Assembly (NCBI GenBank): GCA_030592345.1
Contig: JAUVJO010000003.1
Location: 1 to 33,548, forward strand
Direction: 5' to 3'
DNA: 33,548 nucleotides
Source of the DNA: Deltaproteobacteria bacterium
Lineage (GTDB): Bacteria > Desulfobacterota > Desulfobacteria > Desulfobacterales > C00003060
Part shown: positions 1 to 33,548 of the stretch, one piece after another
Position numbering within the stretch: the stretch's first letter is position 1
How the letters are laid out: each line of letters starts with the position of its first letter
Notes under the pieces: model-generated
What the model was told of the DNA's origin: nothing
The model's database searches: none
Seen by the model: only the letters and a program-made list of their open reading frames with translations
Position numbers and translations under genes: made by a program

Positions 1-55
1 CTTTGCTCCCTGCTCCATGCTCCCTGCTCTTTGCTCTATGCCCCTTGCTCTTTCA
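1..55. repeat. Short degenerate tandem tract (TGCTCC/TGCTCTT units)
   Basis: Imperfect head-to-tail copies of TGCTCCC, TGCTCCA and TGCTCTT run from the window edge into the 3' end of the glycosyltransferase gene, whose stop is at 36-38. The last codons of that gene are therefore built from repeat units. The tract may continue outside the window. Function unknown. Confidence 0.6.
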
Positions 56-833
56 CCAGCCCGTTGGAACATGTGTATTCACTTGATTCCACAACCTTTC
101 TCAGAAGCTCATCATTTGTGGAAAGTCGTGTCTTGTCATGGTCCGGATGCCAGAGGTGGAAACAGATGGCCATAAATGGGTGCTCTTTTCTCTTCAGACC
201 GTAACGGTAAAAACGAACCGCGAGTTCAGAGTCTTCCCGTCCCCATCCCTCAAAGTCTTGATTGAATCCATTAACAGCGCATATGTCCTTCCTAAAAAAA
301 CTCATGTTACAACTGCGCATTCCACGCAGCCTGGTGGAGGAATACGAAGGGAAGCATGTAAGTCTTACTATGTGATGACTATTTGATATATCTCGTCTGA
401 GAGCATACCCCAGGAGTCTAGGCGTGGAATTTGCATCCTCATGCGTAAAGGTGAGGGAAAGCCTTTTGCTTATAAGAACCCTCTTGCCCTGGAAGAAGTA
501 GCCTGGCTCGGCAAGCAAAAGGTGATCTTCAATAAAGTGCTTTTCAGGAATGCAGTCTCCGTCAAGCAGGACTATGTACTCTCCTTTTGATCTCTTGATT
601 GCTTTGTTTCTGATTTCTGCGGCTCTGAATCCCCGATCCTCTTGCCACACGTGTTGTAGCGAATACGAGGAACAGGCAATGAAGTGGCGAACTGATTCAA
701 CAGCCTCTGCTCCGGAACCGTCATCAGCCACGATGACCTCATCGGCCATCCTGGTTTGATTCCCCAGACTTTCCAACACCTTGACCAATGTCTCCGCTCG
801 GTTGTAAGTAGTTATGATAACTGATACTCTCAC
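36..833 (-). CDS. Family 2 glycosyltransferase with galactosyltransferase-like C-terminus
   Basis: Probable sugar transferase acting at the cytoplasmic face of the inner membrane, likely on LPS core or another surface glycan given its place at the end of the lipid A gene train. The 265-residue protein opens with a GT-A fold start (VSVIITTYN), then VADDGSG near residue 35, a DGD triad in LLDGDCIPEKHF that fits the metal/nucleotide-sugar DXD motif, and GWGREDSELAVR, the acceptor/catalytic ED motif of the Glyco_transf_7C type. The start is GTG, supported by GGAG eight bases upstream. The gene lies 42 bp after the zinc-ribbon gene. The C-terminal residues are encoded by a short tandem repeat tract. 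Donor and acceptor cannot be told from sequence. Confidence 0.85.
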   Translation of the reverse strand: MRVSVIITTYNRAETLVKVLESLGNQTRMADEVIVADDGSGAEAVESVRHFIACSSYSLQHVWQEDRGFRAAEIRNKAIKRSKGEYIVLLDGDCIPEKHFIEDHLLLAEPGYFFQGKRVLISKRLSLTFTHEDANSTPRLLGYALRRDISNSHHIVRLTCFPSYSSTRLRGMRSCNMSFFRKDICAVNGFNQDFEGWGREDSELAVRFYRYGLKRKEHPFMAICFHLWHPDHDKTRLSTNDELLRKVVESSEYTCSNGLVKEQGA

Positions 834-875
834 GTATACTGCTCCAACTCAGGTCTTTCGTAATCGTTTTCCCCT

Positions 876-1049
876 TCAGCTTTCTATCGGCTTTGCTTCG
901 TCAATTAGCATGATGGGAATGTCATCCTTGATTTCATAAAGGAGCTTACACTTATCACAGATAAGACCGTCCTTTTTATCGTTGAGATAAATATCCCCTT
1001 TGCACTTTGGACAGGCCAAAATATCCAACAACTCCTGGCTGATTGTCAT
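876..1049 (-). CDS. Trm112-like / UPF0434 small zinc-ribbon protein (YcaR-like)
   Basis: A 57-residue protein with two CxxC knuckles, CPKC (residues 13-16) and CDKC (31-34), forming a likely zinc ribbon, followed by the family's IPIMLIDEA ending. The ATG at 1049 is chosen because AAGGGAGGT sits just upstream; a longer ORF reaching 1103 has no such site and adds a non-conserved N-terminus. YcaR-like genes follow lpxK in Escherichia coli and many other proteobacteria, and lpxK is the upstream neighbour here. Trm112 proteins activate methyltransferases in eukaryotes and archaea; the bacterial role is not settled. The family call is firm, the function is not. Confidence 0.85.
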   Translation of the reverse strand: MTISQELLDILACPKCKGDIYLNDKKDGLICDKCKLLYEIKDDIPIMLIDEAKPIES

Positions 1050-1115
1050 ACCTTTACCTCCCTTCGTAAGAATGATTGAGTGGTCGAATGATTTTCTAAT
1101 CAACCAATCGACCGC

Positions 1116-2228
1116 TTAAATGGACAACGCCCAGGTCTTGATATACTCTTCAAAGGCTTCTGTATCATCTCCGAAGGAGATGGTAATCTCCAGAACTAAC
1201 AATTGCGGCGATGATGGAATATCAGTCGAAATATTGACGTAATCCTTCTCAGTTGTAATGATGCTATCAACGTTCAGGTCTCTTGCCGTCTCCCAAATGA
1301 GCCTCAGGTCGTGATGGCTATACCGATGATGGTCAACAAAGTCAAGGAAGCCTGAAATATTTCCTTCAAGCCCGGCAATGGTTTCACGAAAAGACTCATT
1401 TCGGGCAATACCGGAAAACGCAAAGAGGTTTCGTCCTTTCAGACCGGCTACATCGAGCACCTCTTTGCGGCCGGCCGCAAAGAGCATTTCAGGGACATGC
1501 TTGCACCGGAAAACCGGACGCCCGTGGGCGCTGATGATAGAGCGCTCTTGAGTTAAATTGCTCCCATCCGCTCGCCATCGAGTCAGAACAAAAGCGCTGG
1601 CACGTTTTATATGTTCCACGGGCTCACGCAGCGTGCCCCTTGGGATACAATAGCCGTTACCAAAAGGATGCGTACTGTCCAAAAGCAATAGGTCCAGATC
1701 CCTTTTCAAGGCCAGGTGCTGAAACGCATCATCAAGAACCAAAACTGATGACCCAAAACTGGAGAAGGCGCGCCTGCCTGCCTGATAGCGGTTTTTCCCG
1801 ACGAGCAAAGGGACTCCCTTGAGTTTCGAAGCCAACAGTTGAGGTTCGTCCCCTGATGACCGCACTCCCATCAATGTGGCCTTGCCATCCGATACAATTC
1901 CCCCCAAACACTGGGCCTGCCCCCCATATCCCCGGCTAATAACAGCTACATCGAGGCCAAGCCCTTTCAATAGAGTTGCCACATGGTGCACCATTGGGGT
2001 TTTTCCAGTGCCTCCCATGGTTATGTTGCCTATCGAAACAACCTTGCACGGCAGGCTCTTTTGTTTCAAGACGCCCTTATTGTACAGATGTAGCCGGAAT
2101 CTCACGGCCACTTGATAAACTTTAGAGCATGCATAGAGCAAGAATTCAAGAGGTGATGAAAAGGCACGGGAAGCCATATCGCATCGAGTCATCACTCGCT
2201 CTACCTTACGTCCCAAAAGACTCACCAT
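1116..2228 (-). CDS. lpxK: Tetraacyldisaccharide 4'-kinase
   Basis: Phosphorylates the 4' position of the tetraacyl disaccharide 1-phosphate to make lipid IVA at the inner membrane. The 370-residue protein has a hydrophobic N-terminal segment (about 25-50), the P-loop GNITMGGTGKTP (67-78), and the family motif DDAFQHLALKRDLDLLLLDS with the conserved DD and FQH residues. Length is at the upper end for the family. The ATG at 2228 has AGAGG about seven bases upstream. It follows lptG by 54 bp and precedes the YcaR-like gene by 66 bp, consistent with co-transcription. Confidence 0.95.
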   Translation of the reverse strand: MVSLLGRKVERVMTRCDMASRAFSSPLEFLLYACSKVYQVAVRFRLHLYNKGVLKQKSLPCKVVSIGNITMGGTGKTPMVHHVATLLKGLGLDVAVISRGYGGQAQCLGGIVSDGKATLMGVRSSGDEPQLLASKLKGVPLLVGKNRYQAGRRAFSSFGSSVLVLDDAFQHLALKRDLDLLLLDSTHPFGNGYCIPRGTLREPVEHIKRASAFVLTRWRADGSNLTQERSIISAHGRPVFRCKHVPEMLFAAGRKEVLDVAGLKGRNLFAFSGIARNESFRETIAGLEGNISGFLDFVDHHRYSHHDLRLIWETARDLNVDSIITTEKDYVNISTDIPSSPQLLVLEITISFGDDTEAFEEYIKTWALSI

Positions 2229-2282
2229 ATAGTGACCTCTATCACGCTCATTGCAAGGGCTCAGCCAGTGCCAAAATCGTGT

Positions 2283-3359
2283 TCAATCGGCATTGAGTAG
2301 CATGAAGGTCCCAAGGCATGCAAATATGAAGTTAGTTAACCATGCTGCTATCATCGGTGGCAAGATCTCCCCATATCCCAACGACAGACAAAAGCTGTAA
2401 ATGGTCCAATAAAGAAATGCCATCACAATACCTGAAAAAATACTACTGGCAAGCCCTTCCTTCTTTTCCCTCCAAAGGGCCAAACCAACCCCTGCAATAC
2501 TCATGATAATGCATACAAAGGGAAAGGCTATTTTGGCACTTAGGTCTACCCTATAAGTTGTAGCATCGTATCCTTCTTGTTCAACCTCCCGTATATATCC
2601 GGACAGCTCACTGTAACTCATTTCCTCACACTTCTTCACAACCCTGCTTAGATCTTCGGGAGCAAATTCGAGTTTTTCAGTACTTTCCGGCAGACAGGTG
2701 ACCTTATAGCTTCCATCATCTTCCAATAGAACCTGCTCAATGACATCAAAGAAATGCCATCTCCCTCCGGAATAAACACCCTTTTGAGCATCAAGGCATC
2801 TTATCAGGCGGAACTGCTCGTCAAAAAAATTCAGCGTTACGCCAAATATCGCCTTATCAGAAGGCATGAAATACTTAATGAGGAAAATGGAGCGATTACC
2901 TTTGATCCAGATATTCTTTTCCCTGGAGGTAACTGCAGATTCCTTTCTGACTTCACCTTGCCATATCTCATTTGCTCTCCTCATGGTCATCGGGACTAAA
3001 GACTCGCTAAAGAAAAAAAGGAGGGCGCTAAATATTGCGGCTATAACAAGAATAGGCTTGAAGAGACAACGGACACTCACTCCACCGCTTTTTAAGGCTA
3101 CTATCTCATTGTTCCTGACCATGAGACCAAAGACTATTATCACAGCCAGCAAAAGACCCACAGGTGTTATCTGGGCCACTATAAAAGGAATCCTGAGCGC
3201 AAAAAACACAACGGCCCTTGACAGGGCCACCTTGGCCTCTACAAAGTTATCAATTTTCTCGAAAAAATCAACCGCGAGATATATGCCCACCACACTGCTA
3301 AGCACCATACAAAAATACTTCATCAATTCTCTGATCAGGTATTTGTTAAGTACTGTCAT
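2283..3359 (-). CDS. lptG: LPS export permease LptG (YjgP/YjgQ family)
   Basis: Predicted inner-membrane permease that, with LptF and the LptB ATPase (not in this window), extracts LPS for transport to the outer membrane. The 358 residues show three N-terminal membrane segments (about 10-35, 55-80, 100-120), a long periplasmic beta-jellyroll-like middle and three C-terminal segments ending in FMLLNAD. Its ATG follows the lptF stop with no gap (TAG-ATG), so translational coupling is likely. LptG rather than LptF is assigned from being second of the pair; the two paralogues look alike and the names could be swapped. Confidence 0.9.
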   Translation of the reverse strand: MTVLNKYLIRELMKYFCMVLSSVVGIYLAVDFFEKIDNFVEAKVALSRAVVFFALRIPFIVAQITPVGLLLAVIIVFGLMVRNNEIVALKSGGVSVRCLFKPILVIAAIFSALLFFFSESLVPMTMRRANEIWQGEVRKESAVTSREKNIWIKGNRSIFLIKYFMPSDKAIFGVTLNFFDEQFRLIRCLDAQKGVYSGGRWHFFDVIEQVLLEDDGSYKVTCLPESTEKLEFAPEDLSRVVKKCEEMSYSELSGYIREVEQEGYDATTYRVDLSAKIAFPFVCIIMSIAGVGLALWREKKEGLASSIFSGIVMAFLYWTIYSFCLSLGYGEILPPMIAAWLTNFIFACLGTFMLLNAD

Positions 3360-4541
3360 CTAACTTGCTTTTCCCGAACGAATTTTTTCCCATTGTGTGT
3401 CAAGAAAACCGGTCAGTTTGGCCAACAGGGGACGCTCCCTTGCACTTGAAATTAGAAGGTACATACCAACGGCCCCGATCACCAGGTTGGGACCCCACAT
3501 AGCAATAATGGGTGCGCAGGTCCCTGCTTCACCAAGAACCCAGCCAACGGACATCAGCACATAGTAAACGAGAAAAAAAAACAGACCAAGCATCATTCCA
3601 AAAGACCGCTTTGCAAAGTTTGATTGAATCCCCAAGGGGACAGCTATAAGACCGAGGACAAAACATGCAAAGGGAATGGAAAACTTCTCATGATATTGCA
3701 TCAAGGTTGAATAGTATTCGGCATTTTTTTGTGCAGCCTTCTTCAAACTCTCGCGCAGTTCCGCTAAACTCATCTCTCTTCTGCTTTTCTGGCTCTGTTT
3801 CTTGGCGGATAGCACCTGGGCAAGTTCAACATTGATATCATAGGTGTCGAAACGAATAGAGTGGACAGCCTTACTCTTCTGATCGACCTGATTAACAATT
3901 CCGTTGAACAGTGTTAATCGGAACGCAGCTTTTCCAGTCTCGCCAAGGAGTTTTCCCTTGGGAGCAATAATAGTGCTTACCATCCCGGGAGTTTGCCGAT
4001 CTTCAACAAAAATATCGGTGAGGGTTTTCTCATGCGGATCGATTTCACTGACATAAAGCATGATACCATCGAAACTGTCGTTAAACCTTCTCTCTTTTAA
4101 GCCTATATGAATATTTGATGTGGCGGCTTCAAGCAATAGAGCCTTAGAAGAAAGCTGCCCCCACGGAGATCCAAATATGCACACGAAACCGGTCACCAGG
4201 CACCCGACAAGACAGAAAACGAATACTGCGGGCAGAAGCCCATAAATGCTAAGCCCGCCAGCTTTCATAGCAATGATCTCATTGTCATTTGATAATCTCA
4301 GGAAGGCAAGTAGCACACCCATCATGATCGACACAGGGAGTACAAAGACCAGGAAACGAGGTATGGCGTATATCAACAGGAGAAGGATAGAAGACAGGCT
4401 CACGCCATGGTTTATGACCAGGTCGGTAACATCCAGTATTTTGGCCATCTGGAAAATAAAGGTAAATACTACCAGGTTGATGATAAAAGGAGGTATCATC
4501 TCCTTGAACACATATTTTGCAATAATGCTATTTACTTTCAT
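3360..4541 (-). CDS. lptF: LPS export permease LptF (YjgP/YjgQ family)
   Basis: Partner permease of LptG in the LptB2FG LPS extractor. The ATG at 4541 (MKVNSIIAKYVFKEM) is preferred: it gives 393 residues and places the first membrane segment near the N-terminus as in the family. A longer ORF to 4631 only adds a basic stretch out of frame with msbA coding sequence. Three membrane segments precede and three follow a periplasmic domain of about 150 residues. The start overlaps the end of msbA by 14 bp, coupling flippase and exporter genes. The Shine-Dalgarno match is weak (AGAAG). Confidence 0.9.
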   Translation of the reverse strand: MKVNSIIAKYVFKEMIPPFIINLVVFTFIFQMAKILDVTDLVINHGVSLSSILLLLIYAIPRFLVFVLPVSIMMGVLLAFLRLSNDNEIIAMKAGGLSIYGLLPAVFVFCLVGCLVTGFVCIFGSPWGQLSSKALLLEAATSNIHIGLKERRFNDSFDGIMLYVSEIDPHEKTLTDIFVEDRQTPGMVSTIIAPKGKLLGETGKAAFRLTLFNGIVNQVDQKSKAVHSIRFDTYDINVELAQVLSAKKQSQKSRREMSLAELRESLKKAAQKNAEYYSTLMQYHEKFSIPFACFVLGLIAVPLGIQSNFAKRSFGMMLGLFFFLVYYVLMSVGWVLGEAGTCAPIIAMWGPNLVIGAVGMYLLISSARERPLLAKLTGFLDTQWEKIRSGKAS

Positions 4542-6327
4542 GCGTCTTCTGGCAATTGTTGTTCTCAAACTGCATTTTGTAGAGTTTGCAATACTCGCCT
4601 TGGCGGGCCATGAGTTCCTCATGTTTGCCATCCTCTACAATCTGCCCGTTTACAATTACGACTATACGATCAGCATGATGGATTGTGGAAAGCCTGTGCG
4701 CGATCACAAAGGTCGTGCGACCCTGCATCAGGTTTTCAAGGGCGTGCTGAACGGCCAGTTCCGACGCGGTATCAAGTGAAGAAGTAGCTTCATCCAGGAT
4801 AAGGATAGGTGCATTCTTCAGAAGTGCACGCGCAATACAAATGCGTTGCTTTTCCCCTCCGGAAAGTCGCACCCCCTTCTCACCCACCACGGTATTGAAT
4901 GAGTCAGGAAACCCTTGAACAAAATCATAGGCGTAGGCTGCCTTTGCCGCTGCTATGATGTCTGACTCGGATGCATTCAGATTACCGTAGGCAATATTGT
5001 TGTAAACCGTATCATTAAAAAGAATGGGGTCCTGGGTTACTATCCCTATCTGATTGCGAAGTGATTTGATCGTCATACCCCTGATATCGTGCCCGTCGAT
5101 GAGGACAGCGCCTTCGGTTACATCGTAAAAGCGAGGAATCAAGTTCACCGAAGTCGTCTTGCCTCCACCACTCGTTCCCACCAGGGCCAGAATTTCGCCG
5201 CTCTTCACTTCAAGGTTGATATTTCTTAGGACCATTTGGTCTTCGTACTTGAAAGAAACATTACGAAAAATCACTGAGTGACGCCCCGCATCGAGAGCCA
5301 CAGCGTCTTGCCGTTCTTCGATTTCCGAAGACATATCGAGGATATGATAGATTCGAACTGCTGCGGCCATGCCTTCCTGGATCATGTTGTTCAGTTCGCT
5401 GATCCTCTTGATAGGTTCGTACAACATGATCAGAGCTGTCATGAAAGAAAAGAACGTCCCCGGAGTTGATGTCCCTTGGATCACCTTGTTTCCGCCATAC
5501 CAGATTATGAGTGTGATACCGATGCCCCCCAGGAAGTGCATGACAGGCGAAGATAAGGATCTGACCATTACGGCCTTCATTTCATACTGAAATAATCGAA
5601 GCGTCTTTTCAAAAAAGCGCCTGTTTTCATAGGGCTCCATCCCGAAAGCCCTTACAATTTTCGTGCCCGTAAAGGTCTCGTGGAGCAGCGAACTTACGTC
5701 AGCCATGGCTTCCTGGGTCCTGGTGCTGAATTTTCGCATTCGCCTGCCAAATTTCACAATGGGGATCACAGCCAGTGGTAAAACAGTGATTGCAATCAAG
5801 GCCAGCTTCCAATCTCGATAGAAAATAACACAAAGTAACCCTATGATCGTAAAGAAATCCCTTAGTATCCCGGTAACGGCTTGGGATACCATCGACATGA
5901 CAATGTTAACGTCGTTCATAATTCTTGCCATCAGCAGGCCGGTGTCATGTTTGTGGAAAAACGACAAGGACAACACCTGAATGTGACTGTAGAGTTTGTC
6001 ACGCAACTGCTTGACAAGGTTATGTCCGACATAACTCATGAGATATGCCTGACCAAAAAAGGCCGCTCCTCTAAACAGGTAGAGTAAGATGATAACAAGT
6101 GGAAGGAGCATCAACATGGTCTTGTCTTTGTCAACAAAGATATCGTCCATTACAGGCTTGACAAGATAGGCCGTCGCGGCAGTCAACCCTGCCACCACCA
6201 TCATACACAACATGGCCGAAAGGAGGCGAAGCCACTGTGATATTACAAGGGTAAAAATCCGGCGGGATACACTTGGCAAGTCGGTGCCTTTTGTTTTTTT
6301 GTAGGCGTTCACAGGTTCAGAGTTCAC
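4528..6327 (-). CDS. msbA: Lipid A export ABC transporter MsbA
   Basis: Half-transporter that dimerises and flips lipid A-core across the inner membrane. The 599 residues carry a six-helix exporter domain (about 25-320), then an ATPase domain with Walker A GTSGGGKTT (384-392), signature LSGGE (488-492), Walker B ILILDE (508-513) and the switch His in VIAHRLS (544). The start is GTG at 6327 with AGGT upstream; the first eight codons lie in a GAACTCTGAACCTGTGAAC tract that resembles repeats found elsewhere between genes, so the true start may be the in-frame GTG at codon 6 or a TTG near codon 17. It lies between a lipid A-type acyltransferase and lptF, which supports the lipid A assignment over other ABC exporters. 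Confidence 0.92.
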   Translation of the reverse strand: MNSEPVNAYKKTKGTDLPSVSRRIFTLVISQWLRLLSAMLCMMVVAGLTAATAYLVKPVMDDIFVDKDKTMLMLLPLVIILLYLFRGAAFFGQAYLMSYVGHNLVKQLRDKLYSHIQVLSLSFFHKHDTGLLMARIMNDVNIVMSMVSQAVTGILRDFFTIIGLLCVIFYRDWKLALIAITVLPLAVIPIVKFGRRMRKFSTRTQEAMADVSSLLHETFTGTKIVRAFGMEPYENRRFFEKTLRLFQYEMKAVMVRSLSSPVMHFLGGIGITLIIWYGGNKVIQGTSTPGTFFSFMTALIMLYEPIKRISELNNMIQEGMAAAVRIYHILDMSSEIEERQDAVALDAGRHSVIFRNVSFKYEDQMVLRNINLEVKSGEILALVGTSGGGKTTSVNLIPRFYDVTEGAVLIDGHDIRGMTIKSLRNQIGIVTQDPILFNDTVYNNIAYGNLNASESDIIAAAKAAYAYDFVQGFPDSFNTVVGEKGVRLSGGEKQRICIARALLKNAPILILDEATSSLDTASELAVQHALENLMQGRTTFVIAHRLSTIHHADRIVVIVNGQIVEDGKHEELMARQGEYCKLYKMQFENNNCQKTHESK

Positions 6328-6358
6328 CGTTACCTATATTCCTCAATCCCTAATCACA

Positions 6359-6400
6359 ACTTTAGGCACTTTAGCTCACTTCAGACACTTTAGACACTCG
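6359..6400 (-). repeat. Family C tract (ACTTTAGGCAC / TTTAGCTCAC), single copy
   Basis: Repeats of the motif CTAAAGTG read on the minus strand, in the 76 bp between the DUF374 gene and msbA. The preceding bases (CAATCCCTAATCACAAC) also match the region left of the copy at 9603-9644, so this is a truncated member of the same longer repeat. No opposite-strand partner tract is seen nearby. Confidence 0.75.
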
Positions 6401-6403
6401 AAA

Positions 6404-7105
6404 CTAATCTATCCTGTGACCATAGTATCGGTCCACCACTTTCGTGATTCTGTTGAGTTCATCTTCAAGCCTCAGGCGATAAGACTCGTGGCCTTTTGCA
6501 TCGATTTTTGTGGGAACGGAAACAGGTGTGCCAAAAATAACGCGACACTCAGTAAAGGGATAAGGAAGGAGAAAGCGGTCCCAACTGGCAAAGATTTTTA
6601 TCCTCTTGGCACCGTAACTCACAGGGACAATAGGATACCCTGTCTTTTGAGCCAAGGCGATCACACCAGGCTGAACCTTGAACCGCGGACCCCCTGGACC
6701 GTCCGGAACCATCCCTCCAGGACGAATATCTTTTTTGAGGGCCTTGATCAGTTTGGTCATTGCTCGAAGGCCGTGCCGCGAAGTAGATCCGCGGATGGTC
6801 TCGTGGCCCTGCCGTTGGAGTATCTGTGCCATGATCTCCCCGTCCTTGGATTTGCTGACAAGGATGGCTGCACCCCACCCCTTGTAAAGGTAGCTAATCA
6901 TCAATATCCTCGAATGCCAAAAGGTAAAGATGAATCTCCTTGACTCAATCAGAGATCGAGCCTTCTCTAAGTCAACGAAGCGAATCCGCATCGTGGAGCA
7001 GATCAGATCGACCAAACCTTTCCCCAGCCAGCCGACCAGCCGCCACTTCAAGCTGTCGGATTGCGGATTGCGAATTGCGAGTTTAGAATTTAGGTAAAAC
7101 GTCAT
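6404..7105 (-). CDS. DUF374 lysophospholipid acyltransferase family, candidate lipid A late acyltransferase
   Basis: Member of the LPLAT superfamily DUF374. Visible family features are FWHSRILM, SKSKDGEI, the PDGPGGPRF signature and a C-terminal PVSYGAKR...W.RFLLPYPF segment. The usual HX4D pattern lacks Asp at the expected spacing, as in DUF374 generally. In epsilonproteobacteria DUF374 proteins (LpxJ) add a secondary acyl chain to lipid A, and this gene lies between lpxB and msbA with no lpxL or lpxM in the window, so a late acyltransferase role is a reasonable inference. The first ATG (7105) has no Shine-Dalgarno sequence and the first 18 codons come from a tandem ATTGCG tract; translation may start at a TTG near codon 19 (LKWRLVGW). 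Confidence 0.82.
   Translation of the reverse strand: MTFYLNSKLAIRNPQSDSLKWRLVGWLGKGLVDLICSTMRIRFVDLEKARSLIESRRFIFTFWHSRILMISYLYKGWGAAILVSKSKDGEIMAQILQRQGHETIRGSTSRHGLRAMTKLIKALKKDIRPGGMVPDGPGGPRFKVQPGVIALAQKTGYPIVPVSYGAKRIKIFASWDRFLLPYPFTECRVIFGTPVSVPTKIDAKGHESYRLRLEDELNRITKVVDRYYGHRID
7051..7075. repeat. Short tandem ATTGCG heptamer tract inside a CDS N-terminus
   Basis: Three head-to-tail units (GGATTGC, GGATTGC, GAATTGC) are read as codons for a low-complexity start of the DUF374 protein (KLAIRNPQS). This looks like an intergenic tract that has been read through because the ORF stays open. Confidence 0.5.
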
Positions 7106-7147
7106 TATTGATATTTATTCAACACGTATGGTCGAAAAAAACTATTT

Positions 7148-7167
7148 ACCGCAGAGAACGCAGAGAA
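7148..7167. repeat. Short CGCAGAGAACGCAGAG direct repeat
   Basis: Two CGCAGAGAA units in the 79 bp gap between lpxB and the DUF374 gene. Recognisable as a short simple direct repeat only; no role seen. Confidence 0.45.
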
Positions 7168-7184
7168 AAAACTTGATAAATTCA

Positions 7185-8339
7185 TTAGCCTGCGGCCCCC
7201 TTATGCTCACGCGAAAGCAGACTCATGGCTACCTCTGCAGCCCGTTTCGAGGCACCCGGAGCGCCCAATCTCTGTGGCACACGGAGCAGTTGGTGTCGCA
7301 TCTCGGAAAGACAACTTTTATCTCTCAGCATCTGTAATGTATGGTGGGCGATTTTTTCGGCCGAGGCCTCGTGCTGAATCAGCTCCGGCACGATCGGTCT
7401 TCCCGCCACCAGGTTGACCAGGCCAATATGTTTTACCCGAATCATACGCTTTCCGATCCAATAACTGAAACCCGACACCTTATACACGATGATCATGGGC
7501 GTGCCTGCTATGGCCGCCTCCAAGGTTACGGTCCCGGAAGCTGTCACGATCAACGCAGCTTCATCCAACACGTCACCGAGCCTGCCAGAAACGATCAAGA
7601 ACTTCTCAGCCCTCCCCTTGGTAATAGCCTCCACCAAAGTCCTGTCCACCGTAGGGGCCACAGGTATGGCAAAACTGACACCCGGCATCTTCTCCGAGAC
7701 AATACCTGCCGCCTGCACCATAGTTGGAAGAAGACGCATAATCTCCGAGTTTCGGCTCCCGGGCAACAATCCGATCAGCAGGCCACCTTTGTTAAGGCTT
7801 TTCTTTTTCTTAGTAGGTGTCACGGAAATCACGCTGTCTAGTAAAGGATGCCCAACAAAGGTCACGGGGACATGCCATCTTTTGTAATACGCCACCTCAA
7901 AAGGAAAGATCACGACCATATGATCAACCACTTTCTTGATCTTTTTCACTCTGCCGGCCCGCCATGCCCATATCTGAGGACTAATGTAATACATGACCGG
8001 GATACCCAGTTCCCTGGCCATCGTGGCAACGCGCAGGTTAAAGTCGGGAAAATCGATAACAATAAGGAGAGCAGGGCGGAGCCTTCTCAAGTCTTCCTTG
8101 GCAACCCTGAGTGCACTGAGAAGGATTCTAAACTTTAAAAAGGCCTCGGAAATTCCAACAACAGCTATTTGAGAATTATCAACTCTTATGCCAACGCCTG
8201 CTTGTCGAAGGAGATTGCCACCTATGCCGAAAAACTCGAGCCCAGGGTTAAGCTCTTGCATTGCCTTCACAAGACGTGCACCGTGCATGTCGCCGGAGGC
8301 TTCTCCGGCAATAACCATGATTTTTTGTGTTGCGCTCAT
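7185..8339 (-). CDS. lpxB: Lipid-A-disaccharide synthase
   Basis: Condenses UDP-2,3-diacylglucosamine with lipid X to the beta-1,6 disaccharide (GT19 family, peripheral at the inner membrane). The 384-residue protein starts with the family block IMVIAGEASGDMHGARLV, followed by FFGIGG, IDFPDFNLR (35 residues after VVGISE), YYISPQIWAWR and LPGSRNSEI, then ASGTVTLEAAI in the donor-binding half. Length matches the family. The ATG at 8339 has only a weak GGGT upstream. It comes after the Gfo/Idh gene with 149 bp between, in which I see no gene. Confidence 0.96.
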   Translation of the reverse strand: MSATQKIMVIAGEASGDMHGARLVKAMQELNPGLEFFGIGGNLLRQAGVGIRVDNSQIAVVGISEAFLKFRILLSALRVAKEDLRRLRPALLIVIDFPDFNLRVATMARELGIPVMYYISPQIWAWRAGRVKKIKKVVDHMVVIFPFEVAYYKRWHVPVTFVGHPLLDSVISVTPTKKKKSLNKGGLLIGLLPGSRNSEIMRLLPTMVQAAGIVSEKMPGVSFAIPVAPTVDRTLVEAITKGRAEKFLIVSGRLGDVLDEAALIVTASGTVTLEAAIAGTPMIIVYKVSGFSYWIGKRMIRVKHIGLVNLVAGRPIVPELIQHEASAEKIAHHTLQMLRDKSCLSEMRHQLLRVPQRLGAPGASKRAAEVAMSLLSREHKGAAG

Positions 8340-8488
8340 TATTTACCCGTGAAGTAAAAATATCCGACACAGAATCTTCGTCAGTATCAGCAAAGGGGTG
8401 CGGTTTTGTGGCTTGTATCGAGGATCGGTCTGCGGCAAAAAGTTCTTCAAAAAAACGCAACCGGCAAGCGAGGCATGCATAAAATAAC

Positions 8489-9457
8489 CTAAGTTGATCG
8501 ACTTTCGGCCAGAGTCCTGCTGCTTGCCTCAATCTGCTCAATGATGTCCAGGGCGACACTGAGAGCGTTTCGGCCGTCATGCGCTGAGACCAATGGCGAC
8601 TGTCGAGTCCTTACTGACTCCACAAATGACCTTATCTCTGTTTCCAAAGAATCGGCCTTTTCAAAGGTCGATCGTTCCATGGACATCCCCGGGACAGGAA
8701 GATCAGTCCCTGGGCCATCCTTTCGGATGATGGTAATATCGTGGTTTGCATAATCCACGGAAACATAAGTGCCCTTCTGAAAGAAGCGTATCTTTCGCAT
8801 GTTTTTTATTGAAATCCGGCTGGCAGTCACGTTTGCAACACAACCATTATTAAAAATCAAGCGTGCGTTGGCAATATCTACGCGTGAAGACATGACTGGA
8901 ACTCCAGCGGCATGCATGCTCTCGAGATCGGAGTCTACAAATTTCAATATGATGTCGATGTCATGTATCATTAAATCTAAGACGACATCGACTTCTGTTC
9001 CCCTGTCCTTAAAAGCACTTAAACGGTGCGACTCTATGAACAATGGCTCGTCTACCACCTTGCTCAGTGCTATGACCGCTGGATTGAATCTTTCCAGATG
9101 GCCCACCTGGATGATCGAGCCATGGGAATCAGCAACTCTAATGAGAGCATCCGCTTCCTCAAGGGTCTCTGTTATGGGTTTTTCGACCAACGTATCCACA
9201 CTGTTTTCCAGGAAATCACGGCTAACGGGAAAATGAACCGGTGTAGGCACAACTACGCTTACCGCGTCCACCTTACCTATGAGATCCCTGTAATCCGTGA
9301 ATGATTCGGTTCCAAGCAGATTGGCAACAGCTTCTGCCCTGTCGGCAACAATATCCACAACGCCCACCAGCTCAACGTTTTCCAGGCGCGCATATTTCTC
9401 GGCATGAAACTTACCGAGATAACCCACTCCAACAACCCCAACACGTATAGGTTTCAT
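8489..9457 (-). CDS. Gfo/Idh/MocA family NAD(P)-dependent sugar oxidoreductase
   Basis: Rossmann-fold oxidoreductase of 322 residues with nucleotide motif VGVGYLG (residues 9-15), the EKP motif (92-94) that supplies the family's catalytic Lys, GHLERFNP, and a DLMIHDIDIIL stretch matching the family's conserved HDID site. It sits between lpxI and lpxB. In Acidithiobacillus ferrooxidans the homologous-type enzyme GnnA, encoded near lpxA, oxidises UDP-GlcNAc at C3 so that GnnB can aminate it, giving amide-linked 3-acyl chains. A GnnA-like job is possible, but no aminotransferase of the GnnB type is in the cluster. The start ATG has no Shine-Dalgarno sequence; a family C tract lies 18 bp upstream. 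Confidence 0.88.
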   Translation of the reverse strand: MKPIRVGVVGVGYLGKFHAEKYARLENVELVGVVDIVADRAEAVANLLGTESFTDYRDLIGKVDAVSVVVPTPVHFPVSRDFLENSVDTLVEKPITETLEEADALIRVADSHGSIIQVGHLERFNPAVIALSKVVDEPLFIESHRLSAFKDRGTEVDVVLDLMIHDIDIILKFVDSDLESMHAAGVPVMSSRVDIANARLIFNNGCVANVTASRISIKNMRKIRFFQKGTYVSVDYANHDITIIRKDGPGTDLPVPGMSMERSTFEKADSLETEIRSFVESVRTRQSPLVSAHDGRNALSVALDIIEQIEASSRTLAESRST

Positions 9458-9475
9458 AGTTTATTCACTAATATA

Positions 9476-9517
9476 AAGTGCCTAAAGTGAACTAAAGTGA
9501 GCTAAAGTGTCTAAAGT
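9476..9517 (+). repeat. Family C tract, plus orientation (left arm of pair)
   Basis: Four spaced copies of CTAAAGTG (GTGCCTAAAGTGAACTAAAG and continuing). It faces the opposite-orientation tract at 9603-9644 across 85 bp, so the two could pair as stem arms. It lies just upstream of the Gfo/Idh start codon. Confidence 0.85.
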
Positions 9518-9602
9518 CAAGAAAAGGAGGATTTCAGGAATTGAGGTCGGATAGATATCTTTCAATTCACAATTCCCCGGTTCCCCAATCCTTAATAATC
9601 AC

Positions 9603-9644
9603 AACTTTAGGCACTTTAGCTCACTTTAGACACTTTAGGCACTT
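9603..9644 (-). repeat. Family C tract, minus orientation (right arm of pair)
   Basis: ACTTTAGGCACTTTAGCTCA followed by further CACTTTAG units, the reverse complement of the tract at 9476-9517. It ends three bases before the lpxI stop codon. Confidence 0.85.
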
Positions 9645-9647
9645 GTC

Positions 9648-10454
9648 TTACTCCATACCTATTATCGCAATCCCGTTCTCATCCGCTACCCTTACCATCT
9701 CGTCCCTATCAAATACGACTGTATTGTCTGCCTCAACTGCCAGGACCGAGGCGCAAACATCAGACATGGCCTGAATGGTATTGACTCCGACGGCAGGCAT
9801 GTCAAATCGCATGTCCTGGTTTGGCTTGCTTGCCTTCACAACGACAGTTTTTTTTCTTCCAAGCTCCCCTCCTCGTTTTATGGTGGCATCAGTACCATCA
9901 ATCGCCTCAACTGCCATCACTGCCCTGTCTCTGACAACCACCGTCTGACCGATATCCAGCCTTCCGATCTCCTTTACTATACGCCACCCAAAATGCACGT
10001 CAGCCATCTCAGCCCTAGAGGGCTTGCGACGTGTCCAAATGCCTTTTTGTGCCAGGATCTCCGGCACCAAAAAAGTGGAGGCATGCATGGTAATGCCTGC
10101 CTTTTCCAGTTCGTCGGCAAACGCACGAAGAACTCCATCATCCTGCGTGTGGTCCATGGTGGCCAGAACCTTCAGTGCCCTTAGGTCAGGCCTTACATCA
10201 GAAAACATTCTGGTCTTTGTAATAGCCCCAGCCATTACCGCATCCCTGACTCCATGGTCCCTAAAAAACGAAATGAGTCGATTCACCTGGCCCAGCTTGA
10301 TCCACTTTGTCGCCTCCACAAACGTCTCCAGGCGACCTTCTGTTTCTCCCACATGCGCTACAGCGTAAACCCTTAATCCCTTTTTCCGGGCTGCCCTTGA
10401 AAAAACAACAGGAAACTGTCCGCTTCCCGCAATTAGTCCTATACGTTCCATCAC
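9648..10454 (-). CDS. lpxI: UDP-2,3-diacylglucosamine diphosphatase LpxI (DUF1009)
   Basis: Hydrolyses UDP-2,3-diacylglucosamine to lipid X and UMP, replacing the unrelated LpxH in many bacteria. The 268-residue protein shows the DUF1009 pattern: IGLIAGSGQFP at the start, MAGAITKTRMF, STFLVPEILA, and the C-terminal KPNQDMRFDMPAVG block containing conserved Asp residues. The gene starts GTG-ATG; the GTG overlaps the lpxA stop by four bases (GTGA) and the second-codon ATG by one, so either start gives tight coupling. Immediately downstream is a family C repeat, then the Gfo/Idh gene. Confidence 0.95.
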   Translation of the reverse strand: MMERIGLIAGSGQFPVVFSRAARKKGLRVYAVAHVGETEGRLETFVEATKWIKLGQVNRLISFFRDHGVRDAVMAGAITKTRMFSDVRPDLRALKVLATMDHTQDDGVLRAFADELEKAGITMHASTFLVPEILAQKGIWTRRKPSRAEMADVHFGWRIVKEIGRLDIGQTVVVRDRAVMAVEAIDGTDATIKRGGELGRKKTVVVKASKPNQDMRFDMPAVGVNTIQAMSDVCASVLAVEADNTVVFDRDEMVRVADENGIAIIGME

Positions 10455-11224
10455 CTCGTTATCCCACGCTCCGAGGACTTGATAAATTCTACCAGACTAG
10501 TAACCTCGGGGGCCTGATCGACCTCTGCATTGACCCTTTCGATCGCTTCGTTCAACGTCAACCCCAGGCGAAACACGATGCGATAGGCCTTTTTAAGAGC
10601 AAGGACCGTCTCTGTTTGAAAATCACGCCGCTTCAGCCCAACGACATTCAACCCGTGGAGTTTTGCCCGGGGCGTACCCGAGGCAAGCATGTAGGGCGGA
10701 ACGTCTTTTGTAACCGCAGTGACAGCCCCCACAAAGGCAAAGTCTCCGATCCGTACAAATTGGTGGACCGCCACAAACGCCCCCAAGGTCGCGTAATCTC
10801 CCAGCTTGATATGACCACCCAGGCTTGCAGCATTGGCAAGGATAACCTTTCGGCCAGTGAAGCAGTCGTGAGCAATGTGCACATAGGCCATCAAAAAATT
10901 CTCTTCCCCAATTTCGGTCATTCCCCCCCCGAACCCGGTTCCACGGTGAATCGTCACGAATTCACGAATGGTAGTTCCACGACCGATTCTCAAAAAAGTT
11001 TTTTCCCCTCTGTATTTAAGATCCTGGGGCATGGCACCTATGGCCGCGTGCTGAAAAATCGTGCAATCCGGTCCAATGGTCGTATACTGGTCGATGGTCA
11101 CATGAGCACCAATGGTAGTGCCAGCATGTATTTGAACGTCAGGACCTATAACAACATAGGGCCCGATTTCTACATCAGGATCGATCAAGGCATTTGAATC
11201 AATCACAGCCGTAGGATGTATCAT
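10451..11224 (-). CDS. lpxA: UDP-N-acetylglucosamine acyltransferase
   Basis: First enzyme of lipid A synthesis; transfers a 3-hydroxyacyl chain from ACP to the sugar 3 position. The protein is a left-handed beta-helix of hexapeptide repeats, 257 residues (Escherichia coli 262). By eye alignment the catalytic and binding histidines are all kept: H116, H119 (E. coli H125), H138 and H154. The hydrocarbon-ruler position, E. coli G173, is A167 here (FVGAVTAV), which may shorten the preferred chain. ATG at 11224 overlaps the fabZ stop (ATGA); the longer ORF to 11293 is just readthrough of fabZ in another frame. Confidence 0.96.
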   Translation of the reverse strand: MIHPTAVIDSNALIDPDVEIGPYVVIGPDVQIHAGTTIGAHVTIDQYTTIGPDCTIFQHAAIGAMPQDLKYRGEKTFLRIGRGTTIREFVTIHRGTGFGGGMTEIGEENFLMAYVHIAHDCFTGRKVILANAASLGGHIKLGDYATLGAFVAVHQFVRIGDFAFVGAVTAVTKDVPPYMLASGTPRAKLHGLNVVGLKRRDFQTETVLALKKAYRIVFRLGLTLNEAIERVNAEVDQAPEVTSLVEFIKSSERGITR

Positions 11225-11667
11225 GGCTTTTCTCCTGTCATGGCCGTGATCTCGGCATCTGCAACCAGCTTTCCGTCCACTGTTGCCTTGCATAACATTC
11301 TTGATACGTTTCCGCGTCTTCTAGTCCAGATTATTTCAAACACGAGTTGGTCTCCCGGAACGACGGGTTTTCTGAAACGGGCCTTATCAATGCCCATGAA
11401 GTAGACCGGGCCCCCCCTCTTTTCCTCCGGCAGAGAAGCATAAACAAGCACACCTCCTATCTGCGCCATGGCTTCAACAATGAGCACACCCGGCATAACG
11501 GGTGTTCCCGGAAAATGGCCCTGGAAAAACGGTTCATTTATTGTAACATTCTTAATGCCGACAATGCGTTCATCCGGCACCAGTTCGATAATCCGATCAA
11601 CCAAAATAAAGGGATACCGGTGGGGCAAGAGCTCCATGATCTTCAGGATGTCATATACCATTTTCAC
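11221..11667 (-). CDS. fabZ: 3-hydroxyacyl-ACP dehydratase FabZ
   Basis: Dehydrates 3-hydroxyacyl-ACP in fatty acid synthesis, competing with LpxA and LpxD for the same acyl-ACP pool; the location between lpxD and lpxA is the widespread arrangement. The 148-residue hot-dog-fold protein has [12 protein letters not shown] (residues 14-25), [11 protein letters not shown] with catalytic His51, and the helix with Glu65 (VLIVEAMAQ). The start is GTG at 11667: AAGGA is seven bases upstream, whereas the ATG two codons later would be too far from it. The stop overlaps lpxA. Confidence 0.96.
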
Positions 11668-11680
11668 TTCTAATTCCTTT

Positions 11681-12703
11681 TTATACCTTTTCCAGTTCTT
11701 CGATTCGCCCCTCCAGCTCTCTTAGCTTCTTTTTCATATCAGGAAGTTTCGGAATAATATTAGAAACTCTTAACCACAACCGATGGGGCATGCCGGGACT
11801 ACCGGTGACGACCTGACCATCAGGTACAGACTTGGCAATCCCCGCTTGGGGTCCGATAGTCGCACGGTCACCAATGTTAAGATGTCCTGCAATTCCTGCC
11901 TGGGCGGCCAGAATCGCATGGTTTCCGATCGTAACACTACCGGATATGCCCACTTGAGCGACAAGGACAGTATCTTCACCCACCACTACATTGTGAGCAA
12001 TTTGAATCAGGTTATCTGTCTTCACGCCCCGTTTGATCCAGGTCTTGCCAAAGGTGGCTCGATCTATCGTATTGCAGGCACCGATCTCAACATCATCATC
12101 GATACGCACGATACCAACCTGGGGAATCTTATAGTACTTATCGCCATCAGACGCAAAGCCAAAGCCTTCGCTGCCGATCACAGATCCTGCCTGGATGATA
12201 ACTCTGTTACCAATCTGGCAACGGTCCAAAATAGACACATTGGGATGCACAACCACATTGTTTCCGATCTCCACGCTGTTGCCAATCATTACTCCGGCGT
12301 GGAGAGTGACGCAGTCACCCAGGGTGACGTCGTCTCCGATGAATACACCTGCATATATTGAGATCTCTTTGCCGTGCCTGAACTTCTTGCCCACATGTGC
12401 TTGTTGGCTGATACCAATCACTGGCCGTGAAACAGCGTGGAACAGGCCCGAAACCTTCGCTAAAGCCAAATAAGGGTTTTCAACACGCACAAGGATCTTC
12501 TTGGATCGATCAATCTCAAACGGGACAATCACCGCACTGGCACCGGTCTCATCAATCCGTTCCCTGTACCTGGCAGATGTGGCAAAGGTTATGTCCTCAG
12601 GGCCGGCTTCATCAAGGGCGGCAACACCCCGAATGATACAATCACCGGGACCTGCCAGCTCACCCCCGACAAGCTCGGCAATCTTGCCTACGGTCAGTTC
12701 CAT
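11681..12703 (-). CDS. lpxD: UDP-3-O-acylglucosamine N-acyltransferase
   Basis: Adds the N-linked 3-hydroxyacyl chain to UDP-3-O-acylglucosamine. The 340 residues comprise the N-terminal uridine-binding domain (about 1-100, with [18 protein letters not shown]), a hexapeptide-repeat beta-helix with the catalytic His in [10 protein letters not shown] (H237, E. coli H239), and a short C-terminal coiled coil ([17 protein letters not shown]). ATG at 12703. It is 13 bp from fabZ. If the Gfo/Idh neighbour gives a 3-amino sugar, LpxA rather than LpxD would be the enzyme affected. Confidence 0.95.
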
Positions 12704-12749
12704 TTCCTGTCACCCATTTGACGTCATTTATTTTAGATAATCGTTTTTC

Positions 12750-12815
12750 ATTCGATGTTGGACGTTCGATGTTCGATGTTCATCTTTTAATATGTTCGAC
12801 GTTCATCTTTCAAAA
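12750..12815. repeat. GTTCGATGTT direct-repeat tract between lpxD and ompH
   Basis: The 164 bp gap between lpxD and ompH holds overlapping copies of GTTCGATGTT and GTTCATCTTT (TTCGATGTTGGACGTTCGAT and onward). It resembles the other low-complexity intergenic tracts of this genome. No promoter is evident. Confidence 0.6.
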
Positions 12816-12867
12816 CAATCCCGTACGGCATAAATGTAACCTGTGAACGTTTAAAACAACTTAGCGC

Positions 12868-13446
12868 TTATGACTCTTTTTCCTCTGACCTGCCTGTTGA
12901 TTTGTCTTTCTTTCCTGCACGTTTTGTATCCAGGACATCATACGCCTCTATGACCCGGTCTGTGATATCAATGGTATCTGGTGCATAGACCACACCCCCA
13001 AACCGGCGTTCGAGAATCAATAAATAGCCCTCTCGCCTTCCTATTTCTTCAGCAATCTCAAAAACGTCTTTTTTGATCTCATCAGAGAGCTTAAGGTTCA
13101 GGTCCTTTAGATTTTCCAGGTACCGTCTTTTGAGAGACTGTAGATCGTTTGCCATGATCCGAAAGTTCCGTTCCTTTTCCTCGCGGGCTTCCAGGCTCAT
13201 GACCAGGGCCTTCTGCTCAAGGGACTTCTGCAATTCCTCAATCTTAGCCTCTTTTTCTTTAAGGACCTGTTCCATTTTCTTTCCTTGGCTCTTGATCTCA
13301 ACAGCAGATCGCTTACCGGCAATCGAGGCGTCGATTACCGTTTGGAAGTCTATAATCCCTATTTTTGCCACCTCGGCCCCGTAAACGACTCCGGCAGTAC
13401 AAAACAAACAGAAAATGACAGATATAAAAACCGTACGCATCTTCAT
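12868..13446 (-). CDS. OmpH/Skp family periplasmic chaperone
   Basis: Holdase chaperone for unfolded outer-membrane proteins on their way to BamA. With the ATG at 13446 (AAGGAGG about seven bases upstream) the protein is 192 residues: a signal peptide with a hydrophobic core (FISVIFCLFCTAGVV) and probable cleavage near residue 24, the family start KIGIIDFQTVIDAS, then a charged coiled coil (about 55-125, EKEAKIEELQKSLEQKA) that forms the tentacles. The longer ORF to 13509 has no ribosome site and starts inside a repeat. Directly downstream of bamA, the usual order. Confidence 0.93.
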   Translation of the reverse strand: MKMRTVFISVIFCLFCTAGVVYGAEVAKIGIIDFQTVIDASIAGKRSAVEIKSQGKKMEQVLKEKEAKIEELQKSLEQKALVMSLEAREEKERNFRIMANDLQSLKRRYLENLKDLNLKLSDEIKKDVFEIAEEIGRREGYLLILERRFGGVVYAPDTIDITDRVIEAYDVLDTKRAGKKDKSTGRSEEKES

Positions 13447-13464
13447 GAAAAACCTCCTTGTCTT

Positions 13465-13505
13465 GTCATTGGTCATTTGTGAACCAACGACGAATGACAA
13501 ATGAC
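13465..13505. repeat. Family E inverted repeat (GTCATTTGT/ACAAATGAC)
   Basis: A perfect 9 bp inverted repeat, GTCATTTGT at 13472-13480 and ACAAATGAC at 13497-13505, fills the short bamA-ompH gap and abuts the bamA stop codon. The same words recur at 18111-18203 and in part at 22114-22127. Confidence 0.7.
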
Positions 13506-16169
13506 TCAAAATGCCGCCCCCATGGCAAACTCAAAGCGTCCCTCACCTTTCTGACCTTGTTTATCATCCAAAATGTAACCATACTCCAAACGAATCGGAC
13601 CCATGGGCGAAAACCACCGGATACCATATCCTATACTGCTTCTGAGCTCTCCGAGGTCCATATTTTCTCCATTTTCATAGGACATTCCCGTATCGTAGAA
13701 AAGCACACCCTGCAAACCTGACTTCTTTACAATGGGAAACATAAACTCCACATTGAATTGCAGCATCTTGTTCCCGCCGATCGGATCATCAGTATCCGGA
13801 TCCTTGGGACTGATATCTCGCCATTCATAACCCCGCACCGAGCCTATACCTCCCAGGTAGAAACGTTCCCATACTGGCACCTTGCCGGTACTGTTTCCGC
13901 CGATAAAGCCGATGCGGCCATGTAACAGGCCGACCGTATCCCATAAAAGGGGGAAATACCATCCGGAATCCCCCACAAACTTGGTATAGCCAATATCTCC
14001 GCCAAAAGGTATGCCTGCGTGCTTGACCGTAATACTATGATCCGAGCCTTTAGTAGGCTGGAAGACCCGGTCTCTTGAATCGCGGTGCAAAACCGCGGTA
14101 ATGGTGTGGGCTACGTTTATCCCCTCCATATCCCTGATGGCATAGGAAGCGTCTTCGGTAAGATTTCTGATGTCACTCCGGTCATAGTTATACGACAGGA
14201 AGGCTCTGGTGTAATCAAGAACCGGATACCCAAACCGAATGGTCCCTCCAGTGCTATCCTTGTCATACGTGTCATAGTCCATCTCCGTCATATAAAGATC
14301 AAAACCTGCTACCAGGGGCATGTCAAAAAGCCACGGTTCAGTGAAGCCAAATGTGAAGGTATTTCTTCTGCCGCCCAGTTGGCCAAGGAGGTTCAAGGTA
14401 TATCCTTTCCCAAGAAAGTTCCTTTGTGAAATCGAGGCCATAAAAAACAGTTTGTCCACAGAACTGAAGCCACCGCCAAAGCTGAATGTTCCGGTTGGTT
14501 TTTCTGTCACGTCGAGCTTGAGGATAATCTTGTCATCAGCGCTACCTTTTGCCGTGTTTATCTTGATGTCCTCAAAATAATCAAGGCGGTGGAGGTTTTG
14601 CGCCCCCCTCTTTAATCGCTTCCCGCTATAAAGTTCCTGCTCATACACGTTGAGCTGTCTGCGGATGACCTTGTCCCTGGTCTTGGTGTTGCCGGCAATT
14701 ACGATCTTTTCGAAATAAACGAGTGGTCCCTTGTTGATCACATATGTGATATTGGCCTTGTGTTCTTCAAAGTCCTGATCAATACGCGGTGAAATATCAG
14801 GGTAAGCATAGCCTGCATCCGAGTATATGTCCCCCAGAGCAAGGAGGTCTTGTCTTATCACTTCCCGGTTGTAGACCCCTTGCCTGCAAATCCTTATCTT
14901 CTCAAGCAAGATATCTTTCGGCTGAATCAGGTCTCCCTCAAGGTCAACTCTGCCAACCTTAAACTGGGGCCCCTCTTCTATCTTGATAGTGATATGAATC
15001 CAGCGCCCATCATAGGTAATCTCTGGCTCACCAACTCTTGCCTGAATGTAGCCGTGATTGTGATAGTAAGCAGCTATCTTGGATACATCCTGGTCCAAGA
15101 CTTCATAATCCAAATCGCCCGATGACGTAAGCAACGAAAACCAATCCTTCTCCGCTGTCTTCATCACGTCCTCCAACGTATCGTCATCAAAGGCATTGTT
15201 TCCCTCAAAAGAGATTACCTTGACAAAGACCTTCTCACCCTCTTTGATGACAAAAATAACATCAGCACGAGTATCTGAGACAGGCTCTATCTCATAGCTT
15301 ACCTCGACATGATGATAACCCTTTTCTTTGTAAAGATTTTCAATCTCACTTTGGGCATCTCGAAGGCTGTTGACGTTTAGGACAGACCCTTGTCTCATGT
15401 GGATCAAGTCTTTGATCTTTTCATCATCCAATGCATTGTTGCCTTTGACTTCGATGTTACGAAGCGTCTCCTTTTCCGTAACCTGAAAAGTCACAACCTT
15501 GCCTTCAGGCGTGTTGCTGGCCTCTACTCGAACGTCACCAAAATACCCCATCCTGAAAACCGATTTTACGTCATCCTGTATGTGCTTTGCCAGATACGTA
15601 TCACCCTTCTTAGTCTTGACAACCCTTTTTATGGCCTCAGTTTCTATCCGCTTGTTCCCCATGATCACGACCTGTACGACCTTCTCCCGTTTGAGTATCT
15701 TCATACTAAGGTCGCGGCCCAGTTGACGAACCGAATCTTCCAGGCTCTCAATGCCTTCCCCTTCCACATAAAAGGCATCCGGAAGCTTTTCACCGTAGGA
15801 CTCTACCATTTTGGCATCCAGGCTGTAACGTTTATCCATCTGCGTGAAGCTTCCCCAAATGACAAAATCGGCACCAACGCTCATGCCCAATGAACGGTAA
15901 TGATCCACGCCCAAGACTGCTTTACCCGTGGGGATCGGTTCACCTGCAAACGGTGCCTCTACGGCCAAAACACTATCCTCTTTGAGTTGCTGCACAAGCA
16001 GGGTCTGAATGTGGTCCCTCAAGGACTCGGCCCCTTCAGGGGTATGCACCTCAAAGGGCAAAACGACCACTGGCACACTCTCCTGGGCCAAAACACTCGG
16101 CCACCACGCCAACAAAATCACAACAGCAGACAACCAGTGTCTAAGTATATGTCTCTGTAAACGTATCAT
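13506..16169 (-). CDS. bamA: Outer-membrane assembly factor BamA with extra N-terminal domain
   Basis: Central Omp85 protein that folds beta-barrels into the outer membrane. The 887 residues include a signal peptide (1-28, cleavage near SVLAQ), an extra domain of about 135 residues (30-163) not found in enterobacterial BamA, POTRA domains from about 164 (VVQVVIMGNKRIETEAI) to about 555, and a 16-strand barrel with the loop-6 motif VRGYEW and GPIRLEYGY near the end. It ends in Phe (GAAF), the usual signal for its own insertion. The extra domain (VPVVVLPFEVHTPE, then ADFVIWGSF) resembles TolB-N-like folds. The ATG is one base after the lolD stop. Confidence 0.96.
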   Translation of the reverse strand: MIRLQRHILRHWLSAVVILLAWWPSVLAQESVPVVVLPFEVHTPEGAESLRDHIQTLLVQQLKEDSVLAVEAPFAGEPIPTGKAVLGVDHYRSLGMSVGADFVIWGSFTQMDKRYSLDAKMVESYGEKLPDAFYVEGEGIESLEDSVRQLGRDLSMKILKREKVVQVVIMGNKRIETEAIKRVVKTKKGDTYLAKHIQDDVKSVFRMGYFGDVRVEASNTPEGKVVTFQVTEKETLRNIEVKGNNALDDEKIKDLIHMRQGSVLNVNSLRDAQSEIENLYKEKGYHHVEVSYEIEPVSDTRADVIFVIKEGEKVFVKVISFEGNNAFDDDTLEDVMKTAEKDWFSLLTSSGDLDYEVLDQDVSKIAAYYHNHGYIQARVGEPEITYDGRWIHITIKIEEGPQFKVGRVDLEGDLIQPKDILLEKIRICRQGVYNREVIRQDLLALGDIYSDAGYAYPDISPRIDQDFEEHKANITYVINKGPLVYFEKIVIAGNTKTRDKVIRRQLNVYEQELYSGKRLKRGAQNLHRLDYFEDIKINTAKGSADDKIILKLDVTEKPTGTFSFGGGFSSVDKLFFMASISQRNFLGKGYTLNLLGQLGGRRNTFTFGFTEPWLFDMPLVAGFDLYMTEMDYDTYDKDSTGGTIRFGYPVLDYTRAFLSYNYDRSDIRNLTEDASYAIRDMEGINVAHTITAVLHRDSRDRVFQPTKGSDHSITVKHAGIPFGGDIGYTKFVGDSGWYFPLLWDTVGLLHGRIGFIGGNSTGKVPVWERFYLGGIGSVRGYEWRDISPKDPDTDDPIGGNKMLQFNVEFMFPIVKKSGLQGVLFYDTGMSYENGENMDLGELRSSIGYGIRWFSPMGPIRLEYGYILDDKQGQKGEGRFEFAMGAAF

Positions 16170-16170
16170 C

Positions 16171-16860
16171 TCAATTCACTGGCACTGTTTTGCCGTCTAT
16201 TAACGTCACCTGACGGGACAGTCTTTCTGCCAATTTCATATTGTGGGTGACGATCACGGCGGTAACACCGTCATCGCGGTTTAATGAAATCAAAAGGTCA
16301 TGTATGGTTTCACCAGTCTTGGTATCGAGGTTCCCCGTTGGCTCGTCTGCCAACAACACGGAAGGTTTGAGCACCAAAGACCTGGCCACAGCGACCCTTT
16401 GTTGTTCACCACCGGAGAGTTCCCCTACCTGGTGCCTGAAGCGATGCTTCATGCCCACACGTACCAATATGGCTTCGGCCAGTTCAGACGCCTCTTTGGC
16501 GTTCATCCCTTTTATCAAAGCGGGCATCATAGTGTTTTCGAGGGCGTCAAATTCCGGCAGCAGATGATGAAATTGAAATACAAAACCAATGGTCTGATTG
16601 CGGAAAGAAGCGAGTCTCTCATCATCATAACCAAAAACGCTCTTGCCTTTGAAAAGAACATCTCCACTATCCGGCCGTTCCAAGGTCCCCAGCACATGCA
16701 GAAGGGTTGACTTGCCCACCCCGGAGGCCCCAACAATGGCAACCATCTCTCCTTGCTCGATTTCCAAAGAGACACCTTGCAGCACGTCCACCCGGTTGCC
16801 ACTCGTGATGAACGATTTGTGAACCCCTATGACGCTTATCAACGGCTGCTGGCTATTCAT
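16171..16860 (-). CDS. lolD: Lipoprotein-releasing ABC ATPase LolD
   Basis: ATPase of the Lol complex, releasing lipoproteins from the inner membrane to LolA. The 229-residue protein has Walker A GASGVGKST near residue 43, the LolD-type Q-loop region FVFQFHHLLPEF, signature LSGGEQQRVAVARSL, Walker B VLLADEPTGNLD, and the switch His in IVTHN. FQFHHLLPEF distinguishes the LolD group from FtsE and MacB relatives. Its ATG overlaps the end of the permease gene by eight bases and its stop touches bamA. Confidence 0.94.
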   Translation of the reverse strand: MNSQQPLISVIGVHKSFITSGNRVDVLQGVSLEIEQGEMVAIVGASGVGKSTLLHVLGTLERPDSGDVLFKGKSVFGYDDERLASFRNQTIGFVFQFHHLLPEFDALENTMMPALIKGMNAKEASELAEAILVRVGMKHRFRHQVGELSGGEQQRVAVARSLVLKPSVLLADEPTGNLDTKTGETIHDLLISLNRDDGVTAVIVTHNMKLAERLSRQVTLIDGKTVPVN

Positions 16861-18109
16861 ACCTGATGGCTGCTGCTGGCTCCAATCTGGACGCTTGATA
16901 CGACGGGTAGAGAGTAGCCAGAAAGCTAATGGCTAGGGCCGATAGCGCTATGATAGTCACGTCCAGCACCTGGACTTTGACGGGGAGCGTAGAAATATAG
17001 TACACGTCGCTCGGAAGCTTCACGAATTCGTACCGCTTTAACAAATAACAAAGCAAACCGCCTCCCATCAAGCCGAGGATAGTCCCCACCACGCCAATGA
17101 TAAGACCGTCCATCACAAAAATTCGCATGATGCTCTTTGCCTTGGCACCCATGGATTTCAGGATAGCAATTTCCTTGGTTTTATCCATGACCATCATGAT
17201 CAGCGTGCTGATAATATTGAAGGCAGCCACTAAAATTATCATTACCAGAATGATAAACATGACAACCTTCTCCAGTTTTAAGGCCGAAAGAAAATTCCTG
17301 TTCATCTGCATCCAGTCTTGAGTCCAATAACCTGGTCCTAAGTGCTCCAGGATGGCATCAGAAATGCGCTTGACACTATAGACGTCATCCACCCTCACCT
17401 CTATGCCATGGACCGTATCTCTAAGCTTCAGGAGTTGCTGTGCTGATTCAATCGAAACATAGGAAAAAGTCGTGTCATAGTCGTACATCCCTGAATCAAA
17501 CAGAGCCACGACACTGAATTTCTTCATACGTGGCACCCGACCCCCAATCGGTGTAAGGCTTCCGCTTAAGGGTGAGATGACGTATAGTTCGTCTCCCGGA
17601 TTCGCTGTCAGCAGCCTGGCAAGCTCCTTTCCTAAGATGATCCCGGGAGGGGGTGCTGTTTCTGTCACTGTCCGCGAGCTGTTCTCTTGAGCCAATGCTT
17701 GCAAATCGGTCCCCTTCATGCACTTTTCCAAATCCAACACCCGACCAGCCCGCGAAGGGTCGATTCCCTTCAAGATGGCCCCGGAAACAGAGGGGCCGCA
17801 CCGAAGCATCACTTGACTGTGAATGAAAGGAGCTGCAGCCTCCACCCCCTCCACGGCCTCAATCTCCTTGATGACCTCATTATACGACTTCAGTTTGCCC
17901 ATTCGACTCATGACTCGGATATGGGCATTCATTCCAAGGATTTTTGACTTGATATCCGCGCTGAATCCGGTCATAACCGCCAGCACGACCATCATAGCCA
18001 TAACGCCCAGCATGACCCCTGCGATAGATATCAGGGCGTTAATTGAAATAAAAACCTGTCTCTGTTTTGCCCGAAGGTACCTAAGGCACACGAAGAATTC
18101 AAATCTCAT
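16853..18109 (-). CDS. Lipoprotein-releasing permease LolC/LolE (LolF type)
   Basis: Membrane partner of LolD. The 418-residue protein has a membrane segment after a short cytosolic start (about 20-50, MRFEFFVCLRYLRAKQRQVF then FISINALISIAG), a periplasmic MacB-like domain of about 200 residues, and three C-terminal segments (about 270-300, 320-350, 375-400) of the FtsX fold. Only one permease gene accompanies lolD, so it may form a homodimer as described for LolF-type systems; a second copy elsewhere is not excluded. No Shine-Dalgarno sequence precedes the ATG because a tandem family E tract ends one base before it. Confidence 0.9.
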   Translation of the reverse strand: MRFEFFVCLRYLRAKQRQVFISINALISIAGVMLGVMAMMVVLAVMTGFSADIKSKILGMNAHIRVMSRMGKLKSYNEVIKEIEAVEGVEAAAPFIHSQVMLRCGPSVSGAILKGIDPSRAGRVLDLEKCMKGTDLQALAQENSSRTVTETAPPPGIILGKELARLLTANPGDELYVISPLSGSLTPIGGRVPRMKKFSVVALFDSGMYDYDTTFSYVSIESAQQLLKLRDTVHGIEVRVDDVYSVKRISDAILEHLGPGYWTQDWMQMNRNFLSALKLEKVVMFIILVMIILVAAFNIISTLIMMVMDKTKEIAILKSMGAKAKSIMRIFVMDGLIIGVVGTILGLMGGGLLCYLLKRYEFVKLPSDVYYISTLPVKVQVLDVTIIALSALAISFLATLYPSYQASRLEPAAAIRYE

Positions 18110-18110
18110 T

Positions 18111-18203
18111 GGTTATTTGTCACTGGTTATTTGTCACTGGTTATTTGTCATTTGTCTCTTGTCACAAGTGGTAAACGAATCATACCAATGACAAATGACC
18201 AAC
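18111..18203. repeat. Family E tract: three 14 bp tandem units plus inverted arm
   Basis: GGTTATTTGTCACT occurs twice head to tail (18111-18138), followed by GGTTATTTGTCATT (18139-18152); about 40 bp later GACAAATGACC (18190-18200) is the inverted form. The tract directly precedes the lolC/E start codon and borders the family B element. Confidence 0.8.
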
Positions 18204-18365
18204 TATACCTCGGAAGGTCACAAGTTGCGCTTTTCTCGGTGAGTCATGAGCATCAAGAGCAAGGCGCGAAGGCGCGGAATAGCTGGCTATTGCAAGCCTG
18301 AGCAACACGGCTATTAATGTTCATGGCCGGCGAAAAAGTGTCATTTGTGGCCTTTCGAGGTATAA
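18204..18365 (+). repeat. Family B palindromic element, copy B1 (162 bp)
   Basis: About 95 percent identical to the copy at 23581-23742 (eight differences by eye). Ends are inverted: TATACCTCGGAAGG on the left and CCTTTCGAGGTATA on the right (13 of 14 pairing). The whole element is a quasi-palindrome centred on AATAGCTGGCTATT. It lies between lolC/E and lysS; its last base abuts the lysS stop codon. No coding capacity. Confidence 0.88.
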
Positions 18366-19844
18366 CTAATAACTAATATTCTTTAACAGGGGAAAGAGGA
18401 TCACTTCACGGATGGAAGGCGCATCGGTCAGCAACATGACAAATCTGTCAACGCCGATGCCTTCACCCGCTGTTGGAGGCATGCCGTATTCGAGAGCTAA
18501 CAGGTAGTCTTCGTCCATGTAGTGTGCTTCTTCGTCACCTTCCTCACGATTTTTAGCCTGATCCAAGAAGCGCTTTTTCTGGTCAATAGGGTCGTTGAGT
18601 TCCGAAAACCCGTTGGCGATCTCGTAGCCTCCAATAAAGAGCTCGAATCGCTCGGTCATATCAGGGTCCGAGCTGCTCCTCCTGGCAAGTGGCGAGATTT
18701 CCACTGGATAGCCTGTAATAAAAGTGGGCTCGGTCAGTTTGGGCTCCACTAATACGTCGAAAAGCTTTGTCAGGATCTTGCCTCTCCGCCCTTTTTTCGT
18801 AATGTGGATCCCTTTGGATTCGGCAAAATCGAGCAATCGCTTCCGATCATTGAACAGGGAAGAATCAATGCCGCCCAGATCACTCAGTGCTTCCTTCAGT
18901 GTTAATCGTCGCCAAGGTCCATCCAAGTCAATGTTCATCCCCTGGTATGTAAAATGAGTCGCCCCAAAAACCCGCTGGGTCACGAATCGGAACATCTCCT
19001 CGGTAAAATTCATAAGATCGTCATACGTCGCATAAGCCGCATAGAATTCCAACATGGTGAATTCCGGATTGTGTCGGCTTGAAACACCTTCGTTTCTGAA
19101 ATTTCGGTTTATTTCAAAAACTCGATCAACCCCCCCAATCACCAATCGCTTTAGATAGAGCTCGGGTGCTATCCGCAAGAAAAGCTCCATGCCTAATGCG
19201 TTATGAAATGTTTTAAATGGGGTAGCCTCAGCCCCGCCGGGGATGGGCTGCATCATGGGTGTCTCCACCTCGAGGAAACCCTGTTCAAGTAGATAGTCCC
19301 TAAAGGCTCGAATAATTCGTGCCCTGTTGATAAAAATGTCCCGGACACCCGGGTTCATAATCAAGTCAAGATACCTCTGGCGGTAACGCTTCTCCGGGTC
19401 CCTTAGTCCGTGGAATTTTTCGGGCAGTGGCCTAACCGCCTTACAAAGCAGGCAAATCCCTTTGGCCAAAAGAGTCCATTCACCTGTCTTTGTCTGAAAT
19501 ATTGTCCCCTTGATTCCGATGAAGTCACCAATGTCAACTTGTTTGAACAACTCGTAGGCATCTTCGCCAACCTCGTCTTTTTTTACGTAAGCTTGAAGCT
19601 GCCCCGTGTAATCCTTGAAATGGAGGAACGCAGCCCTTCCGAAAGACCTGAGCCCGACAATCCGGCCAGCCATTGCAAAAAAAGTCGAATCATCGGCAGC
19701 CGTATCTTTTTTGCCAATATGCTTCCTTACGTCCTCGACACTGTGAGACACCTTGAAATCGTTGGGATAAAGCTCGACACCCTGGTCAGCCAGTGCCTTT
19801 GCTTTTTCTCGTCGTTGGCGAACAACTTCACTCGATTCGTCCAC
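18366..19844 (-). CDS. lysS: Lysyl-tRNA synthetase, class II
   Basis: Charges tRNA-Lys. From a GTG at 19844 the protein is 492 residues (E. coli 505): N-terminal OB-fold anticodon domain (about 40-150, with GRIVGLRSFGRAAFLHFKD), then the class II core with motif 2 (FRNEGVSSRHNPEFTMLE) and motif 3 (GMPPTAGEGIGVDRFVMLL). This start gives DESSEVVRQRREKAKAL, matching the family start, while the longer ORF begins with a TTG that is part of a likely -35 box at 19905-19910. The C-terminus (FPLLKNISY) ends in codons next to family B repeat DNA. It heads the envelope gene train, an arrangement common in deltaproteobacteria. Confidence 0.95.
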   Translation of the reverse strand: MDESSEVVRQRREKAKALADQGVELYPNDFKVSHSVEDVRKHIGKKDTAADDSTFFAMAGRIVGLRSFGRAAFLHFKDYTGQLQAYVKKDEVGEDAYELFKQVDIGDFIGIKGTIFQTKTGEWTLLAKGICLLCKAVRPLPEKFHGLRDPEKRYRQRYLDLIMNPGVRDIFINRARIIRAFRDYLLEQGFLEVETPMMQPIPGGAEATPFKTFHNALGMELFLRIAPELYLKRLVIGGVDRVFEINRNFRNEGVSSRHNPEFTMLEFYAAYATYDDLMNFTEEMFRFVTQRVFGATHFTYQGMNIDLDGPWRRLTLKEALSDLGGIDSSLFNDRKRLLDFAESKGIHITKKGRRGKILTKLFDVLVEPKLTEPTFITGYPVEISPLARRSSSDPDMTERFELFIGGYEIANGFSELNDPIDQKKRFLDQAKNREEGDEEAHYMDEDYLLALEYGMPPTAGEGIGVDRFVMLLTDAPSIREVILFPLLKNISY

Positions 19845-19881
19845 AGTACACCGATACCTCACCGAAAAGTTTAAGAAATCT

Positions 19882-19910
19882 TTGCTAGCCCATTTGCCAT
19901 AACGTGTCAA
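19882..19910 (-). promoter_or_regulatory. Candidate sigma-70 promoter for lysS and the envelope gene train
   Basis: Consensus -35 TTGACA (19910-19905, minus strand), a 17-base spacer and a weak -10 TAGCAA. It would give a leader of about 30 bases to the GTG start at 19844. The -10 is poor, so this is tentative. Confidence 0.4.
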
Positions 19911-19950
19911 GGCAAAAGGCCGGGCTTAACTAGGCCACAGGGTTCGAAGA

Positions 19951-20055
19951 TATAGACTTTCAAATATTAAATTTCACAAGGCCAGAGGGAGGAGGCTGTA
20001 TTGTAATACGCCGACGACTGATAACGCAGTGAAATTTAATACGTGAAAGTCTATA
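19951..20055 (+). repeat. Family A hairpin element, copy A1 (105 bp)
   Basis: Outer arms TATAGACTTTCAAATATTAA and its near-complement at the right end; internal constant strands AGGCCAGAGGGAGGA and GACTGATAACGC flank an inner hairpin (GTAT-TGTA-ATAC). Sits upstream of lysS and downstream of pilC. One change (C to T) in the right constant strand relative to other copies. Confidence 0.92.
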
Positions 20056-20238
20056 GACAGGCAATGAGGGAATAACGGCCCTTGAATCGGACCATGAGGC
20101 TTGAGACAAAAAAAGGGAAAAGTTCAGGGGTTCAGAGATTCAGGGTTCACCGAAACCCTGAACCTTTTAACACCTGCAAAGAGGACAGCCCTGCAATCCG
20201 CATTCCGAAATACTTGAGAAGCCACTTCATCCACCGCG
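20056..20238. other. Gap between family A copy A1 and pilC
   Basis: The lysS-pilC gap (19845-20238, 394 bp) holds the candidate lysS promoter, family A copy A1 and, in this part, only short TTCAGGG-type tracts including one hairpin at 20139-20162. No gene is seen. Confidence 0.6.
20139..20162. terminator. Candidate hairpin terminator downstream of pilC
   Basis: Perfect 9 bp stem TTCAGGGTT / AACCCTGAA with loop CACCGA, followed on the plus strand by CCTTTT and on the minus strand by a weaker T-containing stretch. It lies about 77 bp after the pilC stop. The same words occur in other intergenic tracts, so it may be a repeat unit rather than a real terminator. Confidence 0.35.
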
Positions 20239-21450
20239 CTATTGGCCAACCATGCCTGCCATCTTGAAGATAGGCAAATACATGGAAACAACCAACCCCC
20301 CGATCGTCACACCCAAAAAGACCATCATAAAGGGCTCAATCATGGCTGTCAGGCTGGAAACAGCAGCATCCACCTCATCATCGTAGTAATCGGCTATCTT
20401 CTCGAGCATGGCATCCAAGGCCCCTGTAGATTCACCCACACCCACCATCTGACACACCATGGAAGGAAAGACCCCACTTTCTGCCAGGGGGGCTGCCATT
20501 GTTTGTCCCTCGCTGATAGCAGCGCGGACTTTGTAGACAGCCGACTCAACGGTCTTGTTACCTGCGGTCCTTGCCGTAATTTCGAGCCCGTCCAAGATTG
20601 GCACCCCACTACTGATCATGGTCCCCAGTATGCGTGTAAATTTGGCCACGGCGACCTTGCGAAGAAGCGGGCCAAAGACGGGTAGCTTCAGCAAATACTT
20701 GTCCACGAGGACACGCCCCTTTTCAGTCTTGTAAAATCGCCTGAATGCAAAGCCCAAAACCACAACAGCACCAATCATGTACAGGATGTTGCCTTTGACA
20801 AACCTGCTGAGTTCTACGACTATCTTGGTAGGTGCTGGGAGTTCACCGCCGAAATCTTTAAACATTTGTTCGAAAGTGGGAATTACAAAGACCAAGATTA
20901 CTCCAATGACCAAGACAGCAACGCAAAGGACTATAATAGGATAAGTCATGGCAGACTTCACCTGTTTTTTAAGCTTCTCAGCCTTTTCCATGTACGCGGA
21001 AAGGCGGTTTAGAATCGTATCCAAGATGCCGCCCGTCTCTCCTGCTGCCACCATATTGACAAATAGATCATCAAATATGTCCGGGTACTTCTTCAACGCA
21101 TCTGCGAGCGTCGCCCCACCCTCCACAGACTCCTTGATCTGCTTTAGCATCTTCTTAAACGTCTTGTTTTCTTGCTGAGAACACAAAATATCGAGACACT
21201 GAATCAGCGGAAGTCCGGCATTGATCATGGTTGCAAATTGCCTTGCAAATACCACCACATCAACGCGTCGCACCTTGGGTTGCAAGAAGGAAACGTTTTC
21301 AAACAGGTCCTTAGGCTTTTTCTTTATCTTGGTAGGCTTGATTTGCATGCGGCGCAGTTGAGCCTGCGCGGCGTCCTGATCAGCAGCCTCTAATTCTCCC
21401 TTGTGGATCATTCCTTTCCTGTCTTGACCCTGCCATAGATAGATTGGCAT
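20239..21450 (-). CDS. pilC: Type IV pilus / type II secretion inner-membrane platform protein (PilC/GspF)
   Basis: Platform protein that links the pilus assembly ATPases to the growing pseudopilus. 403 residues from the ATG at 21450, which has AGAGG seven bases upstream; the longer ORF only adds eight residues. Two GspF repeats are visible: VFARQFATMINAGLPLIQCL (about 75) and a second, FTRILGTMISSGVPILDGLE (about 275), each followed by membrane helices; the protein ends with a helix at LGVTIGGLVVSMYLPIF. The N-terminal WQGQDRKGMIHKGELEA is the type IV pilus PilC pattern. No pilB, pilT or pilin genes are nearby, so it is an isolated copy in this window. Flanked on both sides by family A elements. 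Confidence 0.88.
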   Translation of the reverse strand: MPIYLWQGQDRKGMIHKGELEAADQDAAQAQLRRMQIKPTKIKKKPKDLFENVSFLQPKVRRVDVVVFARQFATMINAGLPLIQCLDILCSQQENKTFKKMLKQIKESVEGGATLADALKKYPDIFDDLFVNMVAAGETGGILDTILNRLSAYMEKAEKLKKQVKSAMTYPIIVLCVAVLVIGVILVFVIPTFEQMFKDFGGELPAPTKIVVELSRFVKGNILYMIGAVVVLGFAFRRFYKTEKGRVLVDKYLLKLPVFGPLLRKVAVAKFTRILGTMISSGVPILDGLEITARTAGNKTVESAVYKVRAAISEGQTMAAPLAESGVFPSMVCQMVGVGESTGALDAMLEKIADYYDDEVDAAVSSLTAMIEPFMMVFLGVTIGGLVVSMYLPIFKMAGMVGQ

Positions 21451-21552
21451 ACGACACCTCTGCTCGCTATTCACACTAATTTGGGTTGACGTTCACAGGT
21501 TCAGAGTTTCCCGCTGAAAGCGGGGTTCAGTGTCACCCTTCTTTTGTTAGCC
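21451..21552. other. Gap upstream of pilC with GGTTCAG tract and CCCGC hairpin
   Basis: Contains GTTCACAGGTTCAGAG, which also occurs at the msbA start, and a small hairpin CCCGC-TGAAA-GCGGG (21510-21524). No clear promoter for pilC. Confidence 0.5.
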
Positions 21553-21665
21553 TATAGACTTTCACATATTAAATTTCACAGCGTTATCGGTCGTCGACGT
21601 ATTACAGTATTACAATACAGCCTCCTCCCTCTGGCCTTGTGAAATTTAATATGTGAAAGTCTATA
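21553..21665 (-). repeat. Family A hairpin element, copy A2 (113 bp)
   Basis: Inverted orientation relative to A1. Same outer arms and constant strands; the apical hairpin region is longer by eight bases through duplication of ATTACAGT-like sequence. Lies between the divergent pilC and PxxKW genes. Confidence 0.92.
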
Positions 21666-21737
21666 GCTCGTAGGACAATTAAGATTACGGTAAACCCTGA
21701 ACCCTGACGGTTATTTTCAAAATTTGTGGAAATTTTA

Positions 21738-21766
21738 TTGACAAGCAGAAAAAAGAGCAATATATA
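21738..21766 (+). promoter_or_regulatory. Strong sigma-70 promoter for the PxxKW gene
   Basis: Perfect -35 TTGACA (21738-21743), 17-base spacer, -10 TATATA (21761-21766; five of six bases match TATAAT). Expected start near 21773, giving a leader of about 50 bases to the ATG at 21823. This is the best promoter in the window. Confidence 0.8.
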
Positions 21767-21822
21767 TTTAGGTTTTAGTGTAACTGTTTTACACATCATA
21801 AACAAGAAAGGAGGTGGTTCCA

Positions 21823-22101
21823 ATGGACTGCACAACCGTAAAGCCGGACACGGAATGCGTATTCATGACGAAGAAAGGTTGTTCCTTTAATGGCGGCACT
21901 TGCCATGCCATCGTGGAACAATGCGAAGGATGTGACCGCACCTCAAAATTTCCTTCTGGATGGTACTGCACGGCTTGTCCAGACCCTTCACTAAAATGGA
22001 AAAGAGGCAATTGTAACTTTGCCACCCATGTGAAGGATACAGCCAAGAGCAAGGTTGACAAGACGAATCCGCTCAAGGCATCCAAGCGAAATGCCCACTA
22101 G
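21823..22101 (+). CDS. PxxKW family cysteine-rich protein
   Basis: A 92-residue soluble protein with nine cysteines (residues 3, 12, 20, 27, 34, 37, 49, 52, 63), including CEGC and CTAC pairs, then the name motif PSLKW and CNFATHV. PxxKW proteins are a small family known mainly from deltaproteobacteria; the function is unknown, but the cysteine spacing suggests metal binding. The ATG at 21823 has AAGGAGG eight bases upstream, better than the in-frame GTG three codons earlier. It is a single-gene unit with its own near-consensus promoter, so it may be abundant. The C-terminal 25 residues are Lys-rich and less conserved looking. Confidence 0.85.
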   Translation: MDCTTVKPDTECVFMTKKGCSFNGGTCHAIVEQCEGCDRTSKFPSGWYCTACPDPSLKWKRGNCNFATHVKDTAKSKVDKTNPLKASKRNAH

Positions 22102-22111
22102 TGTTACGTCT

Positions 22112-22247
22112 TAGTCAATGGTCATTGGGTAAACGTTCACCGTTTTCCGTTCACCGTTTTCCGTTCTTCGATAAGCACAACGGGAATTATGTCCCGATAT
22201 CCCCGGTGGACGGACAACGGATAACGGACTTCGGTTAACGATTACGA
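22112..22247. repeat. Low-complexity tract with 14 bp tandem GTTCACCGTTTTCC
   Basis: GTTCACCGTTTTCC occurs twice in tandem (22135-22162), preceded by GGTCATT (family E word) and followed by GGACAACGGATAACGGAC, a loose inverted counterpart. It separates the convergent PxxKW and aminotransferase genes and may act as a bidirectional stop, but no classical terminator is seen. Confidence 0.6.
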
Positions 22248-23444
22248 CTAGACCAGCTTTCCAAGTGCAACCTCTATCCTGTTGAGACCTTCCTCTATTG
22301 TCTCAAGATTTGTTGCACAGGAAAATCTGATAAAATCCTCTGCACCAAAGGCACTCCCCGGCACAAGTGCGACCCGTGCCTCGGTCAAAAGGTACTCACA
22401 CAGATTGCTGGAGCCCTCCACAATCTTCCCGTCTTGGCGATCTGCCTTGAAATAGTGGTTAAAATCGGCGAAGGCATAAAAGGCGCCTCCTGGCATGTTG
22501 CAATCAACACCAGGTATGGCATTCAATCGTTTTACGAGGTATTTGCACCGCTGCTCAAAGGCTTGAACCATTTCCAGGACCGAATCCTGCGGACCGTTCA
22601 ATGCAGCGATCCCTGCCCTCTGAGCAATGGAATTGGGATTTGAAGTACTTTGGCTCTGGATTTTTGTCATTCCTGCAATCACTTCGCGGGCCCCGCCCAC
22701 ATACCCGATGCGCCATCCTGTCATGGCGTAGGTTTTCGACAATCCGTTGACAACAAACGTCTTTGATTTGAGACCTTCGCTTACCTGCGCAATGCTGTGA
22801 AAGGGTTTGCATCCAAAAATCAGCTTTTCGTAGATTTCATCTGAGACCACCGAGATATCGTGTCTTTCGACAACCTCAGCCAAGGCTTCCAGTTCCGATC
22901 TGGTGTAGACCGATCCTGTCGGGTTGGAAGGACTGTTAAGAATCAAGAGCTTGGTTCGTGGTGTGATGCATGCCTCAAGGGCATCAGGGGATAACTTGAA
23001 GTCTTGGGATTGCCTTGTTTCTGCAATAACAGGGCTCGCTCCTGCCAGAACCACAATCGGAGGATAGGAGACCCAATAGGGGGCTGGAATGATTACCTCA
23101 TCACCAGGGTTCAACGTGGCTTGTGCCAGGTTGTAAAGCACGTGTTTGCCTCCGCACGATACCATGACCTCTTCACGCTCGTAACTCAGGTTGTTGTCTC
23201 GGCGAAGTTTTTTTATGATGGCGTCCTTGATCTCAGGCATGCCCCCTACGGCAGTGTATCGCGTGAAGCCCCCCTCCATGGCCCGCACGGCCTCCTGGCA
23301 AATATGTTTCGGCGTATCGAAATCAGGCTCTCCAACACCAAAGCTGATCACATCTACCCCAGACTCTCGCATGGACACGGCCTTTGCATTTATGGCTAAG
23401 GTCGGAGAAGGCTTGACAGCCTTGATTCGTTCAGACACCAGCAT
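22248..23444 (-). CDS. PLP-dependent aminotransferase, aspartate aminotransferase type (class I)
   Basis: Probable aspartate (or prephenate/aromatic) aminotransferase of the AAT I-beta group. The 398 residues show SFGVGEPDFDTP near 40, NSPSNPTG (substrate/PLP loop), the PLP-lysine motif SKTYAMTGWRIGY, and FIRFSCATN carrying the carboxylate-binding Arg near the end. Start ATG at 23444 chosen because LVSERIKAVKPSPTLAI begins the family; a GTG three codons upstream is possible. Weak Shine-Dalgarno sequence. Substrate specificity cannot be decided by motif reading. Confidence 0.9.
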   Translation of the reverse strand: MLVSERIKAVKPSPTLAINAKAVSMRESGVDVISFGVGEPDFDTPKHICQEAVRAMEGGFTRYTAVGGMPEIKDAIIKKLRRDNNLSYEREEVMVSCGGKHVLYNLAQATLNPGDEVIIPAPYWVSYPPIVVLAGASPVIAETRQSQDFKLSPDALEACITPRTKLLILNSPSNPTGSVYTRSELEALAEVVERHDISVVSDEIYEKLIFGCKPFHSIAQVSEGLKSKTFVVNGLSKTYAMTGWRIGYVGGAREVIAGMTKIQSQSTSNPNSIAQRAGIAALNGPQDSVLEMVQAFEQRCKYLVKRLNAIPGVDCNMPGGAFYAFADFNHYFKADRQDGKIVEGSSNLCEYLLTEARVALVPGSAFGAEDFIRFSCATNLETIEEGLNRIEVALGKLV

Positions 23445-23580
23445 GATAACCACTCACTCTATTCTAGGCTACTCCCGGTTTCCATTGGAGGCCCTGCTGA
23501 GCAGGATTCTCCTTGCCCGCAAGGCCATTACAACAACCTCAAGCAATACGGATTTTTTGAAAAGTTAGTTTTTCTTGACC

Positions 23581-23742
23581 TATACCTCGGAAGGTTATAA
23601 ATGGCGATTTTCTCGGTGAGTCATGAGCATCAAGAGCAAGGCACGAAGGCGCGGAATAGCTGGCTATTGCAAGCCTGAGCAACGCGGCTATTGATGTTCA
23701 TGGCCGGCGAAAAAGTGTCATTTGTGGCCTTTCGAGGTATAA
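23581..23742 (+). repeat. Family B palindromic element, copy B2 (162 bp)
   Basis: Same length, ends and orientation as the copy at 18204-18365. The centre, AATAGC-TG-GCTATT at 23655-23668, is at the exact midpoint, so the element can fold on itself along its full length with mismatches. Lies in the 391 bp region between the divergent aminotransferase and ClC genes; the rest of that gap shows only AT-rich sequence. Confidence 0.88.
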
Positions 23743-23835
23743 CATGGTAGACTCATTATAAATCAAAAAGCTCAAGAAAGACGAATCTACCTTACTATAA
23801 ATAACTATCAGACTTCGGACCGAAAGGCAATTCCT

Positions 23836-26121
23836 TTGAAAAAGAAAAGTTTGTTAAGGCATTTTTCTTTGAAAATAAAAACAGATCGCATCACCATCGC
23901 AGGGAAATGGACGTTGTATTACGTCCTGATCGGCCTTATTGCCGGCCTGGGCTCCGTCGCCTTTCAATATCTTTGCCAGATAGGGTCACACGTTTTCTTG
24001 GATCAAATGGCCGGCTACAGTCCACCCTCACCTGCCGGAGAACCTCACCTGTTTTCACCAACAAACACACCATTCAATCGTTGGATACTCTTGTTTCTGC
24101 CAGCCTTGGGAGGCATCGTTAGCGGATGGCTGGTCTATACCTTTGCCCCCGAGGCAGAAGGCCATGGGACAGATGCTGCCATTGATTCGTATCACAATAA
24201 GGGAGGATTTGTGCGTGGAAGAATACCGTTTATCAAAACTATTGCCTCCGCGCTCACCATAACCTCGGGCGGTTCAGGGGGCCGCGAGGGACCGATCGCC
24301 CAGATTGGGGCTGGCTTTGGTTCTTACCTTGCCACAAGGCTTGGACTCTCTGACAGGCAACGTCGAATTATGTTGGCAGCAGGCATTGGTGCCGGTGTCG
24401 GAAGCATCTTCCGCGCGCCGCTGGCAGGAGCGCTATTTGCTGCCGAAGTCCTTTACCGAGAGCCTGAGTTTGAAGCAGAAGTGATCATCCCTTCCGGCAT
24501 TTCGTCGGTCGTTGCTTACTGTGTCTTTTGCCTGGTGTTCGGATGGGGGTCCCTGTTTGAATCTCAGGATTTTCTTTTTCGAAACCCCTTGGAACTGGGC
24601 CCCTATATTGTGCTCGCCTTTGTCTTGGTTGGAGGCGGGATATTGTATATCAAGTCCTTTTATGGGGTGCAGCACGTTTTCAGGGAGTTCAAGATTCCCA
24701 ATCACATCAAACCGGCCATTGGAGGTCTGTGCACCGGTGTTATCGGTTTCTTTCTCCCTGCAACTCTTTCCTTCGGCTACGGCTATGCGCAAATGGCCTT
24801 AAACAACGAGGTCCCCGCCCTCTTCGGGTTTCCGACGCTTTTCCTCCTGGCCCTGGCCTTTGGAAAGATATTGACCACTGCTTTTACAATCGGCTCCGGA
24901 GGCAGTGGCGGCGTATTTGGCCCATCCATCGTTATCGGTGGGGCCTTGGGGGGGGCAGTGGGCAGGATTTTTCATGCCATCATGCCAGGTATTGTGGTCG
25001 AGCCAGGGGCATTTGTAGTTGTGGGCATGGCCGGGTTCTTTGCTGCTGTGTCCAATGCCCCGATCTCGACGATAATTTTTGTCAGCGAAATGACTAATTC
25101 ATATCACCTGCTGCTGCCCAGCTTACTGGTTTGCTCACTTGCTTACTTGCTCTCGCGAAATTGGACAATTTATATCAAGCAAGTGCCAAGCAGGATAGAT
25201 TCCAATGCACACCGCGGCGATTTCTTTGTGGATGTGCTTGGTACCATCAGGGTGAAAGAAATCCTCGGCCAGGTGAGAAGAGTGGAACTGATCCCTGAAG
25301 ATATGCCGCTCACGGCTTTCAGAAGGATGTTTTCCTCAACAGACCAGCACTATTTCCCGGTCGTAAATAAGGAGGCCCGGCTGACTGGAATATTTTCCAT
25401 TAATGACGTCAGGGGCGTTATCTTTGATCAGGAAATCGGCAGTCTCGTGGTCATGAAAGATATCGCCAACCCGGACATTATTGTTACAACCCCATCTGAA
25501 GACCTCAGTGAGGTACTCAAGAAGTTTACCATTCGCAACCTTCACAGGCTCCCGGTCGTTAAGGACGAAGATCATTCCATTCTGCTCGGGATGTTAGATA
25601 GAAGGGAGGTCATCCAGTATTACAACCAGAAAGTCGAAGTGATTAAGTCAAGACACGATAGAGAAGATATTGAGAAAAACCACGAAATCAGCCAACTCAA
25701 ACACGTACGCGTGCGCCAGGCCATGAGGAGAGACACGGAAACAATCCTGGCGAGTATGCCACTCAAGGAACTAAGGGAATTTATTTTTCAATGCAAGTAT
25801 AGCAGTTTTCCTGTAGTTGATGCCCTGGGTCTTTTGAGGGGCGTCATTTCCTTAGCTGATTGCCAGAAGGCCTTTGATGAAAAGACCGAAAAAGCGCTGA
25901 CAGCGCAAGAGATCGCCACCCGTGATCTCGTCACTGTGACTGAAGATGATACACTGTTCTTGGCCCTTACCAGAATCATTCAAGGAGATTTCTCCATACT
26001 CCCCGTAGTGAGCAAAGAGAATCCCAAATTGCTCCTGGGCGTTATCAGCCGCAGGGATATCATGTCCACATATGACGATATTGTAATCAAAAACGTGGCC
26101 AGAGATACATCAGCCGCCTGA
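23836..26121 (+). CDS. ClC family anion transporter with four CBS domains
   Basis: 761-residue ClC protein. The membrane part (about 25-445) has GREGP (149-153, gating Glu151), Glu204 in the position of the E. coli proton glutamate, GVFGP (359-363) and Tyr446 near the E. coli Tyr445 position. The usual GSGIP selectivity motif is GHGTD (109-113). The C-terminal half has four CBS repeats in two pairs (about 470-535, 540-600, 625-685, 690-750), twice the usual number, suggesting nucleotide control by two Bateman modules. Retention of both glutamates points to a proton-coupled exchanger. Start is TTG with AAAGG eight bases upstream. Confidence 0.92.
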   Translation: MKKKSLLRHFSLKIKTDRITIAGKWTLYYVLIGLIAGLGSVAFQYLCQIGSHVFLDQMAGYSPPSPAGEPHLFSPTNTPFNRWILLFLPALGGIVSGWLVYTFAPEAEGHGTDAAIDSYHNKGGFVRGRIPFIKTIASALTITSGGSGGREGPIAQIGAGFGSYLATRLGLSDRQRRIMLAAGIGAGVGSIFRAPLAGALFAAEVLYREPEFEAEVIIPSGISSVVAYCVFCLVFGWGSLFESQDFLFRNPLELGPYIVLAFVLVGGGILYIKSFYGVQHVFREFKIPNHIKPAIGGLCTGVIGFFLPATLSFGYGYAQMALNNEVPALFGFPTLFLLALAFGKILTTAFTIGSGGSGGVFGPSIVIGGALGGAVGRIFHAIMPGIVVEPGAFVVVGMAGFFAAVSNAPISTIIFVSEMTNSYHLLLPSLLVCSLAYLLSRNWTIYIKQVPSRIDSNAHRGDFFVDVLGTIRVKEILGQVRRVELIPEDMPLTAFRRMFSSTDQHYFPVVNKEARLTGIFSINDVRGVIFDQEIGSLVVMKDIANPDIIVTTPSEDLSEVLKKFTIRNLHRLPVVKDEDHSILLGMLDRREVIQYYNQKVEVIKSRHDREDIEKNHEISQLKHVRVRQAMRRDTETILASMPLKELREFIFQCKYSSFPVVDALGLLRGVISLADCQKAFDEKTEKALTAQEIATRDLVTVTEDDTLFLALTRIIQGDFSILPVVSKENPKLLLGVISRRDIMSTYDDIVIKNVARDTSAA

Positions 26122-26131
26122 AATATCGGGG

Positions 26132-26230
26132 GGGGCGTGTCCAGAACTTTGGGGATGCACTTATGAAACGACTTGCGCCACATTTGTGGAGTACATTAAG
26201 TGCCTAAAGTGAGCTAAAGTGCCTAAAGTT
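26132..26230 (+). repeat. Repeat D copy 1, continuing into a family C tract
   Basis: GGGCGTGTCCAGAACTTT, CGACTTGCGCC and CATTTGTG-AGTACATTAAGTG align with 33371-33482. The right third is a family C tract (CTAAAGTG units). Begins ten bases after the ClC stop. Confidence 0.85.
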
Positions 26231-26340
26231 AAGGTGTTCTGCCTATTTTAAATATGTTGCGCCGGAGACGCACTGCTTAATCCCGCTAAAGGCAGGACTC
26301 ACTTTCTTGCAATAATAAAACTGTTTCTTCAAGTCCTTAA

Positions 26341-26357
26341 TCCCGCTAACAGCGGGA
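26341..26357. terminator. Small GC-rich hairpin in the convergent ClC-truA gap
   Basis: TCCCGCT (26341-26347), loop AAC, AGCGGGA (26351-26357). Followed on the plus strand by CTCACTTTAG rather than a T run. The related unit at 26280 is mismatched. Possible terminator for either gene, more likely a repeat hairpin. Confidence 0.35.
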
Positions 26358-26393
26358 CTCACTTTAGACACTTCAGGCACTTTAGCTCACTTT
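26358..26393 (-). repeat. Family C tract, minus orientation, pairing with 26198-26230
   Basis: CACTTTAG, CACTTCAG and CACTTTAGCTCACTTT units, reverse complement of the tract at the end of repeat D copy 1, about 130 bp away. Confidence 0.8.
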
Positions 26394-26438
26394 CTTTCTT
26401 CAGAAGGATGCGGAAAAGTTGTTGTCTCCCCACAGTTA

Positions 26439-27200
26439 TTAGATAAGCCCGTCGCGAGGTCTATATTTGACTTCCCTCAGGAACAACCCATGAGGGGGAG
26501 CTGTCTTGCCTGCCTGTTTGCGATCCTTTGAAAGCAGAATCTCCCTAAACTCCTTTGGCGATGTTTTTCCCATACCCACATCTACCAGACTGCCAACGAT
26601 GTTTCGCACCATGCACCGCAAGAACCCGTCGGCCTCAATACTGAAAACCAGGTAGCCGTCTGCATCCTTTGCTGCGAAGCTCACATCCACTACAGTTCGT
26701 ACCGACTGGGTTCTGGGGCTACCGCTTGCCTCAAAGGCCGAAAAGTCGTGCTTACCTTTCAGGTAAAACATGGCCGTCCTCATGGCACCAAGATCAAGGC
26801 ACTTTTTGATGTGCCAGACGTACTTCCGAAAGATGGCCGCCGGGAGGGGCCGATTCAAGATACGATAATCGTAAATCTTGCTCCAGGCATCGTATCGGGA
26901 ATGGAACGTGTCAGGGACTTCTTTGCAATCTTTTATCACTATGTCTGCTGGCAGCAGGCTGTTTAAGCCCCTTTTGAAGATGTCAGGTGTGAGCTTTGTA
27001 GCGACCGAAAAGTTGGCGACCTGGTTTAGGGCGTGTACGCCAGCATCGGTCCGTCCAGACCCGATAACAGCGACCGAACGTCCGGTCATGGTCTTGAGCG
27101 CAGCTTCAATCGTGCCCTGAATCGTGGGAGTCACCTTCTGGCGCTGCCATCCATGATAATCCGTGCCGTCGTACTCGATAATAAGCTTGAAGTTGGACAA
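26439..27200 (-). CDS. truA: tRNA pseudouridine(38-40) synthase TruA
   Basis: Makes pseudouridine at positions 38-40 of tRNA anticodon arms. 253 residues with the TruA start FKLIIEYDGTDYHGWQRQ, the catalytic Asp52 in GSGRTDAGVHA, FSAFEASGSPRTQSVRTV and FLRCMVRNIVG. The only start consistent with the family is TTG at 27200; no Shine-Dalgarno sequence is present and a family C tract begins five bases upstream. argC lies upstream on the same strand, 130 bp away. Confidence 0.94.
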   Translation of the reverse strand: MSNFKLIIEYDGTDYHGWQRQKVTPTIQGTIEAALKTMTGRSVAVIGSGRTDAGVHALNQVANFSVATKLTPDIFKRGLNSLLPADIVIKDCKEVPDTFHSRYDAWSKIYDYRILNRPLPAAIFRKYVWHIKKCLDLGAMRTAMFYLKGKHDFSAFEASGSPRTQSVRTVVDVSFAAKDADGYLVFSIEADGFLRCMVRNIVGSLVDVGMGKTSPKEFREILLSKDRKQAGKTAPPHGLFLREVKYRPRDGLI

Positions 27201-27205
27201 TGGAT

Positions 27206-27250
27206 AAAGTGCCTAAAGTGAGCTAAAGTGAGCTAAAGTGCCTAAAGTTA
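27206..27250 (+). repeat. Family C tract, plus orientation (left arm)
   Basis: Four CTAAAGTG units directly upstream of the truA start codon, paired with an opposite-orientation tract at 27304-27322. Confidence 0.85.
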
Positions 27251-27303
27251 AAAGAAAAAACCAAATTTTTGCAAAGAGTTTCCTCAGCTTGCAACCAAAA
27301 TTA

Positions 27304-27322
27304 AGCTCACTTTAGCACTTCA
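27304..27322 (-). repeat. Family C tract, minus orientation (right arm, short)
   Basis: AGCTCACTTTAGCACTTCAG, the short inverted counterpart of 27206-27250. It ends about eight bases from the argC stop. Confidence 0.7.
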
Positions 27323-27330
27323 GTTCCCTG

Positions 27331-28368
27331 TCAAAGAGGAAAGGGTACTTGGTCCAGGCCTGCTGTCTCTGGAAATCCAAACATGATATTCATGTTCTGC
27401 ACGGCCTGCCCGGAGGCGCCTTTTACCAGGTTGTCAATAGCAGACACAAGGATCAGGCGTTTTGTGCGCTCCGCTACCCTGACTCCGATGTCGCAAAAAT
27501 TTGTCCCTTTCACGTGCCGCGTGTCCGGAAATTTGCCAGGCGGACAGATCCGAACAAAAGGTTTATTCTCAAAAAAAATATCAAGACAGGAAGTTACGTC
27601 CTGTGTGGAAATAGACTCTTTCAGGCCAACGTAAGTCGTGGTTAGCATCCCCCGTGTCATGGGAACCAGGTGGGGTACAAACGTGATGTGAATCGCGCGT
27701 CCGGCAAACAGGCTCAATACTTCGTCCATCTCCGGGTTATGTCGATGCTCTGCCACCTTGTACGCCTTAAAACCTTCATTGACTTCACAAAAGAGCGTCG
27801 CCAGACTCACGGACCGGCCTGCACCACTGGCGCCTGACTTTGAATCTGAAATGATGTTCTCCAGGTCCACAAACCTGGCCTTCACAAGAGGTAGCAACGG
27901 TAGAACGACACTGGTGGGATAGCACCCCGGGTTGCCAATCAGAGAAGCATTCCGGATCTCGCTGAAATAGATTTCAGGAAGCCCGTAAACCGCAGATTCA
28001 AGCAAATCTTTTGCCTGATGCGGTTCATACCATGCCTCGTACAAAGCAGGATCCTTGAACCTGAAATCCGCGCCAAGATCAATGACCTTCTTGCCTTGGC
28101 CAATAAGCCCTGGCACCACGGCCATGGATGCCTTGTGTGGAAGGGCGGTAAAGACAACGTCACTCGCCTCGGAGACAGCCTCTTCAGAAAACGGTTGGCA
28201 TGTCAAATCCACAATACCGGCCATGCTCGGATAAATATCCGAAAAGCGAGTGCCCACGTACTGCCGGGAGGTAATCATCGATAATCTTGCATGAGGATGA
28301 CCTGACAGAATCCTTACCAGTTCTGCCCCGGCATAGCCAGTGGCACCAACAACTGCGGCCCTAACCAT
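27331..28368 (-). CDS. argC: N-acetyl-gamma-glutamyl-phosphate reductase
   Basis: Third step of arginine synthesis: NADPH reduction of N-acetylglutamyl phosphate to the semialdehyde. 345 residues with the nucleotide motif GATGYAGAELVR (8-19), the catalytic Cys149 in GNPGCYPTS, and SGASGAGRS plus AEHRHNPEMDEV with the conserved His. The ATG at 28368 has AGGAGG five bases upstream. No other arg genes are near. Type 1 ArgC length. Confidence 0.96.
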   Translation of the reverse strand: MVRAAVVGATGYAGAELVRILSGHPHARLSMITSRQYVGTRFSDIYPSMAGIVDLTCQPFSEEAVSEASDVVFTALPHKASMAVVPGLIGQGKKVIDLGADFRFKDPALYEAWYEPHQAKDLLESAVYGLPEIYFSEIRNASLIGNPGCYPTSVVLPLLPLVKARFVDLENIISDSKSGASGAGRSVSLATLFCEVNEGFKAYKVAEHRHNPEMDEVLSLFAGRAIHITFVPHLVPMTRGMLTTTYVGLKESISTQDVTSCLDIFFENKPFVRICPPGKFPDTRHVKGTNFCDIGVRVAERTKRLILVSAIDNLVKGASGQAVQNMNIMFGFPETAGLDQVPFPL

Positions 28369-28387
28369 ATCGCCTCCTAAGAAAGGG

Positions 28388-28604
28388 TGTAACCGTTCAC
28401 GGGGCTCAGATGAATGGTTGCGGTTGCGCTACTCGTTACGGTTATCGTTGTGCGTTGTGCGGCTCCAAAAACAACTCAACCGACAGACGACAGACGTACT
28501 GTTTTCAAGGCGCAAGCCGCAAACGAGTCGCGCAACCGATAGACGACAGACAGCCAAGGGGCTAAGGTCTTACTCCCAACACATGAACCCCGTGAACGGT
28601 TACA
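28388..28604. repeat. Nested inverted repeat upstream of argC (217 bp)
   Basis: Outer arms are a perfect 17 bp inverted repeat, TGTAACCGTTCACGGGG (28388-28404) and CCCCGTGAACGGTTACA (28588-28604). Inside, CGGTTGCGCTACTCGTT (28421-28437) pairs with AACGAGTCGCGCAACCG (28522-28538) with one mismatch, and CGA(C/T)AGACGACAGAC occurs twice as a direct repeat. Part of the 483 bp argC-infA gap; no gene seen. Confidence 0.8.
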
Positions 28605-28662
28605 AAAGGGTATACTTCACACGGCCACGAACTGCGTTTTCTTGAGAGAGGGAAACACAGGC

Positions 28663-28767
28663 TATAGACTTTCACATATTAAATTTCACAAGGCCAGAGG
28701 GAGGAGGCTGTATTGTAATACGCCGACGACCGATAACGCCGTGAAATTTAATATGTGAAAGTCTATA
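28663..28767 (+). repeat. Family A hairpin element, copy A3 (105 bp)
   Basis: Canonical copy: 28-base outer arms, constant strands AGGCCAGAGGGAGGA and GACCGATAACGC, inner hairpin GTAT-TGTA-ATAC closed by GGC/GCC. Lies between argC and infA. Confidence 0.93.
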
Positions 28768-28851
28768 TATACCAGAACTATCCGAGGGGCACAAGCAAGT
28801 GAAACAGTGAAAGGAGCAAAACCATCAGGCAGGAAAGCCAACGATTCAGCG

Positions 28852-29091
28852 TCAGTGTCTGTTGCCCTGGCGGCCGCTGAAACGATATGTGATTCTCCCC
28901 CGTGAGAGGTCGTACGGCGAAAGTTCTACAGTTACCGTGTCTCCCGGAAGGATCTTTATCGAATATTTGCGCATTTTTCCACACGGATGAGCAAGTATCT
29001 GATGCTTGTTCTCCAACTCTACCTTATAGTTGCCGTGGGACATATCCTGGATGACTTTGCCGCGTACTTCAATGGCGTCTTCTTTTGCCAC
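28852..29091 (-). CDS. infA: Translation initiation factor IF-1 (divergent copy)
   Basis: 79-residue S1/OB-fold protein binding the 30S A site. From the GTG at 29091 it reads MAKEDAIEV, the standard IF-1 start; a TTG two codons earlier is nearer to the AAGGAGG site and cannot be ruled out. [13 protein letters not shown] and [24 protein letters not shown] are typical. Unusual are AHPCGKMRK instead of the near-invariant AHISGKMR and a nine-residue C-terminal tail (SGRQGNRH). infA normally sits in the large ribosomal operon; here it is alone between two family A elements, so it may be a second copy. Confidence 0.92.
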
Positions 29092-29197
29092 TATCAATTC
29101 ACCTCCTTGTGTAGGGCATATTCATGACACTAGCTCCGCTTTTCTCCGCAATCGGAATAATGGAATTGTGGAATATTGGGTTTAAAAGGGTTTCTAC

Positions 29198-29302
29198 TAT
29201 AGACTTCCACATATTAAATTTCACAAGGCCAGAGGGAGGAGGCTGTATTGTAATACGCCGACGACCGATAACGCTGTGAAATTTAATATGTGAAAGTCTA
29301 TA
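29198..29302 (+). repeat. Family A hairpin element, copy A4 (105 bp)
   Basis: Near-identical to A3; one change in the left arm (TATAGACTTCC) is matched by no change on the right, giving a single mismatch. It is 16 bp from the rpsI stop and 106 bp from infA, so any transcript passing from rpsI to infA would contain it. Confidence 0.93.
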
Positions 29303-29318
29303 GTCAAAGGCTTCTAAG

Positions 29319-29708
29319 CTACCGCTTGGAATACTGGAAGCGGGCGCGAGCCCCTTTTTGACCGTACTTTTTTCGTTCTTTGATCCTTGGGTCCCGTGTA
29401 ACAAAACCAGCCCTTTTCAGAACCAGTCTGAATTCCGGATTCACCTGAAGCAACGCCTTGGTGATACCATGCCGAATGGCAGCCGCCTGACCGGAAATCC
29501 CGCCGCCCGAGACATTGACGTTTATGTCATAGCTACCATACGTATCAGTCAAAACCAGAGGTTGCTCCACAATCATCTTGGCAGTTTCCCTGCCAAAATA
29601 ATCATCGATACTCCGCTTGTTGATAACAATGCTTCCTTTTCCTGGTTTAAGCCATGTTCTGGCCACCGAGGTTTTCCGCTTTCCAGTACCATAATAAGCT
29701 TCTGGCAT
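29319..29708 (-). CDS. rpsI: Ribosomal protein S9
   Basis: Small-subunit protein whose C-terminal tail reaches the P-site tRNA. 129 residues: [19 protein letters not shown] at the start, [18 protein letters not shown] in the middle, and the standard tail [13 protein letters not shown] at 29708 with AGGAG six bases upstream. Follows rplM with nine bases between, the universal pair. Confidence 0.98.
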
Positions 29709-29717
29709 AAAAAACTC

Positions 29718-30152
29718 CTAGACCTGAGGTCGCAGTGGTTGAGGCCGCTGTGCCACATGTGGGTGATCTGGTCCTGCATAAATTTTGAGTTTTGTTAGCA
29801 TTTTACGACCGAGTCTATTTTTTGGAAGCATCCCGCGGACAGCACAGGTGACCAAATCCTCAGGCCGCTTATGCAAAAGCTGTTTGGCGGTCATAGACTT
29901 AAGCCCCCCGACGTAACCACTGTGGCGATAGTACATCTTCTGGTCCCACTTCGCGCCTGTCAAAGCGACTTTAGCCGCATTAATCACAATGATGTGATCC
30001 CCAGTATCAATATGGGGCGTATAAATGGGTTTATGCTTTCCCGAGAGTCGAACGGCAACCAGGCTGGCGAGTCTGCCCAAAACACACCCGTTCGCATCAA
30101 TGACGTACCATTTTCTTCCAACTTCTTTTGGTTTTGCAGAATAAGTTTTCAT
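29718..30152 (-). CDS. rplM: Ribosomal protein L13
   Basis: Large-subunit protein, 144 residues. Recognised from [47 protein letters not shown], and [32 protein letters not shown] at 30152 with a modest AGAGAG upstream. First gene of the rplM-rpsI pair. Confidence 0.98.
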
Positions 30153-30193
30153 GATTCGGTCTCTCTCTGAGTGTTAAGTGCTATAAAAGGGTG

Positions 30194-30223
30194 ACCATAA
30201 ATCCCATCAGTTCGCAATGTCAA
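30194..30223 (-). promoter_or_regulatory. Candidate sigma-70 promoter for rplM-rpsI
   Basis: Minus-strand TTGACA (30223-30218), 18-base spacer, -10 TATGGT (four of six). The leader to rplM would be about 35 bases. A TTGACA on the plus strand at 30271 has no acceptable -10. Confidence 0.45.
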
Positions 30224-30313
30224 GGGAAAAATCACTCTTTGTTGCGCAAGCGCACTGGCGCTCAAACTTCTTGACAAACGCTCCGGATTCTAATACGTGA
30301 GCGATCTTAGGTG

Positions 30314-30567
30314 GTGCCTGAACGAAAGTTACCCTTCCGTGTCATTTCGAGCGAAGTGAGAAATATGTTGTTTGTTGTTTACGGATTTCTTCCCGCTATA
30401 GGCTTTAAGATAAAGATTTTGGGAAGGCTAGAGGGAGGAAGGCGTACTCGTCGTACGTTGACGACCGATAACGCATCCAAAATCTTTATCTTAAAGCCTA
30501 TAACAGCGTGATCGAAATAACAACTAAAGCAGCCCCAACGAGAAGAAGGGGATTTCCGTTCAGGCAC
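30314..30567. repeat. Outer inverted repeat enclosing family A copy A5
   Basis: GTGCCTGAACG (30314-30324) and CGTTCAGGCAC (30557-30567) are perfect inverted copies, with further loosely matching sequence inward (CATTTCGAGCG on the left, GATCGAAATAACAAC on the right). Part of the 444 bp region between the divergent rplM and adk genes. The left side holds a GTCATTTCGAGCGAAGTGAG word resembling widespread REP-like repeats. Confidence 0.6.
30397..30502 (+). repeat. Family A hairpin element, variant copy A5 (106 bp)
   Basis: The arms differ in sequence from other copies (TATAGGCTTTAAGATAAAG...) yet form a perfect 26 bp inverted repeat. The inner hairpin is also different (CGTAC-TCGTC-GTACG). The constant strands AGGCTAGAGGGAGGA and GACGACCGATAACGC are kept. 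Lies between rplM and adk. Confidence 0.93.
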
Positions 30568-30596
30568 TAAGCAAACTTACAAGAAAGGAGAGGAGT

Positions 30597-31271
30597 ATGA
30601 ACATTTTGATGTTTGGACCAAACGGCAGTGGCAAGGGGACACAAGGGGCGATCGTAAAGGACAAATACAATCTGCCCCATGTTGAATCAGGGGCAATATT
30701 CCGTGAAAATATCGGTAAAGGTACGGAAATCGGCGTCAAGGCCAAAGAATATATTGACCGCGGCGAATTAGTGCCGGACGAAATCACCATTCCGATGATT
30801 CTGGACCGCCTGAAACAAGACGATTGCAAAAATGGCTGGCTCTTGGATGGGTTCCCGAGAAACAAAGTACAGGCCATAAAACTGGATGAAGCCCTGAAGG
30901 CCGCTGGCTTGGATCTGGATATTGTGGTCGAGGTGCTTCTGGATAGAGAAATTGCCAAGAACCGTATTATGGGGCGCAGGTTGTGCGCGAACGACAACAA
31001 TCATCCGAACAACATTTTTATTGACGCAATAAAACCGGATGGCGACAAGTGCCGTGTATGCGGTGGCGATCTTTCAACACGGTCCGACGATCAGGATGAA
31101 GATGCCATCGGCAAACGCCACGCTATTTACTACGATACTGATACCGGCACGTTGGCAGCGACTTATTATTTCAAAGATCTCGCTGAAAAAGAAGGCAAAA
31201 TCAAATATATTAACCTGGATGGCTCCCCCGGCGTAAAAGAGGTAACGGCAGATTTGATGTCGAAACTGTAA
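30597..31271 (+). CDS. adk: Adenylate kinase, metal-binding Desulfovibrio type
   Basis: Converts AMP and ATP to two ADP. 224 residues: P-loop GPNGSGKGTQ (7-16), AMP-site SGAIFRENIG, LLDGFPRN, and an enlarged LID. The LID cysteines and histidine are Cys130, His136, Cys152 and Cys155, that is Cys-X5-His-X15-Cys-X2-Cys, the pattern reported for the Zn/Co/Fe-binding adenylate kinase of Desulfovibrio gigas rather than the usual four-Cys LID. Strong AGGAGAGGAG upstream of the ATG. Monocistronic, not with secY as in many bacteria. Confidence 0.96.
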   Translation: MNILMFGPNGSGKGTQGAIVKDKYNLPHVESGAIFRENIGKGTEIGVKAKEYIDRGELVPDEITIPMILDRLKQDDCKNGWLLDGFPRNKVQAIKLDEALKAAGLDLDIVVEVLLDREIAKNRIMGRRLCANDNNHPNNIFIDAIKPDGDKCRVCGGDLSTRSDDQDEDAIGKRHAIYYDTDTGTLAATYYFKDLAEKEGKIKYINLDGSPGVKEVTADLMSKL

Positions 31272-31292
31272 GGACATCCAGAACAACTTCTG

Positions 31293-31326
31293 TGCCTGCC
31301 CGGAACAACCAGGTTTCAGGCAGGCA
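31293..31326 (+). terminator. Candidate terminator hairpin after adk
   Basis: Perfect 8 bp stem TGCCTGCC (31293-31300) and GGCAGGCA (31319-31326) with an 18-base loop, 21 bp after the adk stop; followed by TGCATTTAT, a poor T tract. Family A copy A6 begins seven bases later. Confidence 0.4.
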
Positions 31327-31332
31327 TGCATT

Positions 31333-31447
31333 TATAGACTTTCAGATAATTAATTTCACAAGGCCAGAGGGAGAAATCCGAGTAAGGCGTACGTTGTCGA
31401 GGATTTTGACCGATAACGCCGTGAAATTATTTATCTGAAAACCTATA
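31333..31447 (+). repeat. Family A hairpin element, variant copy A6 (115 bp)
   Basis: Arms are intermediate in sequence (TATAGACTTTCAGATAATTA on the left; right arm complementary with a few mismatches). The apical hairpin is longer and different: AAATCC pairs with GGATTT around GAGTAAGGCGTACGTTGTCGA. The constant strands AGGCCAGAGGGAGAA and TTGACCGATAACGC remain. Lies between the convergent adk and PilZ genes. Confidence 0.92.
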
Positions 31448-31473
31448 GCTCCGCTGTTCACGCATCATGCATC

Positions 31474-31866
31474 TCAAACATCATGGGCCTGTGGTGCTAC
31501 ACCCGTGGTGTAGACCTTAAGAAAAAGATCCAGTTGCGAAACCTTGTCTTCTGTGAGTCCCACAAACTGCACACCACACTGTTTGGTCATGAAGGTCTCA
31601 AACACTATGCGACTGGCATCATCAGACTTACGCTTTGGCATGTCATAGACGACCCTACACGGCACCTTGGCCAAATGAAAATCATTGCCGGAAAGAAAGA
31701 TATCTAATTGGGAGGCTTCCTGGTCTGAATCTTCATCAGTTATATACTCAAAAGCCAAGCCGCCTATGCTTATATTTTTGATCTTCCCAACTCTGGCAAA
31801 AGTGGACCCAAGTGCAGCGAATGCACTATCATGCGGCACGAACCGAATTTGTCTTCTCTGTTCCAT
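31474..31866 (-). CDS. PilZ domain protein (predicted c-di-GMP receptor)
   Basis: A 130-residue stand-alone PilZ domain. RRQIR (residues 4-8) and NISIGG (31-36) match the two c-di-GMP-binding motifs RxxxR and (D/N)xSxxG, separated by about 23 residues as expected; CGVQFVGLTEDKVSQLDLFL is the typical C-terminal strand-helix. ATG at 31866 with GAGGGG close upstream. No diguanylate cyclase or motility target is nearby except the isolated pilC 10 kb away, so the partner is unknown. Confidence 0.87.
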   Translation of the reverse strand: MEQRRQIRFVPHDSAFAALGSTFARVGKIKNISIGGLAFEYITDEDSDQEASQLDIFLSGNDFHLAKVPCRVVYDMPKRKSDDASRIVFETFMTKQCGVQFVGLTEDKVSQLDLFLKVYTTGVAPQAHDV

Positions 31867-32100
31867 TGCCCCTCTATTTCACCTCAAAATTGATCCGGTT
31901 GATTAGAAAGATCCACAAACCTAACTTTGACCCGTTACACATAGTCATCTTCGTTTTCATTTTTGCGGGAAAATTCGGTGACTGTCAAGGATTATTCTTG
32001 GGGGTGATAAAATGGGTATGCCCTCTACCTACCCCTTCGCTCCAAGAGCTGAAAAAGGGTTTTGTCGATGTTCCAATTGTGCTGAAGCCCCAAAGTTAGG
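31867..32100. other. Gap between PilZ gene and tRNA-Leu
   Basis: A minus-strand TTGACA (31988-31983) could be the -35 of a PilZ promoter, but the -10 (AAAAAT, 18-base spacer) is weak. No terminator for the tRNA and no repeat family seen. Confidence 0.4.
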
Positions 32101-32187
32101 TGGTGCCGAAGGGGAGACTCGAACTCCCACGGGCGTACACCCACTAGACCCTGAACCTAGCGCGTCTACCAGTTCCGCCACTTCGGC
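32101..32187 (-). tRNA. tRNA-Leu, anticodon CAG
   Basis: Acceptor stem GCCGAAG/CTTCGGC, long variable arm (GTGGGTGTACGCCC region), T arm GTGGGAGTTCGAGTCTCCC and encoded CCA (32103-32101). The anticodon stem CTAGG/TCTAG closes loop TTCAGGG, giving anticodon CAG for CUG codons. 87 bases with CCA. Its 5' end is five bases from family A copy A7, an unusually close insertion. Confidence 0.96.
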
Positions 32188-32192
32188 ACTTC

Positions 32193-32297
32193 TATAGACT
32201 TTCACATATTAAATTTCACAGCGTTATCGGTCGTCGGCGTATTACAATACAGCCTCCTCCCTCTGGCCTTGTGAAATTTAATATGTGAAGGTCTATA
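32193..32297 (-). repeat. Family A hairpin element, copy A7 (105 bp)
   Basis: Inverted orientation, canonical sequence with one arm change (GTGAAGGTC). Placed between the tRNA-Leu 5' end and the divergent ribF. The tRNA promoter must lie inside or beyond it; a minus-strand TTGACA is at 32363-32358 with a weak -10 (TAGTTA at 17 or TAGAAT at 21 bases). Confidence 0.93.
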
Positions 32298-32384
32298 AAC
32301 TCAGAAAAAGATTGATTTTGTAACGAGAGTATTCTAACTAGAACATTTCACTTTGTTTGTCAAGGAGCATATAAGGCGATCAGC

Positions 32385-33314
32385 ATGGAACTCATTAATC
32401 ATCTCGGCGAAATTTCCAAACCATTCAAGAATGCTGTTGTTACTATTGGTAACTTTGACGGTGTTCACATCGGACATCGAGCCCTTTTCCGCCAGGTCAT
32501 GGAAAAGGCCCGAAGCATAGGGGGCACATCTGTGGTCATGACGTTTGAGCCCCATCCCATCCGGGTCCTTAACTGTAACAAGCACTTTCCGCTCATAACC
32601 CTTTATGAACAAAAGCTTGAGTTGATTGGCGCTATAGGCATAGACACGCTGGTATGTGTGCCATTTACCCAGGAGTTCGCTGCGACCCCGGCCCACACGT
32701 TTGTCAAAGAGATCCTATGTGAATTGATTGGCATGAAGTCGGCGGTAGTGGGCCAGGATTACAGCTTTGGAAAAAAGAGGGAAGGCAACATCTCCTTGCT
32801 CAGGGAAATGGGAACAACTTATGGTTTTGAAGTGATTATTTCAGGATGGGTTAAACTGGGCGATCGTCGCATTAGCAGCACCAAGATTCGAAATCTGGTA
32901 TTGGAAGGCAACGTCGAGGAAGCTAAGGAACTCCTGGGCCGCCACTATCAGGTTCGAGGGACAGTCATGCGGGGCCGGGATCGAGGAGGAAGACTACTCG
33001 GTTTCCCTACGGCCAACCTGAAACTCTACGATGAACTCTCCCCCAAGGGGGGTGTATATGTGGTGACCGTGGAGTGCCATGGCAATACCCACAAAGGTGT
33101 TGCCAATATCGGATACAGCCCAACGTTTGATAATGGCGAGTTCAGCATAGAGGCCCACATCTTTGATTTTGATCAGGATATTTATGATCAACCCATACGT
33201 GTGAATTTTATCCAACGCCTGCGCGGTGAAAAGAAGTTTCCCGGACCTGAAGCCCTGGCTGCCCAAATAGGTCTCGATATTGAGAAGGCTCGGGGTATCC
33301 TGTCTAACGTGTAG
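32385..33314 (+). CDS. ribF: Bifunctional riboflavin kinase / FAD synthetase
   Basis: Makes FMN then FAD. 309 residues. The N-terminal nucleotidyltransferase domain (1-185) has IGNFDGVHIGH (21-31), FEPHPIRV, GQDYSFGKKREG and RISSTKIR; the C-terminal flavokinase domain has GFPTANL and VANIGYSPTFDNGEFSIEAHIFDF. ATG at 32385 with AAGG eight bases upstream; SD strength is moderate. No FMN riboswitch is seen upstream. Followed at once by intergenic repeat D. Confidence 0.96.
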   Translation: MELINHLGEISKPFKNAVVTIGNFDGVHIGHRALFRQVMEKARSIGGTSVVMTFEPHPIRVLNCNKHFPLITLYEQKLELIGAIGIDTLVCVPFTQEFAATPAHTFVKEILCELIGMKSAVVGQDYSFGKKREGNISLLREMGTTYGFEVIISGWVKLGDRRISSTKIRNLVLEGNVEEAKELLGRHYQVRGTVMRGRDRGGRLLGFPTANLKLYDELSPKGGVYVVTVECHGNTHKGVANIGYSPTFDNGEFSIEAHIFDFDQDIYDQPIRVNFIQRLRGEKKFPGPEALAAQIGLDIEKARGILSNV

Positions 33315-33370
33315 GTTGCGTGCCGAGTCTATGCACCATTCCCCTGCCACTTGACTGACCCATCCACACC

Positions 33371-33482
33371 GGGCGTATCCAGAACTCTTGGGGGATGCAT
33401 TCTCTTGAAACGACTTGCGCCGCATTTGTGAAGTACATTAAGTGCCTAAAGTGAACTAAAGTGAGCTAAAGTGCCTAAAGTA
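33371..33482 (+). repeat. Repeat D copy 2, continuing into a family C tract
   Basis: Matches 26132-26230 with scattered changes (GTATCCAGAACTC versus GTGTCCAGAACTT; CGACTTGCGCC identical; CATTAAGTGCCTAAAGTG identical) and ends in CTAAAGTG units. As in copy 1 it lies shortly after a plus-strand gene. Another unit (AGTGCCTAAAGT) is at 33524-33535, and the window ends before any inverted partner. Confidence 0.85.
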
Positions 33483-33548
33483 AAGGATGATATCCATTTG
33501 TGTTAGAGAAGTACTTGCTGGAAAAGTGCCTAAAGTTGAAAGACAAAA

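Follow-up and report, generated by a model that had tools for sequence, protein, structure and literature searches.

MITEs with IS630-like arms in a desulfobacterial genome carry a conserved core that is likely selected as one folded strand

The analysed stretch of DNA, hereafter the window, comprises 33,548 nucleotides and belongs to a 3.26-Mb metagenome-assembled genome (MAG) that consists of 444 contigs and is 90% complete. It contains seven copies of a palindromic repeat, termed family A, in which two arms flank two constant strands (together J1) and an apical region, and two copies of a further palindromic element, termed D5. The positions are as follows.

18203..18366, + strand: D5 palindromic element of 164 nt with TATACCTCG ends and the signature CAAGGC ... 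CAACRCGG
19951..20055, + strand: copy A1, subfamily I
21553..21665, - strand: copy A2, subfamily I, longer apical variant
23580..23743, + strand: second copy of D5, with TATACCTCG ends and the same signature
28663..28767, + strand: copy A3, subfamily I, canonical
29198..29302, + strand: copy A4, subfamily I
30397..30502, + strand: copy A5, subfamily II, with left arm TATAGGCTTTAAGATAAAGATTTTGGGA, core and complementary right arm
30425..30437, + strand: left constant strand of J1 in A5, AGGCTAGAGGGAG
30438..30462, + strand: apical region of A5, GAAGGCGTACTCGTCGTACGTTGAC
30463..30474, + strand: right constant strand of J1 in A5, GACCGATAACGC
31333..31447, + strand: copy A6, subfamily III, the type common to other taxa, with a core type present in many Desulfobacterota
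31361..31373, + strand: left constant strand of J1 in A6, AGGCCAGAGGGAG
31374..31407, + strand: inner helix P2 (AAATCC/GGATTT) and apical hairpin of A6; P2 covaries across taxa
31408..31419, + strand: right constant strand of J1 in A6, GACCGATAACGC
32193..32297, - strand: copy A7, subfamily I, 5 nt from a tRNA gene (32104-32187, - strand)

The seven copies were re-measured within the window by scoring the outer 26 arm positions for Watson-Crick pairs, which gave 24, 26, 26, 25, 26, 23 and 25 pairs for A1 to A7, respectively. The first-pass annotation had stated that the arms of A5 and A6 differ from the others and still pair. This holds for A5 (26/26) and is overstated for A6, where only 23 of the 26 positions pair. 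Likewise, the statement that the left arm of A5 has almost no identity to the canonical arm goes too far, as the two are identical at 18 of 28 positions. In line with the earlier description, both constant strands, AGGC[CT]AGAGGGAG and GAC[CT]GATAACGC, were found in 7/7 copies, and the apical region occurs in three paired forms (GAGGCTGTATTGTAATACGCCGAC, GAAGGCGTACTCGTCGTACGTTGAC and AAATCCGAGTAAGGCGTACGTTGTCGAGGATTTT), with A2 representing a longer variant of GAGGCTGTATTGTAATACGCCGAC. Moreover, A3, A5 and A6 fold better than any of 200 dinucleotide-shuffled sequences, whichever strand is taken (z -5.5 to -10.9).

The window harbors additional repeats. Short repeats built on TAAAGTGCCTAAAGTGA are located at 6351-6399, 9473-9525, 9596-9644, 26164-26232, 26358-26382, 27204-27260 and 33437-33548, in both orientations and often as pairs 29 nt apart. 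A GGTTCAGAGTTCACCG-like repeat is present at 6296-6331, 20119-20154 and 21480-21515 and also flanks copy A2; related copies elsewhere contain CCCGCTTTCAGCGGG. Just 5′ of one D5 copy, a 14-nt repeat, TCACTGGTTATTTG, is arranged in tandem at 18106-18161.

The exact core pattern, which permits a gap of up to 40 nt, yielded 224 matches genome-wide, whereas a reversed control pattern yielded none, and the genome contains at least 200 copies of the element. Copies were gathered from regions totalling 795 kb, about a quarter of the genome, where BLAST returned 198 copies, 171 of them full length (132 of type I, 26 of the A5-like type II and 13 of the A6-like type III). With a length of approximately 105-125 nt, the elements are too short to accommodate a transposase gene. 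Type I is a young subfamily, and its copies diverge from their consensus at 1.7% of the positions in the arms and 0.6% in the right constant strand. Among the 132 type I copies, the arms, each 28 nt long, carry 70 distinct variants over 56 sites. Free variation in the constant strands, which the first-pass annotation had coupled to palindrome-correcting replication errors as an alternative, was not seen: distinct variants number 13 over the 13 sites of one strand and 7 over the 12 sites of the other. The base directly after GATAACGC in type I (A1 to A4 and A7) is nearly random, being T in half of the 132 copies, while its neighbours are almost fixed among these otherwise young copies. The exact core pattern, with the same gap limit, did not match in the 21 other genomes of the genus; a looser full type III pattern was present in 7 of 22 genus genomes, at 1-3 places each outside this one among the matches listed. 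In the type III copies L052, L094, L180, L228 and L236, the left end of J1 is replaced by TCCCGCTTTCAGCGGGA, which makes a separate small hairpin beside CCAGAGGGAG; such copies are found in this genome and in HyVt-30.

A TA dinucleotide is present at both ends in 145 of the 163 copies with enough flanking sequence. When the flanks were joined with one TA, clean, uninterrupted single-TA empty sites were found elsewhere, as exemplified by a type I element that had entered a type II element at the TA of J1 and by family A insertions inside D5 repeats. Only 16 of 143 classifiable copies lie inside open reading frames, compared with 81% expected from random placement. A partner transposon was sought in the genus by means of the terminal motif and a DDE_3 profile. 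One congener encodes an intact IS630-family transposase of 371 amino acids (G009:C189:3028-4244; NF033545, E 4e-73; DDE_3) flanked by the TATAG... terminal inverted repeats (TIRs) TATAGCTTTTAAGAAAAACATTTTGGGG and TATAGACCTTACGAAAAAGATTTTGGGG. The identity of the arms to these TIRs is 23/28 for subfamily II (both TIRs), 16-22 for the variants of III and 15 for I, and many coreless MITEs of ~100-230 bp in the genus have the same ends. Judged by this comparison, the TIRs are common to the MITE arms and the autonomous IS630 transposon of the congener. A DDE_3 search of the present MAG, 90% complete and in 444 contigs, gave no match, which may reflect the incomplete assembly; an IS630 gene was likewise not found in Fodinibius roseus. 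With terminal inverted repeats, TA duplication and empty sites, high copy number and short length, the copies are MITEs, and their mobility is secure. The structural reading of the first-pass annotation had missed this transposon nature, and, since the copies are transposons with IS630-like arms, part of the arm variation is of the terminal-repeat type.

When CAAGGCCAGAGGGAGG and CCGACCGATAACGCAG are placed antiparallel and ungapped, the inner nine positions of J1 read A-U, G.A, A.G, G-C, G-C, G.A, A.G, G-C and G-C. As this reading of the aligned strands permits G.A, A-U and G-C pairing, J1 is probably a non-canonical helix with tandem G.A pairs rather than an open loop. Thus, of the internal loop proposed previously, the constancy of the facing strands is retained and their openness is not. 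The complementary strand would have C.T mismatches, and G.A pairing thus defines one strand. RNA folding of this strand gave the same topology for A3, A5 and A6, whereas A5 and A6 fold differently on the other strand or with DNA parameters. The J1 strands are not inverted repeats of one another. In Fodinibius roseus, loci L282-L311 contain a second core type (TATCAACCCCTGAGCGA ... GCGCGAAAATGCAGAGATTGG) within the same arms, in which J1 appears altered on both strands together and which would provide a natural test of J1 pairing.

For the covariation analysis, 43 representatives at least 12% apart were aligned in a hand-set register and evaluated by G-statistics against alignments simulated on their tree. 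Pairs 31-36 (E below 1/60) and 30-37 (E 0.07), both in P2, rank first of 2278 column pairs, and seven of the top 12 covarying pairs are in proposed helices. In the outer arms, no single pair was significant genome-wide, i.e., over all 2278 column pairs. With only the 21 predicted pairs taken into account, about seven would reach the 0.05 level, three of them in the arms; pair types are diverse in P2 and the outer arms alike. Covariation in a larger set, to which the first-pass annotation had pointed as a check, therefore exceeds the tree-based null in the inner helix, and in the arms only among predicted pairs. Since the 43 representatives were found mostly through J1, its high information content in this set is partly built in; the BLAST set of this genome and a Balneolaceae set found via the arms are independent of this ascertainment.

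Under constraint on duplex DNA alone, equal numbers of G.T and A.C mismatches would be expected in the arms. Both were scored alike on the J1 strand. Over 72 lineages, we counted 115 G.T versus 58 A.C mismatches, with 39 lineages leaning to G.T and 17 to A.C (sign test p 0.005, Wilcoxon 1.2e-4), whereas the young type I copies are symmetric (40 G.T versus 36 A.C). The source lineages hence seem to be selected as a folded single strand. The young copies show little constraint tied to structure. Together with the lineage excess, this suggests that the lineages which spread were selected as one folded strand and that copies decay neutrally once inserted. The folded J1 strand, be it RNA or DNA, is likely to be under selection. 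Among the 132 type I copies, seven of nine double changes in the arms are complementary, compared with approximately 2.6 doubles expected in total, and the complementary ones cluster at arm positions 7, 9 and 10. As such doubles can arise through palindrome correction or from a small number of variant source copies, arm covariation alone is insufficient, and the palindrome-correction alternative retains room in the arms, though not in the constant strands, which do not vary freely. A GC-skew test for replication or transcription bias was not significant. Similarly, the orientation relative to tandem flanking genes was not significantly biased (72 same, 55 opposite, p 0.16), and there is accordingly no sign of a host cis-RNA role.

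The D5 elements display the CAAGGC ... AACGCnG frame of family A within different arms, and dozens of copies are present in the 795 kb. On the CAAGGC strand, D5 mismatches are 8-9 G.T versus 0-1 A.C, and this strand folds better by 18-45 kcal/mol in 13/13 copies measured (about -85 versus -56 kcal/mol). Relatives were found by a pattern scan of GTDB genomes and a covariance model; a MAFFT superfamily alignment misplaced the left strand and was excluded from modelling, and a defined pattern was searched instead. The core is present at least in many Desulfobacterota MAGs (HyVt-30, the CSMAG series, UBA5623, TRIP AH-1 and others) and also in Fodinibius roseus and the Balneolaceae MAG MES10. One Puniceicoccaceae MAG carries it once, in arms of the Fodinibius type, so that transfer or a binning error is possible. 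The Fodinibius arms consist of GGCTTTGAAAAACCAGG..TTTTGTTCAA and their own complement, unlike the TATAG arms, and those of genome G304 of GTGCACTGGC/GCCAGTGTGC. In the set gathered by arms alone, J1 is still present in most MES10 loci. Altogether, across Desulfobacterota and the Fodinibius group, the CAAGGC/AACGCnG core is enclosed by at least six families of paired arms that are unrelated to one another. The pattern GCAAGGCG N35-65 GACAACGCAG occurs in 18 of 395 genomes of the phylum at ~70 places, versus two control matches. Of the matches shown, nearly all combine paired arms, which comprise several unrelated sequences, with an AGGCGTA-type apical hairpin, and the majority fold better on the CAAGGC strand; one match (L385) is a chance match in coding sequence. 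Core-pattern matches in Ruegeria, Aeromonas, Lachnospiraceae, Bacteroidales and Halothiobacillaceae are coding and were set aside as chance, as were those on two viral contigs.

A BLAST search against plasmids gave no match. At the Rfam gathering score the window yielded only a tRNA, and two relatives were nowhere near the threshold; relaxed thresholds returned chance matches only. A literature search on sequence strings and on structured repeats of these taxa revealed no description beyond the legend of a Geobacter supplement. The elements may well constitute an unnamed superfamily in at least two phyla, whose members retain a single-strand motif (CAAGGC..GA / GA..AACGCnG), usually with the apical hairpin GGCGTAC...GTACG, for a ligand common to them all, and in which the flanking arms, including TIRs of different transposons, are exchanged whole.

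Correia/NEMIS elements carry a TATAG end. In Neisseria they have TA termini and a comparable length, as here, and a long stem-loop transcript, which is predicted for family A as well; however, the motif inside them is a duplex-DNA site for IHF, RNase III has been proposed to target their transcripts, and the CAAGGC/AACGC module is not reported there (PMC2229807). The RUP element of Streptococcus pneumoniae, paired with IS630-Spn1, is likewise a short non-autonomous palindrome with IS630-like TIRs and TA insertion, for which neither a conserved folded core nor a core shared with other arm families is described (PMC2229807). The REP families with GTAG or CGTC foot resemble family A in their palindromes, covarying stems and G.T pairing, and some REP dimers sit inside long palindromic arms (GGGaaGCTT-GAAAaACC, H. 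neapolitanus), like the Fodinibius arms; REP units measure 20-40 bp, whereas family A shows TA duplication, IS630-like arms and the J1 module (PMC3733652). The 2009 genome paper of Geobacter metallireducens lists, in the legend of Fig. S1, 24 "predicted short RNA elements" with the palindrome GRCGTAGCGCTGCTACGCC, which are multicopy and intergenic like family A (PMC2700814). On the other strand, this central palindrome matches the apical hairpin GGCGTAGCAGCGCTACGCC of locus L326 in genome G182, where both the GRCGTAGCGCTGCTACGCC string, as given in the published legend, and the CAAGGC/AACGC frame occur. According to that legend the elements are presumed RNAs from BLAST alignments, and it does not describe an internal-loop module, covariation or a transposon origin.

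Selection on a folded nucleic acid, as put forward in the first-pass annotation, agrees with P2 covariation, the G.T excess among lineages and the presence of the core in unrelated arms, except that the arm variation is partly of the terminal-repeat type. We consider it rather probable that family A is an IS630/Tc1-mariner-type non-autonomous MITE carrying a folded J1/P2 module selected as one strand, most likely RNA. As suggested by the congener's transposon, the outer arms would be the substrate of an IS630-family transposase that integrates the element at TA and thereby duplicates the TA. Inside the arms, J1 (CAAGGC[CT]AGAGGGAG facing GAC[CT]GATAACGCnG), closed by P2 and the apical hairpin, can pair on the CAAGGC strand by means of two tandem G.A motifs flanked by G-C and A-U pairs. 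The folded form would most likely be RNA from read-through of intergenic copies, and J1 would putatively be bound by a conserved RNA-binding or processing protein of the cell, which could lower the cost of insertion or stabilise the transcript. The next choice after RNA would be a DNA hairpin, extruded or formed on the lagging strand, to which a host protein binds.

The TA empty sites and IS630-like arms would also fit a plain duplex-DNA MITE, in which the arms are TIRs whose palindromic form is maintained by recognition of the terminal repeats and by palindrome correction during replication, a protein binds J1 as duplex, and the fold has no role of its own. The clustered complementary doubles in young copies and the symmetric decay of type I are in favour of this explanation, which is nevertheless unlikely given the one-strand G.T excess among lineages and in D5 and the covariation of P2 away from the terminal repeats; moreover, a symmetric duplex site fails to explain J1 strands that are not mutual inverted repeats. 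It appears still less plausible that the copies form a host regulatory RNA family acting on the genes beside them, a role put forward for the Geobacter "short RNA elements". Although the intergenic placement, the strand-specific folding and the fact that a related family had been annotated before (PMC2700814, legend of Fig. S1) are compatible with such a role, orientation to flanking genes is not significantly biased, and the elements insert into each other and into D5. In addition, their number is very uneven within the genus, with hundreds here, the short-core types in 0/21 congeners and full type III in only 7/22 genomes, at 1-3 places outside this one among the matches listed. A REP-type element moved by a Y1/HUH transposase on a single-strand hairpin would account for high-copy palindromes selected as one folded strand, and REP dimers inside long palindromic arms provide a precedent (PMC3733652). 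The TA duplicated at empty sites, the match of the arms to an IS630 TIR and the unit length of 105-125 nt instead of 20-40 bp render this explanation very improbable.

MITEs are usually regarded as terminal repeats that enclose a passive filler; in the present elements this filler is conserved and the terminal repeats are exchangeable. The core of this MITE may define a much wider, unnamed class. If J1 is kept for a single ligand in Desulfobacterota and the Fodinibius group alike, that ligand would be a host factor which small transposons have exploited repeatedly, and a large class of the intergenic repeats that genome papers record as "multicopy sequences of unknown function" would gain a function. 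One branch of the core class appears to be carried by Geobacter laboratory strains, which makes the idea testable.
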